This document shows, piece after piece, positions 1-46,939 of a stretch of 46,939 nt of DNA. The DNA lies in NCBI GenBank assembly GCA_002084955.1, contig MZGJ01000002.1:1-46939 (forward strand). The letters are read 5' to 3'. The first letter of the stretch is position 1, and every line of letters starts with the position of its first letter. The notes under the pieces were generated by a model, which saw only the letters and a list, made by a program, of their open reading frames with translations, had not been told where the DNA came from and did not search any database. This stretch comes from a candidate division CPR3 bacterium 4484_211 (lineage in GTDB: Bacteria; Patescibacteriota; 4484-211). Position numbers and translations under genes: made by a program.

Positions 1-27
1 CGAAAACGTTAAGTGGAATACTACCTT

Positions 28-42
28 GATAGCTACTTTTCT
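28..42. repeat. Left arm of 15-bp inverted repeat flanking ORF1
   Basis: GATAGCTACTTTTCT here is the exact reverse complement of 732-746. The two arms enclose the first gene, one ahead of its ribosome binding site and one spanning its stop codon. A perfect 15-bp pair 700 bases apart is unlikely by chance. It may be a mobile-element boundary, a cassette boundary or an mRNA end-pairing structure. No transposase is present. Confidence 0.7.
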
Positions 43-66
43 TAAATAAACTTAAGGAGGAAAACT

Positions 67-741
67 ATGGATAAGTTCGAATACTACCTTAAAAAATTGG
101 CTGATCACGAAGATGAAAAATCTAAACCTTATTTAAGTGGCCCTCGAGCACGAATATTGGTAAATGCAGGAATTAGGCTTAACTGGTTAGGTGATTTCCT
201 TGCCAATCCTGAAATTAAATGGGAAGAACGAGAATTACCTGTTGAAAAAATACAATTTACGGGAACTAGCCTCAAATGGAATAAGGTCTTAATTGATCAG
301 TGTGGGAGATCGGTAAGTAAGTTTAGAGCACTGATGGCAAGGAATCCTAAATTGAAAGAAGAATTTCAGCAGGAAGCATCATTTGGAAATGAAATAATCT
401 TAGTGAGAAAAAGCGAGGGGGAAGGGTTTTATAAGGTGCTTGATGGCATGCACCGATTTATGGGAGCTGTTTTAGAAGGCAAAGAAAAGCTGCGAGTATT
501 TCTGCCTATTAATGAAGATGAACATTTGCCGGTATGTGAAGCACATACAGTCTATGATCTCATTCGTGGATTTGTTAGGAACGCAAAGGACAGAGAAGGA
601 GAGATGGGTTTGTATCATGCTTTGAAACTGCTATGCAGAACATACGCGAACGTTAAGGGATTACTTAGAGAAAGGTTTAATAAAGACTACGTACATGACG
701 ATAAGGTTCAGAAGATTATTAAAAAAGTATTAGAAAAGTAG
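67..741 (+). CDS. ParB/sulfiredoxin-fold-like hypothetical protein
   Basis: A 224-residue soluble protein with no signal peptide or membrane segment. Residues about 112-146 (VLVRKSEG-type strand, then VLDGMHRFMGAVLEGK, then LRVFLP) resemble the D-G-x-H-R-x-x-A core of ParB/Srx-like domains, which bind nucleotides or act as nucleases or nucleotide-dependent switches. The basic C-terminal part (about 165-224) is unassigned. The start is well supported: AAGGAGG lies 6-7 bases before ATG, a strong Shine-Dalgarno site unlike the leaderless-looking starts of the housekeeping genes in this window. It stands alone, enclosed by a 15-bp inverted repeat and followed by an attC-like palindrome, which suggests an acquired gene. 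The fold assignment comes from one motif and is tentative; no function is claimed. Confidence 0.5.
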   Translation: MDKFEYYLKKLADHEDEKSKPYLSGPRARILVNAGIRLNWLGDFLANPEIKWEERELPVEKIQFTGTSLKWNKVLIDQCGRSVSKFRALMARNPKLKEEFQQEASFGNEIILVRKSEGEGFYKVLDGMHRFMGAVLEGKEKLRVFLPINEDEHLPVCEAHTVYDLIRGFVRNAKDREGEMGLYHALKLLCRTYANVKGLLRERFNKDYVHDDKVQKIIKKVLEK

Positions 742-746
742 CTATC
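732..746. repeat. Right arm of 15-bp inverted repeat flanking ORF1
   Basis: AGAAAAGTAGCTATC is the partner of 28-42. It contains the TAG stop codon of ORF1 (739-741). Confidence 0.7.
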
Positions 747-758
747 TGCGTTATACGT

Positions 759-841
759 CGTTTAACACGGCAATATCTTAAATTTGCTGACAAAAACTTC
801 GTTTTTGGTGCAAACTTCGGATATACCGACGATATTAAACG
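759..841. other. attC-like imperfect palindrome
   Basis: The segment can fold into one long interrupted hairpin. From outside in, the stems are CGTTTAA/TTAAACG, CGG/CCG, ATATC/GATAT, TTTGC/GCAAA and CAAAAAC/GTTTTTG, with a TTC loop. The outer left box GTTTAAC (760-766) fits the integron R'' consensus RYYYAAC. The matching right box ATTAAAC (834-840) differs from GTTRRRY only at the first G. The placement (about 20 bases after a small gene's stop codon), the size and the extrahelical bases all resemble an integron attC site, but no integrase is visible. It could instead be an unrelated palindrome or a weak terminator. Confidence 0.35.
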
Positions 842-866
842 AGATTACTATTAACTTTCCTAAATT

Positions 867-1010
867 ATGGATATAGTAAAAAAATCAAGAAATTTTGCTC
901 TTTCCGAAATAGAAAAATTTGGTGTCCCTCATTTGATTCATTTTGAAATTGCTGAGAAGAAAGCAATTCAACTAGTTGGCAGAGGACCGGCTCATTTGCG
1001 TTTTCGCCGC
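867..1010 (+). pseudogene. N-terminal fragment of HD-domain-like protein
   Basis: The first 40 or so codons (MDIVKKSRNFALSEIEKFG..., then HLIHFEIAEKKAIQLVG) look like the N-terminal helix region of small HD-type phosphohydrolases found in archaea and CPR bacteria, where an amphipathic helix precedes a HFE/IA..G.xLA segment. The similarity then stops abruptly. The remaining residues are basic and low in complexity, and the frame runs into the 3' end of the oppositely oriented glycosyltransferase at 1025. No metal-binding H...HD is reached. This is probably a truncated gene left at a recombination junction. Family assignment is from memory of the motif only. Confidence 0.35.
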
Positions 1011-1024
1011 TTTAAATTCACCAC

Positions 1025-2233
1025 TTATTTTAAGCAAATTTGTTTAAAGGCTTGCAGATATTCCTCGGCGGTATTTTTCCAGGAGAATTTTTGACTGAAT
1101 TGCTTGGCGTTTTTGCCCAGTTTCTTCCGTACTTCTTCTTTCTGTATAAATTGCTCAAGATAATTTTTAAACTCTTCTAAATTATCTGCTATAAATCCAG
1201 TTTTTCCATGTTTTATTATCTCGTTGGCAGCGCAAAAGTTGAGTGCTAATGAAGGTTTTCCAAAAGAGGCGGCCTCCATTATTGGCAGCCCGAAGAACAA
1301 ATACCGGTCGCAGGTAGCATATGCTTCACACGACTGATAGAAGGTTGCCAGCTGTTTGTCGGGGATGTTGGTATAAAAAAGAACGTCCGGAGTTGAAATT
1401 TTTTTTAGATAATTTAGGTACTTTTTGGAACCTAAAGAACCGGCCAGAATTAGCTTTAAGTTGCCATATTTAAGACTAAGCTGCTTAAAGATTTCAATTA
1501 GGTGATGAAAGCCTTTATATGGCGTGAACCGGCTTACGGAGAGAATGGTGAACTTGGCTTTGGGCTTGCTCGTCTGCTCGGTCCACTGGATTTGCCCTGC
1601 ATCAAAGCGAGTTGAAACGGGTTGGTGGAGCGGACAGCTTGTTGTCTGAGGGTTGTCGTCGGGGGTTGCGGGAAGTAGTTTTGTTCCTTGATAGATAAAG
1701 AGAGCGTGGCGGCGGTATAGTTTTTTTACTTCCTGTTGCGTGTATTGGCTGATGGCGATAACTTTTTGGGCGGAAAGGATTGAGAGAGCTGATTTTAGCC
1801 AGATGATGGTATTGAGCAGCTTGTCTAGAGGAGTGATAAGATAAGATCCCAGGGAATTGGGAATAAGCTTTTCTTTAAGAATGTTGAATTGAGTTCCGTG
1901 GTAAGTCATTACTGTGGGTAAGCCCGTTAGCTTGCACCCGATGAAGAAGGGCAGCATGCAGTGGGTGGAGAGAAGCCTTGGTTGGTCTTTTTTAATTGTG
2001 TAGGTGAGATTTAAAGCGGTTATCCATCGGCCGATAAATGGCGTTTTGTTTTGGGAAAGAAGTCTAGTTTTTACCCCATGGTTTTCCAGATCTTTTTGGG
2101 TGTCTGGGTCTTTTTGGCTATCGGTGGCATAGAAAAGAACCTCGTTTTTTTCAGCCAGAGCTTTTGCCAGTTCAATGGGCGCACGAGCTCCGGATTTGGG
2201 ATTGCAGATTTCGGCAACAACAGCAATTCGCAT
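1025..2233 (-). CDS. Glycosyltransferase family 4 (GT-B)
   Basis: A 402-residue GT-B glycosyltransferase without a membrane segment. The N-terminal Rossmann half begins MRIAVVAEIC and contains a SGARAPIELAKAL segment typical of GT4 acceptor domains. The C-terminal nucleotide-sugar half has SVSRFTPYKGFHHLIEIF (about 232-250) and the conserved E-x7-E region FGLPIMEAASFGKPSLA (about 316-332). Such enzymes transfer a sugar from an NDP-sugar to a growing surface glycan or lipid-linked oligosaccharide. It is the last gene of the minus-strand polysaccharide cluster, starting 8 bases after the beta-helix gene, so probably co-transcribed. The stretch at about 183-225 is Pro/Thr/Gln-rich and may be a lineage-specific insertion. 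Sugar specificity cannot be read from sequence. Confidence 0.85.
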   Translation of the reverse strand: MRIAVVAEICNPKSGARAPIELAKALAEKNEVLFYATDSQKDPDTQKDLENHGVKTRLLSQNKTPFIGRWITALNLTYTIKKDQPRLLSTHCMLPFFIGCKLTGLPTVMTYHGTQFNILKEKLIPNSLGSYLITPLDKLLNTIIWLKSALSILSAQKVIAISQYTQQEVKKLYRRHALFIYQGTKLLPATPDDNPQTTSCPLHQPVSTRFDAGQIQWTEQTSKPKAKFTILSVSRFTPYKGFHHLIEIFKQLSLKYGNLKLILAGSLGSKKYLNYLKKISTPDVLFYTNIPDKQLATFYQSCEAYATCDRYLFFGLPIMEAASFGKPSLALNFCAANEIIKHGKTGFIADNLEEFKNYLEQFIQKEEVRKKLGKNAKQFSQKFSWKNTAEEYLQAFKQICLK

Positions 2234-2241
2234 AACATCTG

Positions 2242-3351
2242 TTAGGGCCTGTCTTTTCCCTTAGAGACGGGCTCAAATACTATTTCCTGTGCCGTGTTTT
2301 TAAGTATATTTTCCACCAGCTCGATCTGAGGAGTGTTTTGGCTAAAAACTGCCGCGGGGGAGATGTTTTCAAACAGATTGTACTGAAAGGCAATAAGATT
2401 GCTGTCAACAATTTTAACCCCGTAGTCATTAATTTGGCTGAATTTGTTTGCCCAGACAATGATGTGGTTTGAGTTTCTAATCCCAATGCCCTGGTTTGTA
2501 AAAGAATTGTTCTCAATGGTGATGTAGGGATTGCTTTTGGAATCTGTTATCTCAATGTAGGGCAGAGTTCCGCCGGTAAATATATTATTGGCAATCTTTG
2601 TGCCCATTTGATTAATTTCTGCCAGGAGAATTGAGGTTTGATGGTTGCTGTCAAAGAGACTGTGATCAATGAGGAGCCGGGGGACTAGGCGGGTTATTTT
2701 GCCTTCGGCATCGGTAATTTCTTGTTGTTGGGTTAAAAAGATAGTGCCGTTGTTGTTTTTAAATTCGGAGTTGATTGCTTTAACTTCTGATCTGCCGCTG
2801 ATTTGAAAGAGGGGATTGGCGTTGCTATTTTGGAAGCGGGAGTTTTCTATTGAAAGGCGGGCTTGGGTGATGTGAATTGGCCGGGTGTTGTTTTGGATGG
2901 TGGTGTTTAAAATTCGGGCCAGGGAATTGCTGCCGATATTAATTTGGACATTGTCAAGAACGCTGTTGATGACAGCAATATTTGTTCCGCTGAGGTTTAG
3001 AGTTGAGTCCCCTATATAGTTGTTGTTTAGCTTGGTGGCAGAGCTAAGATTGATGGTGCAGTTTTGGAGATGGGTGGAATCTAGTTCCCCGGCGGGGGGG
3101 AGGCTAATGGTGGTATTTGTTCGTTGGTTGGTGTAGTTAATACTTTGGGGAGGGGAGATGGACAGGGGTTTTATCGGCCGAAACTTTTGGAAGGTGGGAT
3201 AGGCATCCGAGAGGTTTTTGTTTTGAATTTTAACCAGAGAAGAGATTAGCGGGGGATAGAAAAAAAAGATCATCAGGGTTAGCACTCCTGCGGACAGGAG
3301 GAGAAGAAAGAGCGAGAGCGTACTTTTGGACCCGGGTGTAAATTTGGGCAT
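2242..3351 (-). CDS. Membrane-anchored right-handed beta-helix protein
   Basis: About 369 residues from the ATG at 3351. The ORF track's longer start is a TTG overlapping the upstream gene. An N-terminal hydrophobic segment (LSLFLLLLSAGVLTLMIFFFYP) acts as an uncleaved anchor. The rest is rich in Asn, Ser, Thr and Ile, with regularly spaced short strands such as NCTINLSSATKLNNNYIG, SRFQNSNANPLF and NNSFTNQGIGIRNSN. This is the pattern of right-handed parallel beta-helix (pectate-lyase-like / NosD-like) repeats. Members bind, cleave or epimerise polysaccharides. No catalytic residues can be assigned. Its position inside the glycan cluster suggests an extracytoplasmic role on the exported polymer. 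The start lies two bases after the methyltransferase stop. Confidence 0.7.
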   Translation of the reverse strand: MPKFTPGSKSTLSLFLLLLSAGVLTLMIFFFYPPLISSLVKIQNKNLSDAYPTFQKFRPIKPLSISPPQSINYTNQRTNTTISLPPAGELDSTHLQNCTINLSSATKLNNNYIGDSTLNLSGTNIAVINSVLDNVQINIGSNSLARILNTTIQNNTRPIHITQARLSIENSRFQNSNANPLFQISGRSEVKAINSEFKNNNGTIFLTQQQEITDAEGKITRLVPRLLIDHSLFDSNHQTSILLAEINQMGTKIANNIFTGGTLPYIEITDSKSNPYITIENNSFTNQGIGIRNSNHIIVWANKFSQINDYGVKIVDSNLIAFQYNLFENISPAAVFSQNTPQIELVENILKNTAQEIVFEPVSKGKDRP

Positions 3352-3353
3352 GT

Positions 3354-4175
3354 TTATTTTCTCAATATGCCAATTCCGCCCCAATTTTGGCTGGGGTCTT
3401 CGATAATTTCTTGAAATTTGGGTATTTCTTCCTGTTTTGCCGATGCGAAATCATTGATTTTAGGTTGTGGGAGTCCCGCTTTGATCTCGTGCCAAAAATT
3501 GCTCACCCTGCATCGAGTTTGCGGAAGGTGTATTTTTATATCGTGAAAGGCAATGAGGCCTCCTTTTTTTACCAACGGCGAATACATTTCATAGTCCTGT
3601 TTTACCCCTTGGTAGCTGTGATCTCCGTCAATAAATAGAAAATCAACCTTGTTGCTCTTTAAGATGGATTTAACTTTTTCCAGGGTTGTGTAATGGTGGG
3701 AGTTGGATTTTATCAAATAAAGTTGTTGATTGGCGCTGGCAAATGATTTGTATAGGGGAATTTTCCATCTGGGATAGCTGCCGTCTCCGAATCCGCCGCC
3801 GGGCAGGTCGATGCTGATAAGGGTGGCTTCTTGGGAGGCGACTCTGGAGAAAAGGAATAGACACCCGCCTCCGGCGGTGCCTATCTCCAGAATAAATTTA
3901 GGCTTCATGTTGTTGAGGATGCCCAGAAGAGCCCGCATTTCGGCGGGGATTTGCAGAGGCTTAAGCAGTCTCCCGCAATCCTGAAAAGTGAAATTGATGA
4001 GTTTATCTAGATTACTGCATTGGGCAAGCTTTTTTGCCTTGAAATAACAGTATGGCAGATGAAGCCCCCCTACAACATATCCGGCAAGGGCTCGAAGGTG
4101 CCGGGCAAGGGTTTTAAAGTCTTTTTGGCTTATAATTTCAATGCTTTTTTTAAGTCGCGGATCAAGGGTTGGCAT
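3354..4175 (-). CDS. Class I SAM-dependent methyltransferase (Methyltransf_24-like)
   Basis: A 273-residue protein. Residues about 107-120 contain the SAM-binding strand-loop FILEIGTAGGGCLF. About 182-205 contains VDFLFIDGDHSYQGVKQD, the second signature of the Methyltransf_24/cephalosporin-hydroxylase-like family, followed by LIAFHDI. Family members methylate sugars or small natural products, here probably a sugar of the surface glycan. It overlaps the upstream GT2 gene by 14 bases and ends two bases before the beta-helix gene, so it belongs to the same operon. An N-terminal extension of about 80 residues with a hydrophobic stretch (YVVGGLHLPYCYF) could mediate membrane association. Confidence 0.75.
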   Translation of the reverse strand: MPTLDPRLKKSIEIISQKDFKTLARHLRALAGYVVGGLHLPYCYFKAKKLAQCSNLDKLINFTFQDCGRLLKPLQIPAEMRALLGILNNMKPKFILEIGTAGGGCLFLFSRVASQEATLISIDLPGGGFGDGSYPRWKIPLYKSFASANQQLYLIKSNSHHYTTLEKVKSILKSNKVDFLFIDGDHSYQGVKQDYEMYSPLVKKGGLIAFHDIKIHLPQTRCRVSNFWHEIKAGLPQPKINDFASAKQEEIPKFQEIIEDPSQNWGGIGILRK

Positions 4176-5217
4176 TTAAAATTTTTTGCTTGATGTTTTT
4201 TAATAAAGATTCCCGACGGTTAAATTTAAAAATTTCTTTGTCTGAAGTTAGTCTGATTTTTTGAACTTCTCTTCTTTTCTTCTTAATTGTACCAATTTTC
4301 CTTATTGCCGACCACAAGGCTTTTATTTTTGCCCATGCAAAATGACGGTGGTGGGGTCTGAGAAGGTCATTGAGGATATCGGCGGTCCGGAGGCCGAGGA
4401 AAATGGGTCCGTAAAGGATAAGGCTTTGCAGAGAATAATTTTTGATAAAAGTAATCAGGCTGTTTTGGGCGGTTAAAAAGACTTTTTCCGTTGCCGTATA
4501 GGCGGGGTCAATTAAAGCTGATCCCTGGTGATATATCAGACTTGCGGGAACGAGAAGAATCTTATATCCGGCCATACGGGCGCGGAAGCAGAAGTCAAAA
4601 TCTTCGTAGTAGAGAAAATAGATGGGGTCAAAACCTCCAATTTTGGTAAAAACTTCCCGTTTAATTAGCATTGCCGCCCCCGGGACCCAGATAGTTTCAA
4701 GGGGTTTTGGGGACGGTCCTTGTGCAGGATCCTTCTTTGTTTTTTTCATTTTAATTTTGTAGTGATAGGGGTAGCCGTATTTGGAGAAGCAGGGAATTTT
4801 TAACTCGGCAGGCGGTCGGCTGCCTTGTTGGGTTTCTTGCGTTGCAAACGGGAGCAATTGTGGGCCGGTAATGCCTACAGTTTTATCCTCTTTAAACGGT
4901 TCTAATAGATGAATGAGCCAGTCAGGGTGGAATTTAAGGTCTATATTTAAAGCGGCAATGTAATCACCGCGGCTTTTGGCAAGGCCCTTATTGATTCCGG
5001 CGCCGTAGCCTTCATTTGCGGTTTCAATAACTCTTGCTTGTGCAAAGTTTTCTCGGACGAAGGGAACACTGCTATCTTGAGAATTATTATCAACAACGAT
5101 GATTTCCAGTTTTTCTTGAGGGTAGTTGGTTTTCAACAGGGAGGGCAGGCAGTATTTAAGATGTTTCCTGCCGTTATAGTTGATAAAGATGAGGGAGATG
5201 GCAGGTGTGGCATTCAT
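4162..5217 (-). CDS. GT2 glycosyltransferase, rhamnosyltransferase (WbbL)-like
   Basis: A 351-residue inverting GT-A enzyme. Residues 5-20 carry the opening SLIFINYNGRKHLKYCLPSL. IIVVDNNSQDSS (about 40-50) is the nucleotide-binding strand. The DXD equivalent is in ALNIDLKFHPDWL. The acceptor-side motif GGFDPIYFLYYEDFDFCFRA (about 192-211) is typical of WbbL-type rhamnosyltransferases. A helical C-terminal tail of about 100 basic residues follows. The first 14 codons of the next gene overlap its end. A partial copy of the dispersed repeat lies directly upstream of its start. Donor sugar is uncertain. Confidence 0.85.
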   Translation of the reverse strand: MNATPAISLIFINYNGRKHLKYCLPSLLKTNYPQEKLEIIVVDNNSQDSSVPFVRENFAQARVIETANEGYGAGINKGLAKSRGDYIAALNIDLKFHPDWLIHLLEPFKEDKTVGITGPQLLPFATQETQQGSRPPAELKIPCFSKYGYPYHYKIKMKKTKKDPAQGPSPKPLETIWVPGAAMLIKREVFTKIGGFDPIYFLYYEDFDFCFRARMAGYKILLVPASLIYHQGSALIDPAYTATEKVFLTAQNSLITFIKNYSLQSLILYGPIFLGLRTADILNDLLRPHHRHFAWAKIKALWSAIRKIGTIKKKRREVQKIRLTSDKEIFKFNRRESLLKNIKQKILNANP

Positions 5218-5221
5218 GGTA

Positions 5222-5320
5222 AATTAATAACCAAATTCTAAGTCAGAAATTCAAAACTGTTTAGTATTTTGGATTTTGGACATTTGATATTGTTTGTTAT
5301 TTGGTGCTTGATTATTGTGA
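5222..5320 (+). repeat. Partial copy of dispersed AT-rich repeat (3' half)
   Basis: The run ending TTTGGATTTTGG...TTTGTTATTTGGTGCTTGATTATTGTGATTT matches the 3' half of the full repeats at 8914, 31581 and 36371. It fills the gap between two glycosyltransferase genes and begins just before the start codon of the downstream one. Confidence 0.7.
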
Positions 5321-5321
5321 T

Positions 5322-6251
5322 TTATTGCTCTATATTTCTTAGTGCTTCCGAGAAGGCTTTTACTTTAAGTACAATATTTTCCTTCTTTTTTGCCAGATAC
5401 CGAAGGAGACTAAAAAAGGTCAGGTGGAGGGAAATGCTTATGATTTTCTGGGGAAGGTTTGAGTGTTTTAGTATCAGTCGAAATTTGGCTTTGTAGTAAT
5501 CGTAGTAGTCTTTGGAAAAGTCCGAATTCTCCGGAATCTGGCTTTGAGAATTTTTTGGACCTACTCTCTTTGCCCTCGGGCTTTTACTCTTGCCGTGATA
5601 GACAATAGCGTTGGGCAGACTGACCACTTTATATCCAGCCTTTTTGGCTCGCAGGCAGAAATCGGCATCTTCGCCAAAAAAGAAAAATTTTTCATCAAAC
5701 AGGCCGATTTTATCCACCAGGCTTTTTTTAAACATCATACTGCAGCCGGCAATCCAGTCGCATTCTTTAACCCGGCCGCAATTTTTAAGCCCGCATTCCG
5801 TTCCCAGCCATCGGTTCCAGGTATAGCCGCAAGAGATAATTTGATGGGGTTTGGTTTTGGAGACCACCTTCGCCCCCACTACTCCTACTTCTGGGTTCGT
5901 TTGTAGGTGATTTGCTAGAATTGGCAGGGTATTTGTGGTTAATGTTTGGTCATTGTCTGAGCAGAAAATTAGTTCTCCTTGTGCTTTTTCTATTCCTCTA
6001 TTGCGGGCATAGGCTGGGCCATAGTTTTTATCCAGTTCAATAATTTTAACTTTGGGGAAGTGCTGTTGCACTAGTTTCACCGTGCCGTCTTGTGAGTGAT
6101 TGTCTATCATAATAATTTCAATCTGGCCTTGAGGGAAGGGCGATTGCTTAATTGAGCCTAGGTAATCTAGAGTATCCTGCCTCCTGTTCCAGGAGGGGAA
6201 GATGATGGAGAGACCAATATTGGGCTTTTGATTGCAGGGGGATTTATGCAT
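5322..6251 (-). CDS. GT2 glycosyltransferase
   Basis: A 309-residue GT-A family 2 enzyme. Visible motifs are LSIIFPSWNRRQDTLDYL (14-31), IIMIDNHSQDGTVKLV (about 45-60), the DXD-type FCSDNDQTL (about 93-101) and GLFDEKFFFFGEDADFCLRA (about 182-201), which carries the likely catalytic acidic pair. Its architecture matches its neighbour at 4162, so the two probably add successive sugars to one repeat unit. A gap of 221 bases separates it from the flippase upstream. A possible -10 TATTAA sits six bases before the ATG, so it may have its own promoter. Confidence 0.85.
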   Translation of the reverse strand: MHKSPCNQKPNIGLSIIFPSWNRRQDTLDYLGSIKQSPFPQGQIEIIMIDNHSQDGTVKLVQQHFPKVKIIELDKNYGPAYARNRGIEKAQGELIFCSDNDQTLTTNTLPILANHLQTNPEVGVVGAKVVSKTKPHQIISCGYTWNRWLGTECGLKNCGRVKECDWIAGCSMMFKKSLVDKIGLFDEKFFFFGEDADFCLRAKKAGYKVVSLPNAIVYHGKSKSPRAKRVGPKNSQSQIPENSDFSKDYYDYYKAKFRLILKHSNLPQKIISISLHLTFFSLLRYLAKKKENIVLKVKAFSEALRNIEQ

Positions 6252-6321
6252 TGGTATTTAATAGTTCAGCCGTTTTGCGCATTTGTTTTATTGATGTCTA
6301 TTTACGTTAACAAAAGGAGAT

Positions 6322-6338
6322 TTTCCGTGTGGCGGAAA
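6322..6338. other. Small hairpin TTTCCG-N5-CGGAAA
   Basis: A perfect 6-bp stem with a five-base loop lies in the 221-base gap between the flippase and the downstream GT2 gene. No T-run follows it on the minus strand, so it is not a standard terminator. The rest of this gap shows nothing recognisable. Confidence 0.35.
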
Positions 6339-6472
6339 GCCGTGTCTATATCCATAAGACGTGGACAAATGACCTTCGTTGCGGGGAGTTCGCTCTACTT
6401 GGGCGAATTCCCAAAATTAGGGATGCTGCCGCTGAAGGGCAGGGAGATCCACGCCCTGGAATTTGTGTGGTT

Positions 6473-7660
6473 CTATTTTACCAGCTTCAGCATCCAAAAA
6501 CTCAGAGAGAAAAGAACAACCGAAGAAAATAAACTTACCATCGCCGCCACTTTGTTTTCCCCGACAGCTGTGTAGTAGGCGGTAACCAGTGATAGGGCTC
6601 CGATGAGGCAGTAGATTAAGAATAGGCTGCGAACAATTGGGATGGCTGATGAATAAGCGGGTGAGTAGCGTAAAATAAGAGGTTTAGAAATTCCAATCCC
6701 AAGGGGGATGATGATTATACAGGCAAGTAAGAAGAGGACTAGGACTCTTTTGAGTTTCCTTAGCGAGCCGGAGGCGCCGTTTTTAAAGTGTTCCAAGGCA
6801 ACTTCGGGGAAAAAGATTTGCCCAATAGCTCCGGAGATTAGGGCAATGTTGGAGCTGATCATCATGGCGAAACTGTAGTATCCAATAATTTCTTGCTTGT
6901 AGAAAAGGGCTAGCAGAGGCACAATTAGACTGCCGGCTAGGCCGGTTAGGTTTACAAAATAAGTTGGAAGGCTGTAATGTTTAATAATTTGCCAGGTGTC
7001 AATTTTTTCTTTCTGCACGGAAAAAATTTTTTTCTGGAAGAGGAATTTTAGGCATAACCCAAGTCCGGGAATGATGCCTAGGGAAAGACCGAAAATGGCA
7101 CCGGTAATTCCCCAGATTAAAGCTAGGGCTAAGGCAAGGACGTTCCTTAGGGTGGAAATTAAAAAGTTGATATTTACATATAGCCTATAGTTTCTGAAGC
7201 CAATAACGCACGGCCGGAATAGGTCAGAAAAAGCAACTATAAAAAGAATGATGCCAGCACAAATTAGATTGTTGTAAGTACAAGTTCCTAGGAGCCACAG
7301 GGATAGTTGTCTTCTAAGTAAAAAGAAAATCACGGCGGTAATCAAGACTATTATTAATCGGATTTTTAAGAAGCTTTTTAAGAGACATTTGATTTTCCCC
7401 AAACTGTTTTGTGCCTCAAGTTCGGGAAGGTACTTAATAAGTGTGGTGTTGAATCCCATGCGGACGGGGAAGTTTTCAAAAAAAGAGGCAACTGTTTTTA
7501 ATGTCCCAAACCCGGCAGGCCCGAGGACTAGGGAAAGAAAGAAATTGCTTGTAAAACTGACGATGGTTCCGATGATATCTGCCAAAAGAAGGTAGCCACT
7601 CTGATCAATAATTGTTTTTTCCTTTTTAAGAAATGAGAAGACTGATTTGAATATGGCCAT
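6473..7660 (-). CDS. Polysaccharide flippase (Wzx/MATE-like)
   Basis: A 395-residue multi-spanning membrane protein with about 12 hydrophobic segments. The N-terminal part (SGYLLLADIIGTIVSFTSNFFLSLVLGPAGFGTLKTV) is characteristic of the polysaccharide biosynthesis/Wzx family, which flips undecaprenyl-linked oligosaccharide from the cytoplasmic to the outer face of the membrane. It is slightly shorter than many Wzx proteins and may lack part of the last helices. It is the only transporter in the cluster. No Wzy polymerase or ABC exporter was recognised. The ATG follows a hairpin that overlaps the preceding gene's stop codon. Confidence 0.85.
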   Translation of the reverse strand: MAIFKSVFSFLKKEKTIIDQSGYLLLADIIGTIVSFTSNFFLSLVLGPAGFGTLKTVASFFENFPVRMGFNTTLIKYLPELEAQNSLGKIKCLLKSFLKIRLIIVLITAVIFFLLRRQLSLWLLGTCTYNNLICAGIILFIVAFSDLFRPCVIGFRNYRLYVNINFLISTLRNVLALALALIWGITGAIFGLSLGIIPGLGLCLKFLFQKKIFSVQKEKIDTWQIIKHYSLPTYFVNLTGLAGSLIVPLLALFYKQEIIGYYSFAMMISSNIALISGAIGQIFFPEVALEHFKNGASGSLRKLKRVLVLFLLACIIIIPLGIGISKPLILRYSPAYSSAIPIVRSLFLIYCLIGALSLVTAYYTAVGENKVAAMVSLFSSVVLFSLSFWMLKLVK

Positions 7661-7668
7661 CTTGCATT

Positions 7669-7692
7669 TAGGGGCGCAATATTATGCCCCTA
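7669..7692. other. Hairpin TAGGGGC-N10-GCCCCTA between genes
   Basis: A perfect 7-bp inverted repeat covers the TAG stop of the CgeB-like gene and ends just ahead of the flippase start. It may attenuate transcription or stabilise mRNA. It belongs to the pattern of palindromes at stop codons seen across this cluster. Confidence 0.5.
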
Positions 7693-8898
7693 ATTAGAAA
7701 CTCTCAGTAGAAGTTGATAATAACACCATTTAATAAGTTCGGCTATTCTTCGTTTTTCTAGTTTCTTTATCATGGCCAGAAGAATTTTCCTTTTCTGGTA
7801 GCTAAGTCTGGTTGTAAAAATGCGGATAAGATTGATTGCAGTTTTTTGATAAAAAGGGAGTTTTTTGTTTATTAAGATTGGTGAACTGGTTAGCTGGATG
7901 AGTTGGGTTTTCAAGAGAGGATGATTGATAAAAAAATAACTTCTAAGCAAATTTAGTTTAATATCGGTCATTGTCATTTGGTTTGCATTATTGCCAGTGC
8001 CAGGATTATTTCTCGTGAGATCAAGGATTCTTGAAATGACAAGTCGGGCGCGATGAGAATAGGTGTGTTTTTGCCATACTTCTTTTTGTCCTTGCCCGGC
8101 AATTTGCTTCCTCTCCCTGCTGTGTTTAAGGTAGTATTTGGCTAGTGTGACAGCTTCTTTGAGTGAGTGATAAACGACGCAGTGTTTGCGGTCTTTGAAA
8201 AGGTTTAGAAGCCCGTTGGGGATATAATCTGTTAGGAGCAATCCCCCGCAGGATAGAGCTTCAAATACGCGCATGTTTAGATCCCGGGCTCCGCTGATGT
8301 TAAAGATAATTTTCGACTGGCTGTAGATTTTTGCCATATTTTCCAGCCAAACATTGGAAGCGATTTTAACATTAAAGTGGCTGGCCAGAGCTTTAAGGTA
8401 AAGAGAGCGGCGAGGGTTATGAGTGTTGTTTAATACTCCCACAAATCCAATATCGTATATTCTTTCTAGATGAAAATTACGATGAATTTTCGGGTCGCAG
8501 GCATTGGGTAGCCAATAGGTTTTTTTAATTCCCAGTCGTTTGAGTTTGTCAGCATACTCTTTCTGAGCTACGAAGACTAGGTCAAAGAGGGAAGCATAGT
8601 ATCTGTGCCAGTGAAAGTTAATAAAGGAATCGCTGAGGATAAGGATTTTGGGAATGGTTATTTTTTCAATGTTTTGGGGAAGGAAAAAATTGCCTTCGGG
8701 GAAAAGGATAAAACAATCTGCTTTGACTTTCCTGATGATCTGCTGGATATCGGCGTTAAACTCACAGGGAATATCCTGTTGTCTTCCTGGATTGTCAGAG
8801 GGTCCGCAGGTGGTTGTGTCTCCGAGTCTCCGAAAAGCTCTCTCGTAGTAAAAGGGAGTGGTGCCTTGGGTGTATCCGTAACCGAAGAGAAGTTTCAT
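7690..8898 (-). CDS. CgeB-like glycosyltransferase (GT-B)
   Basis: 402 residues. The N-terminal half (KLLFGYGYTQGTTPFYYERA, then ADCFILFPEGNFF and FINFHWHRYYASLFDLVFVAQ) and the C-terminal half (YDIGFVGVLNNTHNPRRSLYL, then ARDLNMRVFEALSCGGLLLTDY) match the CgeB / Glyco_trans_1_2 type. In that group the R-x-F-E-A-x-x-C-G motif replaces the usual E-x7-E. These enzymes glycosylate spore coats, flagellin or surface polymers. A basic helical tail of about 110 residues follows the catalytic region. A full copy of the dispersed repeat lies directly upstream. A possible -10 (TACACT) seven bases before the ATG would make its mRNA leaderless, but no convincing -35 accompanies it. Confidence 0.8.
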   Translation of the reverse strand: MKLLFGYGYTQGTTPFYYERAFRRLGDTTTCGPSDNPGRQQDIPCEFNADIQQIIRKVKADCFILFPEGNFFLPQNIEKITIPKILILSDSFINFHWHRYYASLFDLVFVAQKEYADKLKRLGIKKTYWLPNACDPKIHRNFHLERIYDIGFVGVLNNTHNPRRSLYLKALASHFNVKIASNVWLENMAKIYSQSKIIFNISGARDLNMRVFEALSCGGLLLTDYIPNGLLNLFKDRKHCVVYHSLKEAVTLAKYYLKHSRERKQIAGQGQKEVWQKHTYSHRARLVISRILDLTRNNPGTGNNANQMTMTDIKLNLLRSYFFINHPLLKTQLIQLTSSPILINKKLPFYQKTAINLIRIFTTRLSYQKRKILLAMIKKLEKRRIAELIKWCYYQLLLRVSN

Positions 8899-8913
8899 CA
8901 GATTGAGTGTAAC

Positions 8914-9214
8914 GGCCGGGACATAATTTTAAGATTTAACTATAAAGCTCCACCGTGTTGGGAGCCGATGTATTTTTCTTGCAGGACTACGCGCTTGAAG
9001 AGAAGCAAGGTCGTAAAATGTCAAATTAAAAATGCCCAATGTCAAACCAGATCCAAATGACAAATCTCAAATAAGGCCCAAATCACAATTTCTAAACTCT
9101 AAATACGGGAAAGTTTTGATTATTTAAATTCTGAATTCTGAATCCTGAATTTTGAATTTGTTTGTAATTTGGTGCTTGGTTATTGTCATTATGACTATGA
9201 CAACTGGGTTGGGC
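8914..9214 (+). repeat. Dispersed intergenic repeat, full copy A
   Basis: Runs from GGCCGGGACATAAT to CATTATGAC...GGGTTGGG. It shares with copies B (31581) and C (36371) the blocks TTGCAGGACTACGCGCTTGA, CAATGTCAAACC, CCAAATGACAAAT and TTTGGTGCTTGGTTATTGTC. It lies upstream of the CgeB-like gene, oriented against it. The remaining bases to 9376 hold nothing I recognise. Confidence 0.85.
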
Positions 9215-9376
9215 GTTGCGTCCAATCCTTGTTGAGTATAATAATAACATTCTATGGTTTTAAAAACCTATCTTCAGAAAGCTGATCGGATGGTGTTTGG
9301 ATTTTAGAGGAGCAGGTTCCTGGAAGCTGCCGGACATTGCTGGATCTAGGCTGACAAGGTCAGTTCTCTGGAACGA

Positions 9377-10222
9377 TTAGGTTACTTGGGCTATGAGAAA
9401 TAGGTTGTTGCCCCAATATTTAAAAGGCGGCAGGGCGGAGAGTCTGGTCCAATTGGCTATTTTGCATATGGCGCGAATTAATGTTTTGGGAGATTCTTTT
9501 TGCTGGACATCCCAGCCGGAGCTTGCGTAAATAATTTTTAAGTTCCTTTTTTTAAGAAAACTGACCAATGTTTGCAAATTGGGCTCGGTGACCATGTCGT
9601 CGTCGGGGCTAAATTCTTTGCCGGAGGTAATTCTGGGATTAATTTTGTCCCAATTAAGCATAAATGGTTTGTGGAAGAGGTAATAGAAAGAAGCTATTAT
9701 TTGCTTGGCAATCTTTTTAGCTGGAGAGTATGTGGCGGTATGGGGTTTAACAAAGGGAGATCCGAAATTAATCGTCCAAAAGGCGATAAGCCCTCCTTTC
9801 TTGGTGACTCTAATCATTTCTTCAATAACCCTTTCGGGGCGGGTGAGGTGTTCCAGAGTGCCAATGTTGTAACAGAAATCAAAAGAGGCGTTGGGGAAGG
9901 GAATACTTTCGGCGTCGGCCACTTGAAATTTTAAGTGAGGATAGCTTTTCCTGGCCAGTCTAATAGCTAAGGGGCTGATGTCTATGCCGGCGGCCGAGGC
10001 CCCGGGCGGGCAAAGGTGAGACAAGTTTGTTCCTTCGCCGCAGCCGATATCAAGAATGGATCTTGCATGAGCGCAGTATCTTTTTAGAAGCTTAAACCAT
10101 GAGCTTTTAATGAACTCCTGGTCAAACTGGCGGCTAAGCTTGTAGTAGAAGGGGTTGTTCCAAGTTGCGGCTAAAAGAATATTTTTTGTGGTTTTGGCCA
10201 TTAAATTTGATTGGGGTGTCAC
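9377..10222 (-). CDS. Class I SAM-dependent methyltransferase (Methyltransf_11-like)
   Basis: 281 residues. The SAM motif I is ILDIGCGEGTNLSHL (about 54-68), the acidic second strand is GIDISPLAIRLA, motif II is DAESIPFPNASFDFCYNIGTLEHL, and VTKKGGLIAFW follows. The substrate is probably a sugar or lipid-linked glycan intermediate. The start is a GTG inside the sequence GGGTGACACCCC, and its G-T-G overlaps the TGA stop of the upstream GT2 gene (GTGA), so the pair is translationally coupled. An alternative ATG lies at 10201. The coupling junction is itself a copy of the GGGTGWCACCC palindrome. Confidence 0.8.
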   Translation of the reverse strand: MTPQSNLMAKTTKNILLAATWNNPFYYKLSRQFDQEFIKSSWFKLLKRYCAHARSILDIGCGEGTNLSHLCPPGASAAGIDISPLAIRLARKSYPHLKFQVADAESIPFPNASFDFCYNIGTLEHLTRPERVIEEMIRVTKKGGLIAFWTINFGSPFVKPHTATYSPAKKIAKQIIASFYYLFHKPFMLNWDKINPRITSGKEFSPDDDMVTEPNLQTLVSFLKKRNLKIIYASSGWDVQQKESPKTLIRAICKIANWTRLSALPPFKYWGNNLFLIAQVT

Positions 10223-10224
10223 CC
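10214..10224. repeat. GGGTGTCACCC palindrome at a stop/start overlap
   Basis: A single copy of the 11-bp palindrome. On the minus strand it carries both the TGA of the GT2 gene and the GTG start of the methyltransferase. Confidence 0.7.
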
Positions 10225-10977
10225 TTTCAACTTTTTATATTTCCAATAACTCATAAATTCGTGGTACCCGGCGAAAAAGGAGAGAATTAGTCCTCTCCAT
10301 CCTTCAAGAATTCCTCTTTGGCGAATGTAGATGCTGAAGAAACGGGCGATGGGGCGGAAAAGAAGATAGCTAACTGCCGCAGGCGGCTTTTTTCTCTGAG
10401 CTAATTTGCCTGCCTCAAACTCAATGTAGCGGCGGACTTTAAAGAGATAATCTTTGAAGTCGTAGTATGAGTGGTGTTCGTAGGGGATGTTAATGGTACC
10501 GGTTGGCCCATTGGTGATAGTTACCTGTTCATGAACATGTTCGTTTTTGTAGTATCCATGTCCTTTCTTAAAAAATCTCGTCTGGTAGTCAGGATACCAG
10601 CCGCAGTGCCTAATCCATTTCCCTAAGAAATACCCCTTGCGGGGGAAGCGGTAGGCAACAGGATTTTCTCTCATTTGTTTAAGCACGCGTTTAATTTCTT
10701 GGGCGAGTTTGGAGGGGATCGTTTCATCGGCGTCAAGAATTAAAATCCAGTCACCAGAGGCGGCCTCAATGCCTTTATTTCTCATGGACATCATTCCGGG
10801 GTCATTGGGAGTGGAGATTATCTTGGTGGCGTATTTTTGAGCAACCTCTATGGTTTTGTCTGTGCTTTGACCGTCTACCAGAATAATCTCGTTAACCCAA
10901 AGAATGGACTTTAAGGCCTTTTCTATTTTTCTTTCTTCGTTAAACGAGGTGATGACGGCTGATATGGTCGGATTCAT
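10219..10977 (-). CDS. GT2 glycosyltransferase, LPS-core (WaaE/KdtX)-like
   Basis: A 252-residue compact GT-A enzyme. ISAVITSFNEERKIEKALKSI (4-24) and IILVDGQSTDKTIEVA (31-46) form the nucleotide-binding region. WILILDADETIPSKL (72-86) holds the DXD. RHCGWYPDYQTRFFKKG (about 122-138) followed by NEHVHEQV is typical of the WaaE/KdtX-like beta-glucosyltransferase subgroup. It overlaps the methyltransferase by four bases. The upstream GT2 gene ends in a bidirectional hairpin 25 bases before its start, so it may be partly separated transcriptionally. Confidence 0.85.
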   Translation of the reverse strand: MNPTISAVITSFNEERKIEKALKSILWVNEIILVDGQSTDKTIEVAQKYATKIISTPNDPGMMSMRNKGIEAASGDWILILDADETIPSKLAQEIKRVLKQMRENPVAYRFPRKGYFLGKWIRHCGWYPDYQTRFFKKGHGYYKNEHVHEQVTITNGPTGTINIPYEHHSYYDFKDYLFKVRRYIEFEAGKLAQRKKPPAAVSYLLFRPIARFFSIYIRQRGILEGWRGLILSFFAGYHEFMSYWKYKKLKG

Positions 10978-10992
10978 GGCTAGTTTAGGTAG

Positions 10993-11031
10993 AAAAAGGG
11001 TGTCACCCTTGAAAAGGGTGACACCCTTTTT
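10993..11031. terminator. Long perfect hairpin with A/T tails (paired GGGTGWCACCC)
   Basis: AAAAAGGGTGTCACCCTT, GAA, AAGGGTGACACCCTTTTT is an 18-bp perfect stem with a three-base loop and A/T tails on both sides, so it can work in either direction. It encodes the last residues (KKGCHPFQG) and the TGA stop of the gene at 11003. Confidence 0.7.
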
Positions 11032-11839
11032 TATGAAGTACTGACACGGTTATTCCTACTGTTCCACAACAATAGTCTACCATTTTAAGAAAGCATAAGC
11101 CCAGAGCGTAAACTGGATTGGCAATTAAAAGCCTGATCTTTTTTAGATATACCGGCCTAAAAGGAGTAAATCGCCTCAAGGCTTTTAATTTGTTCTTAAC
11201 AACGTATTTTCGCAACATTTTGCCATAGTAGTACTTCTTTTTAGATATTTCTATTATATTTTGGCTTTCGTAATGTTTCAGAGCGGGCTGGCCAGTGCCG
11301 ATTTTGGCATTGGCTTTTCTTAGTCTGTCGTCTAAGTCGTAATCCTCAGCGGCAACAAGACTCTCGTCGTAACCTTTTATGGCGAGGAATATGTCTTTTT
11401 TTATAAAACGGGCCGCATTTAGATGCCACTCCCCGTGAGCCATTTGTTTTTCCAAGTTGCGGCACTGAGCCCAGAAATTTGGTGCAGGGTTTATTTCTGG
11501 TATTGTTAATGCAGAATAATCCTCGTTCTGGCACTCTTTGATGTAATTTGATAGCGCCCGGGGGGCTAATTCCATGTCGGCGTCGAGAATTAGTAAATAA
11601 TTTCCCTGGGCTCTAGTGACAGCAAAATTGCGTTGCGCGCTTCGTTCCGGGCCTTTAAGATAGACTTTGTTGGTGAACTTTCGGGCTATTTTTACTGTGG
11701 CATCAGTTGAGAAGTTGTCAACAACAATGATTTCGTAATGAGGATAAGTTTGCTGTTTAATGCTTTCCAGCAACCTTTCCAGGTTTTTCTCTTCATTTTT
11801 GGTAGAGACGATGATGGAAATTAGTGGGTTTTGAGACAT
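11003..11839 (-). CDS. GT2 glycosyltransferase
   Basis: A 278-residue GT-A enzyme. Motifs are LISIIVSTKNEEKNLERLLESI (5-26), IIVVDNFSTDATVKIA (36-51), the DXD in YLLILDADMELAPRAL (79-94), and GYDESLVAAEDYDLDDRLRKA (about 155-175) with the catalytic-side acidic residues. Its last nine codons and the stop are supplied by the hairpin repeat at 10993-11031, so the natural C-terminus may have been replaced when that element arrived. It is separated from the radical SAM gene by a partial dispersed repeat. Confidence 0.85.
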   Translation of the reverse strand: MSQNPLISIIVSTKNEEKNLERLLESIKQQTYPHYEIIVVDNFSTDATVKIARKFTNKVYLKGPERSAQRNFAVTRAQGNYLLILDADMELAPRALSNYIKECQNEDYSALTIPEINPAPNFWAQCRNLEKQMAHGEWHLNAARFIKKDIFLAIKGYDESLVAAEDYDLDDRLRKANAKIGTGQPALKHYESQNIIEISKKKYYYGKMLRKYVVKNKLKALRRFTPFRPVYLKKIRLLIANPVYALGLCFLKMVDYCCGTVGITVSVLHKKGCHPFQG

Positions 11840-11863
11840 TTTTATATGTGATTTCTACTAAAA

Positions 11864-11998
11864 TCCCAAATCTCAAGCACCAAATAGCAAACAATTTCAA
11901 ATGTTCGAAACTCAAAGTTCCAAACGGTTTGAAAATTGGAATTTGGAAATTAGAATTTGTTTGGAATTTGTGATTTGTAATTTGGTCATCGATCAGTT
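11864..11998. repeat. Partial, rearranged dispersed repeat
   Basis: Contains blocks of the same family in both orientations: CCCAAATCTCAAGCACCAAATAGCAAACAA reads as the reverse complement of the 3' block, and TTTGTTTGGAATTTGTGATTTG reads forward. It fills the gap between the radical SAM stop and the GT2 start. Confidence 0.6.
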
Positions 11999-11999
11999 A

Positions 12000-13430
12000 T
12001 TAGGTCAATTTTCCGAACACATTTTTGATTCCATACATAATCCTATCCTTATTTAACCTTGATACTAAAGCAGGAATATGCGAGGGGCGCATATAGAATT
12101 TTCTATACGCCGCTGCCTGGTGCTCTAGCAGTTTTTCATGCGGCAGTTGTTTTAATTCTAGGCTTTTGCCAATTTGCTTCCCGTAAACTCTCCAGTCCTC
12201 GGTTAATATTTTAAGTCCGCCTACGTGTTTTTTGGCCATTTGGGCTACCTCGGTTCCGGGAAAGGGGACCAGTATGGCAAAGGTGGCGTATCGGGTTGGC
12301 AGAGAGCAGGCCAGATTAATTGTTTTTCTTATAGTTTCTTCAGTTTCAAACGGATGACCCAAAATAAATTCGGCTTCGGTGGTAATTCCTGCTTCGTGGC
12401 ACAGCCTAAAGGCTCTTTTTATCTGGTTAATGTTAATACCTTTGCCGATTTTTTCGAGAATTTCCTCGTCGCCTGATTCTACGCCAATTCCCAAATAATT
12501 GCATCCAGATTGTTTCATTAAATTGATTAATTCTTTGTTTAGCAAGAGATTAACTCGTCCGCCAGACGCCCATCTAATTTTGCGGTGCAGGTTTCTTTTG
12601 ATAAGTTCTTCACACATTTCTTGGGCAATTTTTTGGTTAACACCGAAAGTTCCTTCAATAAAGTGGATTTGAGTCGCCCCAAACTTTTCCACATTTCTTT
12701 GGACCTCATCTACAATTCTTTGGGCGCTTTTATACCGCATAGTTCTTCCCATCGTGCGGTAACAAAAGATACAGCCAAAAGGACAACCTCGTGCGCCCTC
12801 TACCGGAAGCTCCAGATTTTTGTAATTTCTTCTAAAAAGGTTGATTCGTGCGGCGAATCCGCTGGCAAGATTGGATCCGGAGTAGTTTTGCAGTTGATAC
12901 AGCTCCCAGGGCGGGTAGGGGAGAGCGTTAATATTTTCTATCAGCGTCCGGGGCGGGTTGATGATTATCCGAGTGTTTGATCTAAAGCAAATTCCCGCGA
13001 TGTCGCTTAAAGATCTGCGGTTGTCGGCTATTTCTAGCATTGTTTGCTCTCCTTCGCCAATGGCGGCGATGTCAAAAGAAGAAAATTCTTTAAGTGTTCT
13101 CTGGGGAACAGCAGAGGCGTGGGGTCCGCCGATGACTACTTTGGCTTTGGGGTAGATGCTTTTTACCCAGGCGGCGGTGGCGGCGGCGGCGTGTACTTCG
13201 CTGGTGTAGGCATTAATGCCTACTAGGCCAGGTTGGAATTTTTTAATTTTCTTTTTAATCTCAAATTCATTTTGTGTGACCGGATCGACCAACTGAGCTT
13301 CAATATTGTTCTCCAGTAAAAAAGAGAGAATGGAGGCTATGCCCAGTCTTAGGATGCGGTTTGCCATCTCCAAATTGTCTGCGCGTTGTCTAATTATTGG
13401 CCCGTTGAAGAGCAATGTTTTTAAGGACAT
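12000..13430 (-). CDS. B12-binding-domain radical SAM protein
   Basis: 476 residues. Residues about 30-140 form a cobalamin-binding-like Rossmann domain (VGINAYTSEVHAAAATAAWVK, VVIGGPHASAVPQ, IAAIGEGEQTMLEI) without an obvious DxHxxG, as is common in BchE-type enzymes. The radical SAM core has GARGCPFGCIFCYRTMG (about 213-229) with the CxxxCxxC that binds the 4Fe-4S cluster, then GVESGDEEILEKIGKGIN. Family members do C-methylations, ring formations or other radical chemistry, often on lipids, sugars or hopanoids. Here it sits between glycosyltransferases, so it may modify the glycan or its lipid carrier. It overlaps the GT4 gene upstream by 41 bases. Substrate is unknown. Confidence 0.85.
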   Translation of the reverse strand: MSLKTLLFNGPIIRQRADNLEMANRILRLGIASILSFLLENNIEAQLVDPVTQNEFEIKKKIKKFQPGLVGINAYTSEVHAAAATAAWVKSIYPKAKVVIGGPHASAVPQRTLKEFSSFDIAAIGEGEQTMLEIADNRRSLSDIAGICFRSNTRIIINPPRTLIENINALPYPPWELYQLQNYSGSNLASGFAARINLFRRNYKNLELPVEGARGCPFGCIFCYRTMGRTMRYKSAQRIVDEVQRNVEKFGATQIHFIEGTFGVNQKIAQEMCEELIKRNLHRKIRWASGGRVNLLLNKELINLMKQSGCNYLGIGVESGDEEILEKIGKGININQIKRAFRLCHEAGITTEAEFILGHPFETEETIRKTINLACSLPTRYATFAILVPFPGTEVAQMAKKHVGGLKILTEDWRVYGKQIGKSLELKQLPHEKLLEHQAAAYRKFYMRPSHIPALVSRLNKDRIMYGIKNVFGKLT

Positions 13431-14502
13431 CTAGGGTTATTTTAGCACTTTTATCCCAGGTGAGTTTTTGATTTAGTATCTGAGCTTGCCTGCCTAATTT
13501 CATGCGCAGATTTGAGTTGTGTATAAGTTCGTTCAGCTTTCTTTCCAGTTCTTCCGGTGTGCTTTTTTGGCAGATGAGCCCTGTTTTTTTGTGTCTGACC
13601 GCATCCCGCAACCCAGGGGAGTTGTAAACCACGGCCGGCGTCCCCAATACCCCGGCTTCTGTAATGTTTAGTCCCCAGCCTTCACGCGCAGAGGTGGAAA
13701 TAATTGCCCAGGCACGCTGTAGAAGTTCTGCTTTCTTCTTCTCATCAATGTATCCCCAAAAGGATATTTTGGATTCTAATCCAAATTCTCGGGCAAGTTT
13801 TATTAGATGATTTTTGTAGCGGCTTTCTCCTCGTCCGACAATCCAAAGTCTGGCATTTACTTTCTGGCTTAGGAGATAAAAGGCTTTAATGGTTTCTTCT
13901 ATTTGTTTGGCGGGTGTTAGCCGGCTAAGGGAGATAAATGTAGGCAGCTTTTCCTTGGCCCAATTTAAACTTGACGGGTTTAGATTAGGAGCTAAAGGGA
14001 AGGTGGTGACCTTTTGGATCTTGGCGGCTTTTAGTTCGTTATATGTTGATTGTGATGCTGTTAGAAAGGGGATTTGGCGATAGAGTCTAAGATATAGATA
14101 TTCGGCTTTGTGCCCAATTGTGCTTAATGGACGGGGCAGACTTTTGTCCCAGAGATTTTTGGCGATTTCAAAAATTAGGGCAACTTTTGGCTCTTTCACA
14201 TAAAGGGGTGTGAAGAAAGGCACCCAGTGTATTTGGTCGATAACCAGATCAACTTTCCCCTTGAAGTATTTCTGATAGTGCCAGAAGGCCCAGAAAAAAT
14301 GGGTGGTTTCCGGGTTGCCTCTGCGGGTGATGTCTATGCCCTCCAGTTTTTCTTTTGGATGACATTGGGGGTAGGTGGATGAGAGAAGAGCAACCTGGTG
14401 GCCGTTTTTTACCCATCTTTTTGCCAGTTCGTGGGTGACTATTTCCGCCCCTCCCGATGAAGGGTTTTTGATGTCTTTCCAGTTTAGGATTAGAATTCTC
14501 AT
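13390..14502 (-). CDS. Glycosyltransferase family 4 (GT-B)
   Basis: 370 residues. The acceptor domain starts MRILILNWKDIKNPSSGGAEIVTHELAK, with the glycine-rich SGGAE loop. The donor domain contains FISLSRLTPAKQIEETIKAF (about 189-208), LWIVGRGESRY and the E-x7-E region STSAREGWGLNITEAGVLGTPAV (about 276-298). It probably transfers a hexose or mannose-type sugar early in glycan assembly. It overlaps the upstream GT2 by four bases (ATGA) and the radical SAM gene by 41 bases, so all three are likely translated from one message. Confidence 0.85.
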   Translation of the reverse strand: MRILILNWKDIKNPSSGGAEIVTHELAKRWVKNGHQVALLSSTYPQCHPKEKLEGIDITRRGNPETTHFFWAFWHYQKYFKGKVDLVIDQIHWVPFFTPLYVKEPKVALIFEIAKNLWDKSLPRPLSTIGHKAEYLYLRLYRQIPFLTASQSTYNELKAAKIQKVTTFPLAPNLNPSSLNWAKEKLPTFISLSRLTPAKQIEETIKAFYLLSQKVNARLWIVGRGESRYKNHLIKLAREFGLESKISFWGYIDEKKKAELLQRAWAIISTSAREGWGLNITEAGVLGTPAVVYNSPGLRDAVRHKKTGLICQKSTPEELERKLNELIHNSNLRMKLGRQAQILNQKLTWDKSAKITLDVLKNIALQRANN

Positions 14503-15320
14503 TTTATTTTTATAGCAGGGAGGGATTCGGCCTCTGAGGGATAGATGTAGGGCAGGAACTTTTTTTGGTAATGGTTGCGCAGATAGCGCCGGTAGAAAAC
14601 GGCCGCGGTGTCCCTTAAAATGTTGAAGACGGCTTCTATACCTACGGTACTGCCAATTTTTTGGTGGGTGAGGACAACCGGAGCTTCGATGATCTTAGTA
14701 AAACCATTTTGCCGGGCGGCAACTAGAACTTCTATGTCAAAAGCCCATCGCTTAATGGTTAGTTTGGGAATTATTTTTTCCAGCACCCGGCGCCGAAATA
14801 TTTTTAGGCCGAGCTGAGTGTCTCTAATATTAAGACCAAAAAGTAAGCGGGTTAAATGTTGGTAGGCTTTACTCATGAGGCATCTCGCCCGGGGATAATT
14901 TGTTTGCGAGTCCGGATGTCGGCGGGAGCCGACGACAATATCGGCATTGTGATAAATGAGGTATTCAATAAGGAGATGAATTTGGCGGGGGTGAAGGTCT
15001 AAATCGGCATCAAAAAAAACAATGGGGTCGCCTGAAGCTTTAGTAAAGCCGTAGCAGAGAGCAAATCCCTTGCCTACATTAAGAGGATAACTATAGATTT
15101 TAAAGTTTTTTTGCCGCGAGTTGGCAACATAATCTATTGCCTTTCTTAGAGTGTTGTCCTGACTGCCGTCGTTAATTAAGATAACTTCGTAAGGATAGGG
15201 GAGTTTTTCGAGCTCTTCTGCAAGGATGCGGAGATAGTCGTTAAGGTTGTGTTCCTTATTGTAGGCGGGGACGATAATGGAAATTTTTTTAAAGTCGTTT
15301 TTAAATTCGGGTATACTCAT
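14499..15320 (-). CDS. Dolichyl/polyprenyl-phosphate glycosyltransferase-like GT2 (DPM1/ALG5-like)
   Basis: 273 residues. SIIVPAYNKEHNLNDYLRIL (14-33), VILINDGSQDNTLRKA, FFDADLDLHPRQIHLL (about 96-111) and IVVGSRRHPDSQTNYPRARCL form the signature of polyprenyl-phosphate glucosyl/mannosyltransferases, which charge undecaprenyl phosphate on the cytoplasmic side. DTQLGLKIFRRRVLEKIIPK and RWAFDIEVLVAARQNGF complete the family pattern. No C-terminal membrane pair is present, so it resembles the soluble ALG5 type. It is the first gene of the minus-strand cluster, with a clear promoter upstream. It may initiate or prime the pathway. Confidence 0.85.
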   Translation of the reverse strand: MSIPEFKNDFKKISIIVPAYNKEHNLNDYLRILAEELEKLPYPYEVILINDGSQDNTLRKAIDYVANSRQKNFKIYSYPLNVGKGFALCYGFTKASGDPIVFFDADLDLHPRQIHLLIEYLIYHNADIVVGSRRHPDSQTNYPRARCLMSKAYQHLTRLLFGLNIRDTQLGLKIFRRRVLEKIIPKLTIKRWAFDIEVLVAARQNGFTKIIEAPVVLTHQKIGSTVGIEAVFNILRDTAAVFYRRYLRNHYQKKFLPYIYPSEAESLPAIKIK

Positions 15321-15343
15321 GATCGTTGTTTTTTTATGTAAAC

Positions 15344-15373
15344 ATTATATGCATGGCTATTTTTAAATTGCAA
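15344..15373 (-). promoter_or_regulatory. Promoter of the polysaccharide cluster
   Basis: On the minus strand TTGCAA, an 18-base spacer and a perfect TATAAT (15344-15349) precede the first gene's ATG by 23 bases. This predicts a leader of about 16 bases with no recognisable Shine-Dalgarno sequence. Confidence 0.6.
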
Positions 15374-15516
15374 GAGAGGTTGAAGAAAGCGATGTTTTGG
15401 TGTAAGATATGGGTGTTCTGCCCTGATTCCAGATTCGTCTCTGGCGGAACGGTACAGGGCTCAACCTGGTTATTGGAAAAACTTGCGCCTGCGGCTTGTT
15501 TTTTGAACTTCATTGA

Positions 15517-15590
15517 GGGGATATAGCTCAATTGGCTAGAGCACTACGCTGGCAGCGTAGAGGTTGCCGGTTCAAATCCGGCTATCTCCA
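15517..15590 (+). tRNA. tRNA-Ala (anticodon GGC)
   Basis: A full cloverleaf: acceptor GGGGATA/TATCTCC, D-arm GCTC/GAGC, anticodon arm CTACG-CTGGCAG-CGTAG, T-arm GCCGG-TTCAAAT-CCGGC, discriminator A. The third acceptor pair is G3-U70, the alanine identity element. CCA is not encoded. The next gene begins 29 bases downstream. Confidence 0.95.
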
Positions 15591-15603
15591 CAAATGGCTT
15601 CTG

Positions 15604-15612
15604 TGGTACAAT
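15604..15612 (+). promoter_or_regulatory. Extended -10 promoter of leuS, leaderless start
   Basis: TGGTACAAT is an extended -10 (TGN-TACAAT) ending six bases before the GTG at 15619. The expected transcription start therefore falls at or next to the start codon. No Shine-Dalgarno is present. Confidence 0.55.
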
Positions 15613-15618
15613 TCCTCC

Positions 15619-18111
15619 GTGGACAAATATATTCCTTCCAAAATTGAGCCTAAGTGGCAAAGATGGTGGGAAAGGGTCGGACTTTATCGGACGATGGAGC
15701 CTACGGCTGAAAAGCCTAAGCTCTACTGTTTGGGCATGTTCCCTTACCCTTCCGGGGCCGGGCTTCATGTGGGTCATGTCCGCATATATACAGCCTCAGA
15801 TGTCTTGGCTAGATTTTTTAGGGCTAGGGGGTACACAGTTCTCCACCCGATGGGATGGGATGCTTTTGGCTTACCCGCGGAGAATGATGCCATACGAAAT
15901 AGACAAAATCCCAGCGATCGGGTATCTGGGAACATCAAGAATTTCAAAAGACAGATGAAGATGTTGGGGCTTTCTTATGACTGGAGCCGAGAGTTTGCTA
16001 CTTGTGACCCTTCCTATTATAGATGGACTCAGTGGTTGTTTTTAAAATTGTATGAGAAGGGTCTAGTTTATCAGGCGGAAATTCCTATTAATTGGTGCCC
16101 TTCCTGTAGGACGGGATTGGCTGATGAGGAGGCGGTTGGCGGCAAGTGTGACCGCTGTGGGGCGGCGGTGACGAAAAAGGATATGAAGCAGTGGCTGCTG
16201 AGGATTACCAGCTATGCTGACAGGCTCCTTTATGATTTAGATGATTCCTCTTTGGATTGGCCGCCCGGTATTGTAAAAATGCAGAAGGATTGGATTGGAA
16301 GGAGTGAAGGGGTGGAGATAAACTTTGCTGTTTTAGGTAGTGAGCGGGAGACTATAAATGTTTTCACCACGAGGGCGGATACCATTTTTGGAGTCACGGC
16401 TTTGGTTCTGGCTCCAGAACACCCAATTGTTGCCGCGCTTCTGAATTCTAAACTCCAAGTTCCCGATTCCAGAAAGGAAGAAGTTAAGAAGTATGTGGAG
16501 AATTCCAGGCGGAAGTCTGATCTTGAAAGAACAGAACTAGCCAAGCAGAAAAGCGGTGTTTTTACCGGTTGCTTTGCGGTTAACCCTATAAATTCGGAAA
16601 AGATTCCAGTCTGGGTTGGTGATTATGTTATTGGCGCTTATGGAGGTGGAGCGGTAATGGTGGTTCCGGCTCACGACCAGCGGGATTATGATTTTGCTAG
16701 GAGGCATAATTTGGAAATTCGCCAGGTTGTTAAAGGGGGGAATGTTCAGGAATCTGCCTATGAGGGCCGAGGGATCTTAATTAATTCTGGCGAGTTTAGT
16801 GGTTTGGAATCGGGCAAGGCAATTGAGGCAATAGCCGATTGGCTAGAGAAGCGCGGACTGGGCAGGCGAGCGGTCAGCTACAAGATGCGTGATTGGGTTT
16901 TTTCCCGTCAGCGCTATTGGGGAGAACCTTTTCCTCTGATTCATTGCGAAAGGTGTGGAGTAGTTCCGGTTCCCTACGAAGACCTCCCGGTGAAATTGCC
17001 CTATCTTAAAAGTTACGAGCCAACGGGAACTGGAGAATCTCCTTTGGCGGCGGTTGAGGAATGGGTCAATGTTAAGTGCCCGCGGTGTGGCCGCCCGGCC
17101 GGGCGGGAAACGGATACCATGCCCAACTGGGCGGGGTCCTGCTGGTACTTCCTGCGCTTTGCCGACCCCGGAAATAGCAAATTGCCTTTCTCTAAAGATT
17201 CTATGGCCAAGTGGTTGCCTGTTGATTGGTATCTGGGGGGAGCAGAACATGCAGTTTTGCATCTATTGTACGCACGTTTTTGGGTTAAGGTTTTTTATGA
17301 TTTAGGCCTTTTGTCTTTTAAGGAGCCTTTTGTGCGGTTGAGGGGAGTGGGGATAGTTTTGGCAGAAGATGGCCGAAAAATGAGTAAGTCCTGGCATAAC
17401 GTGGTAAATCCCGACGATGTGGTTAGGGATTACGGAGCTGATGCTTTGAGACTCTATGAAATGTTTATGGGGCCTTGGGGTCAAGTTATTCCCTGGAGTA
17501 CGCGGGGAGTTGCCGGGTGTGCCCGATTTTTAAATAAAGTGTGGGATTTGGTGACAGAAGCTTGCTCTAATGAGGCCAGGGAAGTTGTTGAAGCCGACGA
17601 GAGAATTCGTCTGATGCACCGGACGATTAAGAAGGTTACCAAAGACATTGAGAATTTTTCTTTTAATACGGCTATAGCCGCCCTAATGGAGTGGGTTAAC
17701 CGGGTTAAAAGTGGAAAGTCAAGAATTAAAAACTCATGCCAGGGTGCGCTCTCTAGAGAGGAGGCGAGGACGTTATTGAAATTATTGTCTCCGTTTGCTC
17801 CGTACATAACCGAGGAGCTCTGGCAGAAGATTAATGCTTTTAATCAGAATGATTTTGAGAAAGAAAAGTCTATCCATCTTGTCCCATGGCCGCAATACGA
17901 TTTAAAGTTGGCAACAACCAAGAAGGTGACTATTGTTGTTCAGGTAAATGGCAAACTGCGCGATAAGATGGAATTGGAGCGGGGAAGTACTAAAGAAGAA
18001 GTGGAAAAGCTTGCCCGCCATTCCGCAAGGCTTAAAAAATATCTTGAAAGAAAGGAAATAAAACGTGTTATCTTTGTGCCGGATAAATTGGTAAACTTTG
18101 TTACCTCCTAA
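15619..18111 (+). CDS. leuS: Leucyl-tRNA synthetase
   Basis: About 830 residues from the GTG at 15619. The 29 extra residues in the ORF track are a readthrough of the tRNA-Ala gene. It charges tRNA-Leu with leucine. The class I HIGH-type motif is in MFPYPSGAGLHVGHVR, the zinc-binding CPSCRTGLADEEAVGGKCDRC follows, and the CP1 editing domain has TTRADTIFGVTALVLAPEHP and GAYGGGAVMVVPAHDQRDYDF. The catalytic loop is GRKMSKSWHNVVNPDDV. The C-terminal domain ends VVQVNGKLRDKMELERG...VIFVPDKLVNFV, as in bacterial LeuRS. A second Cys4 site (CERCG...CPRCG) lies before the leucine-specific region. The mRNA is probably leaderless. Everything needed for activity appears intact. Confidence 0.95.
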   Translation: MDKYIPSKIEPKWQRWWERVGLYRTMEPTAEKPKLYCLGMFPYPSGAGLHVGHVRIYTASDVLARFFRARGYTVLHPMGWDAFGLPAENDAIRNRQNPSDRVSGNIKNFKRQMKMLGLSYDWSREFATCDPSYYRWTQWLFLKLYEKGLVYQAEIPINWCPSCRTGLADEEAVGGKCDRCGAAVTKKDMKQWLLRITSYADRLLYDLDDSSLDWPPGIVKMQKDWIGRSEGVEINFAVLGSERETINVFTTRADTIFGVTALVLAPEHPIVAALLNSKLQVPDSRKEEVKKYVENSRRKSDLERTELAKQKSGVFTGCFAVNPINSEKIPVWVGDYVIGAYGGGAVMVVPAHDQRDYDFARRHNLEIRQVVKGGNVQESAYEGRGILINSGEFSGLESGKAIEAIADWLEKRGLGRRAVSYKMRDWVFSRQRYWGEPFPLIHCERCGVVPVPYEDLPVKLPYLKSYEPTGTGESPLAAVEEWVNVKCPRCGRPAGRETDTMPNWAGSCWYFLRFADPGNSKLPFSKDSMAKWLPVDWYLGGAEHAVLHLLYARFWVKVFYDLGLLSFKEPFVRLRGVGIVLAEDGRKMSKSWHNVVNPDDVVRDYGADALRLYEMFMGPWGQVIPWSTRGVAGCARFLNKVWDLVTEACSNEAREVVEADERIRLMHRTIKKVTKDIENFSFNTAIAALMEWVNRVKSGKSRIKNSCQGALSREEARTLLKLLSPFAPYITEELWQKINAFNQNDFEKEKSIHLVPWPQYDLKLATTKKVTIVVQVNGKLRDKMELERGSTKEEVEKLARHSARLKKYLERKEIKRVIFVPDKLVNFVTS

Positions 18112-18335
18112 ATCTTTTTTGGAAACTGTTTTTCGGGTCTTTTAGGAAGCAATCCCAGTATAACAAAAATATTTTTTGCCCGTGAACTAGAGAGCTGCGC
18201 GGGAGAGAGAGCAATTGTGAAGAAATTTCGAGAAGCCGCCGCCGTGAAATAGCGAGGGTTCACTATTCAATATAGAAACAAACATATCATAATATAACTT
18301 TGGGTATAAGAACAGGCGTTGCGGGCTGAACTTTT

Positions 18336-18653
18336 CTAAAGAGGAGATTCTTCTTTGTAGTCGGGGAAGAGTTCCTTTTTTAGATTAAAGTTTTGCTTGC
18401 GGCAGAGGTTGAAAGCCTTCAGCAATGTTTTAACTCCGGCCAGGTTTATCCCTTTTTCTTGAGTAAGAAATTGAATGAATTTAATCTCCATGATGTTCTT
18501 AGGGCTGTAGAGCCGCCGGTTGGTGCCAGTCCGATACGGGGTTAAAACACCTTTGCTTTCGTAAAGCATGAGCGTCCTTGGATGCAATCCGGCCAGATCG
18601 GCGGCTACCGAGATGCTAAATAATGGCTTGTTACTTATTTTCCTTCCTGTCAT
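18336..18653 (-). CDS. MerR-family regulator, HspR-like
   Basis: About 105 residues. FSISVAADLAGLHPRTLMLYESKGVL is the MerR winged-helix recognition region. RTGTNRRLYSPKNIMEIKFIQFLTQEKGINLAGVKTLL closely follows HspR, the repressor of dnaK/clpB-type heat-shock operons, with its characteristic NLAGVK segment. ATG at 18653 is preferred to the upstream TTG at 18659. A strong promoter (18701-18729) stands upstream. No chaperone gene is nearby, so any targets must lie elsewhere. It is convergent with leuS. The 224 bases between the two genes contain no recognisable feature. Confidence 0.75.
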   Translation of the reverse strand: MTGRKISNKPLFSISVAADLAGLHPRTLMLYESKGVLTPYRTGTNRRLYSPKNIMEIKFIQFLTQEKGINLAGVKTLLKAFNLCRKQNFNLKKELFPDYKEESPL

Positions 18654-18700
18654 AAGCAAATTCTTTCTTGAGAACCTATTTTTTTATCTGTGTTAGCTTA

Positions 18701-18729
18701 ATAATATTTTGTGATAGCAACTTTGTCAA
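18701..18729 (-). promoter_or_regulatory. Promoter of the HspR-like gene
   Basis: On the minus strand TTGACA, 17 bases, TATTAT. The -35 is perfect and the -10 matches five of six bases. The leader is about 40 bases. The HAIR operator consensus (CTTGAGT-N7-ACTCAAG) was looked for and not found. Confidence 0.65.
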
Positions 18730-19302
18730 GTGTGAATTTAATGTGGTATCGAAATGAGAATGGAAAGGTTGCAAGTGGCGGGGAACATAAGTGTGACTGT
18801 ATATGTTGTGTTTTATGGCAGTAGTGGTTGTAGTTTACACATAAACAATCATATCTTTGAACAAGTCGGCGCAGAGAATGGATTGCGCACACGATAGAAT
18901 TAGATTAAATACCAAATCGACTATATCAGAATTTATACTCTAGTTTTGCTCTTAAATTATAGCCGTGGGCAGATAAAATTGATAAGTTTATATCCCATGA
19001 TGTTTTCGCATTAAATCCGATAGTGGGATACGAGGACAAATTTTAAAAGTCTACGCTTGTGGAATTTTTTGAACTGCCTGTTTTTTAGATAGACATTATT
19101 CATGAAGTAGGAAGCCCAATGCCAAACCAAATCTCAAACAATGTCCAAATGACAATTAGGTTGGGTATTTATGATCCATTCTCTAATGTAATTGTGTGAG
19201 AGAGAGTCCGTCCTTGCTAAAAATTTCAAGTCTTGCTGTCTGGCAATCCCTTTTGGCCTTTATTTCGGTTTGTTGAGAATTAAATGAGAGAAATTTTGGT
19301 TG
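18730..19302. other. Gene-free stretch upstream of the giant ORF
   Basis: No credible coding frame; the short minus-strand ORF at 18698 has no protein-like character. The only recognisable content is a partial dispersed repeat (19115-19168). Confidence 0.5.
19115..19168 (+). repeat. Partial dispersed repeat (central block)
   Basis: CCCAATGCCAAACCAAATCTCAAACAATGTCCAAATGACAATTAGGTTGGGTA matches the central block of copies A to C, joined directly to their 3' end (GTTGGGTA). Confidence 0.65.
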
Positions 19303-19331
19303 TTGACATTGTTACCCGTATCTATTAACAT
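19303..19331 (+). promoter_or_regulatory. Promoter candidate of the giant ORF
   Basis: A perfect TTGACA, 17 bases, TAACAT. The predicted transcript has a leader of about 68 bases containing the inverted repeat at 19364-19387. Confidence 0.55.
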
Positions 19332-19363
19332 TTTTTATGTAGGAATGTCACGGGAGTTTGCCT

Positions 19364-19387
19364 TCCCATATATTAAATATTATGGGA
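19364..19387. promoter_or_regulatory. Inverted repeat TCCCATA-N10-TATGGGA (possible operator)
   Basis: A perfect 7-bp inverted repeat with an AT-rich spacer lies between the promoter and the start codon of the giant ORF. The ORF begins with tandem HTH domains, so this is a natural candidate operator for autoregulation, though it may only be an mRNA hairpin. Confidence 0.4.
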
Positions 19388-19405
19388 TAGGCACCGGATC
19401 TGTTT

Positions 19406-22400
19406 ATGGCTAAACCTGCCCGGCTTAAACTTATTGCACTATCGCGCGTTCTCAAGAATAAGGAAAGTGTTGCCGCTGTTTGCCGAAGTTTAAGCATTGC
19501 TCCTAAAACCTTTTACCGTTGGAAGCGGAGATTTGAAGCGCTTCCCCCAGATAGACAAAAAGATTTGTTAAGTGGGGGGAGCTCTCTGCGTCTTTTATCT
19601 CCCCAAGCTGAGGATTTCCGTCGGGAAATTCTAGATTTAGTAATAAGGTGCCCCGGGTTGAGTGTGCGCCAACTCTACAAGAAGCTCGCCAGGCAAGAAA
19701 TTAGAGTTAGCTTTGCTTCGTTTATTTCTTTTCTTAGGGAACATAAATTGTCAACTCGCCGCCAGCGTCTTAATTATGCTCGGTTGCACGGCATGATTGT
19801 TGCCGAGAGAAGGAAGAGGGGAAAAATTGGAATGCCGGTGGATAAATTTGGCGCCCGGACGCCGAAATTAAGGAAAGAAATGGTGGAAAAGGTTATCCGG
19901 CAGGGATATCCGGTGAGTGAGGTCTGTAAGGAATTTGGAGTTTCACGGCCAAGTTTTTATAAATGGAAGAGGCGTTACGAAAAGGCCAGAGTTGACGGTC
20001 GAGATTTGTTGGAGGCTATGGAAGATCGGGTGGTGGCGGGAGAAAATCATCATCAAAGTTTAAATGAAAAGCTCCAGAAAAAAATTCTGGATTTGGCGGT
20101 AATGGTGCCCCACTTCTCTTCCGCCGAGATAGCCCGGAGACTAAAAGGAGTAACCAATCACGGAGTACAGAGGGTTTTGGAGAAAAATGGACTAAGTTTA
20201 ACGGCACACCGGGAAATATTTGCGAGGCAGGTTAAAGACGGTAAGGTGGCCTATCCGCTTTCCTGGGAAATGAAGCTGGCTTTTGTTTGGGAGAAAATTT
20301 GGCGTCTTCCTTCGCCGCCAGCCTTCTTTTTTAGAGATTTTGTTAAGAAGTTCATTCTTTGGGGCTTTTTAATTCTTTTTAGTTTGTTAAGCCTGGTTGG
20401 CCTTTACAGCTGGGGGCGAGTCTTGTTTACCACCCCGGGAGCCTCGCCGCTGGGTTTGACTCTGGCTTCTATTAGTTTGCTTATTGGGGGTATTTTCTTT
20501 CTTTACTCTTTTAAATACTATATTTCTTTATCTTTGGTGCTTTCTTTTTCCAAGAGAGGAGGGTTTGGAGAAAATAATCATAAAAATCAATCAAACCTAA
20601 AATCCGCATTTAGAAATAGATTGCAGGGGCTGGTTCAAGAAGGGAATAGGCCGAGGGGCGTTTTCTCTTATCTTCTTAGGCTGGCCAATCCGGTTATGAG
20701 AGGAGTAAATGAAGACAAGGGGAAGGAGAGGCCGGGTTTTTGGTCACATTTTTTTGGATTATCTGGGAGCAGGAAGAAAGATTCGAATGGGGCATTGATT
20801 AACGGGGAGATTGGTCAACTAAACTTGGAAAGGAAACCTTTTGTCTCCATTCATTTGCCGATGTACAACGAAAAGAGGGTGGCCAGAAGGTTAATTGAGG
20901 CCTGTGCTCAGATAGATTATTTTGATGAAGCAGGCTCTCCCAATTTTGAGATTCTGGTTTGCGACGACAGTACCGATGAGACGACTAGAATTGTTGAGCA
21001 AGTAGCGGAGGAGATTAATGCGAGTCTAAACTCCCTAGAGCCAGGCTCTAAAGAACTCCCAGAGCCTGGCTCTTATTCTTCAGGCCCGCGCCGGCTCGTA
21101 AGGATTCTCCACCGTCCTACCCGTGCGGGCTTTAAAGGAGGTGCGCTGAAATATGCTCTGGAGAAAATGAATCCCAGAACCGAGTTTGTGGTAGTTTTTG
21201 ACGCCGATTTTGTCCCCTTTCCAGACACTATTGAACAGTTCTTAAAACATTTTCAATTCGTCTGCCGAGGGTTAAGGTGGTCTAAAATTAAAAAGAGCAA
21301 GGTGGCGGCGGTAACCGGTTATCAGTGGCACGTTTTGAACAAGAGTGAGAACTGGATAACCCGCGGGGTAAGGACTGAGTATTCCGGTTCCTATCTTATT
21401 GAAAGACCGGCCAGGGAGTTAATGGGGGGGTTAAAGATAATTCACGGATCGGTGTATATGATACGGGCTGATGTTTTAAGAAACATCGGTTGGGGAACTT
21501 CGATTACCGAAGACTTTGAACTCACCCTTAGACTCTATGAGAAGGGGTATAGAGTGGTTTTTACTCCCTATGTACAAGCGCCGGCGGAATGTGTTTCCAC
21601 GCTTAAGAGGTTAATTAGGCAGAGGATGAGGTGGGCTGAGGGACACAGCAATAATATTAAGAAAATGTTTGGGAGGTTGATGTTTGGGAGGTTGATGTTT
21701 GGGAGGTGGAGGGAATCTAGGTTAGATGGCCATTCAGCCATTCAACAATCCAGCCATCTAAGACAAAATGGTCAAATGGTCAAATGGTTAAATGGCTTGC
21801 TGGGACGTCGATCTGCTGATAATTCTCGCTTTAGTCCTTCCCGTCTTTCATTAGCCGAAAAGATAGAGTTGCTTTTTCTTTCTCCCTATTATCTTCAGGC
21901 GGCTCTTTTCCTTATTGGCAACCTTAGCTGGTTAATTGCGGAGCTGGTCTTTAGGGTAAGACTGCCTTTTTGGACATCTATCTGGGGATGGTCTATGGTC
22001 TTAACCAATCTCTTTGCTCTGCCGCTGATGAACGGGGTGGGATTGTTTGTGGAAAGAAGCGAGAAGGAAGACTATTTAGGGCTTTTGTCCTTTATTGCCC
22101 TATGCTATTTGGTGGTTCCTTTTCAGGCCTATGCGAGTATCAAGGGCTTTTTGGAGAAAGAAGAGGGGACTTGGTTTAGAACTCCCAAAACCGGGAAGGT
22201 AACCATTTCGCTGATGAAATCCCGGTTCGCTCGCCTGCTTAAGATATTTTTCCCTTTTGGAGACCAGAAAGCCGCCGAGGAAGAAGGCCCGGCTTTGTCT
22301 GCTCAGAGCCCAGCTCTTAAAAGGCTTTCAGAGTTGGGGTCTAAAGGGAAGCTTGGCTTTTGTTCTCCCAGCTTTTCCGGTATTGGGAATGGGTTGAGAC

Positions 22401-25400
22401 CTGTTGGCCATGGGGTATTGGCTGTTTTATTGATCGTTTCGACTCTAATGTATAGCTTTTTGCCGTTAATTGAAAGTGGAGTGGTTCCTGTATCGGCTAA
22501 AGGAAAGATAGGGATAGGGGAACAGGAGTCAGGAGCCAGAAGTCAAAAGTCAGAAGTTAGGGATACGGAAACAGCAAACTCGGCGCTAAAGAGCGAGCCC
22601 GGTATTGTTTTGACTGATAACAGAAGTGAAAGCTCAAATCTCAAAGCTCAAAGTTCAAAACCACAGTTTAAAACTCAAAGCGGGGACGACAATGAATTAG
22701 CAGGAAGTGCAGGTTCAAAACTAAAGGTTGAGGAGCACAATCCTCAAAAGACCCCTGAAAAATTTTATCTTTCTTTGGATCAAGTGGCGGCTATTTTAAT
22801 TAAAAATGAAGGGGAGAGAACCAATAGGGTGGCGGAAGCAATAGAGTTGGTGGCTAAAGAAGGGGGCGGGGAGTTAAGCCCTGAGTTAAAAGAAGGAGTG
22901 GGATCGCCTTTTGGCGGTTGGGGGGGATCTCTTGCCTCTCTAAAGGAAAGACTAAAAAAGGAGTTGGGCAGCCGATTAATTGTGGTTAATGAGGAGAAAT
23001 TTCTTCCGTACTACTGGCTTCAAGTTGGCGGCAAATATTTGGTTCTGTTGCGGTCCCAAAGTGGGGTTCAGGCCTATATTTTGGATAAAAACTCGCTGCA
23101 GATTGCTCTCTTGGAGCTTAAAGATGGATCTGATAAGTTTGAACTTAAAGTATTAAGCAAGCCGGTGTACCAGTACCGGACGGGTTGTAGTAGCGCAACT
23201 CACTGTGTGGTGGAAGATGGCCCTGGCGTCGAAGGGAAAGAATCTGGCTCTAGGATTTCCTCAGAGCCGAGCTTGGGGAATTCCCTAGATTTTGACTCTT
23301 TTCCTCACCAGGCTCAATTTTGGCACGACTACACCGAGCTTTTCCCGTCGGAAATTAAGGTTGAGAAAAGTTCTGACTATGTTACTTTTACCCAAAGGTA
23401 CAATCTGGTGGCGGCTGGCGCTAAGTCGGGCAGAGTGGTAGGGGAGACCGAACTGAAGGTTGGATTCAACGGGCAAGAATATATCAATAAGCTGACTTTC
23501 AGGCTGGGGGACAATGAAAATGTTAATCGGGTTTTGTGGGAGAATCGGATTGTGGATGCAGGTGGGTGTGCTGCAAATTTAGGAAATGATAATGGGAAGA
23601 GGGAGCGTCCTTCTGAGAAAGATGTTCCCTGTCCGGTTACACCGACTGTTGTTCCTACTCCTTTGCCGGAGACGGTTCTAACCCCTTCCTTGTTTACTCC
23701 TATTCCTACTCCTACTTCTACTTTATCTCCATTTCCAACTCTAACTCCAACTCCAACTCCAACTCCTATTACCGCCGAGGTGTATTCTGCAACCGATAAT
23801 AGGGTGACACCCTCATTAGGGGTGTCACCCTATGAAACCCCCACTCCCAGGCCGCAGCCCAGCCCGGCTCCCTCTTCACAAGCCCCGTCTGGCGGGAGTT
23901 TGTGGCAGGCGTTGCTGGGGTTTGCTAAATGGTTGCAGCAGACTTTGGGTGGAGGCATAGAAAGGGTGGTTTCAGCGGCTTTGGATTTATTTAGCAAATT
24001 GTTTCATGGAGCGCAAATATCTTTTTCCCTGTTTGTTGCCAGACCAGTTCTGGCGGAGGAAAAGGATTCTTCTTTATCTGCCAAATCTTTTGACCCTCTA
24101 CCACCTGCTGATAGTTTTACCTGCGGCGATGTGGTGATTGACTGGAGTGATTTTATAACTGCCGAGGAAAAGAGCCCGGCTCTTGGGGAATTTTTAGAGC
24201 CGGGCTCTGGGGGGTCGGCGGCGAAAGCTACCAGCTACAAGTCTTCGACGGTGAGCTCGGTCGAACCGCTAACAGCTATCAGTTCGCCCGTTATTGCTTT
24301 TTACCCCTCCGGTATTCGGGGAGCCTTGGAGGTAGACCCGACGGTGAGTGTGGCAACCGCGACCAATACAATCACGGTTCAAAGCTCTGATTATGACAAC
24401 TCCGGCTCCACCGGATTTAAACTGGTTTTCGATGATACTAAGGGCGGAACAATTGATGAGTTTTATCATGACTCAGTTGGTTCTGGCAGTACTAATATTG
24501 TTTCTGCTAACAGCGGCTATGATGCTCTCTTTGATATTGAATACGGGGCCACTACCCTTTCCGCTGACACAACTGGATCGCTTACCCTGATCGAGGCGGA
24601 TAATAACAGGGCTGTCATTAAGGCCGTGGGCAATGTGACTGCTAATGATATTGCCACCGTCACCTATACTATTTATCCCGATGGGCAAATATACATGAAG
24701 GTTTCTTTAGAAATTCATGACGGCGAAAGAAACGCTGAGGATGATATGTTTTTCTTAATTGAAGACTACGCCGGTTATCAGGCTACCTATTCTTCGGTTG
24801 ATGATACTAACAAGGCAGCCGCTCTCCTACCAGACGGAGATGGTTTTGATACAGCCCTTATTCCTTATGATAGCTCTATTGTAGGTACAGTTGATGCTGC
24901 TCAAAGTTCGGGTAGTGACTACATCATGGTCAAATACGACTCGGCCGCTACCGGCTATGACGATGAGTCCATAGCTACTAGTTCTTGGTTCCTCGACCTT
25001 TCTGAAAGCGCTTACACTTCCCCTCTGCTGACTGCCAAAAGAAATGGGTATCGCAATCCCGTCAATTTAGCCGACGGATTAACGATTGGTTCGGAGTGGG
25101 ACAACAGCACCTTTCGGGTGACTACTTATGAATTTGAGGATGCTGAGTTTAGTGGAGCAAGCTATACATTATCTTTAAATAATAATTTGGCGGAGAATTA
25201 TTTTACTATGATAAATGGAGCTAATGATCAAACGAGTTCCCGGGGGCCTGACGATGACTGCGTCAGAGTAACTGGGGACCCTCATGGTAATTTTTCGACT
25301 GTTACCGACGCTGATCAGATTGAATTAACCCGCGCTTCCTCAGTAAATGATTGGGTTGGAGCAATAACAATAGTTGAGTGTTTACGGGACTGCTCTGATT

Positions 25401-28400
25401 CGGGTTTTCAACTAAAAGAAGTCAGGGAGGTAGCCCTGCCGGCTGGAACTGCTGGTTCAACTCAATCGGTAACCGATACCTTGTCTGCTGACCATACCGC
25501 GAATACTGTTCCGTTTGGGGGGCGTTTCGGCGGCGGTTTTGCTACCAGCTCTACCGGTGCTTCTAATACTACCTATGGTGTAACAAGAGGAATGAAGATT
25601 TATAAAGCCGGTACTAATCAGATTAAAATTGACAGGTATGGAGCTGAAAGTGATGTTCCTCAGGCAGGGACAGTAACTGTCTATATTGTTGAGTGGGGTA
25701 GTGGCTGGACGGTTCAGAATGTAAATGTAACTGGCACTAATGATGGCGATGGTGTTAATGCCACTGGGGAATATGACACAGCGGCGATTAATTCTGTAGT
25801 TCGGGAAAATACCTGGGTCTGGGGTTGTGGTTTTTCTCATGATGATGGCTTGGGTGATGGTGCCATGGGACAAGTGATTACTTTGGGCGATGGAGTTAAT
25901 GAAAATGCGTCGGAGACAACTGTCGCAGTGGGTTGTGAAGGAGCTCAAATCAGCCCTGGGAGGGACTTTCAGGTTTATGTCATGGAGCATCCTCAACTGA
26001 AGGTGGATTGGTCGTTTAAAACAGATGGTGATACTGGGCCATCAAGTGGATATCAAGAACTTAATTATACAATTGCTGGTGCTAGTAACAGCGAAGCATA
26101 TGATAATGCTTCTTCGGATGTGCGGTATACGGAAGGGTATAGAATTCCTTTGTTTTATACTTCTTCAGGAGGGACAGGCGAGGCTTATTCTCGCTCCGGC
26201 GGTTGGGGCTTGAGAATTGATTCAGATACAAATCTTCACTATTGGCGGACTTATGCTGGCCAGCCGTTCGCCGGCTGGGTGCAAATTATTGATTTTGGTT
26301 TTGTGAATTACAAAGGCGGGCTAAGCGGCTCCTTTTGGCGACCAGAAGGGGTCTACGGACTAGACGCCACTTCATCAACTGCTTATGACAAAGCCTCAAT
26401 GGTTCAGTTTGATATAGACGGAGGTACTTATACTCGGTATAAACCAGCTTTTAAGATCAGGAAATGGCGGGATACGGATTTGCCAGCGGCGGTGACGTTG
26501 GAGGGAAGCACTTTGTATCCGGGCACTTCTTCTAGTGATTCAGAAAACTACAATGCTTCTTTTAAGCCATTTTCCGAGGCCTGGTTTGATGACAACGGCG
26601 CTGAAGATCAGATTGCCGATGGCGGAGATACAGATTCGGCTGATGAATATCTTGGCGAAGCGGAAAATGACTACACCTTAACCGGGCTGGCCGATACCGA
26701 TTATTTGTACCTGGGTTCCGATGACCAGTTTACCGGCGTTAATTATTATCTTTCCACAAAAGGAACGGGAGGGGCAATTACTTGGCAGTATTGGAACGGA
26801 AGTGCTTGGACTAATCTTACCAATATTACAGATGAAGTTAATGGCAGTAAGGACCTATTGACAACTAATGGCAGTTTTTACTTCAGTGAGCCTGCTGATT
26901 GGACTGCTAAGACATTAACTTCGGGCAGCGAGGGCATTGCCGGAGAGCGAGAGCTTTATTGGATTAGAGGTGACGTGACCACTTCTTTTACCACCGCGCC
27001 GGTAATTGACCGGATGTGGACTGATATTTTAGTGTTCCAATATCTTGGTAATATTTCTTCTGATGATCAAACCTTTGTTATTTCCTCTGATCCAATTCGA
27101 TTATCTAAAGGCTCTATTCAGATTGACGTGCCCAATCGCTACCGAGCGATTATGAATACGGGAGATACGGATGATTATATAACCTTTTATGATCGGGCTG
27201 AGGATGACGCGGCTCCGGACGCAACCCACGAATTCAAGGGACCTTGTGTACTGGAAGGTTCAACCACCTATTGTTTAAGGGATGATGACAGTCGAATTAC
27301 CACTATTCTGGAAAGCAATTCCACCCGGGTCAAGGTGAGAGTTGAGGGTAAGTTTAACAATGAGGCAGGCAGTGATTATTTAGATGATGAGTCGGCTACG
27401 CCCGAGGATTTAACGGTTATTGTTGACTACACTTTTACTACCGAAGGAGTCTTTGTGGAAAACATCACTGATTTTAGGACGACCGGGGTAACTTTGGACG
27501 CTGACTCAGGCCATAACGGCTATGAATGGCTAGGTGTTTGGGCCGATGTTACCGATGCGGCTTTTGATGATGCGGCCACGCCGACGATTCTTTATGGTGA
27601 TGGAGAAACAGAAAGCAATACCAGTACCGATGGGGCCGAGTTTGAAGACACGAACAAGTATGTGGTTATGCCCGGTGCCGGGGCAGATACCTATCAGGAT
27701 GCCTTTATAGGAATTATGCGAGCCGGTTGGTATGACGACAGCGGGGGCGTGGATGAGTGGCAATGGGATGAGGCTAATGATGGTACTCAGGATCTGATTG
27801 CCGCCCAAGAACAAAACCATCTTACGAAAGGTATTCACTATGCCAAATGGTTTTTCCTTATGCTGGCTGAGGATGACTTGGACACTGAAGCGGGAAGAGA
27901 GGGCTATGTCAATGACTTCAGAAACCCGGATATTCTCACCTACACCACCGGCTCAGAATGGAACGACGCTTCGGGAGGCTCAGCAGGCTCCGCCCCTGCC
28001 CCCGCCAGTCCGGGTCTAAAATTTGATGGGAGTGATGATTATGTAGATATTGGTACTGGACCTACTGGTGTACAAACTGTGGAATTTTGGGTGTATCCAG
28101 AAACTACTACCGAATATCTTGTCAATTTAACCAGCACTACTGATTATATCTGGGTTGATGCCGGAACTGTCACCGCCACTGGATTTACTAGCCCTACGAT
28201 CTACGTTAATGGCGCTGTTTCTAGTACTTTGGTAGCAGATAAATGGCAGCATATAGCGATAACTACGGGTACTGCGGAAAATGCCAGCAACTTGGACATT
28301 GGCAGGACTGCAGATGCTAATTATTTAGGAGGCAAAATTGATGAGGTTAGACTGTGGAATGATGTGCGGACCGCAGCTGAGATTCAACAGAATATGTTTA

Positions 28401-30169
28401 AGCAAATTGATCCTTCATCTGCTAACTTGGTTGGCTACTGGCGTTTTAACGAAAACACTGGCACAACTGCTTTTGATGAAACAACTAATAATAACGATGG
28501 GACCTTGACTAACGGGCCAATATGGACCACCGGCTTTGTTCCTGATCACTACAGCGAAGCCGAGGGGATTTATACTGTTGACGCCTCAGGTTCTCAGGTG
28601 GAGTTAGATATTGATGGAGGCAGTAATGTTTCTACCTTGCTTAATGGAGCGGTGAGCGCCGGCGCCACTTCAATTACGGTTGACTCTACCACCGGTTTCC
28701 CTTCTTCAGGCGTGGCTTATATTGACGGAGATAAATTTTCCTATACAGGAACTACCTCCACCACCTTTACCGGCATTCCTTCTAGTGGAGAACTTTCGGT
28801 TATTGGTCATGCGGACAACACTGTTGTTTCTCTAATGAACCGCCACAAACCCCAGTTTAAGATAAGAAAATATCGGGAAAACAGCAAGCCCTCTTCAGTT
28901 TCTTTGGAAGGCTCAACTTTAACCGAAGGCACGGATTACAATGTTGATTATAAACCCATCTCCGACGCCTATTTTGCCGATGAGCTGACCTGGTATTCAA
29001 CATTGGAGAGTGAGTCGGCAATTACTAGTCCCGACGTAGGTAGCGGGGGAACAAACAGTGGAGCAACATTTACTGCTGGGAGATATGGTAATGGTGCTTT
29101 GATGGATGCCAGCGGAGAAGACTTTCATATTCCCAGCTCTAATTTTTCTAAATCTGCCAGTGCGATTGAGTTTTGGTTTAAACCCGATTGGGATTTTACA
29201 GACAATGATAACCATGTACTTGTAGGGAACTACTATGATTCTTCTAATCTGTGGTATCTGTATAAATTGGGCGATGGGACATCAAGTTATCTAAGATTTC
29301 GTGCCACCTCCAATGGGGTTAATTGCAACTATTATATCAATTATCCCGAGATTAACTGGAGTGCCAATGAGTGGGTTCATATCAGAATGCAGTGGGATGA
29401 TAGTGCTCCCTTAGCCACTCAACAAAGGGTTTTCATTAATGGAGTAGAGCCTTCCCATACTGATGATACTGATGACTTAGACACAAGTTCTTGGACATGG
29501 AATGCCAATTGGACTATTAGCAGTGGTTCGGCAGGCTTTGATGCGGGTGGAATTTTTGATGAGATCAAAGTTTATAACCTAGCAGATACTCCGACAAGCC
29601 TTGCCCAGGGCGGCGACACGGCTGATTCTGATGAATACCTTTTCTCTGAAACTCGTGATTATACTTTGGATTTTGAACCCGTGGACAGCAATAATAGAGG
29701 AGAGTATGTATTTTTTGGCTCTGATTCCATGTTTTCCGGGATTAATGTTGATTTAGAGACCAACGGCGCTACCGGCGGAACCCTTAATCTTGACTGGGAA
29801 TACTGGGATGGGGATAGCTGGGCTAACCTGGAAAGCATCTCCGGCTTTACCGATGGAACCAATAACTTAACCCAGGATGGCGCTGTTTATTGGGATGAAA
29901 CTCCCACCAACTGGCGGCCTTACTCGGTTAATGGCTCTACCGATCTTTACTATATCCGGGCTTCTCTTAATAATTCCTCGGGCACCTATACCACCAATCC
30001 AGTGGAGAATTTCATCAAGACAGATATTTTAATTTTGCAGTATCTTGGCGATATTACCAGCAATGACCAGACATTGGTGGTGGTGCCGGAATATCTTTGG
30101 CCATTTTTGGGGGTTGTGCCGGCCTTGCCTGGCTTGTTGCGGCGAAGGAGGAAGAAGCGTAAAATTTAG
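19406..30169 (+). CDS. Giant HTH - membrane GT2 synthase - LamG/beta-domain surface protein
   Basis: A single 3587-codon frame. In order: residues 8-44 HTH and 75-130 winged-HTH-like; 150-193 and 222-272 a second copy of that pair, of the kind found at the N-terminus of transposases but with no DDE domain; two membrane helices (about 314-336, 346-372); a GT2 domain with HLPMYNEKRVARRL, VCDDSTDET, FDADF (about 598), SITEDFEL (about 700) and RQRMRW (about 738), as in processive BcsA-like synthases; further helices (about 822-915) and another at about 1003-1025; an unassigned domain (about 1115-1260); a Pro/Thr stalk (about 1412-1458). A beta-rich extracellular region with two LamG/concanavalin-like domains (about 2868-3050, 3193-3395) follows, then a terminal VPEYLWPFLGVVPALPGLL helix with RRRRKKRKI. 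Linkers contain in-frame palindromes. It may be one fused protein or be processed. The join is seen in the sequence; the function is inferred. Confidence 0.75.
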   Translation: MAKPARLKLIALSRVLKNKESVAAVCRSLSIAPKTFYRWKRRFEALPPDRQKDLLSGGSSLRLLSPQAEDFRREILDLVIRCPGLSVRQLYKKLARQEIRVSFASFISFLREHKLSTRRQRLNYARLHGMIVAERRKRGKIGMPVDKFGARTPKLRKEMVEKVIRQGYPVSEVCKEFGVSRPSFYKWKRRYEKARVDGRDLLEAMEDRVVAGENHHQSLNEKLQKKILDLAVMVPHFSSAEIARRLKGVTNHGVQRVLEKNGLSLTAHREIFARQVKDGKVAYPLSWEMKLAFVWEKIWRLPSPPAFFFRDFVKKFILWGFLILFSLLSLVGLYSWGRVLFTTPGASPLGLTLASISLLIGGIFFLYSFKYYISLSLVLSFSKRGGFGENNHKNQSNLKSAFRNRLQGLVQEGNRPRGVFSYLLRLANPVMRGVNEDKGKERPGFWSHFFGLSGSRKKDSNGALINGEIGQLNLERKPFVSIHLPMYNEKRVARRLIEACAQIDYFDEAGSPNFEILVCDDSTDETTRIVEQVAEEINASLNSLEPGSKELPEPGSYSSGPRRLVRILHRPTRAGFKGGALKYALEKMNPRTEFVVVFDADFVPFPDTIEQFLKHFQFVCRGLRWSKIKKSKVAAVTGYQWHVLNKSENWITRGVRTEYSGSYLIERPARELMGGLKIIHGSVYMIRADVLRNIGWGTSITEDFELTLRLYEKGYRVVFTPYVQAPAECVSTLKRLIRQRMRWAEGHSNNIKKMFGRLMFGRLMFGRWRESRLDGHSAIQQSSHLRQNGQMVKWLNGLLGRRSADNSRFSPSRLSLAEKIELLFLSPYYLQAALFLIGNLSWLIAELVFRVRLPFWTSIWGWSMVLTNLFALPLMNGVGLFVERSEKEDYLGLLSFIALCYLVVPFQAYASIKGFLEKEEGTWFRTPKTGKVTISLMKSRFARLLKIFFPFGDQKAAEEEGPALSAQSPALKRLSELGSKGKLGFCSPSFSGIGNGLRPVGHGVLAVLLIVSTLMYSFLPLIESGVVPVSAKGKIGIGEQESGARSQKSEVRDTETANSALKSEPGIVLTDNRSESSNLKAQSSKPQFKTQSGDDNELAGSAGSKLKVEEHNPQKTPEKFYLSLDQVAAILIKNEGERTNRVAEAIELVAKEGGGELSPELKEGVGSPFGGWGGSLASLKERLKKELGSRLIVVNEEKFLPYYWLQVGGKYLVLLRSQSGVQAYILDKNSLQIALLELKDGSDKFELKVLSKPVYQYRTGCSSATHCVVEDGPGVEGKESGSRISSEPSLGNSLDFDSFPHQAQFWHDYTELFPSEIKVEKSSDYVTFTQRYNLVAAGAKSGRVVGETELKVGFNGQEYINKLTFRLGDNENVNRVLWENRIVDAGGCAANLGNDNGKRERPSEKDVPCPVTPTVVPTPLPETVLTPSLFTPIPTPTSTLSPFPTLTPTPTPTPITAEVYSATDNRVTPSLGVSPYETPTPRPQPSPAPSSQAPSGGSLWQALLGFAKWLQQTLGGGIERVVSAALDLFSKLFHGAQISFSLFVARPVLAEEKDSSLSAKSFDPLPPADSFTCGDVVIDWSDFITAEEKSPALGEFLEPGSGGSAAKATSYKSSTVSSVEPLTAISSPVIAFYPSGIRGALEVDPTVSVATATNTITVQSSDYDNSGSTGFKLVFDDTKGGTIDEFYHDSVGSGSTNIVSANSGYDALFDIEYGATTLSADTTGSLTLIEADNNRAVIKAVGNVTANDIATVTYTIYPDGQIYMKVSLEIHDGERNAEDDMFFLIEDYAGYQATYSSVDDTNKAAALLPDGDGFDTALIPYDSSIVGTVDAAQSSGSDYIMVKYDSAATGYDDESIATSSWFLDLSESAYTSPLLTAKRNGYRNPVNLADGLTIGSEWDNSTFRVTTYEFEDAEFSGASYTLSLNNNLAENYFTMINGANDQTSSRGPDDDCVRVTGDPHGNFSTVTDADQIELTRASSVNDWVGAITIVECLRDCSDSGFQLKEVREVALPAGTAGSTQSVTDTLSADHTANTVPFGGRFGGGFATSSTGASNTTYGVTRGMKIYKAGTNQIKIDRYGAESDVPQAGTVTVYIVEWGSGWTVQNVNVTGTNDGDGVNATGEYDTAAINSVVRENTWVWGCGFSHDDGLGDGAMGQVITLGDGVNENASETTVAVGCEGAQISPGRDFQVYVMEHPQLKVDWSFKTDGDTGPSSGYQELNYTIAGASNSEAYDNASSDVRYTEGYRIPLFYTSSGGTGEAYSRSGGWGLRIDSDTNLHYWRTYAGQPFAGWVQIIDFGFVNYKGGLSGSFWRPEGVYGLDATSSTAYDKASMVQFDIDGGTYTRYKPAFKIRKWRDTDLPAAVTLEGSTLYPGTSSSDSENYNASFKPFSEAWFDDNGAEDQIADGGDTDSADEYLGEAENDYTLTGLADTDYLYLGSDDQFTGVNYYLSTKGTGGAITWQYWNGSAWTNLTNITDEVNGSKDLLTTNGSFYFSEPADWTAKTLTSGSEGIAGERELYWIRGDVTTSFTTAPVIDRMWTDILVFQYLGNISSDDQTFVISSDPIRLSKGSIQIDVPNRYRAIMNTGDTDDYITFYDRAEDDAAPDATHEFKGPCVLEGSTTYCLRDDDSRITTILESNSTRVKVRVEGKFNNEAGSDYLDDESATPEDLTVIVDYTFTTEGVFVENITDFRTTGVTLDADSGHNGYEWLGVWADVTDAAFDDAATPTILYGDGETESNTSTDGAEFEDTNKYVVMPGAGADTYQDAFIGIMRAGWYDDSGGVDEWQWDEANDGTQDLIAAQEQNHLTKGIHYAKWFFLMLAEDDLDTEAGREGYVNDFRNPDILTYTTGSEWNDASGGSAGSAPAPASPGLKFDGSDDYVDIGTGPTGVQTVEFWVYPETTTEYLVNLTSTTDYIWVDAGTVTATGFTSPTIYVNGAVSSTLVADKWQHIAITTGTAENASNLDIGRTADANYLGGKIDEVRLWNDVRTAAEIQQNMFKQIDPSSANLVGYWRFNENTGTTAFDETTNNNDGTLTNGPIWTTGFVPDHYSEAEGIYTVDASGSQVELDIDGGSNVSTLLNGAVSAGATSITVDSTTGFPSSGVAYIDGDKFSYTGTTSTTFTGIPSSGELSVIGHADNTVVSLMNRHKPQFKIRKYRENSKPSSVSLEGSTLTEGTDYNVDYKPISDAYFADELTWYSTLESESAITSPDVGSGGTNSGATFTAGRYGNGALMDASGEDFHIPSSNFSKSASAIEFWFKPDWDFTDNDNHVLVGNYYDSSNLWYLYKLGDGTSSYLRFRATSNGVNCNYYINYPEINWSANEWVHIRMQWDDSAPLATQQRVFINGVEPSHTDDTDDLDTSSWTWNANWTISSGSAGFDAGGIFDEIKVYNLADTPTSLAQGGDTADSDEYLFSETRDYTLDFEPVDSNNRGEYVFFGSDSMFSGINVDLETNGATGGTLNLDWEYWDGDSWANLESISGFTDGTNNLTQDGAVYWDETPTNWRPYSVNGSTDLYYIRASLNNSSGTYTTNPVENFIKTDILILQYLGDITSNDQTLVVVPEYLWPFLGVVPALPGLLRRRRKKRKI
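21036..21073. repeat. Palindrome pair AGAGCCAGGCTCT / AGAGCCTGGCTCT inside the GT2 region
   Basis: Two 13-base palindromes, mutually complementary, lie ten bases apart and in frame. They encode LEPGSKELPEPGS between conserved GT2 strands. Related sites are at 22305 and 24171, and a degenerate pair at 23243-23274. Confidence 0.7.
21666..21795. repeat. Low-complexity tandem repeats inside the giant ORF
   Basis: Two 15-base units TTGATGTTTGGGAGG plus a partial third encode MFGRLMFGRLMFGRW. They are followed by ATGGTCAAATGGTCAAATGGTTAAATGG. The block sits just after the RQRMRW motif, before the next membrane helices, and looks like a non-conserved insertion. Confidence 0.65.
22305..22317. repeat. 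AGAGCCCAGCTCT palindrome-like element
   Basis: A single near-palindromic member of the AGAGCCNGGCTCT family, in frame, in the linker between the synthase membrane helices and the helix at about residue 1003. Confidence 0.5.
22526..22690 (+). repeat. Repeat-derived coding linker
   Basis: CAGGAGTCAGGAGCCAGAAGTCAAAAGTC and CTCAAATCTCAAAGCTCAAAGTTCAAAAC have the composition of the dispersed intergenic repeats, yet are read in frame as a Ser/Gln/Lys-rich linker (about residues 1041-1095). Confidence 0.5.
23638..23772 (+). repeat. Pro/Thr codon repeat (stalk)
   Basis: Repeated CCAACT/CCTACT hexamers encode TPTPTPTP-type sequence, typical of a cell-wall-spanning or surface stalk. Such repeats are prone to length change. 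Confidence 0.7.
23802..23830. repeat. Paired GGGTGACACCC / GGGTGTCACCC palindrome in coding sequence
   Basis: The same element as at 10214, 10998 and 31951 is here read in frame as RVTPSLGVSP, directly after the Pro/Thr stalk of the giant ORF. Confidence 0.75.
24171..24208. repeat. Palindrome pair AGAGCCCGGCTCT / AGAGCCGGGCTCT
   Basis: Two perfect-arm palindromes 12 bases apart form a long hairpin in the giant ORF. They encode KSPALGEFLEPGSGG at the boundary before the first large beta domain. Confidence 0.7.
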
Positions 30170-30193
30170 GCAACTTAAGTATCTTAAGAGGCT

Positions 30194-30222
30194 TACGGAT
30201 CCCGCGCAGAGCGCGGTATAAA
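30194..30222 (+). promoter_or_regulatory. GC hairpin and leaderless -10 of the four-helix-bundle gene
   Basis: CCGCGC-AGA-GCGCGG forms a stable hairpin that could end the giant transcript, although no T-run follows. TATAAA (30217-30222) lies six bases before the ATG at 30229, fitting a leaderless message. Confidence 0.45.
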
Positions 30223-30228
30223 GAAAAA

Positions 30229-30807
30229 ATGCAACCTTATAAGAAGCTTTTTACCTATTGGTATTCTCTGATAATTTATGACCTAACGGTCAAATTCTGC
30301 AATCGTTGGATCAGGAGTTGGAAACTCAGGGAGCAAATGAATGGCGCCGCCCGTTCGGGCAAACAAAACATTGTCGAGGGCTCGGAGGGGATGGCGACTA
30401 GTTTAAAGACGGGAATTAAGCTAACCAATGTAGCTAAGGCTAGTATAGAGGAGCTTTTGGGAGACCTGGAGGATTTTTTAAGACAGCGGGGACTAACGCG
30501 CTGGTCGAAAGACGACCAGCGTGTTAAAGTTTTTCGCGGTAAAGCCGCAAAACTCGTAAGTAACTTAAGTAGCTTAAGTAATTTACGACTCCCTGCAAAG
30601 CAGGTAGAAGAAAAGCAGCGCAAGCTGCTAGGGCAGCTGGGGCTACCCAGAGAATCTGAGGAAGCAGCCAACTTACTGCTCACTTTATGCCACCAAGCTA
30701 CTTATCTTTTAAATAAGCAAGTAAAGTCCCTTGAGAAAAAGCATCAAACAGAAGGTGGTTACAGTGAGAAGCTTTACCAACGCCGGATTAAGTACCGGAA
30801 AGGTTGA
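30229..30807 (+). CDS. Four-helix-bundle (suffix-domain) protein of the S23/IVP family
   Basis: 192 residues, mostly helical. The N-terminal part (YKKLFTYWYSLIIYDLTVKFCNRWI, then QMNGAARSGKQNIVEGSEG) is the signature of the 23S-rRNA-intervening-sequence-type four-helix bundle. The C-terminal EAANLLLTLCHQATYLLNKQVKSLEK and GGYSEKLYQRR match the longer 'suffix domain' form, common in CPR and environmental genomes. Its molecular role is unknown; these proteins form helical oligomers. The middle contains TAAGTAACTTAAGTAGCTTAAGTAATTTA, read as VSNLSSLSNL. A similar AACTTAAGTATCTTAAG lies just upstream of the gene, so a short repeat seems to have invaded the coding sequence. It lies between the giant ORF and comEA. 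Confidence 0.75.
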   Translation: MQPYKKLFTYWYSLIIYDLTVKFCNRWIRSWKLREQMNGAARSGKQNIVEGSEGMATSLKTGIKLTNVAKASIEELLGDLEDFLRQRGLTRWSKDDQRVKVFRGKAAKLVSNLSSLSNLRLPAKQVEEKQRKLLGQLGLPRESEEAANLLLTLCHQATYLLNKQVKSLEKKHQTEGGYSEKLYQRRIKYRKG

Positions 30808-30833
30808 CACCGAAAATAGCTTTTCCATACAAT
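30804..30833 (+). promoter_or_regulatory. Promoter of comEA, leaderless start
   Basis: A perfect TTGACA, 18 bases, TACAAT, then exactly seven bases to the ATG at 30841. The predicted transcription start coincides with the start codon. This is the clearest leaderless promoter in the window. Confidence 0.7.
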
Positions 30834-30840
30834 AAACTCA

Positions 30841-31560
30841 ATGTCTAAGCAAAATCCTGTAGACCAGGTTCTGGAGGAGTTGGTAGGGAAGTATCGTAAA
30901 GAATTGGGACTTTTTCTCTTAAGCATTATTGTTTTGGGCGGGTTTACTCTTTCGATTTTATTTTCACGAACACAACAAAAACAACCAGTTGAGGTAAAAG
31001 AGACAGGTAAATCTTTATCGGCGGAAGTTTCTGTAAGCCCGGCTAAATTATCTAAAATTTTGGTTGATGTTTCTGGAGCTGTTAATCAGGCCGGTGTTTA
31101 TGAATTGGAGGAGGGGAGTAGGGTTAAATCAGCCCTCGATGCCGCCGGCGGGTTGTCCGATCAGGCCGATTTAGACTTTGTCGCCCGGGAAATTAATCTG
31201 GCTCAGGAACTTGTGGATGGACAAAAGGTTTATATCCCAGCCAAGGAAGAAGTCCGAGCAGAGGTCGCTGGCGCTTGCCAATTGGGAGTGATAGGCGGCG
31301 GCAATTCTAGTGCGGCCGCTTTAAGCTCCGGTGGCGCCAAGTCAACAGCGCCGGTTGGCGGAAAGATTAATATTAATACTGCATCTCAAGATGAGTTGGA
31401 GAGCCTGTCTGGAATTGGTGCGGTTAAAGCTGCGGCCGTAATAGCCTATCGCAAGGAGCATGGTAATTTTAAGACAATCGAAGAGATTATGAAAGTTTCG
31501 GGTATTGCCGAAGGAATTTTTGCGAAAATAAAGGATAGGATAGCGGTTCATGGTCAGTAA
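30841..31560 (+). CDS. comEA: Competence DNA-binding protein ComEA
   Basis: 239 residues. One N-terminal membrane helix (LGLFLLSIIVLGGFTLSILF, about 21-40) is followed by an extracellular SLBB domain (ILVDVSGAVNQAGVYELEEG...LVDGQKVYIP), a flexible Ser/Ala linker, and a C-terminal helix-hairpin-helix pair (GKININTASQDELESLSGIGAVKAAAVIAYR, GNFKTIEEIMKVSGI). The HhH region binds double-stranded DNA outside the membrane and passes it to the ComEC channel. comEC lies 436 bases downstream, after a dispersed repeat and a palindrome. Size and domain order are those of a complete ComEA. Confidence 0.92.
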   Translation: MSKQNPVDQVLEELVGKYRKELGLFLLSIIVLGGFTLSILFSRTQQKQPVEVKETGKSLSAEVSVSPAKLSKILVDVSGAVNQAGVYELEEGSRVKSALDAAGGLSDQADLDFVAREINLAQELVDGQKVYIPAKEEVRAEVAGACQLGVIGGGNSSAAALSSGGAKSTAPVGGKININTASQDELESLSGIGAVKAAAVIAYRKEHGNFKTIEEIMKVSGIAEGIFAKIKDRIAVHGQ

Positions 31561-31580
31561 TTAGTGGTTAGTAGAATTGT

Positions 31581-31834
31581 GGCCGGGGTGTGACTTTAGG
31601 ATTTAACTGTGGAGCTTCACCGTCTTGGAAATAGCAGTTTCTTTTCTTGCAGGACTACGTGCTTGAAGAGAAGCAAAGTCGTAAAATGTCAAATTAAAAA
31701 TGCCCAATGTCAAACCAAATCCAAATGACAAATTTCAAACAAGGTCCAAATTCTAAACGCTGGAAAATTTTGGTTATTTGAATTTTGGATTTTGAATTTG
31801 TTTGTGATTTGGTGCTTGGTTATTGTCATTATGG
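31581..31834 (+). repeat. Dispersed intergenic repeat, full copy B
   Basis: Begins GGCCGGGGTGTGACTTTAGG 21 bases after the comEA stop and ends TTGGTGCTTGGTTATTGTCATTATGG. It is highly similar to copy C. A second GCTGGGACATAATGCTG follows directly and may be the truncated start of another copy. Nothing else is recognisable before the palindrome at 31951. Confidence 0.85.
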
Positions 31835-31950
31835 CTGGGACATAATGCTGCACTTTATTTGTAATAGCAGGTTCTTGCCGTGTACCGAATGGTGCTGCGG
31901 TTAGTCCGCAATCTTAAGCGCGCAATAATTGTAGTAATAATCATGCGAAT

Positions 31951-31981
31951 GAGGTGACACCCTCAAAGAGGGTGTCACCCT
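31951..31981. repeat. Paired GGTGACACCCTC / GAGGGTGTCACCC hairpin upstream of comEC
   Basis: An inverted repeat with an AAA loop, 15 bases before the comEC start. It belongs to the GGGTGWCACCC family and could form a strong hairpin in the comEC leader. Confidence 0.7.
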
Positions 31982-31996
31982 GACAATTTTATCAAC

Positions 31997-33490
31997 GTGC
32001 CCCCCATTCTTATCATCAGCTTGGGTTTTATCGCCGGCGTATTATTTTCTCCCTTTTTTGCCGCCTGCTACAACGGCTTTATTTTCGCCGTGATTATCGT
32101 TTTCACTGTTTTAGTTGTTTGGGTTTTCCGTTGCGAGCAGGTGGTGGTTCTTTGGGGAATAGCCTTGATAAGCTTTCTTTTAGGGGTTATTCGTTATTGT
32201 CAATCTCTTCCTGGAACTGATTCCGGCTGGATTTCGTTTTATAATGGCCGGAAAGTTGTTCTTGAGGGTACCGTATCCGAGCCGCCGGAAGAAAGAGGCA
32301 AAACAGTTAAAGCAATCCTTTCGTCATTGGGAGTTGGCATTCTTCCCTTAACAGGTGATAAGGCGGTTTGTCAGACGAAAGGGAAAGTTTTGGCCGCTCT
32401 TAGGGGAAAAGAACTAAGTCTAAACTATGGTGATCGGCTGCGGCTGCAAGGCGCACTGCGCGAGCCGCCCATTTTGGAAGAGTTTTCCTATAAGGAATAT
32501 TTGGAGACCCGGGGCGTTTATTCGTTGATGGAGTTTCCCGCCGAAGTTGAGATAATTAGCCATGATCGGGGTAATCCTATTTTAGCCCTTCTTTATAGTT
32601 TGCGCAATGAATTTCAAAAGCGGCTGGAATTATTTTTCCCCGAGCCGCACGCATCACTGTTGGCGGGGATAGTTTTGGGCATAAAGAGAAACTTTTCCAG
32701 TTCGTTTTACGAGGCGATGAGAGCTACCGGGGTTTTGCATATTATTGTTGCCTCAGGGTTTAATATTAGCCTTCTTATTGATAAGGTAGCTCCCATAGTG
32801 GCTGGGAAAGGACGCTTAAAACAGACTGTTGTTCTGGCGATTTTAGTATTTGCCTATACCATTATTGCCGGCTTTCAACCGCCAATTGTGAGAGCCGCGA
32901 TAACAGGAGCAATTGCCTATTTGGCACTTGTTACCGGCAGGCGCAAGCACGGACTGCTAATGATGATTTTGTCCGCATCAATTATGTTGTTTTTTAATCC
33001 TTTTCTTTATAGGAATCTAAGTTTTCAGCTGTCTTTTGGGGCCACCTCGGCTCTAATTTTGGTCTTCCCTTATTTGCAGGGGAAATTCCCTTTTTTACCC
33101 GGGGAAGTTGGTGATGCTTTGGGTACTACTTTGGCGGTCCAGTTAATGCTTACTCCCTGGATTGTTTATAAGTTCTCCTCGGTGTCTCTGGTTGCCCCAG
33201 TAGTTAATATGGCGGTTTTGCCGGTGATAGGTCAGTTGATGTTGTACGGTTTAATTTGGTTAGGCTTTTCCTTTCTCGGTCCCAGAACCTTGGTAACCTT
33301 TTCGGCTTGGTTTTTGTGGGCCGTTGTGGAATATTTTGTACGGGTGGTTGAGTTGTTTGGCGGCTTATCGTGGGCTGGCTTGGCCGGATTAAAAATAAGT
33401 ATCTGGGTGGTGATGGCGTATTATTTAGTTTTGACTTGGTGCCTCTGGAAGCTGCGAAGAAAGGCAGTAGCGAGTAGTAAGGATAATTAG
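31997..33490 (+). CDS. comEC: ComEC/Rec2-type DNA uptake channel (membrane part)
   Basis: 497 residues from a GTG start. The N-terminal helices and a beta-rich DUF4131-like/OB segment (VVLEGTVSEPPEERGKTVKAIL...LNYGDRLRLQGALREPP, about 88-165) precede the Competence domain. That domain has LAGIVLGIKRNFSSSFYEAMRATGVLHIIVASGFNISLL (about 222-260), the conserved gate-keeping segment of ComEC, then about eight more helices. It forms the channel that takes single-stranded DNA across the membrane. The C-terminal metallo-beta-lactamase domain of classical ComEC is absent here and is encoded by the next gene. Confidence 0.88.
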   Translation: MPPILIISLGFIAGVLFSPFFAACYNGFIFAVIIVFTVLVVWVFRCEQVVVLWGIALISFLLGVIRYCQSLPGTDSGWISFYNGRKVVLEGTVSEPPEERGKTVKAILSSLGVGILPLTGDKAVCQTKGKVLAALRGKELSLNYGDRLRLQGALREPPILEEFSYKEYLETRGVYSLMEFPAEVEIISHDRGNPILALLYSLRNEFQKRLELFFPEPHASLLAGIVLGIKRNFSSSFYEAMRATGVLHIIVASGFNISLLIDKVAPIVAGKGRLKQTVVLAILVFAYTIIAGFQPPIVRAAITGAIAYLALVTGRRKHGLLMMILSASIMLFFNPFLYRNLSFQLSFGATSALILVFPYLQGKFPFLPGEVGDALGTTLAVQLMLTPWIVYKFSSVSLVAPVVNMAVLPVIGQLMLYGLIWLGFSFLGPRTLVTFSAWFLWAVVEYFVRVVELFGGLSWAGLAGLKISIWVVMAYYLVLTWCLWKLRRKAVASSKDN

Positions 33491-33547
33491 CGGCCAATAA
33501 TTGGCATTCCCTGGCGGCATACTGCTTGCTGTTGTCTTCTGTTTCTT

Positions 33548-34450
33548 ATGGGTATATGGGGATTAGAGGATAAAATTAGTAGCTTTTTCTCAACAGAGAT
33601 TACCCACCGGCGCATTTTATTGGCGCTTGCTTTGCTCGCCCTTATTGTCTGGCTTATTGTCTTAACTTGGCCGGATCATAAATTGCATCTTTATTTTCTT
33701 GATGTCGGTCAGGGAGACAGCATATTTATCCGCACGCCTGGGAATTATAAGATTTTGGTTGACGGAGGACCAGATAACTCCGTGCTTGAGCAGCTTTCTG
33801 GTATTTTACCTTTTTATGACCGCCAGATAGATTTAATGATTCTTACCCACCCGCACGCGGATCATGTAACGGGTCTGAGTGCTGTTTTGGAAAGATATCG
33901 TGTTGATAAAGTAGTTTATAATCCTGTGCCATACAGTTCCAGTGAATATCAGAGGTTTAAAGACCAGGTAGAAGGCTTGGAAATAGAAAGAAGTATGTTT
34001 ACACGGGGTCAAAAAATTGAACTGACGGACGGGGTAAGTTTAACTTGTTTTTGGCCCCTTAAACAGGAAACATTTATGGAACTGGAAGACGTTAATAAGG
34101 CCTCTATGGTAATTAGGCTTGACTACAGCGATTTTTCCTCTTTGTTAACTGCAGATGCGGAGTTTGGGGAAATTCCTCAGTTGGATAATTGGTTGTGGAA
34201 GCCGGTAGCCGTTCTTAAAGTGCCCCATCAGGGGAGTAGGGGAGCGGTTACCGAGAGAGCCCTATCTAGCCTGCGGCCTAAATTGGCGGTGATTTCGGTG
34301 GGCGAGAATAAGTTTGGCCATCCGGTGAATACAGAGATTTCCAAGTTGGAGGCGGCTGGAGCAAAGGTTTTAAGAACCGACCAGAACGGGACAATAGAAG
34401 TTGTTAGTGACGGGGAGAGATGGTATTATAGGAGCGAGAAATGGAGGTAG
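33548..34450 (+). CDS. Metallo-beta-lactamase-fold ComEC C-terminal protein
   Basis: 300 residues. One N-terminal membrane helix (ILLALALLALIVWLIVLTW, about 23-41), then a metallo-beta-lactamase fold. LHLYFLDVGQGDSIFIRTPGNYKILVDGGP is the ComEC C-terminal signature and ILTHPHADHVTGL (about 97-109) holds the HxHxDH metal site. LKVPHQGS and FGHPVN supply later ligands. In Gram-positive ComEC this domain is thought to degrade the non-transported strand. It starts 57 bases after the channel gene, so the split pair probably works as one machine. The membrane anchor suggests the domain acts outside. Confidence 0.88.
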   Translation: MGIWGLEDKISSFFSTEITHRRILLALALLALIVWLIVLTWPDHKLHLYFLDVGQGDSIFIRTPGNYKILVDGGPDNSVLEQLSGILPFYDRQIDLMILTHPHADHVTGLSAVLERYRVDKVVYNPVPYSSSEYQRFKDQVEGLEIERSMFTRGQKIELTDGVSLTCFWPLKQETFMELEDVNKASMVIRLDYSDFSSLLTADAEFGEIPQLDNWLWKPVAVLKVPHQGSRGAVTERALSSLRPKLAVISVGENKFGHPVNTEISKLEAAGAKVLRTDQNGTIEVVSDGERWYYRSEKWR

Positions 34451-34491
34451 GAGGTGGAGCTTTGCCCAATCGCTTAATTATCTAAATTTTT

Positions 34492-36333
34492 ATGACTTAT
34501 AATAAATCGCCTTTTTCTGGTTTAATTAACCAATTCGCCGTTAAATATCAAATCCAGCTCTTGATTGCTAGGGCGTTGAAGCGGCTGTTTGAGATAGAGC
34601 TGAGCGCGGAGGAGATAGAGGTAAAACACCCGCAGAAAGAGAAATTTGGCGATTATTCTACTAATATTGGTATGGTCTTGGCCAAAAGATTGAAAAAATC
34701 TCCCCGGGAAGTTGCCGCATTGCTGGAAAAGTCAATTGGAGAGGGTGAGGAATTGGAAGGAGTGCTGGAATCGGTGGAGGCGGCTGGAGAAGGCTTTTTA
34801 AATTTTAAATTGTCCCGAAGGTGGCTGATTAAGCAGCTAAAGGAAGTTATTGAGCGGGGGGATAAATTCGGCAGTACCCAGTTGGGTAAAGGGAAGTGTG
34901 AAATGGTTGAGTTTTGCCAGGCTAACACCAATAAGCATTTTCATGTCGGCCATTTAAGAAATATTAGTTTGGGTGAATCACTTTGCCGTCTTATGGAATT
35001 CAATGGTTTTAAGGTGTGGAGAACAAATTATCAGGGTGATATTGGCCTCCATGTGGCCAAGACGATTTGGGCAATTCTAAAAGACGGTCAAGAAGACAAA
35101 ATTGATCAGCTTTTGGGAGAAGAATTAATGGACTTCCTGTCGGGTATCTATGTTAAAGGCGCCAGTGCCTATAGGGAAGATGAAAATGCAAGGGAGGAGA
35201 TTGATGATCTTAATAAACGAATCTATGAAGCCAGGGAGAAGAGAGAAGGGGAGTTGTATGATTTATGGGAGAAAATGAGGAGAAAAGCTTTGGATTACTT
35301 TGATGTTCTTTACAAACTGCTAGGGACCCATTTTGATAAACTTTATTTTGATAGTGATGTTGTGGCCGGCCGAGAAGATGTACTGGAAGGATTAAAGCAG
35401 GGGGTATTTGAAGAAAGTGACGGGGCAATTATTTTTAGGGGGGAGAAATATGGCTTACATACGAGGGTGTTTATAAATAGTCGGGGTGTGCCTACTTATG
35501 ATGCTAAAGATATTAGACTGGCTAAAATAAAGGCTGAAGATTTTAATTTTGAGCATTCCATTTTGGTAACGGCGGAAGAACACAAGGAATACTGGAGGGT
35601 TATTTTTAAAGTTTTGGAACTCTTAAAGATAATTAATCGGGGATCGTATTTTCATCGCACCTATGGTTTTGTAAATTTGGGGCGGGAGGGCAGAACAATG
35701 AAGATGTCTTCGCGGCTTGGAAATGTGGTTACACTGGTAGATCTGATTAGAGAGGCCGAGTTGAGAATTAGGGGCTATTTAGATGAAAATAGAAAGAAAT
35801 ACACTTCTGAGCAGGTGATGAATATTGCAGAGAAAGTTGCCGTGGGGGCGCTTAAGTATTCTATGCTTAAAATTGAGCCGGAAAAGTCAATCGCTTTTAA
35901 TTTAGATAAGAGTGTTTCTTTTGAGGGCGATTCAGCTCCCTATTTGCAATATACTTACGCACGAGCCAGGTCAGTTCTTCGTAAAGGTTTTGCCGGGGAT
36001 GCGGCGGCGAACTTTAGTTTGCGTTTCTGCTCGCACACAATTGAGCGCGCAGTGAATTGTGTTGTTACAGAAGAGGCTGACGCTCTTTTGAGGGCATTTT
36101 ATAAATTCCCAGAGGTGGTTAATGATGCGACCAGATTTTTAGAACCGCATCGACTTTGCCCATTTCTGTTTGGTTTGGCGCAAAAGTTTAACGTTTTTTA
36201 TCAAAAGGTGCCTGTTTTGAAAGCGGAAGATAAGGAATTGAGAGACTTTCGTCTACTCCTAACAGAAGTTGCCTCGCAAATATTAAAGAACGGCTTGTAC
36301 TTGTTGGGGATCGAGGTGTTGGAGGAAATGTGA
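34492..36333 (+). CDS. argS: Arginyl-tRNA synthetase
   Basis: 613 residues; class I synthetase charging tRNA-Arg. The N-terminal Add-1 domain (KHPQKEKFGDYSTNIGMVLAKRL) recognises the tRNA D-loop. The HIGH motif is in CQANTNKHFHVGHLRNISLGE. The KMSKS equivalent is GRTMKMSSRLGNVVTL (about 401-416), and the DALR anticodon-binding domain fills the C-terminus (PYLQYTYARARSVLRKG onward). The length is close to the usual 560-610. Translation probably starts at the ATG with a very short leader: TATCTA lies seven bases upstream, but no good -35 is visible. tRNA-Arg(CCT) is encoded at 39647. Confidence 0.93.
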   Translation: MTYNKSPFSGLINQFAVKYQIQLLIARALKRLFEIELSAEEIEVKHPQKEKFGDYSTNIGMVLAKRLKKSPREVAALLEKSIGEGEELEGVLESVEAAGEGFLNFKLSRRWLIKQLKEVIERGDKFGSTQLGKGKCEMVEFCQANTNKHFHVGHLRNISLGESLCRLMEFNGFKVWRTNYQGDIGLHVAKTIWAILKDGQEDKIDQLLGEELMDFLSGIYVKGASAYREDENAREEIDDLNKRIYEAREKREGELYDLWEKMRRKALDYFDVLYKLLGTHFDKLYFDSDVVAGREDVLEGLKQGVFEESDGAIIFRGEKYGLHTRVFINSRGVPTYDAKDIRLAKIKAEDFNFEHSILVTAEEHKEYWRVIFKVLELLKIINRGSYFHRTYGFVNLGREGRTMKMSSRLGNVVTLVDLIREAELRIRGYLDENRKKYTSEQVMNIAEKVAVGALKYSMLKIEPEKSIAFNLDKSVSFEGDSAPYLQYTYARARSVLRKGFAGDAAANFSLRFCSHTIERAVNCVVTEEADALLRAFYKFPEVVNDATRFLEPHRLCPFLFGLAQKFNVFYQKVPVLKAEDKELRDFRLLLTEVASQILKNGLYLLGIEVLEEM

Positions 36334-36370
36334 GGAAAAGTAAGTAGTAAGCAAGATAGGGGGTAAATAT

Positions 36371-36627
36371 GGCCGGGACATAATTTAAAGCTTTAACTGT
36401 GAAGCTTCACCATCTTGGAAACAGCAGTTTCTTTTCTTGCAGGACTACGCGCTTGAAGAGAAACAAAGTCGTAAAGTGTCAATTAAAAATACCCAATGTT
36501 AAACCAAGTCCAAATGACAAATTTCAAACAAGGCCCAAATTCTAAACGCTGGAAAGTTTTGGTTATTTGAATTCTGGATTTGTTTGTAATTTAGTGCTTG
36601 GTTATTGTCATTATAACTGAGTTGGGT
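36371..36627 (+). repeat. Dispersed intergenic repeat, full copy C
   Basis: GGCCGGGACATAATTTAAAG to GAGTTGGG, 38 bases after the argS stop. It shares the structure of copies A and B, with small deletions in the 3' half. The remaining bases before the metallophosphoesterase hold only its -10 element. Confidence 0.85.
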
Positions 36628-36668
36628 AATTTAGCGATCTACTCTCTGTATATAAATATATCAGTGGG

Positions 36669-36674
36669 TATAAA
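36669..36674 (+). promoter_or_regulatory. -10 element of the metallophosphoesterase gene
   Basis: TATAAA ends eight bases before the ATG at 36683, predicting a leaderless or near-leaderless message. No Shine-Dalgarno is visible. Confidence 0.45.
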
Positions 36675-36682
36675 AACATGTC

Positions 36683-37744
36683 ATGTTTTTAAGTAAAAAA
36701 AGAGGGCCGGGGAGGCCGCCCAAAAGCAGGTCAACTGGAGTAAAACTAAGATTGGGAATTCTCTTTTTGGGGATGGTGACTATATTGGGATTGCTGTTTA
36801 GGGGTGGATACCTCACGCAGAAGACTGCCGCCAATTTGGGGAGGGATGTTTTAGGGATGGTATATGAGCAGGAAGGACGAGGAACTATCAATTTGGAATT
36901 ATTATTAAACAAACTGTTTAATCGAGGAGAAGATTTTTTAAAAAGGTACATGCGGGAGTCTGTTGGGGGAGGGAAGGGTCTATCTGACAAAGAGCTGGTG
37001 AATTTTAAGTTTGCTGTTGTGGCCGATTCCTCTCAGGATACGGTGTTTTTCCCCAAAATTTTGTCTCGGATACAATCCTTAGGGGTAGACTTTTTCCTTC
37101 ATCTGGGGGACCTTACCAAAGATGGGGATCTTGCTGAACTTAGAGAATCTAAGGCCATAATGGATAAAACAGGCTTAGACTATTATGTTATTCCCGGGGA
37201 CCATGATCTAAATTGGTTTCCCGACCACAGTCTGCAGAACTTTAAGGCAGTTTTTAAGGGGACAACCTATTCAAGTTTTATTCATAAAAATACGGCCTTT
37301 ATTTTGTTAGACAATAGTGACCATGAAAGAGGCATGTCTAGACAACAAATGGAATGGTTAGAAGAACGCTTCCGGCAAATTTCTGAATTAAAGTTGGAGA
37401 AAATTTTTGTTTTTACTCATATCCCTCTTTATAACGAACTTTTCCCCAGTAAGGTCATGGGGCAGGGCAGAGACGGAGAAGGGGTTGGGGCTCAAAGAGA
37501 CTATCTGCTGGGTCTTTTTAAGGATTTCGGTGTTGACTACATATTTTCTGGTGATGTTCATCATTTTTCCCAATACTTTGAGCCGAAAACCGGGCTTAAA
37601 ATGGTTACGGTGGGCGCGGCCTGCGGCGAATCGTGTAAGAGTTTTCTGCCCCAGTATGTACTGGTGACGGTTTACAAGGATGGTAGAATAGACATTATTC
37701 CCAAACCGTATAGGGAATTAGAGGATGTAAGGACCAGTGATTAG
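36683..37744 (+). CDS. Membrane-anchored calcineurin-like metallophosphoesterase
   Basis: 353 residues. A basic N-terminus (KKRGPGRPPKSRS, AT-hook-like) precedes one membrane helix (LGILFLGMVTILGLLF, about 27-43), which places the catalytic domain outside. The motifs are FAVVADSSQD (motif I), LHLGDLTKDGD (motif II), VIPGDHDLNW (motif III, GDHD for GNHD), FVFTHIPLYN and IFSGDVHHFSQYF. Motif I normally reads DxH; here the His is replaced by Ser, so one metal ligand differs from the canonical family. It may hydrolyse phosphomonoesters, phosphodiesters or teichoic-type polymers. The substrate is unknown. Confidence 0.8.
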   Translation: MFLSKKRGPGRPPKSRSTGVKLRLGILFLGMVTILGLLFRGGYLTQKTAANLGRDVLGMVYEQEGRGTINLELLLNKLFNRGEDFLKRYMRESVGGGKGLSDKELVNFKFAVVADSSQDTVFFPKILSRIQSLGVDFFLHLGDLTKDGDLAELRESKAIMDKTGLDYYVIPGDHDLNWFPDHSLQNFKAVFKGTTYSSFIHKNTAFILLDNSDHERGMSRQQMEWLEERFRQISELKLEKIFVFTHIPLYNELFPSKVMGQGRDGEGVGAQRDYLLGLFKDFGVDYIFSGDVHHFSQYFEPKTGLKMVTVGAACGESCKSFLPQYVLVTVYKDGRIDIIPKPYRELEDVRTSD

Positions 37745-37779
37745 CGGCGAACTTCCTTTTTTCGCCCGCTGTTTGCAAC

Positions 37780-38499
37780 ATGCCGATAAGAAAGGAAAGA
37801 ACATTTATTGCGGTTAAATCTGACGGCATCCAGCGGCACCTGATTGGTGAGGTTATTCAACGTTTTGAGCGTCGGGGTATGAAATTGGTAGCCTGTAAAA
37901 TGGTGGTTCCTACCGAGGAGGATTTGGGAAAGCAATACCCTGATGAAGAGTGGTGGTACCGCAATGTGGGAGAAAAGACGCTTAAAAGTCGACGGGAGAA
38001 GGGTATTGAGGATAACCGCAAGCCGGAGGAGATTGGCAGATGGGTAAGGCAGATGATAATTGACGATGTTTGCGGCAAGCCGATGTTGGTGATGGTCTGG
38101 GAAGGAGCGCATGCGGTGGCTTTGGGGAGGAAAACCGCCGGCTCAACTAATCCGTTAGATGCCGATGTGGGGACAATTCGGGGAGATTACACAGTTGAGT
38201 CATACGAGGTGGCCGACCATTTGGGGCATCCCATCCGCAATATCTTGCACGCCTCCGGTTCTGTGGAGGAAGCGGAAAAAGAGATTGGTATTTACTTTAG
38301 GAAGGAGGAAATTGTTAGCTATCCTTTAATTGTTGAGGAGGTGCTGTACGGTTCGGGGTGGGGGAGAGTTGAGGAGTTTTTAGCGGAGGCTAGGAGAAAT
38401 GTAAAGACGAAAAAAACAGCAGAGGAGACTTTGGAGGAGAAAGCCAGCGAGGATTTTATGAGTAGAATTAGAAAATTGTGGCGGCGAGCTTTTGGATAA
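37780..38499 (+). CDS. ndk: Nucleoside diphosphate kinase, enlarged form
   Basis: 239 residues against about 140-150 for ordinary NDK. RTFIAVKSDGIQRHLIGEVIQRFERRGMKLVA is the N-terminal core, with KSD in place of KPD. GAHAVALGRKTAGSTNPLDADVGTIRGDYT and NILHASGSVEEAEKEIGIYF follow, the latter carrying the active-site histidine. The extra length comes from an insertion of about 40 residues (GEKTLKSRREKGIEDNRKPEEIGRW) and a C-terminal tail. It transfers phosphate between NTPs and NDPs. It starts 35 bases after the metallophosphoesterase. Its 3' end overlaps the convergent adenylate-kinase-like gene by 32 bases. Confidence 0.88.
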   Translation: MPIRKERTFIAVKSDGIQRHLIGEVIQRFERRGMKLVACKMVVPTEEDLGKQYPDEEWWYRNVGEKTLKSRREKGIEDNRKPEEIGRWVRQMIIDDVCGKPMLVMVWEGAHAVALGRKTAGSTNPLDADVGTIRGDYTVESYEVADHLGHPIRNILHASGSVEEAEKEIGIYFRKEEIVSYPLIVEEVLYGSGWGRVEEFLAEARRNVKTKKTAEETLEEKASEDFMSRIRKLWRRAFG

Positions 38500-39439
38500 T
38501 TCTGGCTGTTGCCGTTGGCGCGTTTAGCGAGTAGACTGGTTTTCCCTGCCAGGTGGCAGTTTGTGGTTTCTTTTTAGCTGAAATTCTTCCCTTTTTATCT
38601 TTTGAATATTCGGTGATAAGATTTAGACTTTCTTGATTTTCCTGAAATTTGTTTACTGGAATATCAGTGCGCATTCTAATGTAGGTGATTTTAGAGCTTT
38701 GCTCTTTACACACCCTTTTTTTTAACTCTTTAGCAATCTTTTCGAATTCCTGCCGGCGTTTGTAAATTGCCGGTGAGAGTTGATCGCCCATTTTCCTAAT
38801 TAGGGGAATACCGCATTTTGGACAGACTAAATAGAATTCTTTGGTCTTATTGTTAAAGCTGATGTTCTCTAATACCGGGGTAAGGATGTTGTCAGTAAAA
38901 CCACATTTTGGACAAATACGGCGTGATTCTAATCGCGCGTCCAAAATTTCGTTGGCGACGTCAATTTCTAGGAATATCACTCTGTAGCCCTGATTGCCAA
39001 GCTGGTGGCTTTTCTTTATAACAAGGGGTATTTGATTTAGCTTGCGAGGTATTCCATCAAAAAGAACGGATTTATCGGGGGGCAGATCGACGAGCAGGTT
39101 TTTGAATATAGTTTTTACGCTGGGGAGTGAAAGCAGGTTGCTGACCGAAGATTTTTCCAGGTCGGTAATTAATTCTCTGCTCCATTTTCTTACCGCTTTG
39201 TTTTTGTTTAAGCAGATTTCTTCTTGAAGGTTCCTTACCGTTTCTCCAAAGCTGAGATTAATAAATTTTTTAGGGAAGGTCTCCATGAGATATTGAATGT
39301 AGGTGCTCTTGCCGGCCATTTTTTTTGTTAAGAAGAAAATGAATATCCGGTGGGTTTGTAGGTGTAGATTTAACTTTTTATACGCTAGACCGGCCTTTTT
39401 CTTGATGGAATACACATTTTCCTGTAGGGGTCTGACCAT
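38468..39439 (-). CDS. Adenylate kinase-like nucleoside monophosphate kinase, degenerate P-loop
   Basis: About 323 residues from the ATG at 39439. The 69 extra residues in the ORF track (MVGDPGLEPGTSRTP...) come from antisense tRNA and are spurious. IFIFFLTKKMAGKSTYIQYL is a Walker A region in which GKST is kept but the first glycine is lost. VLFDGIPRKLNQIPLV is the AMP-binding (DGFPR) motif, and ICPKCGF...LVCPKCGIPL is a Cys4 zinc site in the LID. The C-terminal extension of about 100 residues is unusual. It probably phosphorylates a nucleoside monophosphate. It could be a divergent paralogue rather than the cell's essential Adk. The message is probably leaderless. Confidence 0.7.
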   Translation of the reverse strand: MVRPLQENVYSIKKKAGLAYKKLNLHLQTHRIFIFFLTKKMAGKSTYIQYLMETFPKKFINLSFGETVRNLQEEICLNKNKAVRKWSRELITDLEKSSVSNLLSLPSVKTIFKNLLVDLPPDKSVLFDGIPRKLNQIPLVIKKSHQLGNQGYRVIFLEIDVANEILDARLESRRICPKCGFTDNILTPVLENISFNNKTKEFYLVCPKCGIPLIRKMGDQLSPAIYKRRQEFEKIAKELKKRVCKEQSSKITYIRMRTDIPVNKFQENQESLNLITEYSKDKKGRISAKKKPQTATWQGKPVYSLNAPTATARIIQKLAATIF

Positions 39440-39446
39440 AGTGGCA

Positions 39447-39452
39447 ATTATA
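39447..39452 (-). promoter_or_regulatory. -10 of the adenylate-kinase-like gene, leaderless
   Basis: A perfect TATAAT on the minus strand, seven bases before the ATG, with TTTACC 16 bases further upstream. It supports 39439 as the true start. Confidence 0.6.
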
Positions 39453-39486
39453 TCATTCTGTCTTGTTGGGTAAAGTAAGGAGGTGG

Positions 39487-39495
39487 TGGTACAAT
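39487..39495 (+). promoter_or_regulatory. Extended -10 promoter for the tRNA cluster
   Basis: TGGTACAAT, identical to the leuS element, with TTGGGT 18 bases upstream. It diverges from the adenylate-kinase-like promoter and would drive the three tRNA genes. Confidence 0.5.
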
Positions 39496-39507
39496 AAATG
39501 TAGTATC

Positions 39508-39533
39508 TAGGTGGCTCAGTTGGCTGGTGTGAC
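39508..39533 (+). other. tRNA-like fragment
   Basis: CTAGGTGGCTCAGTTGGCTGGTGTGA resembles the acceptor-end and D-arm of a tRNA (compare GTGTGGCTCAGTTGGCTAGAGCG at 39730). No anticodon or T-arm follows. It is probably a remnant of a decayed tRNA gene. Confidence 0.4.
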
Positions 39534-39568
39534 CTGATGGGTATTGGATATGTTCGAGGGAAATAGTG

Positions 39569-39645
39569 CGGGGATTGGCGCAGTTGGCTAGCGCGCACGC
39601 ATGGGGTGCGTGAGGTCCCGGGTTCAAGTCCCGGATCCCCGACCA
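39569..39645 (+). tRNA. tRNA-Pro (anticodon GGG)
   Basis: Acceptor CGGGGAT/ATCCCCG with the C1-G72 pair typical of tRNA-Pro, D-arm GCGC/GCGC, anticodon arm CACGC-ATGGGGT-GCGTG, T-arm CCGGG-TTCAAGT-CCCGG, discriminator A and an encoded CCA. Confidence 0.93.
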
Positions 39646-39646
39646 A

Positions 39647-39723
39647 GCCCTAGTAGCTCAATTGGATAGAGCATCCCCCTCCTAAGGGGAAGGTTGCAGG
39701 TTCAATTCCTGCCTAGGGTACCA
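39647..39723 (+). tRNA. tRNA-Arg (anticodon CCT)
   Basis: Acceptor GCCCTAG/CTAGGGT (first pair G-U), D-arm GCTC/GAGC, anticodon arm TCCCC-CTCCTAA-GGGGA, T-arm GCAGG-TTCAATT-CCTGC, discriminator A and an encoded CCA. It begins two bases after the preceding tRNA. Confidence 0.92.
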
Positions 39724-39725
39724 CG

Positions 39726-39802
39726 CGGGGTGTGGCTCAGTTGGCTAGAGCGCGGGCATCGGGAGCCCGAGGCCGTGGGTTCAAGTCCCACCACCCCGAC
39801 CA
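39726..39802 (+). tRNA. tRNA-Pro (anticodon CGG)
   Basis: Acceptor CGGGGTG/CACCCCG, D-arm GCTC/GAGC, anticodon arm CGGGC-ATCGGGA-GCCCG, T-arm GTGGG-TTCAAGT-CCCAC, discriminator A and an encoded CCA. The AT-rich accessory island begins directly after it, so its 3' end is a candidate integration site. Confidence 0.93.
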
Positions 39803-39990
39803 TAATTGACTTTTTGAAAATTTGGAAGTGATTGATTGCCTACTCCGCTTCACTAACTTAGAAGAACGCCGCCTCCTCCTGTCCTCTGTATCCGCTCTCG
39901 GCTGAGTGAAACAAGGGAAAAGAAAAGAAGATTGCGCTTGCCCCACCCAGCCCGTGCACGCGCAACGATGGGGAACTCCCTAATTTTTGC

Positions 39991-40019
39991 TTGACTGAAT
40001 TTTGATTGTAAATTATCAT
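39991..40019 (+). promoter_or_regulatory. Promoter of the XRE regulator gene
   Basis: TTGACT, 17 bases, TATCAT. It predicts a leader of about 60 bases containing the inverted repeat at 40025-40060. Confidence 0.5.
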
Positions 40020-40024
40020 TATAG

Positions 40025-40060
40025 TAGATAGGATTGAGATAATACATTTTAACCTATCTA
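40025..40060. promoter_or_regulatory. Inverted repeat TAGATAGG-N20-CCTATCTA (possible C-protein operator)
   Basis: A perfect 8-bp inverted repeat lies between the promoter and the XRE gene. The position fits an autoregulatory operator of a restriction-modification controller protein, but binding is inferred. Confidence 0.45.
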
Positions 40061-40087
40061 TTACAATAGTATATCTGGGGTGAGCAT

Positions 40088-40303
40088 ATGTCAAGCAAAA
40101 ATCCCATTTCCAAAATAGGAAAAAATATTAAAAGAATTAGGCAAGCAAAAGGCATTTCGCAGGATAGGTTGTCAAAGCGAGCAGATTTAGCGTTAAATAC
40201 AATTGTAAACATTGAATCAGGCAAAAACTCGAATCCAACAATAGAGACGCTTAAGAAAATAGCCGATGCTTTAGAAGTTTCAATTGAGGAGCTGTTAAAA
40301 TAA
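40088..40303 (+). CDS. XRE-family HTH regulator (C-protein-like)
   Basis: 71 residues, almost entirely one Cro/C1-type HTH domain: IGKNIKRIRQAKGISQDRLSKRADLALNTIVNIESGKNSNPTIETLKKIADALEVSIEELLK. The length and placement, two bases before a DNA methylase gene, are those of controller (C) proteins, which delay restriction enzyme expression after a restriction-modification system enters a cell. Start context GGGGTGAGCATATG has a Shine-Dalgarno-like sequence, unlike the housekeeping genes. Base composition is visibly more AT-rich than in the regions upstream. Confidence 0.8.
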   Translation: MSSKNPISKIGKNIKRIRQAKGISQDRLSKRADLALNTIVNIESGKNSNPTIETLKKIADALEVSIEELLK

Positions 40304-40305
40304 AT

Positions 40306-40642
40306 ATGTCAACCACAAAGACAATGTCACAGGTGAGAATTTCAAAAACTTTTGAAACATCTCTCAATGGGGCAGATTTACCATTTGCTAATGTTAGGGA
40401 ATACGAGAGGATAAAACGTGTCCATAGCTTACATCCTTATTTAGGAAAATTTATCCCCCAATTAGTTGAAGTATTTTTAAAGCACTATTTTAAAAAAAGG
40501 AGATTGGATTCTTGACCCATTTTTAGGATCAGGCACAACTTTAATTGAAGCTAATGTTTTAGGAATGCACTCTGTGGGCATCGAAATTTCGGAAATTAAT
40601 TGTCTTATTGCAAAAGCACAAACTCAAAAAGTTTTAAACTAA
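40306..40642 (+). pseudogene. DNA N4/N6-type methyltransferase fragment with a +1 frameshift
   Basis: The first frame (40306-40515) encodes IKRVHSLHPYLGKFIPQLVEVFLKHYFKK and stops. Skipping one A of the A7 tract at 40492-40498 continues it as GDWILDPFLGSGTTLIEANVLGMHSVGIEIS to the stop at 40642. That restores motif I/DPFxGSGTT of alpha/beta-type amino-methyltransferases. Even repaired it is only about 112 residues and lacks the catalytic DPPY/SPPY region, so it is a truncated N-terminal half. The frameshift may be decay, a homopolymer sequencing error or phase variation. It sits between the C-like regulator and the EVE-nuclease gene. Confidence 0.7.
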
Positions 40643-40664
40643 TAAAATTAAGGATTTAAAAATT

Positions 40665-41603
40665 ATGTTAAATAGTCTACAAGTACAAATTTGGTTAGTA
40701 ATAGGAAGTATAGAGAACTGGATGACTGCCCTGTCACAGCCTCTCCCTGTGTGGGGACTTAAGGAAAGTTATTATGGACAATTTAATTCCTTAGCAATGA
40801 ATGATTTGTGTATCTTTTATGTTAAATCTCCAATTAAAGGAGTGATCGGCGTTGGGCTTGTAAAGGATAAATACATCGATAGGACCAATAAAATATGGAA
40901 AGAGGAGATTGAGAAGAAAAAAGTTATATGGCCATTAAGATTTCGCTTGCAAGTTCTAAATGTTCTTCCTTTTGAAGCTTGGCAAGGTAAAGAGGGGAAA
41001 CTTACTCCGGTAAGCATTTCTGATTTACCAATAATATGGCAGATAGGATTTCAACAGTTACCACCCCAAAAAAGCACTTGGGTTTTGGAGAAAATAAGAA
41101 AATCATGGGGGGTTAGTGATTTCATTAAAGGAGCAACAATACTAAGGATGCCATTGTCTATTAAACATGTAGATTATGGTAAAGAGAAGGAGGAATTTAC
41201 TCCGGGCCACAAAGAAATTCAGCGATTACTAGCAGAAACAGGAAAAATGCAACATTTCTTTTCGGAAACAGAATACAAATTACCAGTTGCTGGTGAAGAT
41301 AAACGTCTAGATGTAGTTTGGAAAAGAGAGTTTAGTGGGGTTCCGACTTATGCATTTGAGGTAGAAATTTCTCGAAATATAGAGAAAGCCCTTGCAAGAC
41401 TTAAAGTAGCTTTCGGTTTATGGAATACAAAACCTCGGTTAATTGTTCCAGAATCTGATTTTGAGAAAGTCAAATTTTATTTGGACAGAGAAAGTAAAAA
41501 CTTTCGTAAAGAATTTTTCTTTTTTGAACCAGAAGGAGTTAATAAAATACTAACAGCGAAATTAAAACTGCGAGACATAGAAGAAATGTATAAAATTTGG
41601 TAG
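40665..41603 (+). CDS. EVE domain - PD-(D/E)XK-like putative modification-dependent nuclease
   Basis: 312 residues. The N-terminal part (about 7-150: IWLVIGSIENWMTAL, VWGLKESYYGQFNSL, DLCIFYVKSPIKGVIGVGLV) fits the EVE domain, a PUA-like fold that binds modified bases such as methylcytosine. The C-terminal part has HKEIQRLLAETGKMQHFFSETEYKLP, then RLDVVWKR...PTYAFEVEIS. The D, E-x-E pattern resembles a PD-(D/E)XK nuclease core, although the usual Lys is not obvious. Together this suggests an enzyme that cuts DNA carrying modified bases, or the restriction partner of the adjacent methylase remnant. The frame is intact. Domain calls rest on pattern recognition only. Confidence 0.6.
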   Translation: MLNSLQVQIWLVIGSIENWMTALSQPLPVWGLKESYYGQFNSLAMNDLCIFYVKSPIKGVIGVGLVKDKYIDRTNKIWKEEIEKKKVIWPLRFRLQVLNVLPFEAWQGKEGKLTPVSISDLPIIWQIGFQQLPPQKSTWVLEKIRKSWGVSDFIKGATILRMPLSIKHVDYGKEKEEFTPGHKEIQRLLAETGKMQHFFSETEYKLPVAGEDKRLDVVWKREFSGVPTYAFEVEISRNIEKALARLKVAFGLWNTKPRLIVPESDFEKVKFYLDRESKNFRKEFFFFEPEGVNKILTAKLKLRDIEEMYKIW

Positions 41604-41642
41604 TTTCTCTAGATAAGTCAATATAGATAAATCAATATTCCT

Positions 41643-41837
41643 ATGAAGAATCTTTTTGTAATCTCTATAAAAGATATCCAGTATCTCGCTCAGAAGAAGA
41701 TCAGGAGAAAGTTAACAATCGAAGAAATAGAGCAAGTACAGAAAGGGTTAGAATTTGGATTGGAATGCTGGGAAGAAGTAGCCAGTGCAGCGATTGAGGA
41801 AATTGCCGGAAATAAAGACAGTAAAACCAAACATTGA
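41643..41837 (+). CDS. Small conserved hypothetical protein
   Basis: 64 residues: KKIRRKLTIEEIEQVQKGLEFGLECWEEVASAAIEEI. The K-(I/L)-x-R-x-L-T-x-E-E-(I/L) ... KGLEFGL-x-x-W pattern is one I recognise from short accessory proteins in CPR and phage-like regions, but no function is known to me. Its 3' end overlaps, in another frame, the start of the restriction enzyme fragment that follows, so the C-terminus may have been altered at that junction. It could be an antitoxin-like or regulatory peptide; that is speculation. Confidence 0.45.
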   Translation: MKNLFVISIKDIQYLAQKKIRRKLTIEEIEQVQKGLEFGLECWEEVASAAIEEIAGNKDSKTKH

Positions 41838-42144
41838 CGTTTTTAAAAGCGTAAAAAGGCAACTTCTGGAATGGGTTGCCATGAGAGCAAGCAAAGATGG
41901 CAATGTAAAAATAAAAACCATTCTTGCTATACCATATAATCCTTACGAGCCGGAACCTTACGAGCGCTGGACACTTCAAGGCTTATTTGATTTAGAACAC
42001 GAAGTAATGGTTGGAGAAGAATTTTGGGATTTTCTTGGCGGGAAAGGGACATATGAAGATTTGTTAAATGTTTTTGAAGAGGCCGGACTTGAGTTATATG
42101 ACGAAATTGACGAAAAGATGAGAAGTATAAAAAACAAAAATTAG
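41785..42144 (+). pseudogene. C-terminal fragment of TdeIII-like type II restriction endonuclease
   Basis: From about residue 13 the frame reads KPNIDVFKSVKRQLLEWVAMR, then ILAIPYNPYEPEPYERWTLQGLFDL and EVMVGEEFWDFLGGKGTYEDLLNVFEEAG. I recognise this as the C-terminal end of TdeIII-family type II restriction endonucleases. The N-terminal half with most of the catalytic region is missing, and the fragment is fused out of frame to the end of the small gene before it. With the truncated methylase and C-like regulator it probably marks a decayed restriction-modification system. The family call is from memory and should be tested. Confidence 0.45.
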
Positions 42145-42154
42145 TTTTTTCATT

Positions 42155-42493
42155 ATGGACATATCAAATATCAACGGCTATACACTCAAGAATCTAAATA
42201 AAATCAATATTGTTTTAGGTTAAAACGGTTGCGGCAAAAGCACATTGCTAAGAATAGTTGAGCAAGGGCTTAACTCACAATCGGGCACTTATGGAAAGAC
42301 GAAATATATAACACCAAAAAGAGGCGGTGTGCTTACATATGAAGCTGGAATTGAGCAAAATCTGGCTAATGACACAAATTGGCTACTAAATCAAAGGAGA
42401 CGTAATTGGGCAACAGGGTTTAGGCAACAAAGAGTAGCTTACTTTACTGACCCTGACGGCAATCTTTGGGAAATTTCGCAATGGGTAAAATAG
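42155..42493 (+). pseudogene. AAA/ABC-type ATPase N-terminus with in-frame stop, joined to a VOC-domain C-terminus
   Basis: Translation from 42155 gives YTLKNLNKINIVLG, a TAA (42221), then NGCGKSTLLRIVEQG. This is a Walker A whose x-N-G-C-G-K-S-T is broken just before N. PKRGGVLTYEAGIEQNLAND fits the following region of AAA15-type ATPases. At about 42430 the sequence switches in frame to RVAYFTDPDGNLWEISQWVK, the terminal strand of a glyoxalase/VOC-fold protein. Neither part can be functional as written. It records at least one deletion that fused two unrelated genes. Confidence 0.65.
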
Positions 42494-42500
42494 GATTAAC

Positions 42501-43271
42501 ATGAGATATTATTTCATTGGCAGGTACCGAGAAATTGATAAAGATCTTTTTGTCAACGCTCAAGAACAAGACTTAGGTGAAATCCATAAATATCTTCAAA
42601 CCGATGCCAAACTATGCGAAAATTTCAAATACAAGGTTTTTGACACAAGGACAAAGAAACAGAAAGAAGATCCTTTTCATAGTGTCAGTAGGGCGAGTGC
42701 TCGTTTTGACGAGTTAACCATTTATCGCTTTTGGAAGCCTCCTGAGGATCCTCATTTCCCTCACGAAATAACTCATTTGGTCGCTCATACTTGGGGGAAA
42801 TCCTACTTTTGGCAGGTTGAGCTTGATACTTATGACAACCAAAAAATAGAAAGAAAAATTGCCATGCTTTCAACTTCTTTCATGCAGGAAGGATTGGCTA
42901 TTGCGGTGGATGAGATAGTTTTCAAGAGAAAACTGTTGGAAGGCAAAAAAGAAAAATTTGTTGACGAATGGTGTAGAAAAAATGAAAGTCGGCTATCTTC
43001 CATTTCGCTTAAAGATGTGATTAGTTTTGATGGTTTTTGTTCGATAGAAAACTCAATAGTAGTTCCCTTTGCAGGTAGTTTTTCAAAATATTTACTTTTA
43101 AATTTCGGTGTTAAAAAATTTAAAAGAATGTATGTTGCCTTGAAGGAAACCCTTTCGCCTCAGGAAAATATTGCTATATTAGAAAGAGTTTATCAGAAAA
43201 AGGAAAGTCAGCTTTTGAGGGAATGGTATGAGTATATATTAGATTTTCCGCAAACGGGCTATGAGGCTTAA
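42501..43271 (+). CDS. Putative zinc metallopeptidase (HExxH zincin, peptidase-MA-like)
   Basis: 256 residues. PHFPHEITHLVAHTW (about 87-101) holds the HExxH zinc site, and the downstream FMQEGLAIAVDE (about 127-138) supplies the glutamate ligand of gluzincin-type enzymes. The C-terminal part (FAGSFSKYLLLNFGVKKFKRMYVALKE...LLREWYEYI) is typical of peptidase-MA-like proteins, where GSF...YL stabilises the fold. No signal peptide or membrane segment is visible, so it appears cytoplasmic. It starts eight bases after the ATPase/VOC remnant. It is the only apparently intact large gene at this end of the AT-rich island besides the EVE-nuclease. Confidence 0.65.
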   Translation: MRYYFIGRYREIDKDLFVNAQEQDLGEIHKYLQTDAKLCENFKYKVFDTRTKKQKEDPFHSVSRASARFDELTIYRFWKPPEDPHFPHEITHLVAHTWGKSYFWQVELDTYDNQKIERKIAMLSTSFMQEGLAIAVDEIVFKRKLLEGKKEKFVDEWCRKNESRLSSISLKDVISFDGFCSIENSIVVPFAGSFSKYLLLNFGVKKFKRMYVALKETLSPQENIAILERVYQKKESQLLREWYEYILDFPQTGYEA

Positions 43272-43809
43272 CTATAGAAAAATTTTTCGTCTTGGCTCAG
43301 GACTACCTTTTCATTTTGATGGCACCTTTCACAAACCCATAATTGTTTCAACAATGGGGGTCGATGGTAAATAGTTCGGGGCTAGAGATATTTTCTAGAG
43401 CGAATGGATGAGGTTGTAGATAGTTTTGTGTTTGTGTATCCCATAAAGTTGGGTCATGGCGGTAAAATTAAGTGCCCCAGATAAACTTTTAAAGCCTCGT
43501 ACCGTTTTGTATTGTATCTTTGTCCTCCCGATTGCCTGTGCATAACAACGATTATGAAATTACCCGAAATAGATGATAGAATACGATATGTTAGGCCTGT
43601 TCTTCTAGATGAGGTTTCGGTTAGATTAGGTCCCTGGAGTGGATACAATGCTCTGGCACATCACCGAAATGTGCGGGATAAACTCCGCCCGAAACAGGCG
43701 GCGAGACGGTGGGCAGATTTCTGCTGTTCGCGGCGGAAATTGTTGCTCAAAGCAGGTTCGAGCAGCATCGTTTGGTAATTGCGACCATGGAAAATGGGTT
43801 TTTAACATA
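43272..43809 (+). other. Intergenic stretch of 538 bases
   Basis: No convincing gene. The ORF frames here have unprotein-like composition, and the N-terminal 57 residues of the 43639 ORF are readthrough. A hairpin CCC-ATA-ATTGTT-TC-AACAAT-GGG lies at 43336-43358 after the zincin gene and may act as a terminator. GC content rises again from about 43600, marking the right edge of the AT-rich island. Confidence 0.5.
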
Positions 43810-44400
43810 ATGAAGATGAAGACAAAACTTGCTTCTACAACTGCCGCTGACAATTTTGGATTAGAGCAGGGTGAAGAGGTAAAACTGGCTACCCGCAAGC
43901 ACTGGTATGTTTTTAGAACTCCTTTTTTGCTAAGTTTCTTTTTGCCGTTTGTCTTTCTTTCCGCAACCTTTTTTTTGGATCACCTTGCCTGGCCGCAGCA
44001 GCTAACAAGTATTCTGGTGCAGTTTTTTCTAATTTTGTCTTTGATTTGCTTTGTGATAGGGGGGCTGGCGTTTTTTTGGACTTTGTTTTTGTGGTCAAGG
44101 ACAATTTATTTGGTTACCAGTAAGCGGTTAATTTTAATTAATCAGAGAGGGCTTTTTTCCAGAGATCGGAGGGAGACTTCTTTAGATATGATCCAGGATG
44201 TTAAGGCCAAAGTTGGTGGTTTTCAAGCGGCACTGTACGGCTTTGGTGATGTGGTGGTGCAAATTTCGTCTCAGGAGGCCCAGCTTACTTTAACAAAGGT
44301 AAGTAAGCCCTATTTTGTCCAGAGGGTGATTATGCGAGAGGCCCGGCTAAAGAATGGCAAATCAAGCGCCAACCTTGGGGCAACGAGTCTTTACGAATAA
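43810..44400 (+). CDS. Membrane protein with bacterial PH domain (bPH2/DUF304-like)
   Basis: About 196 residues from ATG at 43810; the longer ORF start lacks support. VKLATRKHWYVFRTPFLLSFFLPFVFLSATFFL and LVQFFLILSLICFVIGGLAFFWTLFL form two membrane helices (about 37-60, 72-98). The following WSRTIYLVTSKRLILINQRGLFSRDRRETSLDMIQDVKAKVGG is the core of the YdbT/bPH2 family, with strand pairs and the I-x-D-V motif. These proteins are found in the envelopes of Gram-positive bacteria and CPR. Their role is not established and may involve membrane stress or protein recruitment. It is convergent with the PEGA gene. Confidence 0.8.
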   Translation: MKMKTKLASTTAADNFGLEQGEEVKLATRKHWYVFRTPFLLSFFLPFVFLSATFFLDHLAWPQQLTSILVQFFLILSLICFVIGGLAFFWTLFLWSRTIYLVTSKRLILINQRGLFSRDRRETSLDMIQDVKAKVGGFQAALYGFGDVVVQISSQEAQLTLTKVSKPYFVQRVIMREARLKNGKSSANLGATSLYE

Positions 44401-44455
44401 TTGCTTGTAGTTATTTGCGGCTCCTTTTTATGCGGCTTATTTCCCCATGAGCCGG

Positions 44456-44480
44456 AAAGCCGCACTGGCAAGGGGGCTTT
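44456..44480. terminator. Hairpin AAAGCC-N13-GGCTTT between convergent genes
   Basis: A 6-bp inverted repeat lies between the convergent PH-domain and PEGA genes. Its left arm and loop (GAAAGCC-N5-GGCAAGG) are shared with the hairpin at 45769. No T-run follows, so a terminator role comes from position only. Confidence 0.4.
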
Positions 44481-44487
44481 ACTGTTC

Positions 44488-45684
44488 TTATCTGAGGCTG
44501 ATGGAATAGAGGTTGTAGACTTTGGTTTCTGGATTAAAGGTGGTTAGAATAGCCACTTTTGTTCCGTTGGAAAAGGGAAATACATAATCTCCTTTAATTG
44601 TTCCCGAAAAAAATTCGTTTTTGTTTTGCCCGTCGGCTTCAATTAGACTTAGCTTGCCTTTTTCGGCTTCTTTAGACTCCTTCTCTAAGATAATTAGATG
44701 TTTGCTGTCTGGATACCAGACAAGTTTGGTAAATTTAGCTTTGTCTGCTTGGTAGGTGTTATATTCTTTGTAGTGGATGGATTGAGGAGTTGTGGAGGGC
44801 GAGATTTGATTGTTGGGTGCAGTTGAGGGGTTAAGATCCAGAACTTTATAGAAGACTTGGTTTTCGGTGATCTCTTTGTACACCACGGCGTTGCGGTTCG
44901 GAGACCATAGAGGATTGGTTACCGTGCTTAGGCGGGCAATAGTTTCCTGACTTAGGTTTTGGAGATTCTTTTCCTGCAGGGCCTCTGTTTCCTCCTGCCA
45001 TTCTTGTTCAAGTTTCTCTAAATTGCCGACTTTCTGCAAGCTTTTAGAATCAACATTAAAGGTAAAGGCGGTAATTTGTGGTTTGTTTTGAAGTGAGGGT
45101 GTATTAAGCTTAAGAAGAATTTCTCGGCTGTCTGGAGACCACTGCTTTGTGCTTTGGGAGTAGGCGTATTCTTTGGTGTCAGTGAGTAATTGGCGGGGTT
45201 TCGAGGCGAGGTTAAAGGGTCTTTCAACGATATCCAAGAGCCAAAGAGAAGACAGCCCATTTTCCGGGGCGGTAAAGAGAACTCTTTGACGGTCAGGGCT
45301 AATAATTGGATTAAGTACTCCGGTGTAGGTTAGTGGTTTTAGTTCTGGGAAAAGGGGTGCAAGCAGGGCCTCGACCTCACTTACCAATTCCTTGCGGATG
45401 ATAATCTCCCTTTGCCAGTGGTGGTAGCCTTGTTTTTCTACCTTTAAAGTGTATCTTCCGGGACTGAGTGCACTGATTGAGCTGTTGGTGGCTCCGTATT
45501 TTTTATCGTTTAGGTAAATAAGCGCCCCATCGGGGATAGAGCGAACGACTAGAATGCCTGTCCCCTCAATTTGCCTTTTCCTAAAGTCAAACTGATAGCC
45601 GCGGGCCAGATAGAAAATAATTAGGAAACTTATAATTAGGCCAATGCCCAAGAGGGCAGAAATAAGAGATTCTTTTTTCAGCAT
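44488..45684 (-). CDS. Membrane-anchored PEGA-domain / beta-propeller protein
   Basis: About 398 residues from ATG at 45684. The upstream ATG at 45696 lies only three bases after the -10 and would fall outside the transcript. One N-terminal helix (LISALLGIGLIISFLIIFYLARGY) anchors it. A PEGA domain follows (GTGILVVRSIPDGALIYLNDKKYGATNSSISALSPGRYTLKVEKQGYHHW, about 40-92), a beta-sandwich found in S-layer and envelope proteins. The rest contains WD40/TolB-like blades such as NPIISPDRQRVLFTAPENGLSSLWLLD, TKQWSPDSREILLKL, NPLWSPNRNAVVYK and KLVWYPDSKHLIILE. A Glu/Gln coiled-coil insertion lies in the middle. It is likely an extracytoplasmic scaffold or sensor. No catalytic residues are recognised. 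Confidence 0.8.
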   Translation of the reverse strand: MLKKESLISALLGIGLIISFLIIFYLARGYQFDFRKRQIEGTGILVVRSIPDGALIYLNDKKYGATNSSISALSPGRYTLKVEKQGYHHWQREIIIRKELVSEVEALLAPLFPELKPLTYTGVLNPIISPDRQRVLFTAPENGLSSLWLLDIVERPFNLASKPRQLLTDTKEYAYSQSTKQWSPDSREILLKLNTPSLQNKPQITAFTFNVDSKSLQKVGNLEKLEQEWQEETEALQEKNLQNLSQETIARLSTVTNPLWSPNRNAVVYKEITENQVFYKVLDLNPSTAPNNQISPSTTPQSIHYKEYNTYQADKAKFTKLVWYPDSKHLIILEKESKEAEKGKLSLIEADGQNKNEFFSGTIKGDYVFPFSNGTKVAILTTFNPETKVYNLYSISLR

Positions 45685-45699
45685 GGTATTTTCCATGTT

Positions 45700-45705
45700 A
45701 TCATA
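45700..45705 (-). promoter_or_regulatory. -10 element of the PEGA gene
   Basis: TATGAT on the minus strand predicts a transcription start near 45692, eight bases before the ATG at 45684. This is used to choose that start. Confidence 0.45.
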
Positions 45706-45768
45706 GTGTTTCTCAGTTTTCCAATGATATAATGAATACTAACGGTAAACTGATTACTCTTTGTCTTT

Positions 45769-45840
45769 GAACCAGAAAGCCACGTCGGCAAGGAGGAGGC
45801 TTTCGGTTCAGGGTTTTCGCCCTACAGGAGTGAAATCCTG
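45769..45840 (+). ncRNA. Three consecutive hairpins upstream of mreB (possible structured leader)
   Basis: Stem 1: GAACC-A-GAAAGCC / GGCTTTC-GGTTC, 12 pairs with one bulge and a 16-base loop. Stem 2: AGGG-TTTTCG-CCCT. Stem 3: CAGGA-GTGAAA-TCCTG. They follow each other with almost no spacing and end 54 bases before the mreB start. The next bases (CCTGCAAGAAAAATACATC) are the reverse complement of part of repeat copy A, so the block may be an inverted, diverged repeat rather than a regulatory RNA. It matches no riboswitch class I know. Confidence 0.35.
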
Positions 45841-45893
45841 CAAGAAAAATACATCCGTTTCCAAGGCGGCGGGGCTTTATTGTCTACTAGAGC

Positions 45894-46939
45894 ATGTTTC
45901 AACTTTCTAAGCGCATTGGAATAGATCTGGGCACGGCTAATTCTCATGTGTATGTTAGAGGGGAGGGGATTGTCTTAGACGAGCCGACAGTGGTTGCGAT
46001 GACGGCGGAGGAGGGGCGGGTTATTGCTGTCGGCAACGAGGCGAAGGAGATGCTAGGACGGACTCCTTTGGATATTGTGGCCTCTCGTCCGATGAGAGAC
46101 GGGGTAATTGCTGATTATGCAGTTACTGAGGCTATGTTGAGGTATTTTTTGGATAAGGTTTGTGGCCGGTTTCGCCTTTTTAAGCCGGAGGTGATGGTGG
46201 CAGCCCCGGCGGGGGTAACCTCGGTGGAGAAGCGGGCAGTTTTGGATGCTACTTTGTCGGCGGGAGCGAAAACAGCTTATCTTATTGACGAGGCGCTGGC
46301 GGCGGCCATTGGCGCCGGTATTCCTATCGCCGAAGCCTCCGGGCATATGATTGTGGATATTGGCGGGGGAACAACTGATGTGGCCGTAATCTCATTGGGC
46401 GGGATTGTGGTTCATAATACGGCCAGGGTGGCGGGAAACAAGTTGGATGAAGCTATTGCCGCTTTTGTACGTCGGGAAAGTAATTTAATTATTGGTGAGC
46501 GAATGGCAGAGGCGGTGAAAATTCAAGCTGGAACTGCCTTGCCGCTAAAGAAAGATTTGGAGGCGGAAGTAAAGGGCCGCGACGCGGTGGCCGGTTTGCC
46601 CAAGACAATTAAAATTACCTCTTCCATGATTTTGGAGGCGATAGGACCTTCCTTGCAGGAGGTAATTGATGCCGTTCGGTCTGTTTTGGAGCAGACTCCT
46701 CCAGAATTAAGCTCAGACATTGCGGAGAAAGGCATGGTCCTATCGGGGGGGACTTCTCAGTTGAGAAATTTAGACCGTCTTATAACGCGAAAAACGGGCG
46801 TTCCGGCCTATGTGGCTGACGATCCGATGATGTGCGTGGTTAAAGCCAATGCCTATGGTCATGGGCTAGTACCGGTGGCTAGAAAATTAGAAGAAGTAGG
46901 AGCTGATTTTCTAGCTGTAAGCTATATAGAAGAAGGCAT
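45894..46939 (+). CDS. mreB: MreB cell-shape protein, running in frame into alanine racemase sequence; open at window end
   Basis: From ATG at 45894 the frame is open to the window edge, so the ORF track omits it. Residues 1-313 are MreB: IGIDLGTANSHVYVRG (phosphate 1), VMVAAPAGVTSVEKRAVLDA, IDEALAAAIGAGIPI, HMIVDIGGGTTDVAVISLGG and MVLSGGTSQLRNLDRLITRKTGVP, ending ADDPMMCV where MreB normally reads DPLTCV. At about 46836 the sequence becomes VVKANAYGHGLVPVARKLEEVGADFLAVSYIEEG. That is the N-terminal barrel of alanine racemase, including the PLP lysine. MreB lacks its last 20 or so residues and Alr lacks about 30 at its start. MreB polymerises under the membrane to guide wall synthesis; Alr makes D-alanine for the same wall. 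An assembly chimera must be excluded. Confidence 0.85.
   Translation, partial: MFQLSKRIGIDLGTANSHVYVRGEGIVLDEPTVVAMTAEEGRVIAVGNEAKEMLGRTPLDIVASRPMRDGVIADYAVTEAMLRYFLDKVCGRFRLFKPEVMVAAPAGVTSVEKRAVLDATLSAGAKTAYLIDEALAAAIGAGIPIAEASGHMIVDIGGGTTDVAVISLGGIVVHNTARVAGNKLDEAIAAFVRRESNLIIGERMAEAVKIQAGTALPLKKDLEAEVKGRDAVAGLPKTIKITSSMILEAIGPSLQEVIDAVRSVLEQTPPELSSDIAEKGMVLSGGTSQLRNLDRLITRKTGVPAYVADDPMMCVVKANAYGHGLVPVARKLEEVGADFLAVSYIEEG

Follow-up and report, generated by a model that had tools for sequence, protein, structure and literature searches.

The window, i.e., the whole stretch of 46,939 nt analysed here, is contig C23 of a genome of 826 kb in 39 contigs, whose nearest relatives in sequence searches are Patescibacteria/CPR. 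Since base 1 of the window is also the first base of the contig, no upstream extension is possible and any array further upstream stays out of sight. The first 1024 bases hold a gene between the two arms of an inverted repeat, a folded element behind it and the beginning of a second, truncated unit:

1 to 20, plus strand: what the contig start leaves of an upstream attC, namely its right end (R' side), with core GTT at 8-10
9 to 834, plus strand: gene cassette of 826 bp, from the TT of the upstream core to the A of the downstream core
28 to 42, plus strand: 5' arm of the inverted repeat, exact complement of 732-746, 20 nt after the upstream GTT core
55 to 60, plus strand: Shine-Dalgarno-like AGGAGG of ORF1, from the sequence
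67 to 741, plus strand: ORF1 (224 aa, from the ORF list), the cargo of the cassette
732 to 746, plus strand: 3' arm of the inverted repeat; the downstream AAC core follows 20 nt later
760 to 840, plus strand: attC, with R'' GTTTAAC at 760-766, a stem-loop and R' ATTAAAC at 834-840; joint profile score 16.7 bits
835 to 1024, plus strand: start of the next cassette, truncated; its ORF, from 867, breaks off near 1004, where the cassette appears to meet a glycosyltransferase gene

Given that bases 1-20 are the right end of another attC, 9-834 makes up one cassette, with ORF1 inside it in array orientation; its boundaries were set by analogy with the cassettes of 21 other CPR genomes.

The arms GATAGCTACTTTTCT (28-42) and AGAAAAGTAGCTATC (732-746) form an exact 15-bp inverted repeat, as the earlier note had claimed, and such repeats are rare: with perfect arms of 15 bp or more and a spacing of 300-1200 bp, nine (about six of them independent) exist in the 826 kb, as against none or one per whole-genome shuffle. 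A search for the 15-mer elsewhere, which that note had advised, found no other copy in the whole 826-kb genome. That the repeat brackets a single gene is true in part, for it encloses ORF1, but only loosely, since its 3' arm overlaps the end of the gene (stop at 739-741). The two arms are equidistant from the two attC cores (20 nt and 20 nt, offset 0), a pattern common in CPR cassettes, and for this reason the repeat and the attC, which had been put forward as two separate hints, belong together.

The folded element with GTTTAAC and ATTAAAC boxes, previously placed at 759-841, proved real: the hairpin at 760-840 is more stable than all 200 shuffles on both strands (z = -3.5 on the plus strand and -3.9 on the minus strand). 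It has the R'' box GTTTAAC and the hairpin of an attC, but is degenerate in three respects: the core is ATT in place of GTT, the spacer is one base longer and the stem is weak (6 of 11 pairs without gaps). An ATT core is also seen in 5 of the 85 attCs from other CPR arrays, and in the copies on contigs C15 and C3. An attC model scan, also advised beforehand, was run over the whole 826 kb with profiles from 42 attCs, all from other CPR genomes and none from the present one. By joint left-right score the three attCs of contig C38 ranked highest (41.3, 33.5 and 21.6 bits), followed in fourth place by the window site (16.7 bits, plus strand, cores near 764 and 833), whilst the next, non-attC place reached 4.0 bits and the maximum of ten whole-genome shuffles was 10.2. 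The GTTAAGT at 8-14, suspected of being an attC end, is contained in CGAAAACGTTAAGTGGAATA and agrees with the right-end form of CPR attCs; the right profile gives a partial match in the correct orientation at 5-21 (5.3 bits, weak alone). The content of the window alone, one attC and a 20-nt fragment of another, is not cleanly a two-site array.

Single attC-like sites occur on three other contigs. The one on C15 (G000, L003 4741-4797) is 83% identical to the window hairpin over 57 bp, shares its ATT core and extra spacer base, and lies 27 bases before a 131-aa ORF for which no family matches were found. A DNA search with the window hairpin over the genomes of the same family gave only this copy; the system came to light through the recombinase. 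On C3 (L134 5548-5582, near the contig end) the right half of an attC adjoins an apparent transposase C-terminus, and C9 (L099 3949-3969) carries an orphan left half; the C3 and C9 sites are scattered remnants of cassette arrays.

ORF1 has no match in Pfam, and only a weak ParB-like signal around a DGMHRF motif (TIGR00180, E 0.03, below cut-off). A homologue 58% identical to it exists in another genome of the same phylum, no attC was detectable beside the gene of its best homologue (G019), and a search for viral relatives found none. Its AlphaFold prediction, made without an alignment, was poor (pLDDT 44), so no claim is drawn from the structure. The truncated ORF behind the attC (867-1004) reads MDIVKKSRNFALSEIEKFGVPHLIHFEIAEKKAIQL, and its start may resemble HD-domain proteins; no relative of it, full-length or not, was found in eight class genomes or the retrieved loci. 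It is convergent with the glycosyltransferase gene (1025-2233, minus strand), from whose proximity the cassette appears to end near 1004-1024. The degenerate attC and the truncated neighbour together indicate that this piece of array is probably a remnant.

In place of the integrase and further cassettes that the earlier note had advised looking for upstream, a recombinase with a cassette array turned up on a different contig of the same genome. Searches gave three tyrosine recombinases. One of them, on C38, neighbours small ORFs that are read from the opposite strand and have hairpins with AAC...GTT ends between them. C38 thus has the layout of an integron, with at least two attCs on one strand and an adjacent divergent recombinase gene; no recombinase adjoins the cassette array on the window's own contig, the gene being on C38. 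That the C38 array came in through misbinning was considered and rejected, since C38 bears long runs of ordinary chromosomal genes, an argument that covers C38 and not C23. An attI of the conserved form was not recognised at C38. Between its recombinase and first attC (L014 2500-2650) there are nested inverted repeats, CTAACGTGCGCGAGTA...TACTCGCGCACGTTA.

The C38 protein matches NF040815 (site-specific tyrosine recombinase/integron integrase) with 234.7 bits at a cut-off of 220, a family that all 16 aligned relatives match as well, and scores 205.6 bits against the integron integrase model TIGR02249, below the cut-off of 265. The stretch corresponding to IntI1 195-246, which includes the IntI-specific region, is largely absent from the CPR proteins (about 270 aa), with no counterpart of 195-200, 206-230 and 236-246; the alignment of IntI4 to the CPR recombinase splits where that region sits. 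The IntI-specific additional (patch III) domain is accordingly missing. In the tree the CPR recombinases form one separate clade (support 98/94), with IntI1 and a Bacteroidota XerA close by, the placement of IntI1 relative to XerA being unsure because of long outgroup branches. A predicted structure made from the 16 relatives (pLDDT 83.7) is closest in the PDB to IntI4 chains, and next to XerA, at modest TM-scores.

A relative of this recombinase (56% identical), from a genome of the same family, is encoded in the same layout, with about five cassettes, and scanning 84,980 genomes with the two proteins gave 66 loci, mostly labelled as CPR lineages. A first, stricter attC scanner returned almost no sites; the relaxed structural scan used instead returned 67 on the expected cassette strand, 17 on the other strand and 11 in shuffles. 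CPR attCs are conserved in sequence (left ATCRYATAACACGGCATATCTGGTTC, right AACWTCAGATATGCCGAAACGTTATGTGAAATA) and have short 1/4 or 1/3 spacers. The 66 loci contain 88 sites that score 15 bits or more, and every one of them lies upstream (5') of the recombinase, on the strand opposite to it (minus), a count that includes the loci which supplied the training sites of the profiles; of the 46 sites that had no part in the training, 22 form at least 9 of 11 stem pairs, compared to 6.6% of mismatched halves. Among the 41 loci with room for an array, 36 have at least one attC; two or more are present in 22, the maximum being nine. About two thirds of the loci have an attI-like motif, ATACGAAAACACTTCGTATATAAACGAGTTA, with a conserved GTT core, at 66-170 nt from the start of the recombinase gene. 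The array of nine sites belongs to a Candidatus Peribacteria locus (L080 599-6360), whose recombinase has diverged further than that of any other array-bearing locus; two of its cassettes (in the regions 5864-6266 and 1387-1789) are near-identical, which suggests duplication within the array.

The ends of CPR cassettes were compared in 49 cassettes bounded by two attCs, from 21 genomes, where the longest ORF is on the array strand in 44. In 63% of them the two ends of the same cassette share an internal inverted repeat that is exact over 12 bp or more, whilst mismatched ends do so at 2.2% when paired within a locus and 1.4% when paired between loci; each cassette has a repeat sequence of its own, which pairs with itself only. 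Pairing is symmetric from the cores, running through the 9 bp of the R box and a conserved 2x2 mismatch out to about 25-30 nt (0.5-0.65 vs 0.3), and the offset is at most 4 nt in 22 of the 36 repeats that are 11 bp or longer. In class 1 cassettes, a small control with slightly different end trimming, none of nine has such an internal repeat and pairing ends after about 10-12 nt (Fisher p = 4e-4). The 15-bp repeat of the window had at first been expected to be of chance origin, an expectation overturned by this comparison. As far as could be checked, own-end inverted repeats are a new feature of cassettes. In L082 and other loci, the starts of several unrelated cassettes have in common TTTTGGCAATTTATT-like or TTTTTTGAAATTTTTT-like stretches inside their own-end repeats, possibly promoters.

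How else could the window be read? The 'small mobile unit of another kind' of the earlier note could be a transposon-like unit, i.e., a gene between terminal inverted repeats moved by a transposase in trans, with an incidental hairpin. The exact repeat around one gene would fit this, as would the transposase-like ORFs elsewhere in the genome, but no transposase is found among the ORFs inside the repeat-bounded unit, and the 15-mer has no second copy, so that the combination of shared repeat copies and a transposase expected of such a transposon is not what the genome holds. The repeats of CPR cassettes are private to each cassette, unlike the shared ends of transposons, the arms sit symmetrically inside attC cores, and 760-840 fits attC profiles; we therefore consider a transposon strongly disfavoured and very improbable. 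Equally slim are the chances of an ordinary terminator or RNA element, free of recombination, in which the repeat would pair the ends of the ORF1 mRNA. The strong folding of 760-840 and the similar element before the small ORF on C15 would suit it; against it, an Rfam search returned tRNAs only, with no match for the hairpin, which does fit profiles from the arrays of other genomes, and the right end of an attC lies upstream at 1-20. Nor would a terminator explain the strict strand and side bias in the 66 loci, or AAC/GTT cores conserved where the hairpin varies.

A different matter is whether the array piece is still alive. It could be a dead remnant, with cassette and attC real by descent and recombination ceased, a relic like the sites on C15, C3 and C9. 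The ATT core, the longer spacer and the weak stem of the site, the truncation of the second cassette and the scattered single sites elsewhere all point that way, whilst the ATT cores of other CPR arrays, the own-end repeat still perfect over 15 bp and the upstream GTT core speak against it. On balance we lean towards a relic, which is compatible with the cassette-array reading and is likely the present state of the array piece; judged from its sequence, its activity is doubtful. The best explanation is that window 1-1024 is what remains in the chromosome of an array of gene cassettes belonging to a CPR-type integron (probability about 0.9), with the right end of an attC, a gene, an attC and a truncated cassette in the window, and an array with its recombinase on C38. 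This bears out the earlier note's suggestion that a CPR genome here carries a cassette of an integron-like array.

In the proposed mechanism, the XerA/IntI-like tyrosine recombinase of C38, which could also serve the window site, would cut out the cassette between two attCs as a circle, to be inserted at attI or another attC, with cleavage at the RTT core of the folded single strand. In the circle the cassette ends would adjoin, and the repeat 28-42/732-746 would add a long outer stem to the attC hairpin, a stem that the integrated array would not form. Joined circle ends are predicted to fold better than the array form in 37 of the 49 cassettes (median -8.1 kcal/mol), and the window cassette at -29.4 kcal/mol as a circle against -22.1 in the array. 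Owing to such an extended stem the recombinase might act more readily on the free cassette than on the integrated one, favouring capture over loss, though this link from extended cruciform to capture bias is a hypothesis. Whether CPR bacteria have an integron class of their own, with XerA-like recombinases devoid of the IntI-specific domain, long private repeats and a circle cruciform favouring capture, is a proposition to which we give even odds.

Like the integrons known from IntI, attI and attC, including sedentary chromosomal ones and CALINs, the CPR system has mostly one-gene cassettes on one strand, a divergent recombinase gene, an attI with a conserved GTT core, and attCs with R''/R' boxes and an imperfect hairpin. 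It differs from them in the size of its recombinase (about 270 aa), which lacks the IntI-specific region and falls below the TIGR02249 cut-off, in attCs conserved in sequence and with short spacers, and in the long own-end inverted repeats of its cassettes. With XerA-type recombinases (NF040815) the C38 protein and its 16 relatives share a family match, that of the C38 protein lying above cut-off, yet the CPR proteins stand apart as a separate clade. Archaeal XerA acts in chromosome dimer resolution at dif, and is not known to work on cassette arrays. Archaeal integrons (Ghaly et al. 2022, PMC9668308) resemble the CPR system in having cassette arrays, folded attCs and attI in metagenome-assembled genomes; their IntIs, however, bear the IntI-specific domain, which was required in their detection and which CPR recombinases lack.

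By its architecture, then, the CPR system would work like an integron; by the domain criterion of surveys its recombinase would not be an IntI. This domain defines integron integrases, and surveys of the IntegronFinder type require it, with the consequence that complete CPR integrons of this kind would go unseen or be filed as CALINs. The open-access literature yielded no earlier account of CPR integrons (preprints and subscription journals being outside the scope of the search). The own-end inverted repeats are simple to test. CPR integrons raise the question of whether the use of attCs preceded the IntI-specific domain or was acquired without it, and a cassette platform gives the small, streamlined genomes of CPR bacteria a route for gene gain.
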